Assembly: GCF_000212735.1 (NCBI RefSeq)
Contig: NC_015510.1
Span: 6,077,001 to 6,141,000 of the forward strand
Direction: 5' to 3'
Origin: Haliscomenobacter hydrossis DSM 1100
GTDB taxonomy: Bacteria > Bacteroidota > Bacteroidia > Chitinophagales > Saprospiraceae
DNA length: 64,000 bases
The notes under the pieces were generated by a model. The model searched no databases. It had not been told where the DNA came from and saw only the letters and a program-made list of their open reading frames with translations. Position numbers and translations under genes: made by a program. Shown here piece by piece: positions 1-64,000 of this stretch (positions are counted from its first letter, which is position 1; each line of letters opens with the position of its first letter).

Positions 1-448
1 TCATTTTTTGTTGCAGTTTAGCCAATCGATCGGTTTTTGAACGAATTTCGACTACAAAATCCGGAACAACTTGAATGAAACTTTCCTCATCATCGGGTTC
101 TTCGGCCCAACGCTCTGGAGAAAGCCACGACACATCTGGCATTTTTATGGCCCCGTCGGGTAAGTCATAAGTTCCATTGGGGCCAAAAACCTGGCCTTTA
201 CCCTGGCTTTCATTCCAGAGATTTAATAAAAAATTAAGGCGGTTTTCGCGTTTCCCTGAACCTTTTTTTAGTGGGGACATAACTGATATGATGCCATTTG
301 CCTCCCGTTCAATTTGGAGATCGGGAAAAATTTCGATTAAACCGATAAAGTCTTGTTTGCTCAGTGGGATTTGAGATTCAAAAGCTCCGTATTTGAGGAA
401 AAAATCCTCAACGCTCATATTTTTGGCTGATACAAAAGTAGATCCCAT
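1..448 (-). CDS. Uma2 family endonuclease-like protein (C-terminus outside window)
   Basis: This reading frame runs leftwards off the window edge, so only about the first 149 residues are seen. It carries two hallmarks of the Uma2/DUF820 family, a PD-(D/E)xK nuclease fold: MPDVSWLSPERW and, later, PDFVVEIRSKTD, whose D and E-x-K fit the nuclease core. The ATG at 448 is used; a second in-frame ATG at 418 is equally possible. These proteins are abundant in cyanobacteria and some Bacteroidota and their biological role is unclear. A long inverted repeat lies directly upstream. Confidence 0.8.
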   Translation of the reverse strand, partial: MGSTFVSAKNMSVEDFFLKYGAFESQIPLSKQDFIGLIEIFPDLQIEREANGIISVMSPLKKGSGKRENRLNFLLNLWNESQGKGQVFGPNGTYDLPDGAIKMPDVSWLSPERWAEEPDDEESFIQVVPDFVVEIRSKTDRLAKLQQKM

Positions 449-472
449 TGGAGAAATTTTCTTAGGGCGATA

Positions 473-573
473 AAAAATAAGTGTTCATTTTGCCAAAGGA
501 TTAGATGAGTAAACGGTTCATTTCAAGTGTCTTATCTAATCCTTTGGCTCAGGAAAAATGAACACTTATTTTT
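473..573. repeat. Long imperfect inverted repeat
   Basis: The left arm (473-506) and right arm (534-573) are complementary over about 34 bases in two blocks: an outer block around AATAAGTGTTCATTTT and an inner block GCCAAAGGATTAGAT. The right arm has a few extra bases between blocks, and the loop is about 27 bases. It lies between two genes that both read leftwards, so it could terminate the App1-like gene or be a non-autonomous mobile remnant. Confidence 0.7.
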
Positions 574-601
574 GCCCCACTACCCAGTCTACAAAATTGC
601 A

Positions 602-1780
602 TTATTTTGGGAAAACAGGCAAGCTCAATTTCCACTTATGTTGACTCTGGCACAACTCCTGGAAGTAGTCCCAATCCAGAAAATGTTCCTCTGAGCACAT
701 CTTTGCCAATTGCCGATAAGAAGTAAACATTTGAATTTTGTGGGTGGCTTCCTGAGCAACAAATTTCTCCAAACGGCGCAGGGGGCGGCTTTTTTGCACA
801 TCGCGGATAAATATAGCCGCTATCCGCCCAGGGTAGCTCTGGTCGATCTCATGGTAAATGTAAGGATCCTTTTCGGCATTGTCTCCAATGAGGATGAATC
901 GTTTTTCCGGGTACATGTTTAAGATGCGAATAATGCTTTCTGTTTTGTGACCCTGGTCTTTCTGACTATGGATTTTGTAAGGGAACCCAATGTCGCGCAA
1001 CAAAATGGGCGCTTTGGGCATGGAATGCAATTTCAGGTATCCAGTCACCAGGTCATAAATGTTGCGTGGGCTATTGGAAAGATAAAACAAGGGTAAAAAC
1101 CCCTGGTCATCATTGCCCCTGCGCAAAGCCCGAAAAAAAGCAGGCACTTCATCAAAGATTTTACGTCGATGGATGCTTTTGAATAAGGTATTGTAAAAAG
1201 CGCGCCACTTAAAAAGACTGGCTACACCAGTTTCGATGATGGTATCATCCAAGTCAGAAATGATTCCGATGCGGCTCTCTTCAGGCGGAAACATGACCGT
1301 GGTGCTGGTTGCAATTTCCAATTCTTCTGTCCAGGGGGTTTTGAGCAAAGTGATGTTGACTTTTTGCCAAGGCTCATCACTGGTCAGCACTAGGGGAGGG
1401 TACAAAGGTGTGCTGAGGGTGAAATAACCTTCTCGGTCGGTGATGAGTTCAAACTGATGGTTTTCTACATCGACGCGCAGTACGGCATTGGGTATTTCAT
1501 CACTCTCAAATCGGCGGTATGAATTGATCAAATTTTGCAGTACCGTATTCATCGGACTATTGCGCAAACGTTTTTTGACCAACACCCTGCCTTGCAAGAA
1601 AAGAAAATCACGCCGACCAAAACCACGGTAAGTCGCTATTTTGATCGGCAAATTTTGCCCAATACCGCTTACTTTGACCAAGGCAAACCTCAGGTCATCA
1701 ATGAAATGATCCAAACGTCTAAGTATGTTGATCACAATGGTTTTCAGCGAAGGCATTAAAATTTGGTTTTCTTCGTTCAA
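602..1780 (-). CDS. App1-like phosphatase domain protein (DUF2183)
   Basis: The 392-residue protein carries a HAD-type catalytic core: DLDDTIIETG near residue 176 gives the DxDxT nucleophile motif, YLSNSP near 254 gives motif II, and LIGDNAEKDP near 317 the acidic motif. This arrangement matches the App1/DUF2183 family, whose yeast member is a phosphatidate phosphatase. The N-terminal 100-170 region resembles a small beta-sandwich (VLRVDVENHQFELITDREGYF-like stretch). No signal peptide or membrane segment is seen, so it is probably cytoplasmic or membrane-peripheral. The substrate in this organism is not known. Confidence 0.8.
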   Translation of the reverse strand: MNEENQILMPSLKTIVINILRRLDHFIDDLRFALVKVSGIGQNLPIKIATYRGFGRRDFLFLQGRVLVKKRLRNSPMNTVLQNLINSYRRFESDEIPNAVLRVDVENHQFELITDREGYFTLSTPLYPPLVLTSDEPWQKVNITLLKTPWTEELEIATSTTVMFPPEESRIGIISDLDDTIIETGVASLFKWRAFYNTLFKSIHRRKIFDEVPAFFRALRRGNDDQGFLPLFYLSNSPRNIYDLVTGYLKLHSMPKAPILLRDIGFPYKIHSQKDQGHKTESIIRILNMYPEKRFILIGDNAEKDPYIYHEIDQSYPGRIAAIFIRDVQKSRPLRRLEKFVAQEATHKIQMFTSYRQLAKMCSEEHFLDWDYFQELCQSQHKWKLSLPVFPK

Positions 1781-1825
1781 AATTCGGAGAAACTTCCGAT
1801 TTTTTCGCAGTAAAAACGAATAAAC

Positions 1826-2362
1826 ATGAGAAAATACTACTTATCGCTCATTATTGGGTTTGTATTTGCCACCTCAACCCAGGCTCAAGACACGGAAGTA
1901 CCCATGAGGGAGGCCAGTTTGGTGGAAGTAGCCACGGTAGACGCCCTCATCAAAACGCTGTATGATGTCATCTCCGGTCCAGCCGGCCAGCGGCGCAACT
2001 GGAATAAATTCCGCTCCTTGTTTCGCCCCGAAGCCCGACTCAATTCCATAGGAAAAGGAGCCGATGGCAAAGCAAAACTAACCACCATGACCCAGGAGGA
2101 CTACATCCGAAATGTTGGCCCCATGTTCGATGAAAAAGGGTTTTTTGAAAAAGAAATTGGAAGATCAGCGGAGAAATATGGAAATATGGTGCACGTTTTT
2201 AGTGCCTATGAAACCAGATTTGTCGTGGATGGAAAGGTAGAAGTTCGCGGCATCAACAGCATTCAATTGGTACAAAAAGACGGTCGTTTTTGGATATTAA
2301 ACATCATGTGGAATCCGGAAACGCCGGATAACCCGATTCCGGAGAAATACTTGAAAAAATAA
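1826..2362 (+). CDS. Secreted NTF2/SnoaL-like protein
   Basis: The 178-residue protein begins with a signal peptide (hydrophobic IIGFVFA, then TQAQD as a probable cleavage site). The body has the pattern of a SnoaL/NTF2-like cone: an early helix with VDALIKTLYDVISGPAG, RSLFRPEARL, then a strand-rich end with GINSIQLVQKDGRFWI and a terminal W. Related Bacteroidota proteins are usually labelled nuclear transport factor 2 family. It has its own start 45 bases from the divergent App1-like gene. No catalytic residues can be assigned. Confidence 0.65.
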   Translation: MRKYYLSLIIGFVFATSTQAQDTEVPMREASLVEVATVDALIKTLYDVISGPAGQRRNWNKFRSLFRPEARLNSIGKGADGKAKLTTMTQEDYIRNVGPMFDEKGFFEKEIGRSAEKYGNMVHVFSAYETRFVVDGKVEVRGINSIQLVQKDGRFWILNIMWNPETPDNPIPEKYLKK

Positions 2363-2367
2363 TGTAC

Positions 2368-2417
2368 GGGCACCCCTATGTGGGTGCCCAACAATGGTCA
2401 ACCACACAGGGTTGACC
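2368..2417. terminator. Two hairpins between convergent genes
   Basis: Hairpin 1 (2368-2389) pairs GGGCACCC with GGGTGCCC over a 6-base loop. Hairpin 2 (2396-2417) pairs GGTCAACC with GGTTGACC. They sit between the converging NTF2-like and RlpA genes, so a bidirectional terminator is likely, although neither has a long T run. The first resembles the hairpin at 37214-37235. Confidence 0.55.
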
Positions 2418-3434
2418 CTACAGGCGCAATACAAATCCATTCACCAAAAACTGGCGTTTGATTTGGCTGGCATAAACCAACGCTGCATCACGATTATCGA
2501 ATCGACCGGCAAAAATCCGGTAGCTAAATGCGCCATTTGCGGCTGGTGCCTGAACGATATAAATCTCTCTCAGCCCCAGGTCTACCAATGATTGTGCCTG
2601 ACGCGTGGCATTGTCAACTTTGGAATAAGCGCCAATTTGTACCGAATACCCACTACCAACTTGTAGGCTAGGGAAGTTTCCCACTGTGCTTGCGCTTGGG
2701 TTGGTGTTGTATGTAGTTGCATTATTGGTTGAATACCCTGGATTGTAGTTGTTGCTGCTGTTTCCAGTGTAACCGAATTCCGAAGGTATTTGTGTCTGCA
2801 TGCCTACTTCATTTGAACCGCTAAAGTTCCCACTGCGATTTTGAAATCGACGATCATAAGCAGGAGGAACTGGCCCGTATTGTGGCTGCTGTGCAGTGGA
2901 CGTATTATTCGTCGACTGTTGGTCCGTATAGCCACTGGTACCCCGCGGTGTGAAATAATCTTGCGGTACTTCAGCTGGGGCACTATTGTAAATGCGATCA
3001 AAGGCAAATGCATTGGCACTTTGGCCATTGGCCGTATTGTAATTCGCGGCTACCGCATTGGTTTCGGCATATCCATATGGTTCAACCTTCACCTGAGCAT
3101 TTCCAACCAGGGTAAGATCAATTTGCGAAGCCGCAGCCATGGACAGAGCAATCAAAGAACCATCGTTGCTAAAAGGGCCGCGGTCATTGACCCGCACGAT
3201 AACCGATTTGCTATTGTCCAGTCGGGTAATTTTGAGCAGGGTACCTTTGGGGTAAGAACGGTGGGCTGCAGTAAACTGTGCTCGGTCGTAGGCCTCACCA
3301 TAGGCGGTTGAATGCCCCTGTAGGCCATCAGAGTAATAATTGGCTTTCCCGACTTCAACTTGTTGAGCTAACAGGAGTGTAGTGTTCAGGAATAGGGCGG
3401 CAAGCACGCCGCAGACTTTAAGCAGGTTGTTCAT
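2418..3434 (-). CDS. rlpA: RlpA-like septal ring lytic transglycosylase with SPOR domain
   Basis: After a signal peptide (LFLNTTLLLAQQ), residues about 25-125 form the RlpA double-psi beta-barrel, with GKANYYSDGLQG at its start and VRVNDRGPF, the signature carrying the catalytic Asp. A low-complexity Asn/Thr/Ser/Gln linker of about 120 residues follows. The last 75 residues form a SPOR peptidoglycan-binding domain (YSVQIGAYSKVDNA, YRIFAGRFDNRDAA). RlpA proteins cleave glycan strands lacking stem peptides, or act structurally at the septum. The ATG at 3434 is chosen because it begins a standard signal peptide; an upstream ATG at 3455 would add seven residues. Confidence 0.9.
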   Translation of the reverse strand: MNNLLKVCGVLAALFLNTTLLLAQQVEVGKANYYSDGLQGHSTAYGEAYDRAQFTAAHRSYPKGTLLKITRLDNSKSVIVRVNDRGPFSNDGSLIALSMAAASQIDLTLVGNAQVKVEPYGYAETNAVAANYNTANGQSANAFAFDRIYNSAPAEVPQDYFTPRGTSGYTDQQSTNNTSTAQQPQYGPVPPAYDRRFQNRSGNFSGSNEVGMQTQIPSEFGYTGNSSNNYNPGYSTNNATTYNTNPSASTVGNFPSLQVGSGYSVQIGAYSKVDNATRQAQSLVDLGLREIYIVQAPAANGAFSYRIFAGRFDNRDAALVYASQIKRQFLVNGFVLRL

Positions 3435-3528
3435 TGGCAAAATAACTTTTATCAAAATAACGATGCATATAACGAAAAGTTACAGCAAAATATTTTCAAA
3501 GGAAGGGCACCCTGCCAAATGTAGATGA

Positions 3529-4485
3529 TCAGGCTTCAAAAAGCGCATTGACAAAGGTCTGTTTGTCAAATGGTTGAAGTTGATCGATGGCTTCACCTAC
3601 ACCGATATATTTGATGGGAATTTTAAATTGATTGGAGATGCCAATGGCCACACCACCTTTTGCTGTACCGTCCAGTTTGGTCAGGGCCAGGGCATTTACA
3701 TCAGTAGCTTCGGTAAAGTGTTTGGCTTGTTCAATGGCGTTTTGACCCGTGGTAGCATCCAGAACCAGCAGGACTTCGTGTGGAGCCGTTTCAATTTTTT
3801 TACTAATCGAGCGTTTGATTTTGCCCAATTCCTGCATCAGACCCGTTTTGGTGTGCAGACGTCCCGCCGTATCAATAATGGCAATGTCACAATCGTTTTG
3901 AATGGCGTAGTTGACCGTTTCGTAGGCCACCGCAGCCGGATCCGTATTCATTCCTTTGCTGTAAAAATCACATCCTACCCGTTCCGACCAAATTTTGAGT
4001 TGGTCCACTGCCGCAGCGCGGAAGGTATCGCCAGCGCCCAACACTACTTTTTTACCTTGTTTTTTGAATTGATGGGCCAATTTGCCAATGGTGGTGGTTT
4101 TGCCTACTCCATTTACACCCACGACCAGCAGCACAAAAGGTTTGATGCCAGTGGGCAATTCATAACCAGCCAGATCCTGGGTATTGTTTTCAGCCAGCAG
4201 TTGAACAATCTCATCGCGAAGAATAAAGTTCAATTCACTGATTCCGAGGTATTTATCTTTAGCAACACGGGCCTCAATGCGCTCAATGATTTCGGTTGAA
4301 GTGGCTCGACCTACGTCAGCGGAAATCAATAGCGCTTCGAGTTCGTCCAATACCTCTTCGTCTACGGTTGATCTGCCAGCAACCATTTTTGAAAGGTTAT
4401 TGAAAAAACTGCTCTTGGTTTTTTCAAGCCCTTTATCGAGGTCTTCTTTTTCCTTTTTTCCAAAAATATTGCTAAAGAAACTCAT
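3529..4485 (-). CDS. ftsY: Signal recognition particle receptor FtsY
   Basis: This 318-residue protein is the SRP receptor GTPase that docks ribosome-nascent chain complexes at the membrane. The N domain is followed by the G domain with [14 protein letters not shown] (P loop), DTFRAAA, DTAGR and [10 protein letters not shown], all diagnostic of SRP-type GTPases; GVGE and DLQPF-like residues close the protein. The start at 4485 ([11 protein letters not shown]) fits the family. The frame stays open for 27 codons upstream, but those codons only translate the GAAAAGT-type repeat. It follows the small ribosomal genes on the same strand but is separated from them by a strong terminator. Confidence 0.97.
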
Positions 4486-4493
4486 AGTAATGG

Positions 4494-4600
4494 GAATGAA
4501 AAATGAAAAGTGAATAGTGAAAAGTGAATAGCTAAAAGTGAAAAGCATTTTAGAATAACTTTTCACTTTTCACTTTTCGCTTTTCACTTTTACCTATTCG
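4494..4600. repeat. Heptamer cassette, GAAAAGT type (inverted arms)
   Basis: The left arm (about 4494-4544) is a tandem run of GAAAAGTGAATAGT-like words. The right arm (about 4558-4600) carries the complement, CTTTTCACTTTTCACT. The core of about 13 bases is CATTTTAGAATAA. The cassette fills the whole gap between ftsY and the terminator behind the DUF4295 gene. Confidence 0.8.
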
Positions 4601-4601
4601 C

Positions 4602-4638
4602 TAAAAAGGCTTTTCCTGTGCGTACACAAGAAAAGCCT
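4602..4638 (-). terminator. Rho-independent terminator of the rpmB-rpmG-DUF4295 unit
   Basis: On the minus strand AGGCTTTTCTTGTG pairs with CACAGGAAAAGCCT over the tetraloop TACG, followed by a T run. It ends the ribosomal transcript before ftsY, so ftsY probably has its own promoter or relies on read-through. Confidence 0.85.
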
Positions 4639-4671
4639 CTTTACGGACGATGCATCAGACCATGCATATAT

Positions 4672-4848
4672 TTACTTCTGGGAAGCAATAAAAGCGTCTT
4701 TTTTGTCTTTGTGCACCATTTGCTTTTTGTAGCTGTATTTGCCCGTTTTAGGGTCTTTCACGCTAACTACGATTTGAACATAGTCGCGGCCAGAGCCAAC
4801 GTTAGCAACACGCTTAGCAACTTTTGCGTTTTTGGATACCTTTGCCAT
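4672..4848 (-). CDS. DUF4295 family small ribosomal protein (bL38 type)
   Basis: This 58-residue basic protein begins MAKVSKNAKVAKRVANVGSG and ends DKKDAFIASQK, the pattern of DUF4295. The family is limited to Bacteroidota and its gene normally follows rpmG, as here. From memory, the Flavobacterium ribosome structure assigned this family as an extra large-subunit protein, bL38. It lies 80 bases downstream of rpmG on the same strand and ends at the strong hairpin at 4602-4638. It is short enough to be missed by size-limited gene calling. Confidence 0.9.
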   Translation of the reverse strand: MAKVSKNAKVAKRVANVGSGRDYVQIVVSVKDPKTGKYSYKKQMVHKDKKDAFIASQK

Positions 4849-4928
4849 TGTAACTTATTTAGGCGATCAAATTAAGGCTTTCTGCTTGAATACACAAGTG
4901 TTGTCCTAAATCTGCTCTCAATCAGCAA

Positions 4929-5117
4929 TTATTTAATTTCGCGGTGCACAGTGACCTTCTTCAATACGGCGTTGAATTTCTTCAACTCCATACGATCAGG
5001 GGTATTTTTGCGGTTTTTCTGGGTAACATAACGGGAAGTACCGGGCATACCCGACTTCTTATGCTCAGTGCATTCCAGGATAATCTGAATGCGGTTACCT
5101 TTGCTTTTCTTTGCCAT
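4929..5117 (-). CDS. rpmG: 50S ribosomal protein L33 (bL33)
   Basis: The 62-residue protein contains the L33 landmarks [28 protein letters not shown] and [18 protein letters not shown]. It keeps only one Cys of the usual CxxC pairs, so this is probably the zinc-independent form. It lies 20 bases downstream of rpmB and upstream of the DUF4295 gene, the standard Bacteroidota order. Confidence 0.97.
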
Positions 5118-5137
5118 GACGACTCAAAATTTCTTGA

Positions 5138-5401
5138 TTAACAACCTGGTTGCTCCAAAATTCCACTCATATCAACTCCCTCTTTTTCCAGACGCTGCAG
5201 GTATTCATAAATGCCCAGCTTGCTGATGTTGCGCATCGCAGAAGTGGAAAGTTTCAACGTAACCCACTGATCTGTTTCAGGGATGAAGAAGCGCTTCTTT
5301 TGCAAATTAGGCAAAAACCGACGCTTGGTTTTGCGGTTAGAGTGTGAAACGTTGTTACCCACAATCGGACGCTTACCCGTAAGTTGACAAACCTTTGACA
5401 T
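5138..5401 (-). CDS. rpmB: 50S ribosomal protein L28 (bL28)
   Basis: The 87-residue protein starts [20 protein letters not shown] and contains [17 protein letters not shown] and [12 protein letters not shown], the conserved L28 core. The ATG at 5401 is chosen; an upstream start at 5425 would add eight residues foreign to the family. It is the first gene of the rpmB-rpmG-DUF4295 transcript. A tRNA-Arg gene on the same strand lies 120 bases upstream and may share its promoter. Confidence 0.97.
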
Positions 5402-5521
5402 AGTATATAAATTTAAAAAGTTCAAGGTGTCAATGGTATAAAACCGGGTTGAACTTCAGACCTTGAACTTTTCGATCCAACTAATTTTTACCCACCCAAG
5501 TAGGTGAATAATTCATCAGAG

Positions 5522-5595
5522 TGACGCTGTAAGGAGTCGAACCTTAAACCTCCTGATCCGTAGTCAGGTGCTCTATCCAATTGAGCTACAGCGCC
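5522..5595 (-). tRNA. tRNA-Arg (anticodon ACG)
   Basis: On the minus strand the 74 bases fold as a full cloverleaf. The acceptor GGCGCTG pairs with CAGCGTC (one G-T pair), the D arm is GCTC/GAGC, and the anticodon stem CCTGA/TCAGG encloses CTACGGA with anticodon ACG. The T arm is TAAGG-TTCGACT-CCTTA and the discriminator is A. CCA is not encoded. Confidence 0.97.
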
Positions 5596-5626
5596 AGTGC
5601 TTATGCGTGTTTTGCAATTGCGGATG

Positions 5627-5658
5627 CAAAGATAAGTTGCCTTGTGGATGTGTGCAAG
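5627..5658 (-). promoter_or_regulatory. Promoter for tRNA-Arg
   Basis: On the minus strand CTTG (5655-5658) and TATCTTTG (5627-5634) are separated by 20 bases. This is close to the Bacteroidota TTTG/TAnnTTTG promoter and lies about 32 bases before the mature tRNA 5' end. Confidence 0.7.
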
Positions 5659-5769
5659 GGTTTTCTCAGTTTTTTTGCATTAAAAATAGATTCTTGTACT
5701 GTGGAGGGGAGACCAAGGGTTTTTTTTTCCTAAAATAAATATTATCCTTCCTAAAATAAAATAAACCTC

Positions 5770-6078
5770 TATCTTTGGACCGAACCATTAATCTAATTGA
5801 GCCACAAGCCGTTTTTTGTCCCCTCACGCTTATGGCTTACCCGCCGGTAAATCAAGCTTCTCGTTTTAGAGATGCCTCTTCACTCCTTAAACTATGTTAA
5901 TTCATGGAATGATTCCAGACCGTAGTCTGCCAATTGATCATCTATGAATCCGGTCAGGCTACCTGTTGGGTAGTTGATTGATCGCCTTGGAACAGTCTGA
6001 TGCATTGTGTTCGTTACAACCCTGGGGTTGTTGCGTCTACAGGTTTAGGGTGCGTAATGATTTTAGTGAATATACAAC
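5770..6078 (+). promoter_or_regulatory. Probable -7 box and long structured leader of the 1492-residue secreted protein
   Basis: TATCTTTG at 5770-5777 matches the TAnnTTTG -7 element, but no clear TTTG lies 20 bases upstream. A transcript from there would have a leader of about 300 bases. The leader holds several short hairpins, such as CAGAC-CGTA-GTCTG, CTACC/GGTAG and CAACC/GGTTG, and no convincing gene. No known riboswitch was recognised. Confidence 0.45.
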
Positions 6079-9000
6079 ATGACAAATTTGTTTCCCATGA
6101 AGATGACCTTTACCCACATTGTTACAATTTTGTACCGGATCTTACCGGTTGGGGTACTACTCGGTTTGTTTTTGATTCCACAATGGGCAAAAGCCCAATG
6201 CGATCCGCGCACCTCCTGCATCAACCAAGTACAGGTAACGATGGATGCGAACTGCAAATTTACCATTACACCTAATTTGGTAGGTTTCGGGGATTGTGTA
6301 GGTACCTATCGTGTTGTTGTCAGCGACAGCAACCCTTCCAATGGCAACATCATTGACTGTCCTGGACTTTGGGACTACGCCGTACTGAACACGGCCAATG
6401 AAGTGCTCTGTTGGGGCAAAATTTTGGCTGAAGACAAAAGTGGTCCAATTTTGGTCAGTACAGACTTTATCAACACTACACTTTGGTGTACGGATGTTGA
6501 TTTTGTACTCAACAATCCCAAAACGGTAGGCCCAACGGCTACCAATCAATCGTTGAACGGACTCATCTCCGGCCCAGTCATCGATACCGACGTAAAAAAC
6601 CTGGGCATTCCCAATTTTGCAGACAATTGCAAATCCTGCGGTTGCAACGTTACCCTTAAATTTTCGGATCGGTTGGAAACGGTCAATTGTACCGAATCCA
6701 TCGTCAATGGGGTATACGCACGCATCCGCCGTGTATTTGTCGCTACCGATTGTCGAGGCATGACCCAAAGTGTAGAACAAGTCATTACTTTCCGTCGACC
6801 CGTTTTGAACGATTTCAAATTTGATTTTGCTGGCGATGCCAATTATAAAGCCATCATCAGTTATGATGCTTGTGCCGCCAACAAGAGCCAAATTCGCCGG
6901 ATTGACGTTGTACCTTATCTGACCAATTACTTTGGGAAAAAAATCTACCTGGATACACTCACCTGCAACTATGGTTTAAATGTCAGTGATATTGAATTTC
7001 CTACTTGTAATGGTACCGGTCTGAAAATTGAACGTACACTTAAACTGTTCGACTGGTGTTTGAACCGCGAAGTCGCACAATACAAGATCTTGATCAAATT
7101 GGGGGATACCAGTCCTCCCCGCATCCTTAAACTCTCGCGCATTCCTGTCGTGAGCACTGGTCCATCCGATTGTACCGCAGCCCTGCCAACCACTGCTGCG
7201 GGTTTGCGCACCGTCTTGGGTACCACCATCAGTGACAATTGTAACCTCGGTACATTGAGTTTAAGAGTGCGTACCAAAGGTCGGATAGTTAGCGGGATCA
7301 TTGTTGACACCACCAATTGGTACAACATGACTTATCCGGTCAGCAATGGTGTAATCACCGGGATTACCGTAGGGCGGCACCGCCTGATCATTACTGTAAA
7401 CGATGGCTGTTACAATACGGTAGTGGATTCGGTAGAATTTTTTGTCAAAGACCTCATTGCCCCGGTCATGAAATGTGACGACAAGCTGCGGGTATCCCTG
7501 TCCAATACGCCAGGATTACAAACGGGCTATGGCAAAGTAACCGCTCAGGACATTGATGAAGGATCCTGGGACAATTGTGGTAGACTTAAGTGGATGAGGG
7601 TTCGCCGGGTAATTCCACCAGGATGTGAAGCCACTTTTGTTGGGGGCCAATACGATGTGAATGGCAATGGAAAAATAGATCCTCTCCCCGCCGACGGTGA
7701 TTGGACGGAGGCGGATGGATTTGACCTTAACGGCGATGGTGACTTAGCCGACTTCGGCGAAACCTTTATCATTAAGGAGGGCAAACTCTTGTCGCCATTG
7801 GGTGATTTTATGGAGTTTTTCTGTTGTGACCTCGGGGCATTGGTTACCGTGGAACTATGGGGCGAAGACCTGGCAGGCAACCGCAACTACTGTTGGATGA
7901 ATTTGCTCATCGAAGACAAAACCTCACCCATTTGTACGGCGCCATGGCCAGCAACGGTTTATTGCACCGACAAATGCCTCGGGCAATTGGAAGACCGTGC
8001 GGCATCTTCCGTTTGTTTTGGTGATGTCGACATCCAGGGTGGTAACGATTGTACCAACTTGAATATACAATACTCCGTAGTAAACAAGGTAAAATGTGGC
8101 AAAGGCACCATCATCCGGCGCTGGACGATTGCGAAAGGCAGTCAGTCCACCTCTTGTGAGCAGGTCATTACTGTAGTGCCCATCCATGAATACGATATTT
8201 GTTTCCCTCGGGATGCAACCGCAGATTGTAAAAAAGTAAACGCTGATTCCGCATTCGCCGTTGAATTGGGTTGTGATGTTTTGGCGATCAATGTAAGCGA
8301 CAAACGTTACGACGCCAGTGATAGCGAGTGTTATAAAATTTTCCGTACGTACACCGTAATCAACTGGTGTGCTTACGACGATCGTTGTGGTGATCCCATG
8401 GCCAACGGCAAAGTGTATGTCGTAGACCGGAACGTGTTTGGAAACCTTGGCAAAGACCCAATTTATGTACTGGTACGGGATAAAGACCGCAATGGCGACG
8501 AGGAATTCTGGATTTCGAAAAACCGTACTCCTGGCGAAGACTTTGATATTCGATTCACTCCCCCAATTTGTGATGCTACCGACGATTATTACCACAGTTT
8601 CATGTATACCCAAATTATTAAGGTAGAAGATTCGCAGGTACCCGTGGTAACCATTCCTCAATTGACGGTTTTCCAAACCCGGGCAACCGATTGTTTGGCG
8701 GATGTCACCATTACTTTCCGTGGAACGGACAACTGTAGTGCATCGGTAGAACTGGAAATTCCCCAACTCATGGTGGCACCCAATCAGACGCTCAGCGGGC
8801 CTTTCATCATGTACAGTTCTACCCGTTGGACCACCAAAGCCAATGCCGACGGCAGCTTCACGGTTACCGTGAAAAACCTGCCCGAAGGCAAGCACGATTT
8901 GATTGTATTGATTAGGGACGGTTGTGGCAACTTGAGCAAAGCAACCCGGATTCCTTTTGAAGTACGCGACCGCAAAGCCCCTGCACCAATCTGTATCAAG

Positions 9001-10557
9001 GGCCTTTCCCTTTCCCTGATGAGTGATCAACAAGGTGGAGGCACTATGGCGGTATGGGCTACTGATTTTGTGGCCAGCCCTATTTATGATTGCAACGGCC
9101 AGGGCGAAACCAACGCCCAGGGCTTGAAAAAGGTCACGAAATACTCCATCAACCGTAAGGGGACTGCTGTCAATGCAGCCAATACAGGGTTGGTGTTGAC
9201 TTGCGCCGACAAAGGCAAGGCGATAGAAGTAGAAATCCACGCCTGGGACGAAGCGGGGAACCACGATTTCTGCCTCACTTTTGTGGAAGTGCAAGACAAC
9301 AACAAGGTTTGCCCCGGCGGAATTGTAGAACCCGTAACCATTTCTGGATACGTAGCGACTGCAAAAAACACCATGATGAAAGGGGTGCCCGTTCAACTCT
9401 CGGGCGATGTCGTTAAAATGAACACCAGCGGAAGCGATGGCACTTATAATTTCCTGGGTTTGAGCAAGGGTAAAAACTATACCCTTACCCCAGACTTGAA
9501 CAAGGATTTTGGCAATGGTATTTCTACGATGGATTTGCTTGTTTTACAAAAACACCTGATTAATAGTGAACCCATTACGGATCCTTATCGCTTAATTGCC
9601 GCAGATGTAGACAACTCTGGTCACGTATCCGTGGGGGACCAAATTCGCTTGCGCAAATTTATCCTCAACATGATACCCGATTTTGGTGGAACCAAGAGTT
9701 GGTGTTTTGTTGACCAGGCATACCGTTTCCCGGATCCGCTCAACCCCTGGAAAGAAGCTTTCCCTCAAACCATTGCCATGCCGAACCTGGACCACGATGT
9801 CAAGGCCAATTTTGTGGGCATTAAAGTAGGGGACCTGAACCAAAGCGCTACGGTAAATGCATTCCAGGTACCCGAGTTGCGCACTGGGGAGAACCTCAAA
9901 CTGGAAATGAAAAACCTCGACCTGGAGGCTGGAACTACGTATGAGCTTCCCGTAAACGTTGCCGACATGAGCAAAATCTCCGGGTATCAATTTGCCCTGG
10001 ATTTGGACCTCAGATCCCTCGAATTTATCGGTATTCTGGATGGTGTTGCCAAATTGGATAATTTTGGCATCTTTGCAGAACAGGGCATGCTGACTACTTC
10101 CTGGATCGACCAGGGCCGCACCAAGAACGGAGCATTGTTTACCCTGGTCGTCAAGGCCAAGACCGATGTGCAATTGAGCAAGGCTTTAAGGATCAACCCG
10201 CAGGTCATGAGTGCTGAGGCATACAACCGCGAAAACGAGGTGATGGGGCTTGCCCTTTCGTTTGGCGACAATATCCTGGATATCAACCAGGATCGTGGGC
10301 TGGTACTTGAACAAAATCAACCCAACCCATTCCGTACGGAGGCTCAAATCGGCTTCTGGTTGCCACAAACGGGGGAGGCTACCCTCAACGTCTACGATGT
10401 GACAGGTCGGGTTGTCAAATCCTTCCGTCAATCCTTCGATCGTGGGTACAACCAATTACTGCTGAAACACACCGATCTCCCTGCTGATGGCGTATATTAT
10501 TACACGTTGATGCAAAATGGGGCTACGGCTACGCGTAAAATGATTGTGACCAAGTAA
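6079..10557 (+). CDS. Giant secreted protein with dockerin-like, cohesin-like and T9SS sorting domains
   Basis: The 1492-residue protein has a signal peptide ending near QWAKAQ. Residues about 40-1075 are a Cys-rich, beta-rich region with recurring DNC motifs (FADNCKSC, ISDNCNLG, GTDNCSAS) and acidic Ca-type loops such as DVNGNGKIDPLP and DLNGDGDLADFG. Residues about 1077-1135 look like an SdrD-B/carboxypeptidase-regulatory fold (TISGYVATAKN). About 1139-1205 is dockerin-like, with two helices and the Ca loop DVDNSGHVSVGD. About 1269-1400 resembles a cohesin (MSKISGYQFALDLD). About 1410-1492 is a type A T9SS tail with NQPNPF and a final KMIVTK. It is therefore probably exported through T9SS and held at the surface. 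The start at 6079 could instead be 6097. Confidence 0.85.
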   Translation: MTNLFPMKMTFTHIVTILYRILPVGVLLGLFLIPQWAKAQCDPRTSCINQVQVTMDANCKFTITPNLVGFGDCVGTYRVVVSDSNPSNGNIIDCPGLWDYAVLNTANEVLCWGKILAEDKSGPILVSTDFINTTLWCTDVDFVLNNPKTVGPTATNQSLNGLISGPVIDTDVKNLGIPNFADNCKSCGCNVTLKFSDRLETVNCTESIVNGVYARIRRVFVATDCRGMTQSVEQVITFRRPVLNDFKFDFAGDANYKAIISYDACAANKSQIRRIDVVPYLTNYFGKKIYLDTLTCNYGLNVSDIEFPTCNGTGLKIERTLKLFDWCLNREVAQYKILIKLGDTSPPRILKLSRIPVVSTGPSDCTAALPTTAAGLRTVLGTTISDNCNLGTLSLRVRTKGRIVSGIIVDTTNWYNMTYPVSNGVITGITVGRHRLIITVNDGCYNTVVDSVEFFVKDLIAPVMKCDDKLRVSLSNTPGLQTGYGKVTAQDIDEGSWDNCGRLKWMRVRRVIPPGCEATFVGGQYDVNGNGKIDPLPADGDWTEADGFDLNGDGDLADFGETFIIKEGKLLSPLGDFMEFFCCDLGALVTVELWGEDLAGNRNYCWMNLLIEDKTSPICTAPWPATVYCTDKCLGQLEDRAASSVCFGDVDIQGGNDCTNLNIQYSVVNKVKCGKGTIIRRWTIAKGSQSTSCEQVITVVPIHEYDICFPRDATADCKKVNADSAFAVELGCDVLAINVSDKRYDASDSECYKIFRTYTVINWCAYDDRCGDPMANGKVYVVDRNVFGNLGKDPIYVLVRDKDRNGDEEFWISKNRTPGEDFDIRFTPPICDATDDYYHSFMYTQIIKVEDSQVPVVTIPQLTVFQTRATDCLADVTITFRGTDNCSASVELEIPQLMVAPNQTLSGPFIMYSSTRWTTKANADGSFTVTVKNLPEGKHDLIVLIRDGCGNLSKATRIPFEVRDRKAPAPICIKGLSLSLMSDQQGGGTMAVWATDFVASPIYDCNGQGETNAQGLKKVTKYSINRKGTAVNAANTGLVLTCADKGKAIEVEIHAWDEAGNHDFCLTFVEVQDNNKVCPGGIVEPVTISGYVATAKNTMMKGVPVQLSGDVVKMNTSGSDGTYNFLGLSKGKNYTLTPDLNKDFGNGISTMDLLVLQKHLINSEPITDPYRLIAADVDNSGHVSVGDQIRLRKFILNMIPDFGGTKSWCFVDQAYRFPDPLNPWKEAFPQTIAMPNLDHDVKANFVGIKVGDLNQSATVNAFQVPELRTGENLKLEMKNLDLEAGTTYELPVNVADMSKISGYQFALDLDLRSLEFIGILDGVAKLDNFGIFAEQGMLTTSWIDQGRTKNGALFTLVVKAKTDVQLSKALRINPQVMSAEAYNRENEVMGLALSFGDNILDINQDRGLVLEQNQPNPFRTEAQIGFWLPQTGEATLNVYDVTGRVVKSFRQSFDRGYNQLLLKHTDLPADGVYYYTLMQNGATATRKMIVTK

Positions 10558-10591
10558 GTTGAAAAGTTGAAGGGTTTATAGTTGAAAAGTT

Positions 10592-10630
10592 GAAGGCCTT
10601 TCATTCCATTTTTGGGAGTGAAAGGCCTTC
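10592..10630 (+). terminator. Hairpin terminator after the dockerin/cohesin protein
   Basis: GAAGGCCTTTCA pairs with TGAAAGGCCTTC and is followed by TGCTTTT. It is preceded by two copies of GTTGAAAAGTTGAAGG, the first directly after the stop codon. Confidence 0.75.
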
Positions 10631-10645
10631 TGCTTTTAGTAGACT

Positions 10646-10681
10646 GCTAATGAACCACCTCTGAGGTGGTGGTTCATTAGC
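10646..10681. repeat. Perfect palindromic hairpin
   Basis: GCTAATGAACCACC (10646-10659) is exactly complementary to GGTGGTTCATTAGC (10668-10681) with an 8-base loop. It lies between the terminator and the ECF sigma gene and has no T run, so it may be a repetitive palindrome or a second stop. Confidence 0.6.
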
Positions 10682-10817
10682 AATCTAGTGTTTTTAAAAT
10701 TTTTAAGCGAAAAAATGCGTTTCACAGAATTTTCTGCAAATTTCGTTTAGGGATTTAGGTACTTTATTTTACTTAGTAAAAGGAAGAGTTTTGAAGCAAT
10801 TCTATTAGAGCGCAATT

Positions 10818-11372
10818 ATGGCTGAAAAAGCATTTACGGACGAGCAATTAGTCGTATTTCTTCGTGCGGGTAACAGGGTAGCATACGAAGAAATCTATCG
10901 ACGTTACTGGGACAAATTGTTTGAATGGGCATCCCATCAGATCGGCGTTGAAGATGCTGAAGAGGTGCTTCAGGAGGTGTTTTTGAGTTTGTGGCATCGG
11001 CGTGCTGATGTCATCATCAAACGATTGGACGTTTACCTGGCGGTGGCCGTAAAAAACCTTGTTTTCAACTTCTTTAAATCTCAACTTACTTATCGTAAAT
11101 ATCAAGAGTATTTGGTCTTCAAAGAATTGGAACAGTCTCCGGATGGTGGTCAAATTTTGAACTTCAAAGAACTGACCGTTGCCATAGAAGCAGCGTTGAA
11201 TCGGTTGCCAGAAAAAAGTGCCGAGGTATTTCGACGCAGCCGTTTTGAGAACCAACCCGTAAAAGAAATTGCCAAACATTTGAGTTTAAGTGAAAAGGCA
11301 GTAGAATATCACCTTACTAAATCTATAAAGTACTTGAAAGACACCTTAAAGTCATATCATGCTGAGAATTGA
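10818..11372 (+). CDS. ECF RNA polymerase sigma factor (FecI-like)
   Basis: The 184-residue protein has sigma region 2 at about residues 22-90 (YEEIYRRYWDKLFEWA, DAEEVLQEVFLSLWHRR) and region 4 at about 125-175 (LNRLPEKSAEVFRRSRFEN, then the helix-turn-helix EIAKHLSLSEKAVEYHL). This is the Bacteroidota FecI-like group that controls TonB-linked uptake genes. A FecR anti-sigma gene starts 21 bases downstream and a SusC with an STN signalling domain follows. The likely circuit is ligand-loaded SusC signalling through FecR to release this sigma. Confidence 0.93.
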   Translation: MAEKAFTDEQLVVFLRAGNRVAYEEIYRRYWDKLFEWASHQIGVEDAEEVLQEVFLSLWHRRADVIIKRLDVYLAVAVKNLVFNFFKSQLTYRKYQEYLVFKELEQSPDGGQILNFKELTVAIEAALNRLPEKSAEVFRRSRFENQPVKEIAKHLSLSEKAVEYHLTKSIKYLKDTLKSYHAEN

Positions 11373-11393
11373 TCAACCTTAAACTATGTTGAA

Positions 11394-12413
11394 ATGACGC
11401 AACAGGAGTTCAATGAACTATCCAAACGCTATCTTGAAGGTAAAACTACAGAAGAGGAAGAAAAACCCATTCTGGCCTGGTTTGAATCCCAGCCTGAATT
11501 CAAAAAAACCTCTGCTCCCGGAGAAGAATCCCTCACGGTTCGTAAGAGAGTTTGGGCCAACATTAGTAAAGAACTCAAAGTGTCTGTATCAGCGAGAATC
11601 ATCCGCATGGCCTGGATACTCGGTACTGCTGTCTGTATGCTTCTGGGATATATATGGTTCGTGAAATTAAGCCCGGCGCAGGTACCAAAAAAAAACCAAA
11701 AAAGCCCAACGGTAATCGCTCACCGTGGAATAGAATTGAAAAACACGACTTATTCTGATCAAAAAATAACCCTTGCGGATGGCTCATTGGTGATTTTGGA
11801 ACCCGGAAGTAGCCTGGTTTACAACAAAGACTTCAATCGGATCAAGCGCGAGCTGCACCTCAATGGGGAGGCATTTTTTGAAGTCACCAAGAATCCATCC
11901 AAACCCTTTATCGTACATGCGGGCAAACTGATTGCCAAAGTACTGGGCACTTCTTTTACCATCAAAAATACTAAAGATTCCAAAAATGTAATGGTAGATG
12001 TGCTGACAGGTAAGGTCTCCGTTTACGCTGAAAAAACACCGCAAGAAAAATCAAGTGTAAAAGAGAAACTCAAGGTTGTCGTTTTGACCCCCAATCAACG
12101 TGTACAATATTTGAGTACGGAAAACAGGCTGGTTAAATCCATTGTAGAATCACCCAATGTCATCATCACCAGGGAAGAGCTTAAAAAACTCACTTTTGTC
12201 GATGCGCCCATTTCCCTTGTTTTTGAGGCCATTGAAAAGGCTTATGGCCTTGAGGTCGTCTATGATGAAAAGGTGATGCAAGATTGTATCATGACGACTT
12301 CTCTTGACGAGGAAAACCTCCATGATAAACTTACGATCATCTGCAAATTGTTAAATGCATCCTACAAAATAGAGGATGCACAGATCATCGTGAGCAGTAA
12401 TGGTTGTTTATAA
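11394..12413 (+). CDS. FecR family anti-sigma factor
   Basis: The 339-residue protein has a cytoplasmic sigma-binding N-terminus, one membrane span at about residues 67-88 (AWILGTAVCMLLGYIWF), a periplasmic FecR domain at about 110-215 (DGSLVILEPGSSLVYN, LHLNGEAFFEVTKN, GTSFTIKN, VLTGKVSVY), and a DUF4974-type STN-like domain at the end (FVDAPISLVFEAIEKAYGL). It is the usual partner of the FecI-like sigma just upstream and should sense the STN domain of the downstream SusC. Confidence 0.93.
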   Translation: MTQQEFNELSKRYLEGKTTEEEEKPILAWFESQPEFKKTSAPGEESLTVRKRVWANISKELKVSVSARIIRMAWILGTAVCMLLGYIWFVKLSPAQVPKKNQKSPTVIAHRGIELKNTTYSDQKITLADGSLVILEPGSSLVYNKDFNRIKRELHLNGEAFFEVTKNPSKPFIVHAGKLIAKVLGTSFTIKNTKDSKNVMVDVLTGKVSVYAEKTPQEKSSVKEKLKVVVLTPNQRVQYLSTENRLVKSIVESPNVIITREELKKLTFVDAPISLVFEAIEKAYGLEVVYDEKVMQDCIMTTSLDEENLHDKLTIICKLLNASYKIEDAQIIVSSNGCL

Positions 12414-12500
12414 AGTTCGATAATGTCGCCAGTAAGTGATGTGTTGAACATTTTTTTTTGACTTTCACAAAAATTTCTTAACTTAACCAACATCAGAGGC

Positions 12501-15500
12501 ATGAAAAAAAATCTACTGCACCGTGAAAAACTGCTTCAGCTCATGAGAATCTCGCTTGCTCAAATCATTCTGGCTGGGCTTTTCGCGGGTATGGGTTACG
12601 CTCACCCCGCCTTTTCCCAGAAGGTGTTATTGCAAAAGCTCAGTCTCAATCTTGAGGACAAGAAACTATGCGAGGTCTTATTCTTGATTGAAAAGAAAGC
12701 CGACGTTCATTTTTCCTATTTGCCGAAGCAGATTGAAGCCAACCGTAAAGTAAGTATCCAGGTCGAGGATGAAAGCCTGGAAAAAATCCTGGATCGGGTG
12801 TTCAAAAAAACACCTATTCGGTATGAGGTTTTTGGATCAAAACAAATTTTGCTGAGCAAAACCTCCCTGGAGCGTTACGAACAGCAAGATTTTGAAAATC
12901 TACCCAAAATCGAGCCGATCGTCATCCAAAAACCTGATTTTAGGGTACAAGGTACTGTTACCGACAATTCCGGAGAACCTATGGTGGGCGCTTCTGTAGT
13001 TTTGGAAGGTACCACCCAGGGCGCTATCACCGATGCCAGCGGCAAATACACGCTGGATTTGGCGGATGCCGACCGCAATGGTACCTTGATCTTCAGCTTT
13101 GTAGGCTACACTACCATCCGCGTCCCCATTGATGGCCGTGCTACGGTCAATGTGGTACTGGAAGAAGGTAAAGTACTGGATGAAGTGGTCGTCGTAGGTT
13201 ATGGTACCCAAAAGAAGTCTTCCTTGACTGGTGCTGTATCTTCAGTAAGTCAGAAAGACCTGAAGGCGCTGCCCGTCATCAGCTTGACCCAGGCCATTCA
13301 GGGACGTGTACCTGGTGTATCGATCACCAACAACAGTAGCCCTGGCTCCGATCCAATCATTCGCATCCGGGGTATCGGTTCGATCAGCTTGAATCCCAAT
13401 CCATTGTTTGTCATTGATGGTGTGCCTGCAGGCGGCTTAAACAACATCGACCCCAAGGATATTGAGTCCTTGGAAGTACTTAAAGATGCTAGTGCTGCAT
13501 CTATTTATGGCTCAAGAGCAGCCAACGGAGTTGTTTTGATCACAACAAAAAAAGGAGTTGCCGGTAAGATGAAGGTAAATCTGGATTCTTACTATGGCGT
13601 GCAATCCGCTTGGAAAACCCTTGATTTACTCAATCGCGACGAGTACGTTCGTTACGGAACTGCCCTGCTGACTGCTTCCAATCAGCCAGTACCTGGCCGT
13701 TTCACCAACCTGAATACGCCCATTTACGATGGAGCAAGTACCACTTTTGGCCAGACCGATACGGATTGGCAAGATGTGATGTTCCGCTCCGCACCGATCA
13801 TGGACCATCAGTTGTCCATTTCCGGTGGCAACGACGTATCCCGGGTATATACCTCTTTGGGCTACCTCAGCCAGGATGGGATCATGCCTGTTACCGATTA
13901 CCAGCGCCAAAGTTTCCGCATCAACTCGGATCACAAAGTGGCCAAGTGGTTGACCCTGGGCCAAACCCTGTTGGTAGCAACGGACAAGCGTCGTTTGGAG
14001 CGCGACGGTGGGGGCCGTACTCAGATCCAGAATATCATGCGGATGATCCCTTACTGGCCAGTACGTGACCCAACTAAAATTGGTGGATTCAGTACCACTG
14101 CTCAAGGTTTGGATGCTACCGACCCTGAAAACCCCCTGCGCATTGCCGAGCAGGAACAACAGTATCAGATCGACAACGGGGTAAAAATGCTGGGTACGTT
14201 TTTCACCGAAGTGAAATTCACCAATTGGCTGAAGTACCGCTTCGTGGCGGGTGCTGATTTTGCCAATAGCCAGTTTACCAGCTTCCTGCCCATCTACAAC
14301 GATGGCAACCGCAGCCGGGTTATTGCCGCACTGTCTGAAAACCGGAATAATTTCTTCTCTACCGTATTCACCAACCAGTTGACCTTTGATCAATCTTTTG
14401 GTAACCACAATGTCAACGTCATTGCAGTAGCGGAGAAACAGGATGCCAAGTCTGAGGGTATTTCGGCCAGTGGTCAACGTCCAGACAACAACGTTCAAGT
14501 ATTACAGGGGATTTCCAACCCGAATGGTTCGTCTTCCTTGTCTCAAAACTCTTTGATCTCGTATGTTGGTCGTTTGACTTACGACTACGCCGGAAAATAC
14601 CTGCTGGGCGCTTCGATTCGTCGGGATGGTTCTTCCAAATTCGCTCCTGGCCGCAAGTGGGGTATCTTCCCATCTGCATCGGTGGGATGGCGCATCAGCG
14701 AGGAACCATTTATGAAATCGATTACAGCGATTTCTTCGCTGAAATTGCGGGCCAGCATCGGTCAAACCGGATACAATGCCATCGGTGATTACGACTGGCA
14801 ACCACTCATTTCGGCCAATTCGACCATTTACCCATTTGGCAACGCCACCACCAACCTTGGTTCGTACTTCAACCGCTTGGGTAACACTGGCTTGAGCTGG
14901 GAAGAAACGACCATGAGCAACATTGGTTTTGACCTGTCTTTAGGCCGTTTCGACATCAGTGCCGAATTGTACAAGCGCAAAACGGATGGTCTGTTGTTGA
15001 GCGTGCCACTACCTGAATCATTGGGTTTCTCATCTAGCCCACTGGCCAACGTAGGCAGCATGCAAAATACCGGTTTTGAACTCGCGCTCGGCTACAACCA
15101 CCGCAGCACCGATTTCAACTGGAGTTTGACGGGTACTTTTGACATGATCCGCAACAAGGTTTTGAGCCTCGCTACACCCAACGCCACCATCAACTCCGGC
15201 AACAATGCTGACTTTGGCGGTTTTGACATTACCCGTACCCAAGCAGGACAACCCATTCAGTCGTTCTATGGCTGGCAGGTAGATGGCATCTTCCAAAGTG
15301 CTGCTGAGGTAGCTGCAGCCAATGCCCTGGGCAACGACAATGCGCCTTATCAAAACGCCTCCACTGCTCCTGGTGACATTCGTTTTAAGGACTTGAATAA
15401 CGATGGCAAAGTTGACGGCAGTGACCGTACTTTCCTGGGCAGCTATTTGCCTAAATTCTCCTATGGCTTGAACTGGGGTGGTACCTACAAAAACTTCGAT

Positions 15501-15962
15501 TTTGCGGTTTACATCCAAGGTGTACAAGGCAATAAAATTTACAATGGTGTCAAAGTCATTGGTCAAGGTATGTTACGTCTCTTCAATGCCAGTACCGACG
15601 TTCTGGATGCCTGGACTCCGTCAAACACCGACACAGATGTGCCTCGTGCAGTCAGTGGGGATCCAAACCAAAATACCCGTACTTCCGACCGTTTCATTGA
15701 GGATGGTTCTTATCTGCGGATCAAAAATATCAGCATTGGCTATACTTTCTCCAGCGAAAAACTGAAGGAACTCAGCAACAATGTGATCAGCCGTGTTCGG
15801 GTTTATGTATCCAGTCAGAACTTGTTGACTTTCACCAAGTATTCTGGATATGATCCTGAGGTGGCTTCAAGAGGCTATAACCTGCTCAACAATGGTATCG
15901 ACTATGGCCAATACCCACAGGCACGTACCGTTTTATTGGGCGTAAATCTTGGTTTCAACTAA
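12501..15962 (+). CDS. SusC/RagA family TonB-dependent transporter with STN domain
   Basis: The 1153-residue outer-membrane protein carries, after the signal peptide, an STN domain at about residues 50-105 (LSLNLEDKKLCEVLFLIE), a carboxypeptidase-regulatory-like domain at about 148-235 (VQGTVTDNSGEPMVGASV), then the plug starting at VVVGYGTQKK and the SusC signature LKDASAASIYGSRAANGV. A 22-strand-type barrel follows, ending in aromatic VLLGVNLGFN. It imports a ligand captured by its SusD partner using TonB energy. The STN domain ties it to the sigma/FecR pair just upstream. No glycan enzymes lie nearby, so the substrate cannot be named. Confidence 0.95.
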   Translation: MKKNLLHREKLLQLMRISLAQIILAGLFAGMGYAHPAFSQKVLLQKLSLNLEDKKLCEVLFLIEKKADVHFSYLPKQIEANRKVSIQVEDESLEKILDRVFKKTPIRYEVFGSKQILLSKTSLERYEQQDFENLPKIEPIVIQKPDFRVQGTVTDNSGEPMVGASVVLEGTTQGAITDASGKYTLDLADADRNGTLIFSFVGYTTIRVPIDGRATVNVVLEEGKVLDEVVVVGYGTQKKSSLTGAVSSVSQKDLKALPVISLTQAIQGRVPGVSITNNSSPGSDPIIRIRGIGSISLNPNPLFVIDGVPAGGLNNIDPKDIESLEVLKDASAASIYGSRAANGVVLITTKKGVAGKMKVNLDSYYGVQSAWKTLDLLNRDEYVRYGTALLTASNQPVPGRFTNLNTPIYDGASTTFGQTDTDWQDVMFRSAPIMDHQLSISGGNDVSRVYTSLGYLSQDGIMPVTDYQRQSFRINSDHKVAKWLTLGQTLLVATDKRRLERDGGGRTQIQNIMRMIPYWPVRDPTKIGGFSTTAQGLDATDPENPLRIAEQEQQYQIDNGVKMLGTFFTEVKFTNWLKYRFVAGADFANSQFTSFLPIYNDGNRSRVIAALSENRNNFFSTVFTNQLTFDQSFGNHNVNVIAVAEKQDAKSEGISASGQRPDNNVQVLQGISNPNGSSSLSQNSLISYVGRLTYDYAGKYLLGASIRRDGSSKFAPGRKWGIFPSASVGWRISEEPFMKSITAISSLKLRASIGQTGYNAIGDYDWQPLISANSTIYPFGNATTNLGSYFNRLGNTGLSWEETTMSNIGFDLSLGRFDISAELYKRKTDGLLLSVPLPESLGFSSSPLANVGSMQNTGFELALGYNHRSTDFNWSLTGTFDMIRNKVLSLATPNATINSGNNADFGGFDITRTQAGQPIQSFYGWQVDGIFQSAAEVAAANALGNDNAPYQNASTAPGDIRFKDLNNDGKVDGSDRTFLGSYLPKFSYGLNWGGTYKNFDFAVYIQGVQGNKIYNGVKVIGQGMLRLFNASTDVLDAWTPSNTDTDVPRAVSGDPNQNTRTSDRFIEDGSYLRIKNISIGYTFSSEKLKELSNNVISRVRVYVSSQNLLTFTKYSGYDPEVASRGYNLLNNGIDYGQYPQARTVLLGVNLGFN

Positions 15963-15976
15963 AACAACAATGTTTT

Positions 15977-16002
15977 GCATCGCCAGGCATAACTGGCGAT
16001 GC
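15977..16002 (+). terminator. Intercistronic hairpin between susC and susD
   Basis: GCATCGCCAG pairs perfectly with CTGGCGATGC over a 6-base loop. It starts 14 bases after the susC stop and ends 24 bases before the susD start, with no T run. It could protect or attenuate the transcript so that SusC and SusD are made in different amounts. Confidence 0.6.
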
Positions 16003-16025
16003 CTGACCATAAAAATCTATTGACG

Positions 16026-17570
16026 ATGAAAAAAATTGCTTTTTTAACCTGCGTCTTAATGCTGGGCTTGACCCTGAGCTGCAACGACGAAGTACTCAAT
16101 AAAGTCAACCCAAACGGGGTAACACTGGATACCTATTTCAACAATGACGCCGAACTAATAGCGGGGGTAAATTCAGTTTACGCCTTGGTTCAACACAACG
16201 GTTTGGTATCCCGAGAATGGTTTTTCACCCATGACCTGCGTAGTGATGAGGTGGCCACTGGTGGTGGTCAATTGGAGACCCCCCGCGCCCAATTGCTCAA
16301 TGGCGTAAATGACGCTGGAAACTCTGTCTCCAATTCTGTTTGGACGGGTTGGTTCCGCGTAGTCCACCGAGCTAATGTGGTCATTGAAGCTGGTGCTGCT
16401 GCCAAACCCGGCATTACTGATGCAGTGCGCACCCGGGTAGTGGGTGAAGCCAGGTTTTTGCGTGCCTGGGCTTATTATGAACTAGGCACCTTATGGGGTG
16501 GTGCTCCGTTGTATACGGAATACGCTAAATCTGTTGAAGGCTCTAAGGGGCGTTCTACCCAGCAAGAAGTGTACAATCTGGTGATTAGCGACCTTAAGGC
16601 TGCGGAAACTGCCTTACCTGCCAGCTATGGCGCAGCGGATTTAGGCCGTGCAACCAAGGCTGCTGCACAAATGCTCCTGGCGCGTACCTATTTACAATTG
16701 GGTGATTACAATAGCGCCAAAACGGAGTTGCAAAAAATTGTCAGCTCTGGCTTGTACAAGTTGGTAGACAATTATCTCGACCTCACGAACGAAGAAGGAG
16801 AATTCAACGCTGAATCTATCTTCGAAGTAGTGTATGCTCCATCTGGAGGTGCATACAACTGGGGTGGCGATGGCGACGGTACGGCAGTTCAAGAAGAAAC
16901 CGTACGTACGCAGGAGTACTCTGCAGTGGGTTGGCGCAACCTGATTCCATCCAATAAAATTTTGAACGACTACGAAAGAACCTCTAAAGGGGATGCCAAA
17001 AGTGACCCACGCTTCGACATGTCTTACTGGAAGCCCGGCGATAAATTCAACAATGGCGCCAGCACCATGACCGATGATCGGGTTCAAGGCAATACTTCCA
17101 TAGTAGACGGCCAAACGGTGAAGATAAGCTGGCGCAAATATTCCGTTTTGTACAAGGTTGACAATGGCTTCTTTACCAGTGGCATCAACATGCGCATCAT
17201 GCGGTATGCCGATGTACTGCTCATGTTGGCGGAATGTGAAAACGAAGCGGGCAATTCAGCTGCTGCGATCAGCCTGATGAATCAGGTTCGGGCACGTGCG
17301 TCGGTGGGCATGCCGCCTTACCCAACTGCCAATTATCCCTGCAACAACAAGGATGAAATCCTCCGTGCACTGCAACACGAGCGTTTTGTAGAACTGGCTT
17401 CCGAGCAGGTACGCAATTTTGACATCCTGCGCTGGCGCAAGCACAAAAAGCTCAAAACAGAACCCATTTCTTACTTTGTAGCCAACAAACACGAGTTATT
17501 GCCGCTTCCACAGACCGAAATCGACAATAACCCAAACATTGAACAATCTAATCAGAATCCGGGCTACTAA
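16026..17570 (+). CDS. SusD/RagB family nutrient-binding outer-membrane lipoprotein
   Basis: The 514-residue protein has a lipoprotein signal ending LTLSC at Cys19. The body has the SusD pattern: GEARFLRAWAYYELGTLWGG near residue 140, TPR-like helices (AAAQMLLARTYLQLGDY), and the C-terminal RagB/SusD section with MRYADVLLMLAECENEAG, ALQHERFVELASEQVRNFD and LLPLPQTEIDNNPNIEQS. It sits as the lid on the SusC barrel upstream. The ATG at 16026 is chosen because it begins the signal peptide. A long array of mobile and repeat DNA follows. Confidence 0.95.
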   Translation: MKKIAFLTCVLMLGLTLSCNDEVLNKVNPNGVTLDTYFNNDAELIAGVNSVYALVQHNGLVSREWFFTHDLRSDEVATGGGQLETPRAQLLNGVNDAGNSVSNSVWTGWFRVVHRANVVIEAGAAAKPGITDAVRTRVVGEARFLRAWAYYELGTLWGGAPLYTEYAKSVEGSKGRSTQQEVYNLVISDLKAAETALPASYGAADLGRATKAAAQMLLARTYLQLGDYNSAKTELQKIVSSGLYKLVDNYLDLTNEEGEFNAESIFEVVYAPSGGAYNWGGDGDGTAVQEETVRTQEYSAVGWRNLIPSNKILNDYERTSKGDAKSDPRFDMSYWKPGDKFNNGASTMTDDRVQGNTSIVDGQTVKISWRKYSVLYKVDNGFFTSGINMRIMRYADVLLMLAECENEAGNSAAAISLMNQVRARASVGMPPYPTANYPCNNKDEILRALQHERFVELASEQVRNFDILRWRKHKKLKTEPISYFVANKHELLPLPQTEIDNNPNIEQSNQNPGY

Positions 17571-17672
17571 GTAGTTGATGTGGTCAACTACTTAAGCGTG
17601 TACTACGCATGAACTATAAGCAAATGAACCATTATTGAACAATGCCCTCCTTCCGTCTTGGAAGGGGGGTAT
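17569..17672 (+). terminator. Tandem hairpins ending the sigma-FecR-SusCD unit
   Basis: AAGTAGTTGA/TCAACTACTT (17569-17593) overlaps the susD stop codon. A second stem, CCCTCCTTCC with GGAAGGGGGG (17642-17672), is followed by TTGAATTTTT. Together they should end the operon before the FG-GAP lipoprotein gene. Confidence 0.65.
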
Positions 17673-17713
17673 TGAATTTTTGCTACTTTTGAACTGGTTT
17701 AAATTTGTCTTAC

Positions 17714-18003
17714 CTAAGGTGTTCTAAGGTGCCTAAGGTCTGTCGATTACCCACAAATCCGCACATTGAATGCGAGATTGTGCTTTAGCTTCAGAACCCC
17801 AACCCCTAAAGGGAGTATATTTTCGATAATCGTAATATTTCCCCCTTTTTTAGAAAAAGTAAGGCCTTTTAGTTACCTAAAATGTGCTCCCCTTTAGGGG
17901 TCGGGGGTTCTGAGGCCGCAGTAAAATGCTCAATATCAACCACAAACCTAATTAGGGGATTTGTGGGTAATCGACAGACCTTAGACACCTTAGAGCACCT
18001 TAG
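17714..18003. repeat. CTAAGGTG-type heptamer arms around MITE copy 1
   Basis: The left arm (17714-17739) and right arm (17978-18003) are inverted copies of a CTAAGGTG-type word repeated three times, with a few mismatches. The MITE sits exactly between them. The rest of the gap from 17673 to 18070 holds no gene that I can support. Confidence 0.8.
17740..17977. mobile_element. MITE copy 1 (238 bp, non-coding)
   Basis: The ends are perfect 21-base inverted repeats beginning CTGTCGATTACCCACAAATC. Inside is a second nested palindrome around CAACCCCTAAAGG. It is identical to copy 2 (23019-23258) except for two single-base length differences. The ends closely match those of the Tn5-like insertion sequence at 21398-22946, so that transposase or a relative probably moves it. 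No direct target duplication is visible at this copy. Confidence 0.85.
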
Positions 18004-18070
18004 AAATCATGCGCCTATGGCGCTGTAAGTATTGTGTTTTACAGTTTAGGCTAAAAAATGAATTCTTCCT

Positions 18071-21000
18071 ATGTCAGCACGCACCCTAAATCTATCCTGG
18101 CTTATTGTGGCAATTTGTAGCCTCTTTGGCTGCAAAAAAACGGATCTGCTTTTTGAAAAAATCACCCCTGCCCATTCCAATATCCATTTCAACAACCAGC
18201 TCAGTCCCGATGCCACCCTCAATGCCTTTACCTTCACCAATTTTTACAACGGTGGTGGCGTAGGTGTAGGTGATTTTAACCGCGATGGCTTACCTGATCT
18301 CTTTTTTACCGGCAATCAAGTCAGCTGCGAACTCTACCTCAATCGGGGCGATTTCCAATTTGAGTCCATCACTGAAAAAGCAGGGCTAAAAACCGATCGC
18401 TGGTGCAGTGGGGTATCCATTGTGGACATCAACCAGGACGGTTGGGATGACATTTACCTCAGCGTAGCCCAGGGCCCCGGTTTGAAAAATGCACACAACC
18501 TGCTGTACATCAATCAAAAAACCAGTAGCCCCAGTTTTGTGGAATCTGCCCGGGCTTATGGCCTCGACTACAATGGTTTCACGACTCAAAGTGCTTTTTT
18601 TGACTACGACCTCGATGGCGACCTGGACGCGTTTTTGCTCAATACCGCCCCCGATTTGCAAAACCCCAGTGTTTTGCGCCGCCAGATGAACAATGGATTT
18701 TACCCCTCTACCGACAAACTCTTGCGCAATGAAGGCAGCGACAAAGCCGGGCATCCGGTTTTTGTAGATGTATCCGCCGAGGCTGGCATTCGTTTCGAAG
18801 GCCTGGGCTTGGGAATAGCCATTTCCGATCTGAATCAAGACGGCTATCCCGACATCTATTGCTCCAATGACTTCATGAGCAGCGACATCCTGTACCTCAA
18901 TCAGGGTGATGGGACTTTTAAAAACGTCATCCAATCCGCCACGGCGCATACCAGCCAATTTGGGATGGGCCTGGATGCCGCAGACCTGAACAACGACGCC
19001 AAAATCGACCTCTTCCAACTGGATATGCTACCCGAAGACAATGCCCGCCAAAAACAGATGTTGGGCAAACACGATTATGACAAAAAAGAACTGAGCATTT
19101 CGCCCGAATACGGTTACCAGTTGCAGTACATGCGCAACATGCTGCAAATCAATACCGGAAATGATGCGCAAGGCCCCGTCTTTAGTGAAATGGGCCTACT
19201 GGCGGGCGTAGCCAAAACCGACTGGAGTTGGGCGACGCTCCTCAGCGATCTGGACCTGGATGGCCACAAAGACATTTTCATCACCACGGGCTACCGCAAA
19301 AACATCACCGACCTAGATTTTATCCATTACTACCAGGGTTCCACTTATTTTGGCAGCGATGCCAGTCGGGCCGAAGTTCGGGAAAAACTGCTGTCCCAAG
19401 TACCTGAAGTGAAATTGCGCAATTGTGCTTATCGCAATCTAGGCGATTTGGGTTTTGAAAATGTCGCCAAAGCCTGGGGACTCGATGAATTGTCCTATGC
19501 CAATGGTGCCGCTTATGCCGATTTGGACCAGGATGGCGACCTGGATTTGGTGGTCAACAACGTTGATGCCGAAGCTTCGGTATTTAAAAACCAGAGCCGC
19601 GAACGGCAACAGCAAAATTACCTTAAGGTGGCTTTTCAGGGGCCAGAGGGCAATCGGAGTGGGATTGGTGCCGTGGTGAAAGTTTGGGCTCAGGGCAAAG
19701 CCCAGCTGTACGAACATTTCCCCGTGCGGGGCTATTTGTCTTCGGTGGAAACCGGGGTTTTGATCGGTGTGGGCAAGCATAAAGTCATTGATTCTGTGCA
19801 GGTTTGGTGGAGCAAAGACCTACAAGAAACCAGGTACAAGGTCGCCGCCAATCAAAGCTTAATTGTTAAGCAAGCTGAGGCCAAGCCGAAAGTTAACGAT
19901 GCTGCACCAACTGCAAAAATCTTTGAATCCCTTCCACAATTACTCCCGTACCAACATAAGGCATCTGACTTCAACGATTTCAACCAAACCTTTGCCTTGC
20001 ATAAAATGCTTTCCAAAAATGGCCCGGCTGCCGCCGTGGGCGATTTGAACGGAGATGGTTTGAACGATGTAGTTTTTGGCGGTGCGTACCGAGGTAGCCC
20101 GGGCAACATTTTTATTCAGCAAAAAAATGGCAGCTTCAAAGCGCTACCCGGCTTAAACGCAGCCGAGGTTGAAACGGGTGATCTCGCCATTTTTGACGCC
20201 GATGGGGATGGCGATCAGGATATCCTGAGCGTGGGTGCTGGCAACGAACGACCCTTGGACGTAAAAACCGCCTATCAGCCCATCCTGTGGCTCAACGATG
20301 GACAGGCGCAGTTTACCCGAACGAATCAATTCCCACCCCTTGCGGTCAGCAGCCAAACGGTACGCCCTTTTGATTACGACGGAGATGGTGATCTGGACCT
20401 ATTTATCGGTGGCCGCCAAATTCCCGGGGCTTATCCCCTAGCTGCGGCCAGCTACCTCTTGCGCAACGACCGTGGCCGATTTACGGATGTAAGCCAAAAA
20501 ATTGCCCCGGATTTAGCGAAGTTAGGTCTGGTCTGCGCTGCCTTGCCTTTGGACATTGATCAAGACAAAGATACCGACTTGGTGCTCGTTGGAGAATGGA
20601 TGCCCACGACGGTATTGGAATACAAAAACGGACGTTTTTTCACCAAAACGTTGACCAATACCGAAGGATGGTGGAATAGTCTGGCAGCGGGTGATTTTGA
20701 CCAGGATGGCGACCTGGATTTGTTGTTGGGCAACGAAGGTTTGAATACTTTTTACCGGGCTTCCCCAACCGAACCCATCCAAATGCTGGCCAAAGACTTC
20801 AACCAGGACGGCAAAGTTGATCCCATCATGGGGTATTTCATCCAGGGCAAGTGTGTACCCGCCTTACCCCGCGATGCCCTCAACCAACAGATGGTACAGT
20901 TTCGCCGAAAATACCCGCTGTATGCCGAGTATGCCAAGGTTGGTTTTGCCGACTTGTTCAGCAAAAAAGAACGTACCGATGCGCAACAACTTCAAGCTAA

Positions 21001-21361
21001 AGAATTGCGGAGTTGTTATGCAGAAAATCAGGGAAATGGGCAATTTGTGCTCCAGGCCCTGCCTTTACTGGCCCAACAATCGCCCATTTTTGGATTCCTG
21101 GTCAAAGATTTTGACCGGGATGGGCATTTGGATGCCTTGGCTACGGGTAATTTTTATCCCAATGAAGGGCATATGGGCAGGCAAGATGCTTCACGGGGGA
21201 TTTGGTTAAAGGGGAATGGAAAGGGTGGCTTTGTGGTGGTGGCGAATGAGCAGAGTGGTTTGAGTATTCCGGGTGATGCGCGGCGGTCTTATTGGATCGA
21301 TGCAACGCGGTTTTTTACGACTGTGAATGGTGGGGAGGTTTTGGTTCAAAAAATCAATTAA
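18071..21361 (+). CDS. FG-GAP/VCBS repeat lipoprotein with ASPIC/UnbV domain (CRTAC1 family)
   Basis: The 1096-residue protein has a lipoprotein signal ending SLFGC at Cys21. It carries about 14 Ca-binding motifs of the FG-GAP/VCBS type (DFNRDGLPD, DINQDGWDD, DLDQDGDLD, DYDGDGDLD and others), consistent with two beta-propellers. Between them, near residues 515-600, is an ASPIC/UnbV domain (NRSGIGAVVKVWAQGKAQ, VRGYLSSVETGVLIGVG). Such proteins commonly follow SusC/SusD pairs in Bacteroidota; their function is not established, but surface binding is likely. The gene is bracketed by two MITE copies. Confidence 0.9.
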   Translation: MSARTLNLSWLIVAICSLFGCKKTDLLFEKITPAHSNIHFNNQLSPDATLNAFTFTNFYNGGGVGVGDFNRDGLPDLFFTGNQVSCELYLNRGDFQFESITEKAGLKTDRWCSGVSIVDINQDGWDDIYLSVAQGPGLKNAHNLLYINQKTSSPSFVESARAYGLDYNGFTTQSAFFDYDLDGDLDAFLLNTAPDLQNPSVLRRQMNNGFYPSTDKLLRNEGSDKAGHPVFVDVSAEAGIRFEGLGLGIAISDLNQDGYPDIYCSNDFMSSDILYLNQGDGTFKNVIQSATAHTSQFGMGLDAADLNNDAKIDLFQLDMLPEDNARQKQMLGKHDYDKKELSISPEYGYQLQYMRNMLQINTGNDAQGPVFSEMGLLAGVAKTDWSWATLLSDLDLDGHKDIFITTGYRKNITDLDFIHYYQGSTYFGSDASRAEVREKLLSQVPEVKLRNCAYRNLGDLGFENVAKAWGLDELSYANGAAYADLDQDGDLDLVVNNVDAEASVFKNQSRERQQQNYLKVAFQGPEGNRSGIGAVVKVWAQGKAQLYEHFPVRGYLSSVETGVLIGVGKHKVIDSVQVWWSKDLQETRYKVAANQSLIVKQAEAKPKVNDAAPTAKIFESLPQLLPYQHKASDFNDFNQTFALHKMLSKNGPAAAVGDLNGDGLNDVVFGGAYRGSPGNIFIQQKNGSFKALPGLNAAEVETGDLAIFDADGDGDQDILSVGAGNERPLDVKTAYQPILWLNDGQAQFTRTNQFPPLAVSSQTVRPFDYDGDGDLDLFIGGRQIPGAYPLAAASYLLRNDRGRFTDVSQKIAPDLAKLGLVCAALPLDIDQDKDTDLVLVGEWMPTTVLEYKNGRFFTKTLTNTEGWWNSLAAGDFDQDGDLDLLLGNEGLNTFYRASPTEPIQMLAKDFNQDGKVDPIMGYFIQGKCVPALPRDALNQQMVQFRRKYPLYAEYAKVGFADLFSKKERTDAQQLQAKELRSCYAENQGNGQFVLQALPLLAQQSPIFGFLVKDFDRDGHLDALATGNFYPNEGHMGRQDASRGIWLKGNGKGGFVVVANEQSGLSIPGDARRSYWIDATRFFTTVNGGEVLVQKIN

Positions 21362-21397
21362 CACTAGAGACACTATACTTCTAAGGTGTTCTAAGGT

Positions 21398-22946
21398 CTG
21401 TCAATTACCCACAAAACCTCAAAATAGATTTGGGGTACTCGGAAAGAAGTTCATTGAGAGAATGTAATGTAAGCATCAACAAGAGTTTTGAGTCTTTCTA
21501 GGGCTCTGGTCAAGATGATGATACCAGGTACGGGCTGTCGTTTAGAAGGCAAAAAGCCACCAATTCGGCCCAAGGTGATGCAAAACTGCTTGACGGTTGG
21601 GGGGCTTTTGGGGTCATAGTGGACGTCAAGGTTTAGCCTTTTTTCCGCATAGGTATAAAGGACCTTGTAGCTGAGGTCATCGATGCCGATTTGATCGATG
21701 GTTTGATCTGGATCGGTATCGCAGTAGTATCGGAGTTGTAGAGCATCCATAGCGGCAATACTGTAGGTAGTGATGGCATTTTTGAGTCGATGAGGTAAAG
21801 CTAATTGAAGTTTTTCAACCGAAGCGCCACCACTCTTTAAAATAAAATGGAAGCGTTCGATGATCCATCTTAACACGTAGTAGCGACAAATCTGGACGGC
21901 ATCCTGGAAGGATTGCACATCTAAAGAAGTCAACAATCGCCAATGGATAGTATGTTCCTGATCTTGCTTGGCTGGGACTTCCCGGATATCTACCACATTC
22001 AAGGCAATTGGAGGGAGGTGTTGCTTATGGGGCAAGGGGTTTTTCAATTTTACTACTACGGCACCAAATCTTATTTCCAGATTAGCCGTACGCCACCTTT
22101 TGCTTGTCGAACAAAATACCTGAGTTTGGTAGGTTCCTTGAGCGGTCCAACTATCAACGGTCGGGCCTAAATTGCTCTGACCATCGCACAGTTTGCGATC
22201 ATGGTTGGAGCGGATCAAAAAATGCATCCCAGGAGCTGATCGCTCAGCAAACAATTCTAGAATATCAGCTTCTCGATCTGCAACATAAACCACCTCAAGT
22301 CCTTGGGTTTGGCTAAAAGTTTGTCCGCAATCAAAGTGATCAAGCCAGCGAGCGCTTTCCTTATCTTGAATTGGTTCGTGGAGACGCTCTGCGCTTTTGC
22401 CCAGTTTCTCGTCCTTACGGATATGAAAAGTTTGCTTCAATAACCCAAGAGGCTGGCCTTGTTCGCTCACCAAAAGGCTATTATGCAAATGCAGACCCCG
22501 ATGTTTGATGTATTTCAGAGGGCCAAGATGTTTAGCGCAGCGGTGGCGGGTGTAGTTCAACTCAACTGTATCACTAATTTGCAAAACCCTAAGTGGACGC
22601 TCTTTACTTGGTGGTAAGCTACTGATAATATCCTGAAAATGAAGCGCCAACTGTCCTTGTGGGGTCACTTTTTCGTTATCCCACAGCCGATATGTCCCTT
22701 TGATAGCTTTCCATTCCAGGTTCGCTTGGGGTACCGTCGCATTCATTTGTGCACTCAAATGACGTAAAACGCTCCGATAACGACTTTCCAATCGCTTATC
22801 TCCCAAGCAAGATGTACTATATTTTTTTGCCCCTTTCATTCAGCAAAAAAATACATTTTTGTTTTGCTTACATTACATAACCTCAATGAACTTCTTGGTC
22901 GTTTACGCTCAAATCCAGATTTGTCGGTTTTGTGGGTAATTGACAG
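21398..22946 (-). mobile_element. IS4-group (Tn5/IS50-like) insertion sequence, about 1.55 kb
   Basis: The ends CTGTCAATTACCCACAAAAC are perfect inverted repeats, with a further subterminal inverted match around AGAAGTTCATTGAG and ATGTAATGTAAGC. The element is flanked by a 10-bp direct duplication GTTCTAAGGT and encodes one intact transposase. It looks complete and possibly active. Confidence 0.93.
21451..22839 (-). CDS. Tn5-like DDE transposase (IS4 group)
   Basis: The 462-residue protein has the N-terminal Tn5-type DNA-binding domain (LGDKRLESRYRSVLRHLS, EWKAIKGTYRLWDN). The catalytic core shows Asp90 (ISD), Asp188 (VAD) and Glu328, close to the D97/D188/E326 triad of Tn5. The IS4 YREK signature is intact: Tyr321, Arg324, Glu328, Lys335 with spacing 2-3-6 in YVLRWIIERFHFILK. 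It cuts and pastes its own element and probably acts on the two MITEs, which have nearly the same ends. The frame is intact, so activity is possible. Confidence 0.95.
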   Translation of the reverse strand: MKGAKKYSTSCLGDKRLESRYRSVLRHLSAQMNATVPQANLEWKAIKGTYRLWDNEKVTPQGQLALHFQDIISSLPPSKERPLRVLQISDTVELNYTRHRCAKHLGPLKYIKHRGLHLHNSLLVSEQGQPLGLLKQTFHIRKDEKLGKSAERLHEPIQDKESARWLDHFDCGQTFSQTQGLEVVYVADREADILELFAERSAPGMHFLIRSNHDRKLCDGQSNLGPTVDSWTAQGTYQTQVFCSTSKRWRTANLEIRFGAVVVKLKNPLPHKQHLPPIALNVVDIREVPAKQDQEHTIHWRLLTSLDVQSFQDAVQICRYYVLRWIIERFHFILKSGGASVEKLQLALPHRLKNAITTYSIAAMDALQLRYYCDTDPDQTIDQIGIDDLSYKVLYTYAEKRLNLDVHYDPKSPPTVKQFCITLGRIGGFLPSKRQPVPGIIILTRALERLKTLVDAYITFSQ

Positions 22947-23018
22947 GTTCTAAGGTGTCTAAGGTGGTTCAAATTAAATATTTCTTCATGTTATACTTGT
23001 TTTTGAACCACCTTAGGC

Positions 23019-23258
23019 CTGTCGATTACCCACAAATCCGCACATTGAATGCGAGATTGTGCTTTAGCTTCAGAACCCCCAACCCCTAAAGGGGAGTATA
23101 TTTTCGATAATCGTAATATTTCCCCCTTTTTTAGAAAAAGTAAGGCCTTTTAGTTACCTAAAATGTGCTCCCCTTTAGGGGTCGGGGGTTCTGAGGCCGC
23201 AGTAAAATGCTCAATATCAACCACAAACCTAATTAGGGGATTTGTGGGTAATCGACAG
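23019..23258. mobile_element. MITE copy 2 (240 bp, non-coding)
   Basis: It has the same 21-base terminal inverted repeats and body as copy 1. It is flanked by a perfect 9-bp direct duplication ACCTTAGGC (23010-23018 and 23259-23267), evidence for true transposition. The 9-bp size fits Tn5-type transposases. Confidence 0.9.
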
Positions 23259-23297
23259 ACCTTAGGCACCTTAGAACACCTTAGAAGTTATACAATT

Positions 23298-24911
23298 CTA
23301 ATTTACCACGACCCTACCAATTTTCCGTTCCTTCCCCATCGACACCTCAATGAAGTACGTGCCCGGGGGCCAGTTACTCACCGGTATCACCTCCTGTTGA
23401 ATGCCCGGAAACATCACCTCTACCTGTTTGGCGTAAATGGGTTGGCCCAACATATTGAGTGCCCGCACGCTCAGTGGGCTTTTTTCGGGTTGATCTATCG
23501 TCAAGGTGATGCTCGAACGCGCTGGGTTCGGGTAGATCAACATGCCCTTAAAATCATCGGGAACCGTGCGACAATCCTGCCGCAAATGCTCCAAACTACG
23601 GTACACATTCAATCGGCCTCCGGTAGTGGTGTATTCCTTCAACGATTCAATCTCGTCCACCCCTTTGAGCAATGCCTCTTTCACCCGCAAGGCGGTCTCG
23701 GAAGGCTCAATGAGGGTTTTTTGGGCAAAATCACGGCAAGGTACGCTGTACAAAAGGGCAATAGAGCCGGCCAGGTGCGGTGCTGCGGCTGAGTTGCCAT
23801 GAAAACTCCCATAGGTACCGAAGGGCTTGGTCGTAAAGGAATTTTGCCCCGGAGCACCCATGTCAATCGAGGTTTTCCCGTACGCTGAACCCACGTAGCG
23901 CTGGTCTATTTCGGTGGTATTGAGTACTGTAAGCAAGTACTCGCTGGGGCAAGTTGTGGGCATATCACCTACTTCATCAACGTCCCAAGGATTGTTGGCA
24001 GCCCCGGCGGCGGTGAGTACCCCCACTTCGCCGAGTCGGTCGTACATGGCACCCCACAGCGGCTGGTCTTTGCAAAACAGCCGATTGATGCCGAAGGAGG
24101 CATTAGTAGCCACCACAAAGGCCCCTTCTTTGCCTTTGGAGCGGTTGTAGCGGTCGCGCTGTTCGATGATGTACTCGTAAGCAGAGATGATTTCCGATAC
24201 CAGACGGGCTTCCAGTACCATCACTTTGATGTGCCAGTTGATGCCACTTACTCCGATACCGTTGTTGCCTACCGCGCCAATGATGCCTGCTACCGATTGC
24301 CCGTGTTGTTCAACCAGGTGGGTTCGTCGGTTTTGGATAAAATTCCAGCCCTGGGTATCGTCGATGTATCCATTGCGGTCGTTGTCTTTGCCATCGTTGG
24401 GTATTTCGCCCCGATTGACCCAAATGTTGGGGGCCAGGTCTTCATGGTCTACATCAAAACCACTGTCCAATACCGCCACGACAATGGTATCCCCACGTGC
24501 AGTCACCCCTCCCGTAGTGATGGCCCAGGCTTTTTCGGCCTGGATGGTGGCCAGGCCCCATTGTTCCTGTAGGTTGGGATCATCGGGATCGGTACGGCTT
24601 TCGACGTAATAATCAAAGGCAACTTCCTCTACATCGGGTTGTAGCCGTAGCTCTTCCAGTAGTTCGTCTGAGGTGATACTGGTCGAATCGTACATCATCA
24701 AGTGTACGTTGGAGCGTATACTTAAGGATTTTTCCAACCAAACCCCTCCTCCAGCCCGGCTTTGCGTCGCGAATTCGACGATGAACTGGGCGGGTGTGGT
24801 GGCTTCCTTAAGTTTAACCAATACTCTGGCTTTGATTGGCCCCGTTTGTGCATGCGTCAGCAGGGCCAAAAGCAAGAGCAGTGGCAACAGAAGTGTTCGT
24901 CTTCTTACCAT
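23298..24911 (-). CDS. Secreted subtilisin-like (S8) peptidase with T9SS tail
   Basis: The 537-residue protein has a signal peptide (LLLLLALLTHAQ), a propeptide to about residue 110, then an S8 catalytic domain. The predicted triad is Asp149 (VAVLDSGFD), His203 (EQHGQSVAG) and Ser374 (HGNSAAAPHLAG), with Asn270 as a plausible oxyanion residue. The His and Ser motifs differ from the usual HGT and GTSMA forms. The last 80 residues are a T9SS sorting domain (MLIYPNPARSSITLTI, then PPGTYFIEV and GRVVVN). It is therefore probably an exported or surface protease. It converges on the mobile-element region. Confidence 0.92.
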   Translation of the reverse strand: MVRRRTLLLPLLLLLALLTHAQTGPIKARVLVKLKEATTPAQFIVEFATQSRAGGGVWLEKSLSIRSNVHLMMYDSTSITSDELLEELRLQPDVEEVAFDYYVESRTDPDDPNLQEQWGLATIQAEKAWAITTGGVTARGDTIVVAVLDSGFDVDHEDLAPNIWVNRGEIPNDGKDNDRNGYIDDTQGWNFIQNRRTHLVEQHGQSVAGIIGAVGNNGIGVSGINWHIKVMVLEARLVSEIISAYEYIIEQRDRYNRSKGKEGAFVVATNASFGINRLFCKDQPLWGAMYDRLGEVGVLTAAGAANNPWDVDEVGDMPTTCPSEYLLTVLNTTEIDQRYVGSAYGKTSIDMGAPGQNSFTTKPFGTYGSFHGNSAAAPHLAGSIALLYSVPCRDFAQKTLIEPSETALRVKEALLKGVDEIESLKEYTTTGGRLNVYRSLEHLRQDCRTVPDDFKGMLIYPNPARSSITLTIDQPEKSPLSVRALNMLGQPIYAKQVEVMFPGIQQEVIPVSNWPPGTYFIEVSMGKERKIGRVVVN

Positions 24912-25069
24912 ATCTATGTTTTTGCAGTTAAAAAAGTTATAGGGAGGATGGATTGGGGATTCCTAACCAAAAGCCTTGCCAAACCGCTTTAGGAAAAAAG
25001 TTTTTTACTTTTTTTTTAATATGGAACAAAAAAGCTGCTGTTTACACTTCTTTCAAAAGCTTTATCCGT

Positions 25070-26203
25070 ATGAAATTCTCATTTTACTTTTTTATTGCGC
25101 TGCTGCTGTTGGGGTGTCAAGCCCCTGCTCAAATCAAATGGCCGCCCTTTAGTGGAGGAAAAGTATCGCTTATCACTGGTGTTGAAGCAGAACAACGTTT
25201 CAAAATTTCGGAACGCCTGGGAACCATGGACCTCCATGGCAAACCGGGTAAGGTGAAAGTAGCGGTGATTGAAGGCGAAAACATTGTGATGCCCAATTTA
25301 CTGGATGAGGAATGGGGGAGACTGGTACACATGATCGTGATCAATGGCAATCTGAAAGTGGATTCAGCCATTACACTCACCAAAAGCCAGCCCGATTTGC
25401 TGGTTTTGGGCAATCTTGAAACCAAAATATTCATGGTCGGAAATGCACACCAACGCATCACGGGTGATGCCCTGATTCAATATGCACTGCTGGGTGGTGG
25501 AAACGATGGTTCCGTTAAAATCGAAGGTAAAACCGCCGTGCCTTATGTGATTTCAATGGACCACGACATTGGTCTGAACGCCCCTTACGCGCAATGGTTT
25601 GATTGGAATGAAGGAACCATGAATTTACTATTGCGGGAAATCTACAACCCGGTGCGGGAGCAGTGGAATTTCGACTATTTGGTGCAACGCATCAGAGAAG
25701 GCAAACCTATTCGGCGAAAGGCTTCCCGGGATACCACTTTTCAGGGCATCTTGACTGAGTGGCTGGATCTTTGGGGCAGAGACTCTACAGTACTCAACTT
25801 TGAGTCGTTTAAGGATTTTTTGGAAAGCGAAAACATCATCCTTTCCTTTGACTACATGGATGGTTTTGATTTGCCCGCCGAGATTTTTGAATTGGAAAAA
25901 TTGGAAGAACTCAACTGCATGCACGTAGAACTCAACGCCCTTCCTGCTGAAATCCAAAAATGTACCCGGCTGAAAAAATTGAACCTCACTTTTTGCAAGC
26001 TCGAAAGTATCCCCGAAGAGATTGGGCAACTGGTCAATTTGGAAGAATTGTGGCTTTCGGGTAACCAGCTGAAAGAACTCCCAGCCAGCTTGTATACCTT
26101 GGGCAAGTTAATAACCTTGGTGCTGGACAAGGATTCATTTTCGCCCGAACAGCAAAAGGAAATCAAAAAACGGCTACCAAAGACGGCAGTGCTGTTTTAT
26201 TAG
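25070..26203 (+). CDS. Leucine-rich repeat lipoprotein
   Basis: The 377-residue protein begins with a lipoprotein signal (FFIALLLLGCQAPA, Cys at about residue 16). The first 250 residues are unrecognised and contain YALLGGGNDGSVKIEG and VISMDHDIGLN. The last 110 residues form about four leucine-rich repeats of the LxxLxxLxLxxNxLxxLP type (LEELNCMHVELNALPAEI, LEELWLSGNQLKELPASL). The ATG at 25070 is chosen as the start of the signal peptide. It is divergent from the subtilase, with about 158 bases between them. Confidence 0.8.
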   Translation: MKFSFYFFIALLLLGCQAPAQIKWPPFSGGKVSLITGVEAEQRFKISERLGTMDLHGKPGKVKVAVIEGENIVMPNLLDEEWGRLVHMIVINGNLKVDSAITLTKSQPDLLVLGNLETKIFMVGNAHQRITGDALIQYALLGGGNDGSVKIEGKTAVPYVISMDHDIGLNAPYAQWFDWNEGTMNLLLREIYNPVREQWNFDYLVQRIREGKPIRRKASRDTTFQGILTEWLDLWGRDSTVLNFESFKDFLESENIILSFDYMDGFDLPAEIFELEKLEELNCMHVELNALPAEIQKCTRLKKLNLTFCKLESIPEEIGQLVNLEELWLSGNQLKELPASLYTLGKLITLVLDKDSFSPEQQKEIKKRLPKTAVLFY

Positions 26204-26246
26204 ACTTGTGCGTGTGGTGACGATTTGGTTCAAAATGTGCAGGCAA

Positions 26247-26900
26247 TTACCCCTCATTCTGGACCAAACCTTTGCTTACCGCATACAACACCAACTCCGA
26301 GGAGGAGTTGATTTGTAGTTTTTTCATGATGTTTTTGCGGTGGGTATATACCGTGTGGGTACTCAGATTGAGGGTGTCGGCGATTTCCTTGGCGATCAGC
26401 CCACGGGCCGACAATTGTACAATTTCAATTTCACGAGAGGACAGCGGGGTAGGGGCACAATTGACTTGGGTATCTTTGGAGAAGGATTTTTCCAACAAAC
26501 AATCAATGACGCGGGTACAAAAGAATTTATCCCCTTTAAGGGTGGCATGGGCGGCGTCCAGGATTTCATTGGTGCCGCAAGTTTTGGTCAAAAAACTGGT
26601 AACGCCCATTTCCAATACCTGAAAGATGTTTTCTTTGCGGGTGTCGGCGCTGATGACCAAGACCTGGGTTTGGGGAGATACGGTTTTGATTTTGGCTATC
26701 GTGCTGGGGCGAAAACTCTCGGACTGGCTGTAATCGATAACCACCAGATCGGGTTTGTTAATTTTTAGGGAAGCAAGCAACTCTTCCTCATTGCCTACCT
26801 CAGCCACGACCTGATAATGATCACGTTGACTCAGCAGTTGGCGCAGCGCCAAGCGGACCAAAGGTTGTTCATCTGCCAATAATACGGTATACTGTTTCAT
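26247..26900 (-). CDS. NarL/LuxR-type response regulator
   Basis: The 217-residue protein has a receiver domain with the acidic pair Asp10-Glu11, phospho-acceptor Asp56 (VVIDYSQSE) and Lys in FLTKTCG near residue 105. A LuxR-type helix-turn-helix at about 150-215 follows (LSSREIEIVQLSARGLIAKEI, LSTHTVYTHRKNIMKKL). It should bind DNA when phosphorylated. No sensor kinase gene is adjacent, so its partner is elsewhere in the genome. Confidence 0.93.
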   Translation of the reverse strand: MKQYTVLLADEQPLVRLALRQLLSQRDHYQVVAEVGNEEELLASLKINKPDLVVIDYSQSESFRPSTIAKIKTVSPQTQVLVISADTRKENIFQVLEMGVTSFLTKTCGTNEILDAAHATLKGDKFFCTRVIDCLLEKSFSKDTQVNCAPTPLSSREIEIVQLSARGLIAKEIADTLNLSTHTVYTHRKNIMKKLQINSSSELVLYAVSKGLVQNEG

Positions 26901-26922
26901 GTTATACGTTCATAATCAAGAA

Positions 26923-26954
26923 CGAAAGTAGTGATTATTTAGGTGCCTAACAAA
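26923..26954 (-). promoter_or_regulatory. Promoter of the NarL-type regulator
   Basis: On the minus strand TTTG (26951-26954) and TACTTTCG (26923-26930) are separated by 20 bases, one mismatch from the TTTG/TAnnTTTG consensus. Transcription would begin about 15 bases before the start codon. Confidence 0.55.
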
Positions 26955-27017
26955 ATTTATTTAGACTATGTTTAAATAAAGATTTTTTAAGCTCCAAGTG
27001 CTAACGCAACAACAAGA

Positions 27018-28220
27018 TTATTGATTATTGGGTTCATTCTGATCCTTAGGCAAAAATTCCTGCGGAGTGGGGTCTCCTTCCTGGAACATCACCCGTAGTT
27101 TGTACTTGGAACCCAGCGAACTTACCAGCGGCCCCATCATGGTATTGAGCACTTCACGGGCTTGCACTTTGGCTTTGTCCATGGCATCGGCGTTCATGGC
27201 ATCGCGACGAAATTCTTCGCGTAGGACATTAAACGCTTTGTTGAGGTCGTCACCTTGAATCTCACGGAGCCAGCCGATGCTCATCCGGTCCATTTTGGGG
27301 TAAACTTCATGCGAGAGGATGATGGGCTCCGGCAAGGTGATGGTCACGAGTCTGCTTTTGCTGTTGAGGTTGATGTTGAAATAATCGTCCAGTTTAAAGC
27401 CAATTTTGAGGATGCTGATGGCGGTGATTTCCAGGTCGGTGGAAGAAACCGCAAATCCCCACACCTTGGTTTGAAATTGTTTGGTAAGCCCCTTTTTGTC
27501 GCGGATTTCATAGGTAGCCAATTCGGAAATCACTTTATCCACCCGTTCCTGTAGCAAGCCGCGTGAGCGGCCAAAGTCTTCAACTGCGGCACGTTCTTCA
27601 ATACGTTTCATCAACGGTGCCAGGGCTTCGGTGAGGGCAATGCCACAAGGGGTATCTACTTTTTTGCCTTTGGCGTAAAAGGCGCCGTCTCGCATCGGAA
27701 TCAGGCCCCCCATCACATTATTGACCAGGTAGCAGGTGTACTTGGCGGCCACTTCGTACCAGATCTGCGCGGCGTTTTTAAACCCATTGTCATACCAGGT
27801 TTGGTAAAGACTGCTGGTCGTATCTTTGATGGCCAAAAACTCGTCGAAGTAGATGTTGCGCAAATAATCGTGGTGCTTGTCGTATTCAGCCGGTAGGCGT
27901 TTTTTGATGTCGTTGCTCAAGCCCATCCGGTTGGCGGTATGGTTGAGGATAGCCATGTTCATGTCGTACACCATCTGATTGAACTCCCGGCGGTAGCGCT
28001 TCGGGTTGGTCAGAATGGCCAGGGCATCCTGCTCATCAATATCGAAATTGAAATCAGCCGGGAGGTAATTCAACTGAAATTCTTTGGGTACCGTGGTCAC
28101 ATCCCCTGCTGTTCCAGAGCGGGGAAAGTATTTATAGGCTACCAGACCAAAAAGGCCAATGATCAGAATGGCCAAAAAAGTTTGGCTGATGCGCAAGCGG
28201 GAATCACCACCTTCAGACAT
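27018..28220 (-). CDS. Membrane-anchored protein of unknown function, DUF4230-like C-terminus
   Basis: The 400-residue protein has one N-terminal membrane span (FLAILIIGLFGLVAYKYF, residues about 15-32). The long middle region is rich in helices and aromatic residues. The last 150 residues (LEITAISILKIGFKLDDYF, SRLVTITLPEPIILSHEV, and a closing LGSKYKLRVMFQEG) have the look of the DUF4230 family. I cannot assign a function. It diverges from folP with only 43 bases between the start codons, so the two promoters must overlap. Confidence 0.6.
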   Translation of the reverse strand: MSEGGDSRLRISQTFLAILIIGLFGLVAYKYFPRSGTAGDVTTVPKEFQLNYLPADFNFDIDEQDALAILTNPKRYRREFNQMVYDMNMAILNHTANRMGLSNDIKKRLPAEYDKHHDYLRNIYFDEFLAIKDTTSSLYQTWYDNGFKNAAQIWYEVAAKYTCYLVNNVMGGLIPMRDGAFYAKGKKVDTPCGIALTEALAPLMKRIEERAAVEDFGRSRGLLQERVDKVISELATYEIRDKKGLTKQFQTKVWGFAVSSTDLEITAISILKIGFKLDDYFNINLNSKSRLVTITLPEPIILSHEVYPKMDRMSIGWLREIQGDDLNKAFNVLREEFRRDAMNADAMDKAKVQAREVLNTMMGPLVSSLGSKYKLRVMFQEGDPTPQEFLPKDQNEPNNQ

Positions 28221-28263
28221 AACAGTAGATTTTGGTCAAAAGTAATAAATTTGCAAAAACCAA

Positions 28264-29112
28264 ATGTTAATGTTGTACCCACAAACCACCCTCAACTGCG
28301 CTGGCCGCCTCCTGGATCTTTCCCGTCCGGTCATTATGGGCATCATCAATGTGACGCCAGATAGTTTTTATGCGGGTAGTCGATTCACGGAATTAACCGA
28401 TATTCTGCAACAAGCGGAGCAGATGTTGAGTGAAGGGGCGCAAATTTTGGACATTGGGGGGATGTCTTCGCGGCCCGGAGCGCGCATCATCACGGCAGAG
28501 GAGGAGATGCATCGGGTGGCACCCGTGATTCAGGCTTTGACGCAACAGTTTCCGGAGGCGATTATTTCTCTGGACACGGTGTATGCTCATTCAGTACGGG
28601 CGGGTTATGATTTGGGCGTAGGACTGATCAATGATATCTCTGCTGGTCGCCTCGATCCAGCCATGTATCCAACGGTAGCGGAACTGGGTTTGCCGTATGT
28701 ACTCATGCACATGCAAGGACAACCTGGTACCATGCAATCCAATCCTGTATATACCGATGTGGTGACCGAAGTGCTGGATTTTTTCATCGCTGAAGTGGGA
28801 AAATTGCGGGCTTTGGGGGTGAAAGACATCGTATTGGATCCCGGGTATGGTTTTGGAAAAACCATTGCCCACAATTACCAGCTGTTGAAAAATATGCATG
28901 TGTTTCGAATGCTGGATGCCCCACTTTTGGCAGGATTATCCCGCAAATCGATGATTTATTGTTTTTTGAATATCGAACCTGAACAGGCACTGAACGGTAC
29001 GACCGCACTGCACATGATCGCCTTGCAACAAGGAGCAAAACTCCTGCGCGTTCACGATGTAAAACCAGCCGCGGAAGTGATTAAATTATGGGAAATGCTT
29101 GATAATGAATAG
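28264..29112 (+). CDS. folP: Dihydropteroate synthase
   Basis: The 282-residue TIM-barrel enzyme joins p-aminobenzoate to the pterin pyrophosphate in folate synthesis. Family marks are IMGIINVTPDSFYAGSRF, LDIGGMSSRPGA, NDISAGRLDP, MHMQGQPGTMQ, LDPGYGFGKT and LLAGLSRKSMI, covering both pterin- and pABA-binding loops. The length is normal. TAAATTTG at 28246-28253 could be its -7 element, which would leave a very short leader. Confidence 0.97.
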   Translation: MLMLYPQTTLNCAGRLLDLSRPVIMGIINVTPDSFYAGSRFTELTDILQQAEQMLSEGAQILDIGGMSSRPGARIITAEEEMHRVAPVIQALTQQFPEAIISLDTVYAHSVRAGYDLGVGLINDISAGRLDPAMYPTVAELGLPYVLMHMQGQPGTMQSNPVYTDVVTEVLDFFIAEVGKLRALGVKDIVLDPGYGFGKTIAHNYQLLKNMHVFRMLDAPLLAGLSRKSMIYCFLNIEPEQALNGTTALHMIALQQGAKLLRVHDVKPAAEVIKLWEMLDNE

Positions 29113-29260
29113 GAAAAAAACCCAAGTGTATCATTTTTTTTTGATTGTCAAACAGAATACTGATCAAATAAACAATCTTAGCAATAGAAAAATTTTATTT
29201 TTGCTGCATGAGAAAACCAGCTTGCTGAAATAAGACAAGCCGATTGATAATTGTAATACC

Positions 29261-32200
29261 ATGAATACCATGATCCAAAAACTACACATTTTCCTATCGG
29301 CTTGTCTGGTAGGAACCCTCCTCACTGCTCAGACACCCACCATTACTGGTTTTACGCCCGCAGCAGGTTCGATCGGAGCCACCGTTACCCTTACGGGTAC
29401 AAATTTCAACCCAACGGCAGCAGACAATACCGTACATTTTGGCGCAGTAAAGGCTACCGTTAGCTCGGCAAGCCCAACTTCCCTCACCGTAACGGTTCCA
29501 TTGGGTGCTACCTACAAACCCATCACCGTGTTGAATACGGCTACGGGATTGAGTGCCGCCACTGCAAAGCCTTTTCGGGTTACGTTTAGTGGAGGGATTG
29601 CCATCAACTCAATGTCTTTCACCACCAAAACCGATTTTACGACTGCCTCCCAACCCCGCAGTGTAGCATCTGGGGATTTGGACGGAGACGGCAAACCGGA
29701 GTTGATTGCCACCAATAATGGCTCGCTGAGTGTATCTCTGTTGAGAAATACCAGCAGCAGCGGGACACTTGCATTTGCCGCAAAAGTGGACCTCTCCACC
29801 GGGGCTGGACCTTCCAGTGTTGCTGTTGGCGACCTGGATGGCGATGGCAAACTGGATTTGGCCATTGGCAACCAATTTTCCAATACTGTTTCTATTCTCA
29901 GAAACACCAGTACCGCAGGCATGTTGTCTTTCGCGGCCAAAATAGACTCCGCGGTTGGGTCCGGTCCATTGGGAGTGGCCATTGGTGATTTGGATGGCGA
30001 TGGCAAACCTGACCTGGCGATAGCGAATTTCTCTTCATCTACAGTATCGGTATTGCGCAATACCAGTACCGTTGGATCCATATCTTTTGCCCGTAAAATA
30101 GATTTTACTACCGGGACGAATTCAAGACCCTATAACATTGGCCTTGGTGACATTGATGGCGATGGCAAACTGGATTTGGTTACGCCCAATGCTTTTGCTT
30201 CAAATGTGTCGGTTATCCGCAATACCAGTACTTTAGGTAATTTGTCTTTTGCGGGTAGGGTTGATTTCACCACTGGAGACACTCCCTCCGGGGTAGCCAT
30301 TGGGGATTTGGATGACGATGGTAAACCCGATGTTGCGATCAGTAATCTTTTTTCTACCAGTGTCTCGATCTTTCGCAACATCAGTAAAGTGGATACTGTT
30401 GCGCTTGCAGCCAAAGTTGACTTTGCGACCGGGGCTACCCCTTTCAGTGTTTCCATGGGAGACCTGGATGGTGATGGCAAGCTGGATTTGACGGTTGCCA
30501 ACTCTGGTTCTTCTTCCCTTTCGGTGTTGCGCAATACCAGCAGCAGTGGTACGCTCTCATTTGTAGCAAAAGTCGATCTTGCCGTGGGTTCTGAGCCCAA
30601 TATTGCGTCAATCGGCGATTTAGATGGCGATGGAAAGCCGGATTTGGCCACCACTAATTTACGGGGTAATTCCGCTTCAGTGCTGAGGAATCAACTTTCC
30701 CTTCCCCCTTCGATCATCTCCTTCAGCCCCACCGCAGGACAAACCGGGGATACCATACTCATCACTGGCTCCAGCTTAACTGGCGCGACCAAGGTCAATT
30801 TTGGAGACTCAACAGCCAGTTTCATCCAGGTGGTTTCACCGACGCAAATCAAAGCCGTGGTAAGCGACGGCGCTACCGGAGATGTGGATGTTTTTATTCC
30901 CGGAGATACCTTGAGCTTGCCCGGGTTTACCTTTATTTCTTGCCCTACGCCTTCCCTCAGCATCACGGTAAGTCCCAACGATACCTTCTGCCTTGGGGAC
31001 TCGCTGACTTTTACAGCTGTGGCCATGAATGCGGGCAGCAGCATCAGTTACCAATGGCGACTAAATGGCCGGAATGTAGGTACCAATAGTCCTACCTATC
31101 GCGGAGATACCTTATCTACCCTGGATACCATCAGTTGTTTGATCATCGATACGTGTACCACTGCGTTCAGCATCAGCAGTGATTCGATTGTGGTCGTAGT
31201 CAGAAGCCCGGACACTTTGAGTAGTTCCCTGACCCCTCCCGCGGTGTGTAGTGGAACGCCCTTTGCATATACCCCTACAAGCAGTACCGCTGGTACAACC
31301 TTTAGCTGGCGACGCAAAGCAATATCCGGCATCAGCAACGCTGCCGCCACTGGAACCGGATCCATTAATGAAACCTTGATCGATACGACGGCCAGTCCCG
31401 TTGTGGTCACCTATGAATATTTTAATTTGAGCCTGGGCGGTTGTACGGGTTCAGATACATTCCGGGTCAGGGTGACGGTCAACCCACGACCGGTTTTGAC
31501 CAGTTCTGTTGATACCCTGATGCAATGCACGGGGGTGCCGTTTATGTACACGCCCAGTAGTTCAACCGTGGGCACTATCATTGGATGGAGTCGTAGCCTG
31601 GTGAACGGGGTGAGCAACTCCGGAACAATGGGAACGGGTAACATCACGGAAACCCTGAACAATACCACCAATGCACCCGTAAATGTGACCTACGTGCTTT
31701 CTTTGACAGCCAATGGATGCACCAACCCCGTGCCCTCTAACCTGGTGGTCAGGGTTAAACCTGTTCCAGTTTTTACGGGCAGTACCACCGCTCCAGGCAT
31801 TTGTAGTGGCGCAACCTTAAGTTACTTACCCAGCAGCAGTACGCCGGGTGCTACCTTTAACTGGACCCGGGCTGCCGTGCTGGGCATCAGCAACTCGGCA
31901 AGAACCGATACTGGAAGAATCAACGAAGCCTTGAGCAATACGACCGACACCTCCATCACTGTGGTCTACCGATATACAGTAACTGCCAATGGCTGTACCA
32001 GCCCGACACCTACCAATGTAACGGTAAGCGTCAATCCCAGCGCTGCCTTGAGCAGCACCCTTACCCCTCCGGCGATTTGTAGCGGCACAGCCTTTACCTA
32101 TACCCCTACCAGTAGCAACGCAAATGCCACTTTCAATTGGACTAGAGCTGTTGTAAATGGGCTAAGCAATGCCGCAGCGAGTGATACCGCGGGTATCAAC

Positions 32201-35200
32201 GAAACATTGGTCAATACTACTGCCGATACGCTAAGTGTAGTATACCTGTATACCATCAGTGCAACGGGCTGCTCTGACCCCAACCCAACCAGGGTTACGG
32301 TATTGGTTAAACCCAGGCCAACCTTGAGCAGTGCCACCAACCCACCAGCAATTTGTAGTGGTTCGGCCTTTAGTTATACCCCCACCAGTGCTACCGAGGG
32401 GACTACTTTTGCCTGGACCCGGGCAGCTGTTGCTGGCATCAGTAATGCTGCTGCCAATGGCACTGGCAACCCCAATGAAACCTTGTTCGACACTACGACT
32501 GGGCCAGTCACGGCAACCTATCTGTATACTTTGAGTGCTTACGGGTGTACCAATCCCATTCCGGATACAGTTAAGGTAGTGGTGAACCAACCTCCCCGCT
32601 TGAGCAGCAGTACTACGCCTGCCGATGTGTGCAGCGGCGCATTGTTTAGTTACATCCCAACCAGTGCAACGATAGGTACTACTTTTTCCTGGACGCGTGC
32701 AGCAGTGGTAGGGATCAGCAATGCCGCTGCCAATGGCACCGATGACCCGCTGGAAAGTTTGATCAATACCAGCAATGCACCAGTAAGTGTTACCTACGCA
32801 TATACCCTGAATGCCAACGGCTGCATCAATCCACAAATCTTTAATGTAGTGGTGGTGGTGAAACCTAATCCCACCTTGAGCAGCAGCCTCGCTCCGCCCG
32901 CTATTTGTAGTGGCAACGCATTCAATTACACGCCGACGAGCGCAGCTACAGGGGCCAGTTTTGCCTGGATACGCGCCAGTGTAAATGGCATTTCCAACCC
33001 TGAAGCGGATGGTTCTGGTAACCCCAATGAAACTTTGTTCAACACCACCACTGCCGCAATTAACGTGATCTATCGGTTTACCGTGAGCGCTGGTGGCTGT
33101 ACCAATCCGACCGCCAGCAATGTGGTGGTTGGTGTAAAGCCTAGCCCAAAATTGACCAGCGACACGCTAGCTCCCGCCATTTGTAGTGGAACAACGCTCA
33201 GTTATGCACCCAGCAGTGATGTAATCAATGCGACTTATAGCTGGACCCGGGCAGTAGTGCAAGGAATTAGCAATGCTGCTTCCGCTGGCACGAACAACCC
33301 CAATGAGATTTTGGTCAATACCACTGAATTTCCGATTGGGGTAATCTATCTGTACACCCTCAGTGCCAATGGGTGTGCAAATGCAAACCCAACCAGGATA
33401 AGGGTGACGGTGAATCCACTGCCCAGTTTGAGCAGTTCTACCATTGCCCCCGATATTTGTAGTGGGGGAGTTTTTAGTTATTTACCCAAAAGCAGCACTT
33501 CGGGGACTAGTTTTACCTGGACTCGTGCTGCGGTCAATGGGATTAGTACCCCTGCGGCCAATGGCACCGGAAACCCAGCGGAAACCTTGACCAACACCAC
33601 TAACGCACCAATTACAGTTGTGTATGCCTACGTGCTGAGTGCCAATGGCTGTGACAATCTTACGGTTTTTAATGTAGAAGTGGAGGTGAGTCCACTGCCG
33701 ATGTTGAGCAGTACCAGTACTCCTCCAGCCATCTGTAGCGGGATGACTTTTAATTATTCCCCCAGCAGTTCAGTAGCAAACACCACCTTCAGTTGGACCC
33801 GGGCTGCGGTCAATGGCATCAGCAATTTGGCATCAAGTGGAACGGGCAATCCCAACGAAATCCTCTCCAATACCACGGCTGCACCCATTCAGGTGACTTA
33901 CGTTTACACCTTAAATGTAGAGGATTGTATCAATCCAAATACCTTTGCTGTTACGGTTACCGTCAATCCACTACCCCGATTAAGCAGCTCACTTGATCCA
34001 GCGCCCATTTGTAGCGGCACTGCTTTTGTGTATACACCGGGCAGCAGTACGCCGGGCACCAATTTTTCCTGGACGCGCGCAGCGGTCAATGGCATCAGCA
34101 ATGCGGCAGGCGTAGGTACAGGCAATATCAATGAAATACTGGTTGATACCACTGCTGCACCCATTAATGTGACGTATGTGTACACCTTGAGCGCCAATGG
34201 CTGTGCCAGCACCATCAACAATACTTTTGTAGTGACCGTAAATCCATTGCCGACCTTGAATTCAGAACTGGCGCTGGACGCCAGTTGTAGTGGCTCCAGC
34301 TTCACCTATGAACCCGGTAGCACGGCCAATGGCACCAACTTTACCTGGACGCGGGCAGCAGTGGCGGGCATCAGCAACCCGGCTGCTAACGGCACCGGTA
34401 GCATCACGGAAACGTTGAACAATACCACCAGCAACGCCTTGGATGTGGCTTATGTGTATACCCTGAGTGCCAATGGTTGTAGCAATCCATCCAGCTTTAC
34501 GGTGACCAAAACCATCAGTCCATTGCCTGCGCTGAACAGTAGCCTCACTCCTGACGCCATTTGTAGCGCGAGCACTTTTAGTTATACGCCAAGTAGTTCT
34601 GTAAGTGGTACCATTTTCACCTGGACTCGGGCGGCGCTCAGTGGCATCAGTAATGTTGCCGCCAACGGTACTGGAAATGTAAACGAAACTTTGACCAATA
34701 CGACCCCTGGTGCACTCAATGTGACCTACCAATACAGCCTGAGCGCCAATGGTTGCACCAACCCCGGCAATTTTCAGGTGGTAGTGACGGTCAACGCAAC
34801 ACCAACCCTGATCACCAACAACCCGGCACCGCGTTGTACGACCCTGGTCGACTTGCGGGCAACTGCCATTACTGCGGGTTCTACGGAGGGCTTGACCTTC
34901 AGCTACTGGACAGATGCGGCCGCAACTCAGGCATTTACCACTCCTCAGTCTACTGATGCTGGAATTTATTACATCAAAGGAACGAACGCAAATACCGGTT
35001 GTTTCGACATTGAGCCTGTGACCGTAGTGATCGGCAAAATTCCCGATGCAACAGCTACGGGTAAAACCATTTGTAGTGGTATTCCGGTTGGGATTACGGT
35101 ATTGAATCCCAATGCTGCGCCCGGCGCGACGTTCAACTGGACCGCTACGTATGGTAACGCCCGCAAAGGCCGAAGCAGCGGGGTAGGGGTTCCCTTTGGA

Positions 35201-36118
35201 CAGGATGCCATCAACGAAATTTTGATCAACCTGACCAGGAAGGGTACGGAAGTGGTGTATACCATTACCCCCATTGGCTCTCAACAAGTAGGTTGTGAAG
35301 GTGAGCCCATCACGGTAAAGGTAAAAGTAAACCGGATCGGGAAGTGCCCGGAGGCCGAACCAACTGCATTCAGTGAAACCATCGCCAACAACACCGCACC
35401 ACAAACCAAGGTGAACATGGTCAAACCCAAAAAGCGGAAGAAGTATTTGGTACAGGCCATCAGTAATCCGGACAGTGTGGATGGGGTGAGCGAAGCACCT
35501 TATACGCGCCCCAGAGGTTCGACTTTTGAAGAGGGTTTGTTGAAAAACAGACTCAGAACCCCTTCGACCGTTGTGTACACCATTGTTCCTTATACCAAAG
35601 GCCGCAACTGGCGCGACAACAATGGCACCAAAGACGATGTCCTGGGGGCTTCTTTTGAGGTGGTCGTGATCGTACAACCAGGCCCAGGTTTGGTAGGTGA
35701 AGTACTACCTGAAATTGCGGTAGCACCACCATTGGATGCACCCTTGAAGACGCTACAAAATCCGGCGATTGCCAGGGAAAACCCGCAAGCAACGGCCATC
35801 AACCCCACTTTGCTTGACTATTTTGTAGAGGCGGAACAAAAACGCCAGACTGAAAAGGTCGTCTTGCTGCAAAACGTACCCAATCCCTTCCAGGAATCCA
35901 CCCAAATCGGGTTTTACCTGCCCGAAGCTGCGGAGGCCCGCCTGACGCTGCGCGATATAAAAGGTGCAGTGTTGTACCAGTTGAAAGGGGCGTACGCCAA
36001 GGGCTGGAATCTGTTGGAACTTAATTCCGCTCAGCTGCAATCCTCCGGGGTACTGTACTACAGTCTGGAAACTGCCAAGTTTGTGGAGACGAAGCGGATG
36101 GTGGTGTTGAAGCGGTAA
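29261..36118 (+). CDS. Giant repeat-rich surface protein (TIG, FG-GAP, 13 PKD-like repeats, T9SS tail)
   Basis: The 2285-residue protein has a signal peptide (LVGTLLTAQ), a TIG/IPT domain at about 25-105, seven FG-GAP/VCBS units at about 120-475 (core GDLDGDGKPDLA), a second TIG domain at about 483-560 and an Ig-like domain at about 565-645. Then come thirteen tandem 92-residue PKD-like repeats at about 648-1847, each with a pattern such as ICSG..F.YTP, F.WTRAAV.GISN, NETL.NTT and YTLSANGC. Two diverged domains follow, and a T9SS sorting tail ends the protein (NVPNPFQESTQIGFYLPE). It is predicted to be a T9SS-exported adhesin or sheath component. It lies alone between folP and tRNA-Ser. Confidence 0.9.
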   Translation: MNTMIQKLHIFLSACLVGTLLTAQTPTITGFTPAAGSIGATVTLTGTNFNPTAADNTVHFGAVKATVSSASPTSLTVTVPLGATYKPITVLNTATGLSAATAKPFRVTFSGGIAINSMSFTTKTDFTTASQPRSVASGDLDGDGKPELIATNNGSLSVSLLRNTSSSGTLAFAAKVDLSTGAGPSSVAVGDLDGDGKLDLAIGNQFSNTVSILRNTSTAGMLSFAAKIDSAVGSGPLGVAIGDLDGDGKPDLAIANFSSSTVSVLRNTSTVGSISFARKIDFTTGTNSRPYNIGLGDIDGDGKLDLVTPNAFASNVSVIRNTSTLGNLSFAGRVDFTTGDTPSGVAIGDLDDDGKPDVAISNLFSTSVSIFRNISKVDTVALAAKVDFATGATPFSVSMGDLDGDGKLDLTVANSGSSSLSVLRNTSSSGTLSFVAKVDLAVGSEPNIASIGDLDGDGKPDLATTNLRGNSASVLRNQLSLPPSIISFSPTAGQTGDTILITGSSLTGATKVNFGDSTASFIQVVSPTQIKAVVSDGATGDVDVFIPGDTLSLPGFTFISCPTPSLSITVSPNDTFCLGDSLTFTAVAMNAGSSISYQWRLNGRNVGTNSPTYRGDTLSTLDTISCLIIDTCTTAFSISSDSIVVVVRSPDTLSSSLTPPAVCSGTPFAYTPTSSTAGTTFSWRRKAISGISNAAATGTGSINETLIDTTASPVVVTYEYFNLSLGGCTGSDTFRVRVTVNPRPVLTSSVDTLMQCTGVPFMYTPSSSTVGTIIGWSRSLVNGVSNSGTMGTGNITETLNNTTNAPVNVTYVLSLTANGCTNPVPSNLVVRVKPVPVFTGSTTAPGICSGATLSYLPSSSTPGATFNWTRAAVLGISNSARTDTGRINEALSNTTDTSITVVYRYTVTANGCTSPTPTNVTVSVNPSAALSSTLTPPAICSGTAFTYTPTSSNANATFNWTRAVVNGLSNAAASDTAGINETLVNTTADTLSVVYLYTISATGCSDPNPTRVTVLVKPRPTLSSATNPPAICSGSAFSYTPTSATEGTTFAWTRAAVAGISNAAANGTGNPNETLFDTTTGPVTATYLYTLSAYGCTNPIPDTVKVVVNQPPRLSSSTTPADVCSGALFSYIPTSATIGTTFSWTRAAVVGISNAAANGTDDPLESLINTSNAPVSVTYAYTLNANGCINPQIFNVVVVVKPNPTLSSSLAPPAICSGNAFNYTPTSAATGASFAWIRASVNGISNPEADGSGNPNETLFNTTTAAINVIYRFTVSAGGCTNPTASNVVVGVKPSPKLTSDTLAPAICSGTTLSYAPSSDVINATYSWTRAVVQGISNAASAGTNNPNEILVNTTEFPIGVIYLYTLSANGCANANPTRIRVTVNPLPSLSSSTIAPDICSGGVFSYLPKSSTSGTSFTWTRAAVNGISTPAANGTGNPAETLTNTTNAPITVVYAYVLSANGCDNLTVFNVEVEVSPLPMLSSTSTPPAICSGMTFNYSPSSSVANTTFSWTRAAVNGISNLASSGTGNPNEILSNTTAAPIQVTYVYTLNVEDCINPNTFAVTVTVNPLPRLSSSLDPAPICSGTAFVYTPGSSTPGTNFSWTRAAVNGISNAAGVGTGNINEILVDTTAAPINVTYVYTLSANGCASTINNTFVVTVNPLPTLNSELALDASCSGSSFTYEPGSTANGTNFTWTRAAVAGISNPAANGTGSITETLNNTTSNALDVAYVYTLSANGCSNPSSFTVTKTISPLPALNSSLTPDAICSASTFSYTPSSSVSGTIFTWTRAALSGISNVAANGTGNVNETLTNTTPGALNVTYQYSLSANGCTNPGNFQVVVTVNATPTLITNNPAPRCTTLVDLRATAITAGSTEGLTFSYWTDAAATQAFTTPQSTDAGIYYIKGTNANTGCFDIEPVTVVIGKIPDATATGKTICSGIPVGITVLNPNAAPGATFNWTATYGNARKGRSSGVGVPFGQDAINEILINLTRKGTEVVYTITPIGSQQVGCEGEPITVKVKVNRIGKCPEAEPTAFSETIANNTAPQTKVNMVKPKKRKKYLVQAISNPDSVDGVSEAPYTRPRGSTFEEGLLKNRLRTPSTVVYTIVPYTKGRNWRDNNGTKDDVLGASFEVVVIVQPGPGLVGEVLPEIAVAPPLDAPLKTLQNPAIARENPQATAINPTLLDYFVEAEQKRQTEKVVLLQNVPNPFQESTQIGFYLPEAAEARLTLRDIKGAVLYQLKGAYAKGWNLLELNSAQLQSSGVLYYSLETAKFVETKRMVVLKR
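31205..34803 (+). repeat. 13 tandem copies of a 276-bp coding repeat
   Basis: The repeat length is about 276 bases (92 codons) and the copies are diverged at the nucleotide level. The most constant parts encode ICSG, WTRAAV and SANGC. Copies 9-13 look more alike than copies 1-3, suggesting expansion toward the 3' side. Confidence 0.85.
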
Positions 36119-36141
36119 TAATACCATAAAGTATGAACAAA

Positions 36142-36174
36142 AAAAGCCTGCATCTCAATGAGATGCAGGCTTTT
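36142..36174. terminator. Bidirectional terminator between adhesin gene and tRNA-Ser
   Basis: AAAAGCCTGCATCTC pairs perfectly with GAGATGCAGGCTTTT over a 3-base loop. A-rich and T-rich flanks allow termination on both strands. Confidence 0.9.
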
Positions 36175-36182
36175 ATGTTTTG

Positions 36183-36267
36183 CAGAGAGGAAGAGATTCG
36201 AACTCTCGATACCTTGCGGTATATACGCTTTCCAGGCGTACCTCTTAAACCACTCGAGCACCTCTCT
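36183..36267 (-). tRNA. tRNA-Ser (anticodon GGA)
   Basis: On the minus strand 85 bases fold into a class II tRNA: acceptor AGAGAGG with CCTCTCT, anticodon stem TACGC/GCGTA around CTGGAAA (anticodon GGA), a long variable arm (TACC-GCAA-GGTA) and a T arm with TTCGAAT. The discriminator is G. CCA is not encoded. Confidence 0.97.
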
Positions 36268-36292
36268 GTATGTGCTACTTAGTAAAGTGCGG

Positions 36293-36324
36293 CAAATTTA
36301 CACTCTAAAAACGGTTTTTTCAAT
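36293..36324 (-). promoter_or_regulatory. Promoter for tRNA-Ser
   Basis: On the minus strand ATTG (36321-36324) and TAAATTTG (36293-36300) are 20 bases apart, close to TTTG/TAnnTTTG and about 26 bases before the tRNA. Confidence 0.7.
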
Positions 36325-36340
36325 AAAAGTTCCCGTTTTT

Positions 36341-37108
36341 TTAATGCTTGAAAAGATTTACGGCGTTTGTGCTGGTGATTTCGGCTACTTCCTCCATCGA
36401 AATACCTTTCACTTCCGCCAGTTTTTCACAAATTTTAGCCAAATAGGCACTCTCATTGCGTTTGCCACGGAAGGGGGTAGGAGCGAGGTAAGGGGCATCG
36501 GTTTCCAGCACCAGGTGTTGTACATCGATGTGTGCCAAAACCGCATCAAGTCCCGATTTTTTGAACGTCAACACCCCACCAATCCCCAGGAGGAAACCCA
36601 TGGCTATAGCCGCCTCCGCCTGCTGAACTGAACCCGAAAAACAATGAAAAATTCCCCTTAAGCGCGCGTGCCGAACGGGTTGGAGCAGATCTAAAATCAA
36701 ATCCATCGACTCGCGGGAATGGATGACGATGGGCAGGTCGTATTCCTTTGCCCATTCAACCTGGGTCAAAAAAGCCTCTTCCTGCTCGCGCACGTGCGTT
36801 TTGTCCCAATACAGATCGATGCCAATTTCGCCAATGGCCGGGAAGCTGCGTTTTTCCAGCCAGGATTTCACCAAAGCCAATTCCTCCCGGTAATTGTCCT
36901 TGACATAACAAGGGTGCAATCCCATCATGGCCAGACATTGCCCGGGATATTCCGTCTCCAAGGCCAACATTCCTTCGATGGAGGTACTGTCAATGTTTGG
37001 CAAATACATCTGGCTCACCCCTGCGTCGAGTGCACGTTGAATCATTTCCCGGCGGTCTTCGTTGAATTCTTCGGCGTATAAGTGGGCGTGTGTATCGATG
37101 ATGCGCAT
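36341..37108 (-). CDS. TatD family metal-dependent hydrolase
   Basis: The 255-residue TIM-barrel protein has the TatD metal ligands DTHAHL near residue 5, GEIGIDLYW near 92, PIVIHSRES near 127, FHCFSGS near 153 and LVLETDAPYLAP near 200. Family members are 3'-5' DNA/RNA exonucleases or deoxyribonucleases. The length is normal and the protein is complete. It stands alone on this strand downstream of its own start, with no co-directional neighbour within 1 kb upstream. Confidence 0.95.
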   Translation of the reverse strand: MRIIDTHAHLYAEEFNEDRREMIQRALDAGVSQMYLPNIDSTSIEGMLALETEYPGQCLAMMGLHPCYVKDNYREELALVKSWLEKRSFPAIGEIGIDLYWDKTHVREQEEAFLTQVEWAKEYDLPIVIHSRESMDLILDLLQPVRHARLRGIFHCFSGSVQQAEAAIAMGFLLGIGGVLTFKKSGLDAVLAHIDVQHLVLETDAPYLAPTPFRGKRNESAYLAKICEKLAEVKGISMEEVAEITSTNAVNLFKH

Positions 37109-37213
37109 GGTTCTTTTTTTTCGGCTGCAAAGGTAAGTGTTTCGTACTTTGAAAACTGAATAAACCGTGTTTTTATCCGAGATGTTTTGTATTCTTGGGG
37201 CGAAATATCCTTA

Positions 37214-37235
37214 GGGCATCCACAAAGGGATGCCC
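37214..37235. repeat. GGGCATCC hairpin upstream of the RNase H gene
   Basis: GGGCATCC pairs with GGATGCCC over a 6-base loop. It resembles the hairpin at 2368-2389. An apparent upstream ATG at 37230 lies inside the right stem, which argues for the start at 37245. Confidence 0.6.
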
Positions 37236-37244
37236 ATACCCACA

Positions 37245-37886
37245 ATGAGCAAAGCAAAAAAATATTACGTCGTTTGGACGGGTGCTAAACCCGGCATTTA
37301 TGAAAGTTGGGCAGAATGCCAGGCCCAGATCAATGGCTTTCCAGGTGCGCGCTACAAATCATACGAAAGCAAGGCTGAAGCCGATAAAGCTTTTAAACAA
37401 ACTGCACCGAGTTTCAAACCAGGTGCGGCCAAAACTTCCGGCAGCCAAAGTATCATCAAACGTATCCCCAAAGCCAAAAGTGCCATCATCAAAGACAGCA
37501 TCAGTGTAGATGCAGCTTGTAGTGGCAATCCGGGTAAAATGGAATACCAGGGGGTATGGACGGATTCCAAAGAGCAAATTTTTCACCAGGCTTTCCCTTT
37601 GGGAACCAACAACATTGGGGAGTTTTTGGCCCTAGTACACGCGCTGGCCTTGTGCCAAAAAAAAGGCTGGAATTACCCGATTTATTCCGATTCGGTGAAT
37701 GCCATGAAGTGGATCAAGCAGAAAAAATGCAAAACCACGCTCGTGGAAAACCAAAAAACCGAAGAATTGTACGAAGTGATTGATCGTGCCGAAAAATGGT
37801 TGGCGGAAAATACTTACACCAATAAGTTGATCAAGTGGGAGACGGAGGATTGGGGGGAAATCCCGGCTGATTTCGGAAGGAAGTGA
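37245..37886 (+). CDS. Ribonuclease H (with viroplasmin-like N-terminal domain)
   Basis: The 213-residue protein has an N-terminal RNase H1/caulimovirus-viroplasmin domain (KKYYVVWTGAKPGIYESW, FPGARYKSYESKAEADKAF), which binds RNA-DNA hybrids. After a basic linker comes an RNase H catalytic domain, with a predicted first Asp in ISVDAACSGNPG, Glu in NNIGEFLALVHAL and Asp in YSDSVNAMKWI; ETEDWGEIPADF closes the site. It removes RNA from RNA-DNA hybrids. The ATG at 37245 (MSKAKKYYVVW) fits the family; the codons before it are hairpin sequence. Confidence 0.93.
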   Translation: MSKAKKYYVVWTGAKPGIYESWAECQAQINGFPGARYKSYESKAEADKAFKQTAPSFKPGAAKTSGSQSIIKRIPKAKSAIIKDSISVDAACSGNPGKMEYQGVWTDSKEQIFHQAFPLGTNNIGEFLALVHALALCQKKGWNYPIYSDSVNAMKWIKQKKCKTTLVENQKTEELYEVIDRAEKWLAENTYTNKLIKWETEDWGEIPADFGRK

Positions 37887-37896
37887 AGAAGATAAA

Positions 37897-37977
37897 TTCA
37901 CCACGGATTCCACAGATTTTCACAGATTCAGGTCTTATCTACAAAATCTGTGTGAATCTGTGGCCATCTGTGGTGAA
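37897..37977. repeat. TTCACCAC-type inverted repeat
   Basis: Arms of about 32 bases, starting TTCACCACGGATTCCACAG and ending CCATCTGTGGTGAA, are inverted copies with a 17-base loop. The arms are built from the word CACAGATT. It lies 11 bases after the RNase H stop, between converging genes. Confidence 0.8.
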
Positions 37978-38025
37978 ATCATCTCTATCAATTTCCGCCG
38001 TAGGCGGGGTGAAGATAGGGCCTTA

Positions 38026-38577
38026 TCAAGCAAATTTCATCTTGTAATCCACCTTTACCTTTCCCTTGCGGATGTTCTCCAGCCGCCCGCGGATCATCGC
38101 TTTTTTGACTGGTTTGAGGTATTCCAGGAAAAGGATCCCTTCGATGTGGTCGTATTCGTGTTGGATGACCCGGGCGTTGATGCCATCAAAGGTGGTGATG
38201 TGTTCCACAAAGTTTTCATCCAGGTAACGAAGGGTCAGGGTATCTAAGCGGTCGACATCGCCGCGAATATCGGGTATGCTCAGGCAGCCTTCTTCATAGG
38301 CCCAGATTTTGCCTTTTTCTTCCACTTTTTCAGCGTTGATGAAAACGGTTTTGAGGCCAATAACATCTTTGCCTTTTTCCTCCAACTGGATGGAATCGAT
38401 GATAAACAACCGAATCGGGCGGCCAATTTGCGGAGCAGCCAGACCCACTCCTTCGGCATGGTACATGGTTTCCCACATATCCGCGATCAACTTGCTCAGA
38501 TCTTCGTAGTCTGGGGTAATGTCTTCAGCTTTTTTGCGCAAAACGGGATGCCCGTAAGCATAAATGGGTAACAACAT
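38026..38577 (-). CDS. def: Peptide deformylase
   Basis: The 183-residue enzyme removes the formyl group from new N-terminal methionines. All three motifs are present: GVGLAAPQIG near residue 43, EGCLSIP near 115 (metal Cys) and QHEYDHIEG near 157 (HExxH). The sequence begins LPIYAYGHPVLRKKAEDI, typical of the family. The start lies only four bases from the ruvX stop, so the two genes form a ruvX-def transcript. Confidence 0.97.
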   Translation of the reverse strand: MLLPIYAYGHPVLRKKAEDITPDYEDLSKLIADMWETMYHAEGVGLAAPQIGRPIRLFIIDSIQLEEKGKDVIGLKTVFINAEKVEEKGKIWAYEEGCLSIPDIRGDVDRLDTLTLRYLDENFVEHITTFDGINARVIQHEYDHIEGILFLEYLKPVKKAMIRGRLENIRKGKVKVDYKMKFA

Positions 38578-38581
38578 GGTA

Positions 38582-39001
38582 TTACGAATATTTGTATTTT
38601 TCCAGGTACTCCTGCAATATTATGACTGCACTGACTTTGTCAACCAGGCCTTTGTCGCGTCTTTTTTTTCGACTGGGCACACTCTGGCGAATCGATCGGG
38701 TGGCATCTTTCGATGTAAACCGTTCATCACGGAGAATAACCCTTTTATCCGGGAAAAGGTTTTCTATTTGTGCCACAAAAGCCATGACCAAATGATGGAT
38801 TTGAGCAGGGGTATCGTCCAGATTTTTCGGTTCTCCAACTACAAATGCTTCGACGTCTTCTTCCTGGCAATATTGCCGCAAAAAATTCATCAGTTCTGTA
38901 GTGGGAACTGTATCCAAACCACTGGCAATAATTTGCAGTGGGTCGGTTACGGCGATACCCGTACGCTTAGTCCCGTAGTCAATAGCCATGATTCTTGCCA
39001 A
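38582..39001 (-). CDS. ruvX: RuvX/YqgF family Holliday-junction resolvase-like nuclease
   Basis: The protein of about 139 residues has the RNase H-like fold of YqgF: MAIDYGTKRTGIAVTDPLQ with the first Asp, FVVGEPKNLDD, LRDERFTSKDA and the end motif DKVSAVIILQEYL. Members act in 16S pre-rRNA processing and possibly in recombination. I place the start at a TTG (39001), which gives MARIMAIDYG as in most relatives; the first good ATG, at 38989, would begin at the second Met. TATCTTTG on the minus strand at 39021-39028 is a likely -7 box. Confidence 0.93.
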   Translation of the reverse strand: MARIMAIDYGTKRTGIAVTDPLQIIASGLDTVPTTELMNFLRQYCQEEDVEAFVVGEPKNLDDTPAQIHHLVMAFVAQIENLFPDKRVILRDERFTSKDATRSIRQSVPSRKKRRDKGLVDKVSAVIILQEYLEKYKYS

Positions 39002-39041
39002 AAGAACATTATTTGAAAGGCAAAGATAGGTAGGATTTAAC

Positions 39042-39127
39042 AAAAAAAAAAGTTGTCAGGGATGAGCACCTTTCCGGGCCTATGCTCCTGACAACCGTTC
39101 CCCTTTATTTACTAGAACGCTGTTTAA
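39042..39127 (-). ncRNA. Predicted small RNA or ruvX leader with terminator
   Basis: On the minus strand TTTG (39161-39164), 20 bases, and TTTATTTG (39133-39140) form a near-consensus promoter. About 30 bases after the expected start, a stem GTTGTCAGG/CCTGACAAC (39052-39095) is followed by ten T residues. No gene is seen between promoter and terminator. The transcript would be about 86 nt. It could be a free small RNA or an attenuator before ruvX. Confidence 0.45.
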
Positions 39128-39243
39128 AAACTCAAATAAACAAAACATATAATAAACTTGCAAATTTTCTGAAAAAATAATTGGAAATAAATACCGTACT
39201 CCACCGTTTAAGTACCTTTACTTGGTAATCTCTACACATTGCT

Positions 39244-40038
39244 ATGTTTGAATTTCATCAGGACAAACGGACTTATTTCGATTACCAATATCGGACAGCC
39301 AAAGCATACATTTTGCCTTTTGTGCGCAAACACCACCTTTTACCAGCAACAGCCAAAGTTTTGGAAATAGGTTGTGGTGAAGCCGGAGTACTCAAAGCTT
39401 TTTTGGAAGAAGGTTGTGAATGTGTAGGCATTGAACTGCACGAAAGCCGGATCGAAACGGCCAAAACCTTTATGCCAGAACCGGTGGCCAGTGGTCAATT
39501 GCGGCTCATCGCCCGCAACATCTACGACATTGATCCCAGCCAAGAAGCAGGGTTTCGGTTTGATTTGATCATCCTCAAAGACGTGATCGAACACATTCCG
39601 GATCAAGATCGCTTCATGACCTTTTTGCACCAATTCCTGGCGCCTCAAGGGGTGGTGTTTTTTGCTTTTCCGCCCTGGTACATGCCTTTCGGAGGGCATC
39701 AGCAGATTTGCCGCAACAAGTGGTTGTCCAAATTGCCCTATTACCACTTGCTTCCCTCGGCTTTGTACCAACAGGTATTGCGTTGGGGTGGTGAAACCGA
39801 ACAAACGGTACAAGAATTACAAGAAATCAAAGACACTGGAATCTCGATTGAACGTTTTGAAAGTATCTTGAACAAGCGAAACTACCGGATTTTGCAGCGC
39901 AAGATTTTTTTGATCAATCCGATCTACCAATACAAGTTTGGATGGGCACCTCGTACACAAAATGCCCTGCTGAGTAAATTGCCTTACATTCGGGATTTTT
40001 TATCTACGGCAGTTTATTTTTTAGTGGGTTCAAAATAA
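39244..40038 (+). CDS. Class I SAM-dependent methyltransferase
   Basis: The 264-residue protein has motif I VLEIGCGEAGVLKAF near residue 39, the acidic end of strand beta2 at CVGIELHESRIE, RNIYDID, and FDLIILKDVIEHIPDQDRF, the pattern of the Methyltransf_23/11 group. The C-terminal 90 residues, including FPPWYMPFGGHQQICRNKWLS, are typical of methyltransferases acting in surface polysaccharide or quinone-type pathways, but the substrate cannot be told. manA follows 21 bases downstream on the same strand. Confidence 0.85.
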   Translation: MFEFHQDKRTYFDYQYRTAKAYILPFVRKHHLLPATAKVLEIGCGEAGVLKAFLEEGCECVGIELHESRIETAKTFMPEPVASGQLRLIARNIYDIDPSQEAGFRFDLIILKDVIEHIPDQDRFMTFLHQFLAPQGVVFFAFPPWYMPFGGHQQICRNKWLSKLPYYHLLPSALYQQVLRWGGETEQTVQELQEIKDTGISIERFESILNKRNYRILQRKIFLINPIYQYKFGWAPRTQNALLSKLPYIRDFLSTAVYFLVGSK

Positions 40039-40059
40039 AAAGAAAAATTGTAAGGATTC

Positions 40060-41268
40060 ATGGCTACAACTACCACGCCGTACCTGCTTGAAGGAGTAGT
40101 ACAACACTACGCCTGGGGCGGCTTCGAGTACATTCCCAATTTATTGAACCAAGCGAATCCCCATCAGGAACCCTGCGCAGAACTGTGGCTTGGCGCGCAT
40201 CCCCGTGGCATGGCACAGGTGCATTTGCCGGGTGAAGCAGCGCTGCCCCTTAATGATTTGATCAGCAGTGCTCCCCTCGACATATTGGGAACGGCTACGG
40301 CGCATCGTTTTGCCAATCAAATCCCTTACTTGTTAAAAATACTGGACGTAGACAAAATGCTCTCCATTCAGGCGCATCCCAATAAAACTGAGGCAGAACA
40401 AGGCTTTGCGGCAGAAAACGCTGCTGGAATCCCCCTCAATGCGTTCAATCGGAACTTTAAAGACGACAACCACAAGCCTGAAATGATGACGGCTTTGACC
40501 GATTTTTGGTTGTTGCACGGCTTTGCCACACTCGATAAGGTATTGGCCAGTCTCCAACAAACCCCGGAATTGCACGGCTTATTGGCGTTTTATTCTCCTG
40601 ATTCCATCGAGCCACTCTACACCCAGGTCATGACTTTGCCGCAAGCCGAGATTGATCGTTTGTTGCAACCCTTGGCCCTGCGCTTGCTCCCCTTGTTGGC
40701 CGCTGGAAAGCTGCACAAAGACCAGCAGGATTATTGGGCGGCGCGCGCCTTGCGTGACTTCCGTTTGCTGGATGGGGGTTTAGACCGCGGTGTCATTTCT
40801 ATTTACCTGATGAATGTGGTCAATGTACAACCTGGTAGTGGTATATTTCAGGATGCAGGGGTGCTGCATGCCTATCTTGAAGGCGTAAACGTAGAATTGA
40901 TGGCCAATTCGGACAATGTATTTAGAGGTGGGCTTACCGACAAGTACGTAGACGCGGCAACCCTGATCCGGCACCTTTCCTTTGAGCCCGTGATCCCCCA
41001 TGTATTTGGAGGAGAAGCCCTGAGTGATACCCTTACCGTTTTTAAAACGCCTGCTCCGGATTTTGAGTTGAGTTTGATCAGTCTGAGCGACGCAAAAATT
41101 CACGAACAACATTCCACCAAAGGGCCAGAAATATTGTTGATGATGAAAGGGGAAGCTTTAGTCAATCAAAGCCTGGTGGTAAAAAAAGGACAAAGCCTGT
41201 TTTTCCCGGCTGGAAGTTCGTATGTTTTAACTGGAAATGCTGAAATTTACAAGGCAGGGATGCCGTGA
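40060..41268 (+). CDS. manA: Mannose-6-phosphate isomerase, class I
   Basis: The 402-residue enzyme interconverts mannose-6-phosphate and fructose-6-phosphate. Zinc-site and family marks are VQHYAWGG near residue 14, AELWLGAHPRG near 40, LSIQAHPNKTEAEQGF near 107, DDNHKPEMMTALTDF near 140, and GVLHAYLEGVNVELMANSDNVFRGGLTDKY-like residues near 268-295. It probably forms a short unit with the methyltransferase upstream. A GGTTGAT repeat cassette begins almost at its stop codon. Confidence 0.96.
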   Translation: MATTTTPYLLEGVVQHYAWGGFEYIPNLLNQANPHQEPCAELWLGAHPRGMAQVHLPGEAALPLNDLISSAPLDILGTATAHRFANQIPYLLKILDVDKMLSIQAHPNKTEAEQGFAAENAAGIPLNAFNRNFKDDNHKPEMMTALTDFWLLHGFATLDKVLASLQQTPELHGLLAFYSPDSIEPLYTQVMTLPQAEIDRLLQPLALRLLPLLAAGKLHKDQQDYWAARALRDFRLLDGGLDRGVISIYLMNVVNVQPGSGIFQDAGVLHAYLEGVNVELMANSDNVFRGGLTDKYVDAATLIRHLSFEPVIPHVFGGEALSDTLTVFKTPAPDFELSLISLSDAKIHEQHSTKGPEILLMMKGEALVNQSLVVKKGQSLFFPAGSSYVLTGNAEIYKAGMP

Positions 41269-41271
41269 GGG

Positions 41272-41375
41272 AGATTGATAAAAGGTTGATGGAGGTTGAT
41301 AAGGGTTGATGGAGGTTGATAAGGGTTGATATTCTAAACATCAACCCATATCAGCCTCCATCAACCCTCATCAAC
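41272..41375. repeat. Repeat cassette, GGTTGAT type
   Basis: The left arm (41272-41330) is a tandem run of GGTTGATGGAGGTTGATAAG words. The right arm (41340-41375) is the inverted, shorter run ATCAACCC...CATCAAC. The core of 9 bases is ATTCTAAAC. It starts four bases after the manA stop and ends 19 bases before the next start. Confidence 0.85.
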
Positions 41376-41394
41376 ATAAATTAAATTGCTGCTT

Positions 41395-41883
41395 ATGCAA
41401 AAGATATGGTTATTACTTGTCCTCACGACGGGCTTGGGTAGCTTGAAAGCACAACAAGTATTTGAATCATTTGACGATTTTGCACCTTTACTGGAGCGAA
41501 CCCAAACGGATACCACTTACGTGATTAATTTTTGGGCCACCTGGTGTGGGCCATGTGTAAAAGAATTGCCTTATTTCGAACAGTTAAACCATAGTTTGGC
41601 ACAGCAAAAGGTCAGTATTATTTTGGTAAGTTTGGACTTTCGCAAAGATTTGGAAACCAAATTGAAACCTTTTTTAGCCCAGAGACAATTTTCAGCTTCA
41701 GTAGCCGCGTTAGTAGACAGCAGGCAACAGCTATGGATTGATAAAATCGATTCCAGTTGGAGTGGGGCTTTGCCTGCTACTTTGGTGTACCGGGGTGATG
41801 TACGCAAGTTTAAAGAAGGAGAATTTGATGATTTTGAAGAACTTCAGCAATTTGTGCTTGGTTTTTTTGACCCCAAAAACTAA
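41395..41883 (+). CDS. Secreted TlpA-like thioredoxin
   Basis: The 162-residue protein has a signal peptide (LLLVLTTGLGSLKAQ) and a thioredoxin fold with FWATWCGPCVKELP, so the redox-active WCGPC pair is intact, and ALPATLVY supplies the conserved cis-Pro. It should act as a periplasmic thiol-disulfide reductase. The ATG at 41395 is used. It is followed by another thioredoxin-fold protein on the same strand beyond a GTTGAG cassette. Confidence 0.9.
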   Translation: MQKIWLLLVLTTGLGSLKAQQVFESFDDFAPLLERTQTDTTYVINFWATWCGPCVKELPYFEQLNHSLAQQKVSIILVSLDFRKDLETKLKPFLAQRQFSASVAALVDSRQQLWIDKIDSSWSGALPATLVYRGDVRKFKEGEFDDFEELQQFVLGFFDPKN

Positions 41884-41920
41884 ATCCTGCGTCACAATTT
41901 AAACAAACAGCAAAGTTTAG

Positions 41921-42051
41921 AAGGTTGAGAGGTTGAGAAAGTTGAGGCTACCGCAAGAATGGGTTTGGGTGTGATGTGTGCGTGTGAAAGTGTGCATGTC
42001 AAAATCGCTCGCGGTAGCCTCAACCCCCTCAACTTTCTCAACCTCCTCAAC
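41921..42051. repeat. Repeat cassette, GTTGAG type, with nested core palindrome
   Basis: The left arm AAGGTTGAGAGGTTGAGAAA... and the right arm ...CTTTCTCAACCTCCTCAAC are inverted. The innermost bases form a further stem CTACCGC/GCGGTAG, which encloses a GT-rich core of about 50 bases. It lies between the two thioredoxin-fold genes. Confidence 0.85.
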
Positions 42052-42088
42052 ATTTAGAACAAGCATAGTGTATTCAAATTCGACTGCG

Positions 42089-42706
42089 ATGAAAACAAAA
42101 ACTGGATTGGGAATCGGATTTTTTGCAAGTGTCCTTTTCCTTTTGTTCTCTTTTCCCAACTTGCCCACGGTGGCAGGTCTGAAAGTTGGAGACATTGCTC
42201 CTGATTTTCAGTTGAAAAGTACCAGTGGAAAAATGGTTACCCTCAAAGATTACAAATCCGCAAAAGGATACATTGTAATCTTTACTTGCAACACCTGTCC
42301 GTATGCACAGGCATACGAGCAACGCATCATTGATTTGCACAACAAAATGGAACCCATGGGTTGGCCGGTGGTGGCCATTATGCCCAATGACCCCTCGGTA
42401 CAACCTGGGGATGGTTTTGACCGCATGACCGAACGTGCCAAACAACAGAAATACCCCTTTGAGTACCTTTTGGATGAGGGACAAAAAGTATTTCCTGCAT
42501 ATGGAGCAGCTCGCACTCCCCACGTTTTTTTACTCGATAAAGACCGGAAAGTGCGCTATATTGGTGCCATCGACGACAACGCCGACGATGAATCACTCAT
42601 TACCCGTCGGTATGTGGAAGAAGCCATTGCCGCCGTGGAAAAAGGCAATGAACCCGATCCCAACCTGACCAAAGCAGTTGGGTGTATGATCAAAGTGAAG
42701 AAATAG
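42089..42706 (+). CDS. Secreted AhpC/TSA-type thioredoxin-fold protein
   Basis: The 205-residue protein has a signal peptide or anchor (FFASVLFLLFSFPNL) and a peroxiredoxin-like domain starting VGDIAPDFQLKSTSGKMVTL. The active site reads FTCNTCPYAQAYEQR, the CxxC form found in the redoxin group next to thioredoxin-like proteins, and RTPHVFLLDKDRKVRYIGAIDD follows. The ATG at 42089 is used; the 37 codons open upstream translate the repeat cassette. It probably shares redox duties with its neighbour. Confidence 0.88.
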   Translation: MKTKTGLGIGFFASVLFLLFSFPNLPTVAGLKVGDIAPDFQLKSTSGKMVTLKDYKSAKGYIVIFTCNTCPYAQAYEQRIIDLHNKMEPMGWPVVAIMPNDPSVQPGDGFDRMTERAKQQKYPFEYLLDEGQKVFPAYGAARTPHVFLLDKDRKVRYIGAIDDNADDESLITRRYVEEAIAAVEKGNEPDPNLTKAVGCMIKVKK

Positions 42707-42718
42707 CCAACGCCATCA

Positions 42719-43438
42719 ATGGATTCGATTAGTTTAAACAAATACATCTCGGAAACGGGAATTTGCTCCCGACGAGAAGCAGATAAGTTCATCGAAGCCG
42801 GTCGGGTGAGCCTGAATGGAGTCGTTGCCACAAAAGGAAATCGGGTCGCATCAGGAGATACCGTTTTGTTGGATGGGAAGCCCCTGCGCAGTAACCCCAA
42901 GCGCATTTACCTCGCTTTTCACAAGCCCAAAGGTTTGACTTGTACCACCGACCTCCGCGACCGAACCAACGTAATCGCGTACATCAACCACCCTCAACGG
43001 ATTTTTCCGATTGGCCGTTTGGACAAGGATTCCGAAGGCCTGATTTTTTTGACCAACGATGGCGATATCGTCAACAAAATCCTGCGCTCCCGCAATGGGC
43101 ACGAGAAGGAGTATATTGTGGTGGTAGACAAACCCTTTGCGCCGGATTTTATCCGCCGCATGAGCAATGGTATCCCCATTTTGGGCACGACCACCAAAAA
43201 ATGTGTGGTGGAACAAAAAGGCCAATCCACTTTCCGCATTATCCTGACCCAAGGTCTGAATCGTCAGATTCGGCGCATGTGTGAATACATGGGTTATGAG
43301 GTGAAGAAGTTGAAACGCATCCGCATTATGTCCATCAAACTGGACGACCTGGCGCCGGGCAAATGGCGCTATTTTAGCGAAGCAGAAATTCAGGAAATAG
43401 AGGAGCTGCTGGAAGAGAGTACCAACAGTTACGAATAA
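42719..43438 (+). CDS. rluF: 23S rRNA pseudouridine synthase RluF-like
   Basis: The 239-residue protein has an N-terminal S4 RNA-binding domain (LNKYISETGICSRREADKFI, residues about 6-55) and a RsuA/RluF catalytic domain with FPIGRLDKDSEGLIFLTNDG near residue 98 (catalytic Asp in GRLD). GLNRQIRRMCEYMGYEVKKL matches the RluB/E/F group. RluF modifies 23S rRNA near U2604; the exact target here is inferred. The gene lies 12 bases after the redoxin gene and may be co-transcribed. Confidence 0.92.
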   Translation: MDSISLNKYISETGICSRREADKFIEAGRVSLNGVVATKGNRVASGDTVLLDGKPLRSNPKRIYLAFHKPKGLTCTTDLRDRTNVIAYINHPQRIFPIGRLDKDSEGLIFLTNDGDIVNKILRSRNGHEKEYIVVVDKPFAPDFIRRMSNGIPILGTTTKKCVVEQKGQSTFRIILTQGLNRQIRRMCEYMGYEVKKLKRIRIMSIKLDDLAPGKWRYFSEAEIQEIEELLEESTNSYE

Positions 43439-43448
43439 ACTCGTCATG

Positions 43449-43489
43449 GAGACGCGATGCATCACATCATACGCGATGCATCGCGTCTC
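43449..43489. terminator. GAGACGCGATGCATC palindrome between converging genes
   Basis: GAGACGCGATGCATC (43449-43463) and GATGCATCGCGTCTC (43475-43489) pair perfectly with an 11-base loop. The words GAGACGCG and ATGCATCGCG recur in palindromes of many bacteria. It lies just after rluF and before the small ORF on the other strand, so it could serve as a two-way terminator. Confidence 0.65.
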
Positions 43490-43495
43490 TACTGA

Positions 43496-43651
43496 CTAAA
43501 TTACCCGCAGGGCCCGTACGAAGAAAGTCAATACAAAAGGTAGCGCCAACCAGAACCACTCGTCAGCTACCGCAAACAAAATGATCATTGCGACCAAAGA
43601 GATCAAAAAAAACAACCAATCTTTAGTTGTAGAGTTATTTGCAGCTTCCAT
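43496..43651 (-). CDS. Small two-span membrane protein, 51 residues
   Basis: The ORF translates to MEAANNSTTKDWLFFLISLV and continues with two hydrophobic segments (residues about 12-30 and 33-47), ending VRALRVI. The composition is that of a real membrane miniprotein, and a polar start and a basic end suggest both ends lie inside. No family is recognised. It sits between the rluF palindrome and the GGTTCG cassette. Confidence 0.5.
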   Translation of the reverse strand: MEAANNSTTKDWLFFLISLVAMIILFAVADEWFWLALPFVLTFFVRALRVI

Positions 43652-43688
43652 CGTTCAATGTTTTTAGTACGGCGCGAAGGTAAATAAA

Positions 43689-43797
43689 AAGGTTCGAAGG
43701 TTCGAAGGTTCCGGGGTTCGAAGTTCAATAGTTTTCAAAAAACCTTCCCCAAACGCTCGAACCTCGAACCCTCGAACCCCCGAACCCCCGAACCCTA
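43689..43797. repeat. Repeat cassette, GGTTCGA type
   Basis: The left arm (43689-43725) is AGGTTCGAAGGTTCGAAGG. The right arm (43755-43796) is the inverted run CTCGAACC...CCCGAACCC. The right arm touches the stop codon of the sortilin-like gene on the minus strand (TAG directly followed by GGTTCGGGGG). Confidence 0.85.
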
Positions 43798-46700
43798 ATA
43801 CGTATTCGTCGGCGGCGCAAACAACGGCGCCATCTCCTTTTCTTTAAAACTACTCATAAAGCTGAGCATCGCCTGGTTGATTGCTTCGTTGGCGGGCTTT
43901 TTGCGGTACCAAATTTTACGGATGTCGTTGAATCGATCGGTCGTACCTTGGGTAAGGCGCGGGTCAATGGCATCGGTGCGGGTCTTGAGGTCCAACAACT
44001 CCGAATGAAGGCCATGTTTGAAGACGATGGCATCCTGGGTACCTTGTTGGGCTGGCTGGGTGAGCCCTTCTTCCCATGAGTTTATTTTGGCAATGATGTC
44101 GCGGGCAGTTTTCAACATGTCTTCGTGTTCCGCTGAATTTTCGTACAAAATGAGCAACCCATCCAACCAGTTGCGCCATTCCCGGCGGTTGCTGATCGTT
44201 TTGTGCATTTCCCGAATGGTGGTTTCCATTTCTTGGAGATTGATGCTTTGCAGTTCAAACTCCTCTTGAGTGCCGGGTACTTTTGGGTTAGCCAATACTT
44301 TAGCAACTGCCTTGATGGTATCTGTAGGCCCACACAGGACGATGGTATAATCGCCCGGAGGCACCATACTGCCCCGTAGGTCTCCCATGATGAATAGTTC
44401 AGGGATACCCGGCAACATGCTGCGGCGCAAATCCCAAACCAGGCGGTTCAGCCCTTTTTGCGCGGGTAAGGTAGGTTGACCCAAGGCGGCATTGGTATTG
44501 ACGTGCATGGTATCTACCCAACTGGTATAGCGGCGAACTACCTGGCCCTTGGCATTGTGAATTTCCAGGGCCAGACTGTCCATTTCTTCGGGTAAAATAA
44601 AACTGATGATCATCCCTTCCGCCAGATTGCTGGGACTGGAGGCAAGGGTTGGGTCTTCATTTTGTTCACTGGCATAGCGGTATGCTTCGTGTGGAGGACT
44701 TAAGGTAATCCCGGTTTTGCCGACAATGGCTTTAGTATGGTGAAAACAGGCGATGTCATCAAGGATCCAAATGCCACGGCCTGCGGTTGAAGCAATCAAA
44801 TCATTTTGGTGGATTTTCAAATCGGTGATGGGGCATACTGGCATGTTGAGTTGAAAGGGGTGCCAATACTCTCCACCATTGATGGACATGAAGAAACTGG
44901 ATTCGGTGCCAGCGTACAGAATGTCCTTTTGGCCGGGATCTTCCCGAACTACCCGCACAAAATCATTCAAGCCAAATCCCGAAATTATTTTTTCCCAGGA
45001 ACGCCCATAATCTCTGCTGCGGTAAACATAAGGGTGTTTGTCGCCAAAACGAAAACGGCATGCCACTACATAAACGGTTGCCGGATCGTGGGGCGATACC
45101 TCGATCGAATTGATCAGAGACTCGGGAAGACCTTTTGGTGTTCGGTCTTCCCAAGTCTCACCACCATTGCGCGTAAGGTGTACCCGGCCATCGTCGGTGC
45201 CTACCCAAAGCACCCCTTCTTTGTGTGGAGATGGGGCAATGTAACTGATGGTGTTGTAATTTTCAGCACCGGCACCTTCATTCAAAAACGGGCCACCACC
45301 ATCACCCTGGTGTTCAGTATCGTTCCGTGTTAGATCAGGGCTAATCGGGACCCAATTGATCCCGCCATTTTCGGTTTTAAGTATTTTTTGGGCGCCGTGA
45401 TAGAGTATTTTTGGATTTTGAGGGGAAACCACCAATGGGGCATTCCAGTTGAAACGGTATTTCAGGTCGCGCGGATGGGTAGCCAGCGCAATTTCCGGAT
45501 ACGCCATAATGTCTTTGCTGGTTTCAGAAGGCCGATGCCAGGCACTGATGTTGCCTTGATAATTGGTGCCGTAAACCGATTCTGGATTGTTTGGATCCAG
45601 AGCCAAAAAGGCACTTTCTCCACCCGCAACCTGGTACCAGTTGTTGCCCAATACGTCCGATCCGCTGACTCTGCTGGGGATGCCCATGGCCCCATAGTCT
45701 TGCTGGGCACTATAAATTTGGTAAGGAAAACTATTGTCGGTAGTGAGCCGGTAAAATTGACCCGTAGGTTGATTGTTCTGGGAAGTCCACGATTTTCCGC
45801 CGTTGTAACTGATGCAGGCGCCTCCATCATTGGCCAGGATCATGTTTTGGGGATTGTTCGGGTTGATCCACAAATCGTGTTGATCTGCATGGGGATTGGC
45901 GATGTTACTGAAGGTTCTCCCTCCATCCATGGATTTGAGTAAAGGGATATTCAGTACATAAACAATCTCCTGATTTTTGGGATCGGGAACAATTTCATTG
46001 AAATACCAGGCCCGGGCAAAGGTTTGGCGATCTTTATTGACTTGTTGCCAGGTTTCTCCTGCGTCATCTGAGCGGTAAACGCCCCCGTTTTTGGCTTCAA
46101 TGACGGCATACAAACGTTCAGAGTTCACCGGGGAGATACATATCCCCGCTTTGCCCATGCTCTCGGGTAAACCATTGGAAAGTTTTTGCCAGGTTTCGCC
46201 CGCGTCGGTGGATTTGTACAAACCCGAGCCTTCCCCACCGCTGCGGATGTACCAGGGGGAGCGTTGGTGGTCCCACATCGCGGCGTAGAGTACCCGGGGA
46301 TTTTGCGGGTCTATACACAAATCGGTGGCTCCTGAACTGGGATTAATGAAGAGGATGTTTTTCCAGGTTTTTCCACCGTCCTGAGATTGATAAATCCCTC
46401 GTTCTTTGCAGTTTTTATACAATGCGCCCTGGACGGCTACGTATACCCAATCCGGGTTTTGTGGATGAATGCAGATTTCAGCAATGTGTTCAGATTGAAC
46501 CAAGCCCGTATGTTCCCAGGTTTTTCCACCATCAGTTGACTTGTATACCCCATCTCCTGAAGAAGTCATTACACCCCTTACAGCGTGTTCGCCCATGCCC
46601 ACATAAAGCACGTTCGGATCCGAAGCTGCAATGGCAATGGCGCCAACGGAGCCACTTTGGAAAAAACCATCGGAGGTGTTTTGCCAACTCCAGCCCCCGT

Positions 46701-46953
46701 CTTCGGTTTTCCAAAGACCACCACCAGTCGAGCCAAAATAATATACCATTGGATTGTTAGGAAGACCAATAGCAACAACACTACGACCGCCTTGGAAAGG
46801 ACCAATGCTACGCCATTTGAGCGCCTGAAAAAATGCGGCATGAAAAGGGCGGTTTGCCCCTCCAAAGCCTTGGTACTTGTTTTGAGCCGACACAATCTGG
46901 GAACAGTGCAAAATCAATACTATTGCAATGCCGGCTACGAGTAATTTTCTCAT
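43795..46953 (-). CDS. Secreted sortilin/BNR-repeat beta-propeller protein
   Basis: The 1052-residue protein has a signal peptide (AIVLILHCSQIVSAQ). Residues about 45-730 carry at least eleven BNR/Asp-box motifs (KSTDGGKTW, QSQDGGKTW, KSTDAGETW, RSDDAGETW, KTENGGINW, TRNGGETW and others), forming one or two beta-propellers of the VPS10/sortilin type. The last 300 residues have GDYTIVLCGPTDTI and a coiled-helix region, as in Bacteroidota glycosyl-hydrolase-like BNR proteins. No Asp-Glu catalytic pair or T9SS tail is visible. Binding of extracellular ligands is more likely than catalysis. Confidence 0.88.
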   Translation of the reverse strand: MRKLLVAGIAIVLILHCSQIVSAQNKYQGFGGANRPFHAAFFQALKWRSIGPFQGGRSVVAIGLPNNPMVYYFGSTGGGLWKTEDGGWSWQNTSDGFFQSGSVGAIAIAASDPNVLYVGMGEHAVRGVMTSSGDGVYKSTDGGKTWEHTGLVQSEHIAEICIHPQNPDWVYVAVQGALYKNCKERGIYQSQDGGKTWKNILFINPSSGATDLCIDPQNPRVLYAAMWDHQRSPWYIRSGGEGSGLYKSTDAGETWQKLSNGLPESMGKAGICISPVNSERLYAVIEAKNGGVYRSDDAGETWQQVNKDRQTFARAWYFNEIVPDPKNQEIVYVLNIPLLKSMDGGRTFSNIANPHADQHDLWINPNNPQNMILANDGGACISYNGGKSWTSQNNQPTGQFYRLTTDNSFPYQIYSAQQDYGAMGIPSRVSGSDVLGNNWYQVAGGESAFLALDPNNPESVYGTNYQGNISAWHRPSETSKDIMAYPEIALATHPRDLKYRFNWNAPLVVSPQNPKILYHGAQKILKTENGGINWVPISPDLTRNDTEHQGDGGGPFLNEGAGAENYNTISYIAPSPHKEGVLWVGTDDGRVHLTRNGGETWEDRTPKGLPESLINSIEVSPHDPATVYVVACRFRFGDKHPYVYRSRDYGRSWEKIISGFGLNDFVRVVREDPGQKDILYAGTESSFFMSINGGEYWHPFQLNMPVCPITDLKIHQNDLIASTAGRGIWILDDIACFHHTKAIVGKTGITLSPPHEAYRYASEQNEDPTLASSPSNLAEGMIISFILPEEMDSLALEIHNAKGQVVRRYTSWVDTMHVNTNAALGQPTLPAQKGLNRLVWDLRRSMLPGIPELFIMGDLRGSMVPPGDYTIVLCGPTDTIKAVAKVLANPKVPGTQEEFELQSINLQEMETTIREMHKTISNRREWRNWLDGLLILYENSAEHEDMLKTARDIIAKINSWEEGLTQPAQQGTQDAIVFKHGLHSELLDLKTRTDAIDPRLTQGTTDRFNDIRKIWYRKKPANEAINQAMLSFMSSFKEKEMAPLFAPPTNTY

Positions 46954-47368
46954 AGTTTGTCGCTTTGCCTTCCCTGTTCATGGGGGACTATGATTCAAGG
47001 TTAGATTACAGTGTGTTAATTGAAGGTTTCGGGAACAAATAGCCCTGAACAGATACGATTTGTATTAGCCTGAACGATAAATAAGTACAGTTGCCTAGAG
47101 GGGAAATTGAAATCTTTGTCAAAAGTAAGTAAAGTTTTACAAAAAACCTAGCATTCAACTCCGTGAATAGCAATATTTTGATGAGTTGCCATTATTTAAC
47201 GGTAGTTTTTGAGCAGCAAACGGAGGACAAATGTAAAACCCTTATCTTGCGTTTACCAGGCATCGACAGATTTTTCAGGCGAGAAGACAATACAATTAAC
47301 GCATATGTTTAAGTTTAATTTTCTCTTTAGGGATACAAGGACTAATTTTATCAATATTTATCTCAGCT
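46954..47368. other. Divergent intergenic region without a gene
   Basis: These 415 bases separate the sortilin-like gene and the histidine kinase gene, which diverge. TACTTTTG on the minus strand (47120-47127) could be a -7 box. No ORF, hairpin or repeat that I can support was seen. Confidence 0.5.
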
Positions 47369-49036
47369 ATGGCTAAACAGTTGATGTTAATTATATGCTT
47401 GTTTGGATTACTGTGGCTGCAAGCGCAATCCAGAGGGGAGCTGTTGCGCAATATGGATCCTATTTTTTCCTCAGCGCTGGATAGCCTGGAAATGGGCAGT
47501 CCTCACTCGGCGGTTTCGCAGCTGAATGAGGCTGGTGAAAAGTTCAAAAAAGATCAAAACTGGATCAAATACGCTGGATCGCTATTGGCATTAGGCAAAA
47601 TATATTTTCAAACCGATCAATTGGACAGTTCGCTGTTTTATTTACACGAAGCACGGAGGATTGCCAGTAGGGAAGGCAATGACCGCTTGGCCGCCAATAC
47701 AGAAGAAGGTATAGCGCGAATATATTTGATCAAAAAACAAAATGCCCTGGCCCTGCAACACTATCGAAACTTTGCTTCCTGGTGCCTCCGCTCGGGCAAA
47801 CCCCGAGCAAAAGTGGAAACCTGCATTCAAATGGCCCAGATTTATACCCGGAAAGTGGAACCGGATAGCGTGGCGCTATATCTGCATCGGGGGCTTAGTT
47901 TAGCAAAAAGCCACGATTTTCCGGTGTTGCAATACAAGCTTTACCAGATGTTGGGACTGCGTTTTAACAACATCAATCGACCCGATTCTGCCCTGTACAA
48001 TTACCACCAAAGCCTGGAATTGTTGGCAAAACACCCCGCCCCAGAACGTGAAATATTGGTTTACCTGCGGATTGCCCATATTTTTTTGGACAATGAAAAC
48101 CCACAAAGGGCCAGAAAGTACCTGCAACAGGCCCAAAAACTGGTCAAAACGAGCACGAATCCTTTTCCTAAAGCAACACTCTTGTATTACGAAGGAACCA
48201 CCTTATTGGCCGAAAAAAAAGGAACCGCAGCGATCCAGGTATTGGAAAAAGCCCTGCAAGACTTCAAAAATTTGCCCAAACCACAGCGGCATCAGGCCAT
48301 GCAAGCCCGTTGTTTGAAATCATTGGCTAAGGCACAGCATATTTTAGGACAAAATGAAAAGGCATTGGCCTCCCTTAGATTGGCCAAGGTGATGAATTTA
48401 CCCATTTTTCAGCGCTACAATGAAATGCAGACGGAGTTGATGGAAGCGGCAATTTTGAGTAGCCAGGACGCCGTTGCTGCTTCAGATGAGTTGTTGATGG
48501 AAAACATGGTTTGGGCAAAACAATCTGAAAACCTCAATTACCTGTTGGATTTGTACCAAACCTTGGCAGCCAACGAACGCAAAAAGAAAAACTACGAACA
48601 AGCCATCGTATATCTGGATAAAGTACACGCCTTACAACAGCAATTGGACCCTGTTTCGAGAGCCAGTAGCCTCAGCAACCACGAAACCCAGTGGGAGGTA
48701 GCCAAAAAAGACAAATCGATTGGGCACTTGCAAGATTTGAACCAACAGAAAGCCCAACGCCTCAAACAAACGCGACTGCGTACTGCGCTTATGACAGGAG
48801 GGCTAGTGTTCTTGTTGCTGTCCTCCGTCTGGATTTACCGCCGCAAGCGCAAGCAGAACATCCAGTTGTCTTTGGCAAAACAAGCGGTGGGCTTCACTGC
48901 AAGAAAAGGAATTGTTGCTCAAGGAGATCCACCACCGGGTCAAAAACAACATGCAGGTCATTTCCTCGCTACTCAATTTACAGGCGCGTGGGGTTCAAGA
49001 CCCCGTGGCCCTCAAAGTCATGCGCGACGGACGTGA
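47369..49036 (+). CDS. TPR sensor histidine kinase, N-terminal part (frameshifted)
   Basis: The frame encodes a signal peptide ([13 protein letters not shown]), roughly eight TPR-like helix pairs (residues about 30-440), a short coiled coil and a membrane span at about 474-490 ([20 protein letters not shown]). After NIQLSLAKQ the frame goes off course and ends in about 47 residues of nonsense. The kinase core continues in another frame from 48899. Removing one G of the GGG at 48889-48891 joins the parts as QAVASLQEKE. Whether the error is in the sequence or in the genome cannot be told here. Confidence 0.85.
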
Positions 49037-49529
49037 TCGGGTGCGCTCCATGGCACTCATTCATCAGACCTTGTACCAAAACAACGACTTTAGCACGGTA
49101 GAAACCGAAGATTATTTCCTTAAACTCGCTGAAAACCTCTTCCATACTTACAACATTGACCAGGAGCGGGTGCAACTGGTAGCGCAAATCCAGCCCCTCA
49201 AATTCAACGTCGACATCATGATCGCCCTGGGTTTGATTTTGAACGAACTAATTAGCAATACCCTTAAATACGCTTTCCCTGAAGAACAAAAAGGGGAAGT
49301 ACGCATCTCCCTGACCCGTAATGCCGAACAAGTGGAACTCAAAGTTGAAGACAATGGTGTGGGATTTCCGCCTAATTTTGCACCCAATACCCTGCGCTCC
49401 ATCGGTTTTTCTTTGATCCACGCATTCACCCAGAAATTGGGTGGTTCACTACAGATCAACAATGCCGAAAAAGGAGCGATGGCCAGTTTGATTTTTCCCC
49501 TTCACCACAATGCAACCCCTGCAGCATGA
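48912..49529 (+). CDS. Histidine kinase, C-terminal part (HisKA_2 and HATPase, frameshifted)
   Basis: About 205 residues begin [18 protein letters not shown], the HisKA_2 dimerisation helix with the phospho-accepting His. The HATPase domain shows [17 protein letters not shown] (N box), [10 protein letters not shown] (G1) and [18 protein letters not shown] (G2). There is no ATG before the conserved part, only a TTG, which supports a single original gene running 47369-49529. Its last four bases, ATGA, overlap the start of the response regulator gene, so the two are translationally coupled. Confidence 0.88.
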
Positions 49530-50137
49530 GCAAGTTTTCGATTCTGATTGTTGAAGATGAACCCCTCATCGCCCACGATCTGGAAGCAGCCCTGAACAAC
49601 CTCGATTATTCGGTTTGTGGCATTGCCTACAACCCCACCATGGCCCTTGATAAGCTGGCGCAGCGTCAGGCGGATCTGGTGATTCTGGACGTGCACCTTG
49701 GCACTGGACTGGCCGATGGCATTTCCATCGGTCAAGTGATTCAGGATAAATTCCACCTGCCCTTTATTTACCTTACTTCATTTACGGATCGCAGTACCCT
49801 GGATCGAGCCAAAGAAACCTACCCGATGGCCTATCTGGTCAAACCATTTGAAGAGGATGAGTTGTTCCGCACCCTCGAAATTGCGCTACATACCTTCAGT
49901 CGTCTCAATCCGCGAACCAGCAATGACTTACTACGGTTCAATGCCAAACTTGCCGAGCCACTGAGTGCCAAAGAAATGGAAGTGCTGGCCGACCTGCTGG
50001 CCTGCCTGACCAACCGCCAAATCGCCGAAAAACACTTTCTGAGTGTGAATACGATCGGGACGCATGTGAAGAACATTTTTGCAAAATGTGGGGTAGGGGG
50101 CAGGATGGAGCTGTTGATGGCTGTAAAGGGAAGTTGA
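49526..50137 (+). CDS. Response regulator with receiver and LuxR-type HTH
   Basis: The 203-residue protein has a receiver domain ([15 protein letters not shown]; Asp55 in LVILDVHLG; Lys in YLVKPFEED near 109) and a LuxR/GerE-type helix-turn-helix near 140-200 ([39 protein letters not shown]). It overlaps the kinase gene by four bases and should be its phosphorelay partner. If the kinase frameshift is real, this regulator would be orphaned. Confidence 0.93.
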
Positions 50138-50140
50138 TCT

Positions 50141-51982
50141 CTAGCAGCGGTTTTTGTATGGAAGGGTTTTTTGGGCATCAAATACTCGGTAGAGTTCAGC
50201 ATAAATACCTCCTTTTTCCAATAAAGTTTGATGCGTTCCTTCTTCTGCTATTATACCTTCGTTGATTACCAATATTTTATCTGCGGCAAGGAGGGTGTTC
50301 AACCGGTGTGAGATGGTAATTACCGTGCGACCTTTCATCAGTTTCGCGAGCGCGTCGGATACAATTTTTTCAGCCTCTGCATCCAGTGAAGCCGTAGGTT
50401 CATCGAGAATGAGGATCGGAGCATTGCGTACAATTGCCCGGGCAATACCAATTCTTTGGCGTTCCCCGCCCGAAAGGGTGACGCCCCGTTCGCCAACGAT
50501 GGTCTCATACCGCATGGGTAGTTTGGAGATAAATTCGTCCGCATTTGCCAATCTGGCGGCTTCCGCAATTTCTTCTTCGGTGGCATCGGGTCGGCCATAG
50601 GCAATGTTATTGCGAATGGTTCCATAAAAAAGCATCGTGTCTTGCAGTACAAAGCCAATTTCTCTGCGGAGGCCTGCCAGGGTGTAGTCCGAAATATCCT
50701 GACCATCAATCAATATCCTTCCAGAAGTAGGGTCGTACAGTCGCGGAATGAGACTGGCCAGGGTGGATTTGCCACTGCCTGTTGGCCCACAGATGCCGAT
50801 TCGCTGGCCTGCCCTGATGGTGAGATTGATGTCTTGGAGTATCGGAACATCGGGTTGATAAGCAAAACTCACGTGATCAAATACAATATTACCCGCCAGG
50901 TTGCCTGGGTCGATGGCATCTGCTTTTTGCGGGATAATCATATTTGCACTGAGAATCCGCTGAATGCGTTCCAGGGCAACAGTAGCCTGGGCAATACTTA
51001 CCGTCATTTTCCCCAGGTCAATTACCGGACTAAAAAATTTGCTCATGTAGGATAGAAAAACGGTAAGTGCCCCAATAGACATTATCTCGGCAATGACCAG
51101 TTGAGTGCCACGCCAAAGCACAATGGCTGTACAGACAGATACGCCGATTGCAAAAATAGGCGAAATGAACGACTTGATTCGCCTGGCCTTGAGGGCTGCA
51201 TGTACCGTATCCAGGCTGACTTTTTCCAGTCGGTCTTCTTCCAGCTCCTGCCGGCCAAAAACGCTCACTGCCCGGATCGATTCCAAGCCATGTTGCATGA
51301 TGGTGATCAACTCGGCCTGGTCTTTGCGAACTTCATGCGTTGCTTTTTTTACAGCGCGCTTGAAACGGATAACAAACAATAGTAGAAAAGGAGCCATTCC
51401 CACGCTGATCAAGGCAAAATCCCACCTTAAATAAAGCATCAGGCCAAAAATGCCTGTAATCGTCAGTACGTCAACTAGCATCCTTAGCAGGTTGGTGGCC
51501 ACATAGTCCTGGATGGTATTGACATCCGTGGTGATGGTGCTTAGCAATTCACCCACCTTGTGGGTATCGTAATAAGCCAGGGATAGCTGTTGTAGATGAC
51601 CATACGTCTTGATCCGTAAATCATTGGCCAGGTATTGAGCCACACTTTCTGTGAAGTAATTATTGACGTAACCAGCTAACCCGCCAATTATGGTAAAAAA
51701 CACCAAAGCAAAGCCACAAACTGCGGCCAGCTCCATGGCCTGTTCTCCAGGTAGCCAGTTGTTCAACCAACTAAGGCCATGCGGCAATTCCTGGTTGTTG
51801 ATGACTTGATCAATGATGATTTTTAAGGGCCAGGGAGCCGCAAGACTCATGGCAGTTTCAATCAGCATGGCCGTAAAGACAATCAGTAACCAATGGCGGT
51901 AGGGCAATACCAGATCAATTACCAATCGGGTAAGGCTGGTAAACCGGGGCGGGTTAGCGGGCTTCGAAGCAATCACGTCCAT
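50141..51982 (-). CDS. ABC exporter, fused permease-ATPase (MsbA-like)
   Basis: The 613-residue half-transporter has six membrane spans in residues about 20-330 (such as LLIVFTAMLIETAMSLAAPW and ALVFFTIIGGLAGYV) and a nucleotide-binding domain with Walker A GPTGSGKSTLASLIPRLYD, Q loop GFVLQDTMLF, signature LSGGERQRIGIARAI, Walker B ILILDEPTASLD and ISHRLNTL. It should work as a homodimer exporting a lipid, drug or peptide; the substrate is unknown. It converges with the response regulator, with only three bases between the two genes. Confidence 0.93.
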   Translation of the reverse strand: MDVIASKPANPPRFTSLTRLVIDLVLPYRHWLLIVFTAMLIETAMSLAAPWPLKIIIDQVINNQELPHGLSWLNNWLPGEQAMELAAVCGFALVFFTIIGGLAGYVNNYFTESVAQYLANDLRIKTYGHLQQLSLAYYDTHKVGELLSTITTDVNTIQDYVATNLLRMLVDVLTITGIFGLMLYLRWDFALISVGMAPFLLLFVIRFKRAVKKATHEVRKDQAELITIMQHGLESIRAVSVFGRQELEEDRLEKVSLDTVHAALKARRIKSFISPIFAIGVSVCTAIVLWRGTQLVIAEIMSIGALTVFLSYMSKFFSPVIDLGKMTVSIAQATVALERIQRILSANMIIPQKADAIDPGNLAGNIVFDHVSFAYQPDVPILQDINLTIRAGQRIGICGPTGSGKSTLASLIPRLYDPTSGRILIDGQDISDYTLAGLRREIGFVLQDTMLFYGTIRNNIAYGRPDATEEEIAEAARLANADEFISKLPMRYETIVGERGVTLSGGERQRIGIARAIVRNAPILILDEPTASLDAEAEKIVSDALAKLMKGRTVITISHRLNTLLAADKILVINEGIIAEEGTHQTLLEKGGIYAELYRVFDAQKTLPYKNRC

Positions 51983-52118
51983 TGATGAAGGCTAATGAAT
52001 TGATATTGAAATACACGATAATCTAGCGCAAGCACAATTGTCGTTCAATGATATTCATCAGCTTTAACCGGTTTAAATATTTTTGTTTTGCTGCAAATGG
52101 CCTGGATTCCCCGTAATT

Positions 52119-52664
52119 TTACAAAACTTCTACTCTGAGTTGTTTGAGTGCTCTCGTCATTTGGGTTTCTACCGTTTTGATGGAAATGCCCATTTGGATG
52201 GCAATTTCCTGGTATTTGAGGCCCTCTAGGCGGCTGAGTTGAAAAACGGTGCGACACTGTGGCGGAAGGCGCCGGATGGCGGAATCTATTTTTTGCTGCG
52301 TTTCGTTCCCAATGAGGGTTTCGGCCGCATCGGGACCAGCATGAGCCTGTTCGTTGAGGCAATCATCGGAGGTATGCAATTGGCTTTTGTTCTGCCGTCG
52401 CATATCAATGGCCATATTGCGCACGCTGGCGTAGAGATAATATTTTGCGGAGGTTTTAATGTTGATCTGACTGCGGTTTTTCCAGATTTTGTAAAAGACT
52501 TCGGATACGGCTTCTTCGGCGGCTTCAGGACTATTGAGGTAACGGGTAGCAAAGCAACAGAGCGTTTGGTATTGGCTTTTGAACAGGGCTTCAAAACTGG
52601 CCGAGTCGCCTTGTTCCAGGGTCCGCTTGAACAATGTGTCGATGAGGAGGTTTTGTGCAGCCAT
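52119..52664 (-). CDS. ECF RNA polymerase sigma-70 factor
   Basis: The protein of about 181 residues has sigma region 2 (FEALFKSQYQTLCCFATRYL, EEAVSEVFYKIWKNR) and region 4 (RRLPPQCRTVFQLSRLEG, YQEIAIQMGISIKTVETQMTR). It belongs to the Bacteroidota FecI-like set, but no FecR or SusC gene follows, unlike the locus at 10.8 kb. The start at 52664 (MAAQNLLIDTLF) is preferred; an ATG at 52718 would add 18 residues. The ABC exporter lies about 140 bases downstream on the same strand and may be a target or just a neighbour. Confidence 0.9.
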   Translation of the reverse strand: MAAQNLLIDTLFKRTLEQGDSASFEALFKSQYQTLCCFATRYLNSPEAAEEAVSEVFYKIWKNRSQINIKTSAKYYLYASVRNMAIDMRRQNKSQLHTSDDCLNEQAHAGPDAAETLIGNETQQKIDSAIRRLPPQCRTVFQLSRLEGLKYQEIAIQMGISIKTVETQMTRALKQLRVEVL

Positions 52665-52873
52665 GATGTAAACGATTTTGGTATTCCGAAGCTTATTTGG
52701 AAAATCTTCCATTCGCATGAAGAATACTCGAAATTAGGTCAAATCGTGGTATTTGTTTTGGTATTGGGGCCTGAAATGTTCTAAAAATGTATGTAAACGT
52801 TTACGGAGCTGCTGCAAATAGCAGATAAAAGCCTTTCCGGTTTTCCGAATTTGAGTAATATTGTAGGGTCAAC

Positions 52874-52971
52874 AAAAGTTGAGGAGGTTGAGAAAGTTGA
52901 GAAGTTGAGTGTGGGTAGCGTCTAAGTCGCTGTGACAGCCTCAACTTCTCAACTTCTCAACTTCTCAACTT
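52874..52971. repeat. Repeat cassette, GTTGAG type, upstream of the lacI-type gene
   Basis: The left arm (52874-52909) is AAGTTGAGGAGGTTGAGAAA and onward; the right arm (52940-52971) is the inverted run CTCAACTTCTCAACTT. The core is about 30 bases (TGTGGGTAGCGTCTAAGTCG and onward). It ends 15 bases before the LacI-type start codon, so its stem would sit in the 5' leader. Confidence 0.85.
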
Positions 52972-52986
52972 AATCAAAGCCAAGCC

Positions 52987-53994
52987 ATGCCGCAAGTCAG
53001 CATCAAAGACATCGCCAGGATGCTCAACATCTCGGTTGCCACGGTATCGCGGGCCCTGCACGATCGATATGACGTGAATCCGGAGACCAAGCGCAAAGTG
53101 CTGGAACTGGCGGAAAAACTAAACTACCGCCCCAATTCACACGCCATTGGGTTGTTGACCAAACGCACCCACACCATTGGGCTGGTCGTACCGGAAATTG
53201 ACAATCAGTTTTTTTCAGAAATCATCAATGGGCTGGAAAATGTGGCTTATGAGCAGGGCTACAATGTGATGATTTTTCAATCGCAAAACATCTATGAGCG
53301 GGAAGTGAAGATCATCGATCAGTTGATCGGTGCCCGTGTGGATGGAGTAGCCATATCAATTGGCAGTTCCACTGAAGATTTTCGACACCTCAATATGCTC
53401 AAGGAGTTGGATATTCCACTGGCCATGTTCGATCGTGCACACGATAAGGTATACGGCCACAAAATCATCAATGACAATTTTGACGGCGGGTATAAAGCGG
53501 GCGAATTTTTGATTAAAAGGGGTCGCCAGCGCATTGCACACATTGCTGGCCCTGCTACGCTCAAACTTTCGCGACTCCGTTTGCAGGGGTTTAAAGCGGC
53601 TTTGCGCGATGCACAATTGGAGCTTCGTCCTGAATATGTGGTTCATACTACTTTCCGAATGGAAGACAGTTATCAAACAGCACTGAATTTGTTGCGTTTG
53701 TTGCCGCGGCCCGATGCTATTTTTGCCGTGAGCGACTACGTGGCATTGGGTGTGTTAAAGGCAGCCCGCGAACTGGACATCAAAATCCCTCAAGAATTGG
53801 CGTTGATTGGTTTTACAAATCTGGCCGTAGGCCCTTTGCTTGAACCTCCCCTTACCACGATTAGCCAACAATCTTATGAAATGGGACAGGAGACGGCCCG
53901 CATTTTGCTCGAAAACATCGAGTCTTCAGAAGAAGACTTCAAGCTCCAAACCAGGATTTTTAAGCCGGAACTGGTGATACGAGACTCTGTTTAA
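52987..53994 (+). CDS. LacI/GalR family transcriptional regulator
   Basis: The 335-residue protein has the N-terminal LacI helix-turn-helix and hinge (VSIKDIARMLNISVATVSRA, YRPNSHAIGL, residues 4-58) and a periplasmic-binding-protein-like effector domain (TIGLVVPEIDNQFFSEIING, DGVAISIGSS, RQRIAHIAGP, AIFAVSDYVALGVL, GFTNLAVGPLLEPPLTTI). It probably represses or activates carbon-use genes in response to a sugar. No target gene lies next to it. A 7-base tandem array starts within its stop codon. Confidence 0.95.
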   Translation: MPQVSIKDIARMLNISVATVSRALHDRYDVNPETKRKVLELAEKLNYRPNSHAIGLLTKRTHTIGLVVPEIDNQFFSEIINGLENVAYEQGYNVMIFQSQNIYEREVKIIDQLIGARVDGVAISIGSSTEDFRHLNMLKELDIPLAMFDRAHDKVYGHKIINDNFDGGYKAGEFLIKRGRQRIAHIAGPATLKLSRLRLQGFKAALRDAQLELRPEYVVHTTFRMEDSYQTALNLLRLLPRPDAIFAVSDYVALGVLKAARELDIKIPQELALIGFTNLAVGPLLEPPLTTISQQSYEMGQETARILLENIESSEEDFKLQTRIFKPELVIRDSV

Positions 53995-54149
53995 GTGAAA
54001 AGTGAAAAGTGAAAAGTGAAAAGTGAAAAGTGAAAAGTGAAAAGTGAAAAGTGAAAAGTGAAAAGTGAAAAGTGAAAAGTGAAAAGTGAAAAGTGAAAAG
54101 TGAAAAGTGAAAAGTGAAAAGTGAAAAGTGAAAAGTGAAAAGTGAAAAG
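53993..54149. repeat. Tandem array of AAGTGAA (GAAAAGT), about 22 copies
   Basis: About 157 bases consist of a perfect 7-base direct repeat. It begins at the last two bases of the LacI-type stop codon and ends 60 bases before the four-helix-bundle gene. It has no inverted arm close by; a weaker T-rich counterpart lies at 54570-54610, beyond that gene. Confidence 0.97.
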
Positions 54150-54208
54150 GTTATATTTTTAGTATATTGGCTCTGTATCTTGCTTTTCGCCCTTTTAAGT
54201 CTGAATTT

Positions 54209-54556
54209 ATGAGTAAGGGTTTATTGAAAACCAAGAGCTATGCTTTTGCCATTCGGATCGTTAAACTATCGCAGTATCTCCAATCTGAAAAGAAAGAATT
54301 TGTGTTGAGTAAGCAGGTCCTTCGCAGTGGCACTGCAATAGGAGCATTGCAACGAGAGGCCGAGTTTGGTCAAAGTAAAGCTGATTTCATCAGCAAAATG
54401 AGTATCTCCTTGAAAGAAGCCAATGAAACGGAATTTTGGCTCTGCTTGTTGAAAGATACTGGATACATAGAACAAAACTTATTTGATAGTTTGTGCTCAG
54501 ATTGCAAAGAACTAATAGCAATGCTTGTAGCAACCGTCAAAACGGCAAAGAAATGA
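54209..54556 (+). CDS. Four-helix-bundle protein (23S rRNA intervening-sequence family)
   Basis: The 115-residue protein has the four-helix pattern of the S23/IVP family: SYAFAIRIVKLSQYLQ, VLSKQVLRSGTAIGALQREA, FISKMSISLKEANETEFWL and KELIAMLVATVKTAKK. Relatives lie in spirochaete 23S rRNA insertions and, widely, in Bacteroidota chromosomes; their role is unknown. The ATG at 54209 is used. The gene is bracketed by the 22-copy AAGTGAA array and a T-rich ATTTTTC run, which is unusual. Confidence 0.88.
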   Translation: MSKGLLKTKSYAFAIRIVKLSQYLQSEKKEFVLSKQVLRSGTAIGALQREAEFGQSKADFISKMSISLKEANETEFWLCLLKDTGYIEQNLFDSLCSDCKELIAMLVATVKTAKK

Positions 54557-54569
54557 CCCAAACCTGGGC

Positions 54570-54610
54570 TTCTATTTATTTTTCATTTTTCATTTTTCGT
54601 TTTTCATTTA
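54570..54610. repeat. TTTTTCAT run, weak counterpart of the GAAAAGT array
   Basis: Four words of the TTTTTCAT kind in tandem (ATTTTTCATTTTTCATTTTT). On the other strand they read ATGAAAAATG, close to the GAAAAGT word of the array on the other side of the four-helix-bundle gene. Confidence 0.6.
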
Positions 54611-54644
54611 AAAAAAGAAACCCGCCCTGGCGAACCAAAGCGGG
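54611..54644 (-). terminator. Terminator of the glutamine synthetase gene
   Basis: On the minus strand CCCGCTTTGG-TTCG-CCAGGGCGGG forms a stem with one mismatch and a stable TTCG loop, followed by TTTCTTTTTTT. Confidence 0.9.
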
Positions 54645-54670
54645 CTAGTTGGCATATGTCTATGCAGGAA

Positions 54671-55681
54671 CTAGAGCGATGCTGCTTTGACCGTCTTGAT
54701 GATTACTGCTGCCACTTTGTATGGGTCAGCAGCGGAGTTTGGACGACGATCTTCCAAATAACCTTTCCAGCCTTTTTCAACGGTAACAACGGGGATGCGA
54801 ATCGATGCACCACGGTCAGATACACCATAGCTGAAGGTGTCAATGGATTGAGTCTCGTGCTTACCCGTCAAGCGCAAATGGTTATCCGGGCCGTAAACAG
54901 CGATGTGCTCGGCGATAACTGGACGGAAAGATTCGAGTACTTTTTCGTAAATTTCTTTGCTTCCTGCGGTACGAAGAAGTGTATTGGAGAAGTTGGCGTG
55001 CATGCCTGAACCATTCCAGTCGCCCTTTACCGGCTTGCAATGCCACTCGATGGCAACGCCATGTGCTTCGCCCACGCGCTCGAGCAGGTAACGAGCAACC
55101 CAAATTTGGTCACCAGCAGATTTTGCCCCTTTGGCAAAAATTTGGAACTCCCATTGGCCCGTAGCTACCTCAGCGTTGATCCCTTCAACGTTTAGGCCAG
55201 CTTCGAGGCAGATATCCAGGTGCTCTTCGATGATGTCGCGGCCATAAGCTTTGCCATATCCAACAGAGCAATAGTATGGACCCTGTGGAGCCGGATAACC
55301 ACTTTCGGGGAAGCCCAATGGTTTATTGATCGACGGATCCCAGAGGAAATATTCTTGTTCAAAACCGAACCAGAAGTCATTGTCATCGTCTTCAATGTGA
55401 GCGCGACCATTGGTTGGGTGCGGATTGCCGTCTGCGCTCAGTACCTCCGTCATCACCAACCAGCCATCTTTGCGGGTTGGATCAGGATACAATGCTACCG
55501 GTTTCAACAGACAATCAGATGAGTTGCCTGGAGCTTGTTCGGTGGAGCTACCGTCGAAGGACCACATTGGGCAGTCTTCTAATTTTCCGCTAAAATCAGA
55601 AACAATCTTTGTTTTACTGCGCAAGCTTTGCATGGGTTGATAACCATCCAACCAAATGTACTCTAGTTTTGCTTTTGCCAT
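54671..55681 (-). CDS. glnII: Glutamine synthetase, type II (eukaryotic-like)
   Basis: The 336-residue enzyme makes glutamine from glutamate, ammonia and ATP. It is the short GSII form, with a beta-grasp start (LEYIWLDGYQPMQSLRSKTK), MWSFDGSSTEQAPG, FGFEQEYFLWD, NAEVATGQWEFQI, and GDWNGSGMHANFS. The NHLRLTGKHETQSID and ASIRIPVVT sites complete the catalytic barrel. Type II enzymes occur in eukaryotes, some actinobacteria and rhizobia, and in Bacteroidota. An OmpL-like porin gene precedes it on the same strand, beyond a stem-loop. Confidence 0.97.
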   Translation of the reverse strand: MAKAKLEYIWLDGYQPMQSLRSKTKIVSDFSGKLEDCPMWSFDGSSTEQAPGNSSDCLLKPVALYPDPTRKDGWLVMTEVLSADGNPHPTNGRAHIEDDDNDFWFGFEQEYFLWDPSINKPLGFPESGYPAPQGPYYCSVGYGKAYGRDIIEEHLDICLEAGLNVEGINAEVATGQWEFQIFAKGAKSAGDQIWVARYLLERVGEAHGVAIEWHCKPVKGDWNGSGMHANFSNTLLRTAGSKEIYEKVLESFRPVIAEHIAVYGPDNHLRLTGKHETQSIDTFSYGVSDRGASIRIPVVTVEKGWKGYLEDRRPNSAADPYKVAAVIIKTVKAASL

Positions 55682-55723
55682 GATTGCTTTTAGTTTAAAA
55701 ATTGGTGTTTGAAGTTAAAAACA

Positions 55724-55762
55724 GAGTGCTCAAAAGCTACCCATCGGCAGTGTTGAGCACTC
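55724..55762 (-). terminator. Hairpin between the porin gene and glnII
   Basis: On the minus strand GAGTGCTCAA pairs with TTGAGCACTC around a 19-base loop, and TGTTTTTAA follows. It either ends the porin transcript or partly attenuates read-through into glnII. Confidence 0.75.
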
Positions 55763-55787
55763 GAGCTATCTCAAAATTTGGTTTGAG

Positions 55788-56891
55788 TTAGAAGCTGTAA
55801 ACTGCAGCCAGGAGGAATACTGAATTTGCTTTCAGTGCTTCATCGCTGTATGAAGTAAAGGTACCAGTGGCTTTAGCAGAATCAAAACGCAATTCAGGAA
55901 TCAAGCGCAAATTGTTGGCGATAGTAACGTTTCCGGACAAAGTCAAGGCAAAAATGTTATTGTCAACCTCTCCAAAAAGGAAACCGTCGTTATCGTTGAT
56001 GGATTCAGCGCGCAATCCCATGAGGAAAGAATCGCTGAAAGCATACTTGGCGTACAAAGCCACACCTGACCAACTCGCATCGCCATCATCATCGGATGAC
56101 AGGGTACGCATGGACGCGTTTAACCCCAGCCCAAATTTTTCCGTTGCCTGGAAAGAAGCGGTGAGGTCAAATTGATTGTTGATGATTTCAGGCGTATCTT
56201 CGGTTTCTTCTGCAAAGCGTCCACCGAGGTAGTTCAAATACGCTGAAAAATTACCACCAGCATAGGAAAGCTGTGCACCAATGTGCTGGCCTTTTACCAC
56301 GTCAATTTTGGTATCGGTATCGCTAAACATGCCCAACATCACTCCAAAGTTGTCCGAAAGCGCAAGATTCGCTTTGATACCCGTATGGAAGAATGGGCCG
56401 TAAGAAAACTGGTATGAAGTACTGTAGTTCACATTGACGTTCGCATCAATGACTTCATAACCATAATAAGTACCGAAATTACCTAGCGTAAACTTCAAGG
56501 CGTCGGTTGGTGAATAAGTGACAAACAACTGTTTGATGGCAGTCAGGGTAGTTACCTTCCCATCTGCATCAAATCCGCCGTTGGCAGCTTCTGCACGAGG
56601 ACCGAATGCCAAATCAGCCACAAAACCTACTTTGCCTTCTTTGGAGAAGATCACGTTGGCCATGCCCAAATTGAATGAATTGTTGGATCCGCCAGTAAAG
56701 CTAGTGGGAAGTGGTGCTTGTCCCGCCAGGAAATAAGCATCCACTGCACCTTTGATTTCAAAAGGAGATTCAGGTACTGAATCACCTACACTCTGAATTC
56801 CTGCCGTTGCAAGGTCAGTAGTTCGAGCAAAAGAAATGTTTGCAATTGTAGCAAACAACATTAGACATACTGCACTGTAAATAATTCTCAT
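55788..56891 (-). CDS. OmpL-like outer-membrane beta-barrel porin
   Basis: The 367-residue protein has a signal peptide (AVCLMLFATIANISFA) and a chain of amphipathic strands ending in the aromatic LAAVYSF, as in beta-barrels of the bbp2/OmpL-like porin family. It contains AGQAPLPTSFTGGSN, VIFSKEGKVGFVADLAFGP and LKFTLGNFGTYYGYEVID. In Bacteroidota this family is often found next to ammonium transport or glutamine synthetase genes, so a part in nitrogen uptake is likely. The ATG at 56891 (MRIIYSAVC) is used. Confidence 0.85.
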   Translation of the reverse strand: MRIIYSAVCLMLFATIANISFARTTDLATAGIQSVGDSVPESPFEIKGAVDAYFLAGQAPLPTSFTGGSNNSFNLGMANVIFSKEGKVGFVADLAFGPRAEAANGGFDADGKVTTLTAIKQLFVTYSPTDALKFTLGNFGTYYGYEVIDANVNVNYSTSYQFSYGPFFHTGIKANLALSDNFGVMLGMFSDTDTKIDVVKGQHIGAQLSYAGGNFSAYLNYLGGRFAEETEDTPEIINNQFDLTASFQATEKFGLGLNASMRTLSSDDDGDASWSGVALYAKYAFSDSFLMGLRAESINDNDGFLFGEVDNNIFALTLSGNVTIANNLRLIPELRFDSAKATGTFTSYSDEALKANSVFLLAAVYSF

Positions 56892-57029
56892 GTTTAAATA
56901 TTTGAGGGTTAGAGAATGTAACAAACACTCCCACGAGTTTGGCGCGTGGAAACCTACCCTTACATCCATGATCACGATCCTGGATTCAGGGAGATATTTG
57001 ATAATCCATTCTCATCCTCTCAAAAATCA

Positions 57030-57061
57030 TTTGAGAAAATGCGCAAGATGTTTTACCTTTG
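57030..57061 (+). promoter_or_regulatory. Consensus promoter of a predicted small RNA
   Basis: TTTG (57030-57033), 20 bases, TACCTTTG (57054-57061): a perfect match to the Bacteroidota consensus TTTG/TAnnTTTG. Confidence 0.75.
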
Positions 57062-57066
57062 CTCAG

Positions 57067-57139
57067 CTTTAGTTGAAAATGGATTACCGTTTTCTTTCGC
57101 AGGCTTCCAGATTCCCACAAATCTTGGAAGCCTTTTTTT
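57067..57139 (+). ncRNA. Predicted small RNA of about 73 nt
   Basis: The promoter just described would start a transcript near 57067. It meets a terminator (AGGCTTCCAG with CTTGGAAGCCT, one bulge, then TTTTTTT) at 57101-57139. No known RNA family was recognised. A possible 37-codon ORF (ATG at 57079) runs through the terminator and is not convincing. The word GCTTTAGTTGAAAAT at its 5' end recurs at 57186. Confidence 0.5.
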
Positions 57140-57715
57140 GTTTTTGTGTAGACCTGTTTGGGTCAAAGGCGAAAGATGAAAAATTGCTTTAGTTGAAAAT
57201 CCGGTTAATAATCCACAATCATCACTGACTGCGGACCACCTCGCCGAACCGGAATCGAGGTAAAAAACATGGATGAATTGGCTCCATTCGCCCACACGAA
57301 TGAATATTCAAACAATGCTTATTCTTTAAAGTGGTAAATTTGGCTAAGGGCAGGAGGGGTTTGTTGAGTAGCGCTTAGTTGCTTGGTTTGGTCTGCTTTG
57401 TTGACCTTGGCTTTACTTGATAATGTAAAAGTAGTAGCTCTCTCTGGCTATGACTACTTATTTTTTGCATTCAATGTTATGGCTAGCGCTATTAAATGTA
57501 GGTTTATTGTAAGTTAAAAAATTGATTTCCAGTTTATTGGGTAATTTATTTCCTTTTACGCCCAAGTACCCCCAAAGGCTTATTTTTTTATGAAAAATAA
57601 GTGAATTCAAGGTAAAAAATTTGCTTTTTTGCCTTGAATGGGCTAAAAAACTCTTTAAAAAGGGAAGAGCACGGTTTATCTGATTATCTTGAATTGTCTT
57701 TTATCGCCATTGCTT
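57140..57715. other. AT-rich intergenic region with two palindromes
   Basis: This region of about 575 bases holds no supported gene. It has a second copy of GCTTTAGTTGAAAAT at 57186, and near the right end two AT-rich palindromes: CTTATTTTTTTATGAAAAATAAG-like bases near 57580-57602 (loop short) and ATTCAAGGTAAAAAA/TTTTTTGCCTTGAAT at 57604-57638. They lie about 80 bases before the next start codon. Confidence 0.5.
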
Positions 57716-59794
57716 ATGCGCAGAACAATCACCCTTTTTATCCTTCTTGGAAGTGTAGGCCTGTTGAGGGCACAACAACCGGATAGTACCGTAGCTGATC
57801 CTATTCCCACCGATCTATTAGAGGATTTTTTGCAAAATAGCGGAGCTGAGTCTGGAGATTTTGATTTGAATGGACAATTTGATCTTTTGGCGGCATTTCA
57901 AAAACGACCACTCAACATCAATCGTTGTGACGAAGCGGATTTGCGCGAACTGGGCTTATTGAACGACATCCAGATCAACAACCTCATGCAGTACCGCAAT
58001 GTAGCCGGGCCTTTTTTGGCTTTGTACGAATTGCAAGTGATTCCCGGTTTTGATCTGCCTTTGATTCGCCGCATCCTGCCTTACCTGAGCACAGGGGGCG
58101 ATCTGGATGATTTTCAAGCCTCTTTGCTGGAAATGATCAGTGATGGCCGCAACGAGGTCCAACTGCGCTGGTCAAGGGTACTCGAAGAACAGGCTGGATA
58201 TGCCCAACCGGAATCGGCACAGTCGTATCTGGGAGATCCCAATCAACTTTTTTTGCGCTGGCGTCATACCTATTACAACCGCTTGAGTTTGGGCATTACC
58301 GCCGAAAAAGACCGTGGAGAAGCTTTTTTTAAAGGCAACAATTCCAAAGGATTTGATTTCTATTCGGCACACTTTTTTTTAAACAACTACCGCAAAAAGT
58401 TAAAATCCCTGGCTTTGGGTGATTTTAACGCCAGCTTTGGGCAAGGATTGATTTTGTTTTCAGGATTTAGTACGGGCAAAAGTGCTTACTCCACGTTGGT
58501 CAAGCGCAATGCCCGCAATTTGCGACCTTATGCCTCGGCCAATGAGGCCAATTATTTGCGCGGGGCAGGCATTACGTATGCGTTAAATAGCAACTTGGAT
58601 CTGACCGCTTTTGTATCCAGTCGACTACGCGACGGAAACCTGACCGGCTTAGATACGCTGGATGAAGAAGTGGCCAACTTCAGCTCTTTTATTGATGCCG
58701 GATTTCACCGAACTGCACGAGAAATTGAAGACAAAAATAGCGTTCGTCAGAACCTGGGTGGACTCTCCTTGCAATATCAAAACGGGGGCTACCGCCTGGG
58801 GCTCAACAATGTTTACCACCGCTTCGACAAGGCACTTACCCTCACTCCTCAACCTTACAATCGTTTTTTCTTTCAGGGGCAGTCTTTGTTCAACAGCAGC
58901 CTGGATTATTCCGCACGCTGGGGCAATGTCAATGCTTTTGGCGAAACTGCCTGGAGTGACAATGGCGCGGTGGCAACGATCAATGGTTTGCTCATGACCC
59001 TCGATCGCAGGGTTGACGCGGCGCTGGTATATCGGCATTACCCCCGCAATTATCAGGCTTTGGGGGCTTCTGCTTTTGGCGAAACCGACGGGGGACGCAA
59101 TGAAGAAGGTTTGTACATGGGCCTGGAACTGCGTCCTCGCACTGGTTGGACGGTCAACGCTTATTATGATGTCTGGCGGCATCCCTGGTTGCGCTTTCAG
59201 GCGGATGCACCTTCACGCGGCACGGAATGGCGGCTGAGGCTCACGTACGAAAAGCGTCGACGCATGCGGGCTTTTGTGGAACTACGCCAGGAAAACAAGG
59301 AAGAAAATTCCTTTGAAAATGCCACTGCCTATAATTTTCTGACGCCTACCCGTCTCTTACAGTTGCGTACTTATGTAAGTAATCAAGTGAGCAAAGCTTT
59401 GGAATTGCGCACCCGCGCCGATTGGGGTTATTGGGACGACGGAGTTGGCCCGCAAGAATTTGGGTTTGCCGTGGTTCAGGATGTGATTGTACATCCGATA
59501 GGTTTCCCACTGTCTTTTTCGACCCGCTTTGCCCTCTTCGATACAGATAGTTATAACGTGCGTTTTTATTATTACGAAAACGACCTGCTTAATACTTTTT
59601 CCATTCCACCTTATTATAACCGGGGTTCACGTTTTTACTTCAACTTGCGCTACCGCCCAGTTTCTGCGCTGACCATCGAAGCGCGTTTTGCCCAAACGTT
59701 TTGGTCCAATCAAACCGAAATCGGTACCGGTTTGGAAGCCATTAATGGACAGGTGCGGACGCAGGTGAGCGCGCAGGTGAAGTATGTGTTTTAG
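57716..59794 (+). CDS. Helix-hairpin-helix protein with C-terminal beta-barrel-like region
   Basis: The 692-residue protein has a signal peptide (LFILLGSVGLLRAQ). Residues about 75-130 hold two ComEA-type helix-hairpin-helix motifs (PLNINRCDEADLRELGLL, GPFLALYELQVIPGFDLPLI). The remaining 550 residues are alternating aromatic strands (LNNYRKKLKSLALGDF, GLYMGLELRPRTGWTVNAYY, ending VSAQVKYVF), which look like an outer-membrane barrel. Such HHH-barrel fusions are common in Bacteroidota; the function is unknown, and DNA handling at the outer membrane is only a guess. The ATG at 57716 is used. A GGTTCG cassette starts in its stop codon. Confidence 0.85.
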   Translation: MRRTITLFILLGSVGLLRAQQPDSTVADPIPTDLLEDFLQNSGAESGDFDLNGQFDLLAAFQKRPLNINRCDEADLRELGLLNDIQINNLMQYRNVAGPFLALYELQVIPGFDLPLIRRILPYLSTGGDLDDFQASLLEMISDGRNEVQLRWSRVLEEQAGYAQPESAQSYLGDPNQLFLRWRHTYYNRLSLGITAEKDRGEAFFKGNNSKGFDFYSAHFFLNNYRKKLKSLALGDFNASFGQGLILFSGFSTGKSAYSTLVKRNARNLRPYASANEANYLRGAGITYALNSNLDLTAFVSSRLRDGNLTGLDTLDEEVANFSSFIDAGFHRTAREIEDKNSVRQNLGGLSLQYQNGGYRLGLNNVYHRFDKALTLTPQPYNRFFFQGQSLFNSSLDYSARWGNVNAFGETAWSDNGAVATINGLLMTLDRRVDAALVYRHYPRNYQALGASAFGETDGGRNEEGLYMGLELRPRTGWTVNAYYDVWRHPWLRFQADAPSRGTEWRLRLTYEKRRRMRAFVELRQENKEENSFENATAYNFLTPTRLLQLRTYVSNQVSKALELRTRADWGYWDDGVGPQEFGFAVVQDVIVHPIGFPLSFSTRFALFDTDSYNVRFYYYENDLLNTFSIPPYYNRGSRFYFNLRYRPVSALTIEARFAQTFWSNQTEIGTGLEAINGQVRTQVSAQVKYVF

Positions 59795-59950
59795 GGTTCG
59801 GGGGTTCGGGGGGTCGAGGGTTCGGGGGTTACACACAATTCTAGCTCGAACCCTCGAACTACGAACCCTCAAACTACGAACCCTCAAACTACGAACCCCC
59901 GAACCCTCGAACTACGAACCCTCGAACTACGAACCCCCGAACCCTCAAAC
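59794..59950. repeat. Repeat cassette, GGTTCG type (longest right arm)
   Basis: The left arm (59794-59830) is GGGTTCGGGGGTTCGGGG. The right arm (59845-59950) contains about eleven CGAACCC words alternating with CGAACTA. The core of about 14 bases is ACACACAATTCTAG. The left arm begins at the last base of the TAG stop. The right arm ends just before the -7 box of queD. Confidence 0.9.
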
Positions 59951-59957
59951 TTTTCCC

Positions 59958-59965
59958 TATCTTTG
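59958..59965 (+). promoter_or_regulatory. -7 box of queD
   Basis: TATCTTTG, 20 bases before the start codon, matches TAnnTTTG. No TTTG is seen at -33, where the repeat arm lies. TATCTTTG at 60382-60389 plays the same role for ctlX. Confidence 0.5.
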
Positions 59966-59984
59966 CGCCTCAAAAAAACAATCC

Positions 59985-60341
59985 ATGGAGCTTTATAAGG
60001 AATTTAGCTTTGATGCTGCGCATTTTTTGCCCAATGTTTCTCCAGATCACAAGTGTGCGCACATGCACGGACACACCTATTATGTGCGGATACTTTTGGA
60101 GGGGCCTCTTGATCCTGTGTTGGGCTGGGTAGTTGATTTTGCGGAAGTCAAAAGCGCTTGGAAACCACTCGAAAAAATTCTGGATCACAAAATGCTCAAC
60201 GACATTGTGGGTTTAGAGAATCCTACTGCCGAGATCATTGCGGTATGGATCTGGGAGCGCATGAAGCCCAAGCTACCTTTGCTCAAATCCATTGAAGTTA
60301 AAGAAACGCCTACCACCGGTGTCGTATATAGTGGAAAATAA
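59985..60341 (+). CDS. queD: 6-carboxy-5,6,7,8-tetrahydropterin synthase
   Basis: The 118-residue enzyme makes 6-carboxytetrahydropterin in the queuosine pathway. The PTPS fold is shown by FSFDAAHFLPNVSPDHKCAH, MHGHTYYVRI (zinc histidines), GWVVDFAEVKSAWK and NPTAEIIAVWIWERM, and VKETPTTGVVYSG closes the site. The ATG at 59985 is used. The frame is open upstream only because the CGAACCC repeat has no stop in that frame. Confidence 0.95.
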   Translation: MELYKEFSFDAAHFLPNVSPDHKCAHMHGHTYYVRILLEGPLDPVLGWVVDFAEVKSAWKPLEKILDHKMLNDIVGLENPTAEIIAVWIWERMKPKLPLLKSIEVKETPTTGVVYSGK

Positions 60342-60422
60342 ACCGCAGAAGAGTAAGGAACGATGAACTAGGATTTTGTTTTATCTTTGTTGGGTTAACC
60401 TGTTTTAGCCCATAACCTACGT

Positions 60423-61355
60423 ATGCAAACAATTCTCCAAACAACCGATACCATCCTGATGGTGCGCCCTGCGCATTTTGGATTCAATGAAGAAACCGCG
60501 GCCAACAATGCATTTCAGGTCAACGACCAAAGTTTGAGCGCCATTGAAATTCAGGAAAAAGCCAAAGCCGAATTCGATGCTTTTGTTGCCAAACTGCGTT
60601 CGGTAGGTGTCAATGTTATTGTGGTAGAGGATACCTCCGATCCACTTACGCCCGATGCAGTTTTTCCCAATAACTGGGTTACATTTCACCAGGACGGACT
60701 GATCATCACCTACCCGATGTTTGCCCATAAACGCCGCTTGGAGCGTCGGGAAGACGTGCTCAACGACTTGGGGGAGGAGTTCACCATCACCAACCACGTG
60801 CGGATGGAAGGGCATGAAGCACAGGAGAAATACCTGGAAGGCACGGGTAGCATGATTTTGGATCGTCCCAATCGCCTGGTGTATGCCTGCTTGAGTCCGC
60901 GTACCGATCCCGAACTATTGGAGGAGTTTTCCCGAATCACTGGCTACACACCGGTCCTTTTTCATGCCGTAGACGGCCAGGGGCAGGATATTTACCACAC
61001 CAATGTGATGATGGCGTTGGGGGAAACATTTGTCGTCATCGTGCTGGATAGCATTCGGGATGCCGAGGATAAATCGGACTTGCTTGCTTATTTTGATGCT
61101 ACGGGCAAGGAAGTGATTGATTTGAGCCTTGAACAAATGATGTCTTTTGCCGGAAATATGCTGCAAGTGCGCAACAGCAGCGGGCAAACTTTTTTGGTGA
61201 TGTCTACGCAGGCTTATCAGTCTTTGACTCCCGCGCAAATTGCACAGATTGAAAAACATACCCAAATCTTGCACAGCCCTATCAATACCATTGAAACCTA
61301 TGGCGGAGGTAGCGCAAGATGTATGATGGCAGAGGTGTTTTTGCCGAAGGTATAA
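60423..61355 (+). CDS. ctlX: CtlX-type arginine/citrulline-related amidinohydrolase
   Basis: The 310-residue protein has the pentein-fold marks of the arginine deiminase superfamily: PDAVFPNNWVTFH near residue 78, EGTGSMILDRPNR near 140 and IYHTNVMMALGE near 190. The nucleophile sits near the end as GGGSARCMMAEVF (Cys about 300). It fits the CtlX group (citrulline utilisation hydrolase-type). The exact substrate cannot be read from sequence. It has its own -7 box and a hairpin terminator. Confidence 0.88.
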   Translation: MQTILQTTDTILMVRPAHFGFNEETAANNAFQVNDQSLSAIEIQEKAKAEFDAFVAKLRSVGVNVIVVEDTSDPLTPDAVFPNNWVTFHQDGLIITYPMFAHKRRLERREDVLNDLGEEFTITNHVRMEGHEAQEKYLEGTGSMILDRPNRLVYACLSPRTDPELLEEFSRITGYTPVLFHAVDGQGQDIYHTNVMMALGETFVVIVLDSIRDAEDKSDLLAYFDATGKEVIDLSLEQMMSFAGNMLQVRNSSGQTFLVMSTQAYQSLTPAQIAQIEKHTQILHSPINTIETYGGGSARCMMAEVFLPKV

Positions 61356-61376
61356 TTGGATAAGCCTTTAAAAAAG

Positions 61377-61408
61377 AAATGGCTGCCTCCACGCGGAAGC
61401 AGCCATTT
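61377..61408. terminator. Bidirectional terminator between ctlX and TonB receptor
   Basis: AAATGGCTGC pairs with GCAGCCATTT over a 12-base loop, with TCTTT after it on the plus strand and CTTTTTT on the minus strand. Confidence 0.85.
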
Positions 61409-61440
61409 TCTTTATCCATAAACTGGATGATCGTATAAAA

Positions 61441-64000
61441 TTAGTTGAAGATGTAACGTACGCCCAATTGTGCTTGCCAAACGCTGTTCACGTTGATGGT
61501 CTTTACAAATGGAGTATCCAACAAAATCGTTTGGCCACCTACCACACGGGTAGCCATGCGGAAAGAAGGTGTTCCATCGGCTGCAACCGCAGCGACGTTC
61601 ACTGGTTGAGCCAAACCAAAGCTACCGGTTGTAGTCTGATTTCCTACTCCCCAAGAATCGTTGATCATATTGCCGAAGTTGAGAATATCCGCTCTGAACT
61701 GGAAAGTATTCTTTTTACCGCCAATCTTGATGTAGACTTCCTGCATTACGGTCAGGTCAAAACGAGTCAACCAGGGCAAATAGCCACCATTGCGTTCTGC
61801 GTACTGGCCACGACGGGTTTTGAGGTATTCATCCGCTTCGATAAAGGCATCAAAAGCTGCCTGCTGCTCAGCAGGAGTATAGACGCGCGCATTGGCACCA
61901 GTGCCAACAGTCAGGTTAGAAAAAACCAGATCAGAAGCCCGATTGGGAACAAAGATCAAGTCGTTGTTGTTCTGACCGTCCCCGTTGATGTCAGTATTAT
62001 AGACGTAACTAATTTTGGAACCACTAGCGGCTACCCCTCCTAGCGTGATCTCCGTAGCTCCACCAAACTTACCTCCGTAGTTGATGCGGTAGTTGACAAA
62101 ACCTACAAAGCGGTGACGCAGATCATTGTCAGCAAAAGACGCCTCCAAGTAGTTTTGACCACCTACTGTAGGTGCATTGGCTTGTACCGTACTACCTACC
62201 GATTGCAAGTCAGTTGCTTTTGCATAGGTATACCCCAGCATTCCCCCAAATCCGTTCACCGCAGGTTTTTCCAACTTGGCGGTGAAAGAGTATGAAGATC
62301 CTTCGTTGGTATTGGCCAATACAAAGGCGTTAGAAATAGTTGGATTGATGAAGCGAGCAGCAGCAAGCCCTGCCCCACTCACACCAGAACCAGGGAAGCG
62401 ATCACGATTGTCGGCACCTGTCAGTGTACGGTCTGGGCCTTTTAGGTTAGCATCTACATAGCGCAAACCTTGCAATACCTTGTTGTACAAGGCCTCTACA
62501 GTCAGTACCAGGCCCAAAGGCAATTGTTGGTCAATGGCGATGTTGTTTTTCCAAAGGCTAGGATATTTCAGATCTTCTCTGGAAGCATTGATCACGTAAC
62601 CCCGCAAATTGTTGATGTCGGTATTCGTTGGAACGAAACGGCTTGGGTCGGTAGTAAATGGGTAATTAGTAGTGTTGGTAACGTTGATTAACGCGGTATT
62701 TACCCCATTGTTACCCAATTGGTTGGATACCAGTACTTGTGGAATTCTTGATACAAAGATACCCGTACCGCCACGAATTTGAGTTTTTTGATCACCCTTA
62801 ACATCGAGGTTGAAGCCCACACGTGGAGACAATTGCAGGTTGGCTTTGGGGAAAGCACTGGTGTTGATTTTCAAATTTTCACCATTTTCATCCTTGAAGG
62901 TCAGCGCGCCTACAACGGGGTTGAAGAAATCTTCGGCAGTACCATTGTCGTACTGGAACAGGTCACCACGAACACCGTAAGTCAATTTGAACTTCTTGGA
63001 CACCTGTAATTCGTCCTGAATGTAAGCAGTAAATGTCGACAACTTCAGTACTTGCAGCGGCTCGATACCTCCAGGCAATAAGGAATAACGCAGGTTGTAG
63101 CGGTTTACCGTTACCGGTGAGGTTGTAGCGTCTGGATTGTTTTTAAACTGTAGCGCAGCAGTTTTGAAGTCATCAATGGAGTTGTACACATAAACACCAT
63201 TAGATGTAGGGTAGAATACGTTGTCGGACTGAAAGTATTCATACCCTAAACCGAAGGTGAAGTAGTGTTTTTTCACCGAAAGATTGTAGTTGTTGATCAG
63301 ATTGAGTGTGCTGTAACTCAACTTGTTGTTTGGCGTAAATGGGTCAAAACCAACCGTAGTATAGGTTGACCCATCCTTCAAAATATCTACAGTTGGGAAA
63401 AGTTGAGTGCGGTAGGTACGGTCTTCAATTTGTTTGTTGAAGGTTGCTACAAAGTTGTTCGAGGTTTTGTTGCTCAATACCGAGTTCAATTCAAAAGCGA
63501 CCGAACGAGTGTTATCCGCAATCAAATACCCCGTATTTTCACCAGAAATCGCTAGGGAAGAGTTTTGACGGAAACCAGCACCCGCAGTGTTACTACTGTT
63601 GGAGCTACTGATCACTTGCTCTGACTCGGAGTTGTGGTGAGAATAGCGCAAAGAGGCTTTGTGCTTTTGGCTGATGTTGTAGTCCAGGCGGATAATTCCT
63701 TTTTGACTGGTTACATCGTTGTTGAAGTTGTCCAAAGCACCCAGATCGTAGTCGAAGTTGGTCTTCATAAAACTGCTCAAATCCAAAAGATCCGCCTCCG
63801 TAACCCGCGAAACGTTACCCGTTGCGCCAGTACGGTTTAACTGCCAGGTAAGTGCAGGGTTGGAACTTTTGAATTGCTCTCCATTAAAGAAGAAGAACAA
63901 TTTATTTTTGATGATGGGTCCACCTAAGCGGAATCCTGTAGTTTTTTCGTCGATGTTTACAGCAGGGATATTCTGGCCATCAGCTTTATCCCCAACGATG
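61441..64000 (-). CDS. TonB-dependent receptor, Oar-like (N-terminus outside window)
   Basis: The frame is open from the right window edge, so at least 852 residues are seen and the signal peptide and most of the plug are missing. The visible start, [19 protein letters not shown], is the usual Oar-type plug/barrel junction. The rest is beta-barrel (such as [49 protein letters not shown]), ending in [13 protein letters not shown] with an aromatic last strand. These receptors resemble Myxococcus Oar and often import peptides or proteins. No SusD gene is in view. A terminator lies just beyond the stop. Confidence 0.9.

Follow-up and report, generated by a model that had tools for sequence, protein, structure and literature searches.

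A Tn5-like insertion sequence and MITEs with the same ends lie preferentially in the arms of an intergenic palindrome family of Haliscomenobacter hydrossis

Introduction

Insertion specific for REP sequences has been described by Tobes and Pareja for several insertion sequence (IS) families, including the IS4-family element ISRm22 of Sinorhizobium meliloti, and the same survey notes a preference of Tn5 for similar sites that are clustered (PMC1525189). The target consensus of Tn5 itself is AGNTYWRANCT (PMC3046479). In staphylococci, IS1272 and TnSha1 target hairpins between genes with no primary-sequence specificity, yielding no target duplication and a blunt deletion of the stem-loop (PMC4923244). 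Here, we describe an IS4-family element of Haliscomenobacter hydrossis DSM 1100 (genome size 8,771,651 bp; the four contigs include an 8,371,686-bp chromosome and a 92,189-bp plasmid; PMC3156403), starting from a stretch of 64,000 nucleotides of its chromosome, hereafter the window.

Results

One palindrome carries an IS in one arm and a MITE in the other

The palindrome lies in the window between two convergent genes. One, which encodes an FG-GAP/ASPIC-UnbV protein, ends at 21361; the other encodes a subtilase with a secretion tail and ends at 23298. The outer part of the left palindrome arm consists of two tandem CTAAGGTG units that reach the IS (21377..21397, plus strand) and is 100% complementary to the outer part of the right arm (23268..23288, minus strand). 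One tandem unit, the 10 bp GTTCTAAGGT at 21388..21397 (plus strand), is the left copy of the target duplication of the IS, the right copy of which follows at 22947..22956 (plus strand). Between the two copies lies a 1549 bp IS of the IS4 family, Tn5-like (21398..22946, minus strand), with terminal inverted repeats at 21398-21425 and 22919-22946, read directly as CTGTCAATTACCCACAAA plus its inverse, and with a transposase ORF of 462 aa (21451..22839, minus strand). The palindrome then continues with the inner part of the left arm, GTCTAAGGTGGTTCAAA (22957..22973, plus strand), a loop of 28 nt (22974..23001), and the inner part of the right arm (23002..23018, minus strand), which includes the left copy of the 9 bp MITE duplication ACCTTAGGC (23010-23018). 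The 240 bp MITE-I (23019..23258) lacks a transposase gene and has ends in common with the IS, read directly as CTGTCGATTACCCACAAA; the right 9 bp copy of ACCTTAGGC (23259..23267, minus strand) separates it from the outer right arm.

The IS and the MITE occupy opposite arms of a single palindrome. Direct re-reading confirmed the boundaries and the 10-bp and 9-bp repeats given for the two elements in the first-pass annotation, and excising both elements with one repeat each recovered a 104-nt palindrome whose arms show the two differences noted there: a T/C substitution, equivalent to a G-U pair in RNA, and an inserted A farther from the centre. The rebuilt palindrome folds as a single hairpin of 38 uninterrupted pairs, at -66.8 kcal/mol and with a z score of -17.5 relative to dinucleotide shuffles.

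The transposase belongs to the IS50/Tn5-like group of the IS4 family

The transposase matched PF14706 of Pfam (Tnp_DNA_bind, N-terminal) at 1.8e-12 and the NCBIfam IS4-family model NF033590 at 8e-90, with NF033590 and NF049926 both above cut-off, and it matched Tn5 transposase structures over its full length at 8.7e-27. Its catalytic residues align with those of Tn5 transposase (DT, DREAD and Y..R...E......K, as isDt, vaDreadi and YvlRwiiErfhfilK), such that the DDE triad and the Y(2)R(3)E(6)K signature of the IS50/Tn5-like group are both present, as are the terminal inverted repeats and a duplication within the ~9-12 bp of this group. Stem-loop replacement without target duplication, which marks the IS1182 family (IS1272), does not describe the element, most copies of which carry 9-10-bp duplications; only L006, L040 and L041 lack both loop and duplication. 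A transposase search in genome contigs returned only a 33% relative, and our literature search found no paper naming the IS, turning up only other ISHahy elements.

Thirty elements share the terminal repeat

A genome census found 30 elements with the shared terminal repeat, comprising 6 IS, 20 MITE-I and 4 MITE-II. About 18 MITE-I copies are near-identical and two are diverged (91% and 81%). The MITE-II copies, found via the shared ends (chromosome 1017258-1017504, 3599397-3599643, 4633393-4633639 and 5465278-5465508), are 231-247 bp long and have a highly palindromic interior (AACACGACGACACGACG...) unrelated to that of MITE-I, whereas their ends and their target do not differ. As is usual for MITEs, the elements are short, lack a transposase, bear the ends of an autonomous partner, have duplications of their own and exist in several copies. 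Scanning with the 18-bp terminal sequence (≤2 mismatches) gave 66 ends, compared with 1 in a control, and nearly all belong to the 30 elements; the remainder are decayed or weak matches and a solitary end at 5209510, which adjoins a degraded palindrome arm and seems to be what is left of an old insertion. In the plasmid IS, the left end is missing: at C4:60720-62486, a MITE is joined directly to an IS that lacks the first 19 bp, and a palindrome arm lies on either side of the pair. The IS copies L005 and L006 carry an identical set of three 1-bp deletions, and the defective L005 has an intact 9-bp duplication, which suggests mobilisation in trans. The MITEs were most likely moved in trans by the IS transposase.

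Most elements lie within one intergenic palindrome family

Pattern searches recovered about 37 intergenic palindrome loci. Elements occupy about 22 of these, with four loci hit twice, an occupancy that is somewhat overestimated because some loci were recognised via their elements. The arms are of two types, A (CTAAGGTGTTCTAAGGTGCCTAAGGTGGTTCAAA) and B (...AAGTGCCTTAGGTTTCTTAGGTGGTGAAA). In total, 26/30 elements lie inside the family (IS 4/6, MITE-I 18/20, MITE-II 4/4), whereas the palindromes make up ~0.05% of the genome and ~0.5% of the non-coding DNA, so that 0.015 or about 0.14-0.15 elements, respectively, would be expected there by chance. Even when only non-coding DNA is considered, a chance origin of the window arrangement is thus excluded. 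Targeting of the family is strong and not absolute, since four insertions lie elsewhere: L001 (TCCCTGGGT), L005 (ATCATAGGT), L026 (TTCTCAACCT), which is surrounded by a loose, AACCT-rich array, and L039 (ATGTTTCAT), which spans a plasmid ORF. With these copies, one of the outcomes named in the first-pass annotation as refuting does occur, as a minority of 4/30. Among the palindromic copies, L004, L006, L038 and L040-L042 are without a clean duplication.

All tabulated palindromes are intergenic, and selection against gene insertions contributes to the distribution of the elements. The flanking genes, judged from ORFs, are convergent at 10, divergent at 6 and co-directional at 15 loci, and with orientations so mixed, terminators of convergent genes were rejected as a full account of the palindromes. 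Rfam gave only sub-threshold matches to plant and animal miRNA hairpins, which were taken as chance matches to inverted repeats. The palindromes resemble REPs/BIMEs in being dispersed and intergenic, and differ in lacking RAYT association: the genome has seven Y1_Tnp loci (six intact frames and one with a stop), none flanked by the repeat or with a palindrome cluster within 1.5 kb, and a RAYT-driven origin was rejected. Four chromosomal loci (743000, 3777210, 7633820 and 8303440) have an inside-out layout, with the right arm followed directly by the left arm.

Insertions fall between tandem units and duplicate exactly one

The insertion points have tandem CTWAGGTG units on both sides. A single whole unit is duplicated, and the length of the duplication tracks the unit spacing, with 9 bp at 9-bp spacing and 10 bp at 10-bp spacing. 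The 10-bp duplications are those of the window IS and of L035 (GCTCTAAGGT), and the 9-bp duplications in palindromes, once co-oriented, have the consensus G-Y-C-T-W-A-G-G-T, with one deviation at each of four positions; nearly all of the latter have another CTWAGGT-like unit just before them. Duplication register and unit spacing together place the cut at GGT^G on both sides, by which exactly one unit is duplicated. The innermost unit of type-B palindromes, without the leading G, is never used.

Background counts were obtained from an even 1.2-Mb sample of the genome, which has 78 CTWAGGT sites not belonging to arrays; 15 of these are non-coding, extrapolating to ~110 non-coding sites genome-wide. 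None of these ~110 isolated sites is occupied, compared with 24 hits in ~152 palindromic units (Fisher p ~1e-6, or 2e-4 when the estimate is replaced by its lower bound, 61), indicating that the 7-bp core alone is insufficient. Tandem CTWAGGTG arrays are essentially confined to the palindromes. The CTAAGGT-containing palindrome was initially put forward as the target; CTWAGGTG units indeed stand in tandem at the insertion points, and the visible recognised feature is the pair of units, which is narrower than the palindrome. As the IS, MITE-I and MITE-II share only their ends yet use the same target, it is the transposase that sets the target.

Orthologous palindromes are empty in sister species

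Searching for empty sites in relatives, a check suggested in the first-pass annotation, revealed an uninterrupted palindrome at the position of the window locus in the sister genome G125, between the orthologous gene pair (subtilase 86% identical). Searching four congeners with the flanks of 18 palindromes revealed intact unoccupied palindromes at eight further loci that are occupied in H. hydrossis (754400, 863500, 1280760, 3958680, 5934918, 6094850, 6223500 and 7633820), giving nine such loci including the window locus and indicating that the palindromes are older than the insertions. For presence or absence of the palindromes themselves, the intergenic alignments are too diverged to place a junction. 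A search of G125, which has 65 intact palindromes by the strict pattern, found no IS of this Tn5-like kind and one 80% MITE, inside a palindrome and with the duplication GTCTTAGAT. Two IS ends were found in the fragmented assembly G199, 2/2 in palindromes. Among 199 genomes of the family, the strict pattern matched only H. hydrossis and G125; in G199 and G200, both outside that sample, the orthologous loci show that palindromes are present.

Loop-less copies

A second palindrome in the window has a left arm of three tandem units (17714..17739, plus strand) and a right arm (17978..18003, minus strand), between which a MITE-I copy without target duplication (17740..17977) takes the place of the loop that the G200 ortholog keeps. 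Elements directly between both arms, with neither loop nor duplication, were found at 6094740 (this locus, window 17714-18003), at 863452 and at C4:60720 on the plasmid. Such copies would result if elements in the two arms recombined, and locus 529640, where MITEs sit in the same orientation in both arms, has the layout expected of the intermediate. Alternatively, they may have arisen by direct stem-loop replacement as in IS1272 (PMC4923244).

Palindrome arms change between species and stay complementary

At 103830, 863500, 3958680, 6223500 and the window locus, the arm type differs between species with the arms still complementary; such type switching is seen on comparing L249, L287, L294, L298 and L302 with their H. 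hydrossis counterparts. The window locus has 17 arm positions with the same change in both arms and 3 with a change in a single arm. At 863500, the loops establish true orthology, and each of the three differences between G200 and G125 has its counterpart in the opposite arm. Many one-arm changes were found at other loci, and arm symmetry does not hold throughout. The co-change may stem from selection on pairing, from template-switch correction or from inter-locus conversion. In G199, the loop of L275 has the reverse-complement sequence of its H. hydrossis equivalent (chromosome 6223310-6223670), suggesting inversion between the arms, and at L289 and L293, orthologous to 7968958, each species has a different, unrelated palindrome at one convergent intergenic site, suggesting hairpin turnover.

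Discussion

It is very probable that a Tn5-like (IS4-family) element and its MITEs insert preferentially into the arms of an older intergenic palindrome family with duplication of one unit, and the census together with the empty orthologous palindromes bears out the targeting proposed in the first-pass annotation. We propose a putative cut-and-paste element, accompanied by non-autonomous MITEs, whose transposase would prefer the arms of this genus-restricted family, built of tandem 9-10-bp units (CTWAGGTGNN). A staggered cut at the GGT^G step of two adjacent units would duplicate exactly one unit of 9 or 10 bp, and either arm and either orientation can be used, by which an IS and a MITE came to occupy opposite arms of a single palindrome. 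Landing between genes would spare the host and let the element persist.

The recognised feature is, we infer, the tandem motif and not the hairpin. Since tandem CTWAGGTG arrays are essentially found only in palindromes, structure is inseparable from motif, and recognition of the hairpin or cruciform itself, as by IS1272, would also account for the vacancy of the isolated CTWAGGT sites; the MITE of L040, which replaces the loop with junctions opposite each other in the stem, resembles the blunt stem-loop deletions of IS1272 (PMC4923244). We nevertheless regard such recognition as unlikely, as the majority of palindromic copies retain the loop and show a clean 9-10-bp duplication in one arm, the 9-bp target is near-invariant where IS1272-type targeting is without primary-sequence specificity, and the innermost type-B unit is never hit.

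Two other accounts fare considerably worse. That MITE copies are near-identical and arms alike across loci would fit a joint spread of palindrome and MITE as a composite repeat, the copies not being independent insertions; this is very improbable, because the loop, the neighbouring genes, the orientation of the MITE and the arm and unit that were hit vary by locus, and sister species have palindromes at the same loci with no MITE. Random insertion with survival only in dispensable intergenic palindromes, for which the intergenic position of every tabulated palindrome and selection against gene insertions could speak, hardly deserves credence: 0.14 of 30 elements would be expected in the palindromes where 26 are observed, and the common sequence and register of the duplications contradict randomness.

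The closest precedent is ISRm22 in the REPs of S. meliloti, which likewise has an IS4-family transposase and of which practically every copy lies in one intergenic family of palindromic repeats, often clustered; it differs in its 6-bp duplications and REP target, compared with 9-10 bp and a long arm of tandem decamers in H. hydrossis, and the sections of the survey used here describe no MITEs with the same target, which H. hydrossis has (PMC1525189). As REP targeting by the IS4 family is already published, the H. hydrossis case varies a known theme with an unusual target architecture. With Tn5/IS50, the element shares full-length transposase homology, a 9-bp duplication and a symmetric YWR centre, its consensus retaining the G and the YWR centre of AGNTYWRANCT (PMC3046479) with C/G in place of T/A at positions 3 and 7; the Tn5 bias is weak, whereas the H. 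hydrossis insertions lie mostly in one repeat family. IS1397 and ISKpn1 (IS3 family) and IS621 (IS110 family), insert into enterobacterial REPs, and IS1397 and IS621 were the likeness first suggested. The likeness holds for the ecology, insertion into intergenic palindromic repeats, but their transposase families and chemistry are unrelated, and ISRm22 is closer. IS1272 and TnSha1 share intergenic hairpins as targets and differ from the H. hydrossis element in that the latter mostly leaves clean duplications with a sequence consensus.

The palindromes serve the IS and two kinds of MITE as a harmless landing pad that is still empty in sister species. Less expected than REP-type targeting is that the arms differ between species yet stay complementary. 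Tentatively, the palindromes may constitute an undescribed class of bacterial repeat, with arm types switching between species at the same locus and arms replaced or corrected in concert, and with a transposase tuned to the tandem period that duplicates exactly one unit (9 or 10 bp).

With three element types, shared ends, a near-invariant 9-bp target, two unit lengths and empty orthologous sites, the system is a natural experiment on Tn5-like target choice, and comparison with Tn5 could locate the target determinant in the transposase. It extends palindrome targeting by the IS4 family, as described for the proteobacterial ISRm22, to the Bacteroidota, and palindromes with concerted arm change offer a test bed for the upkeep of long perfect inverted repeats.
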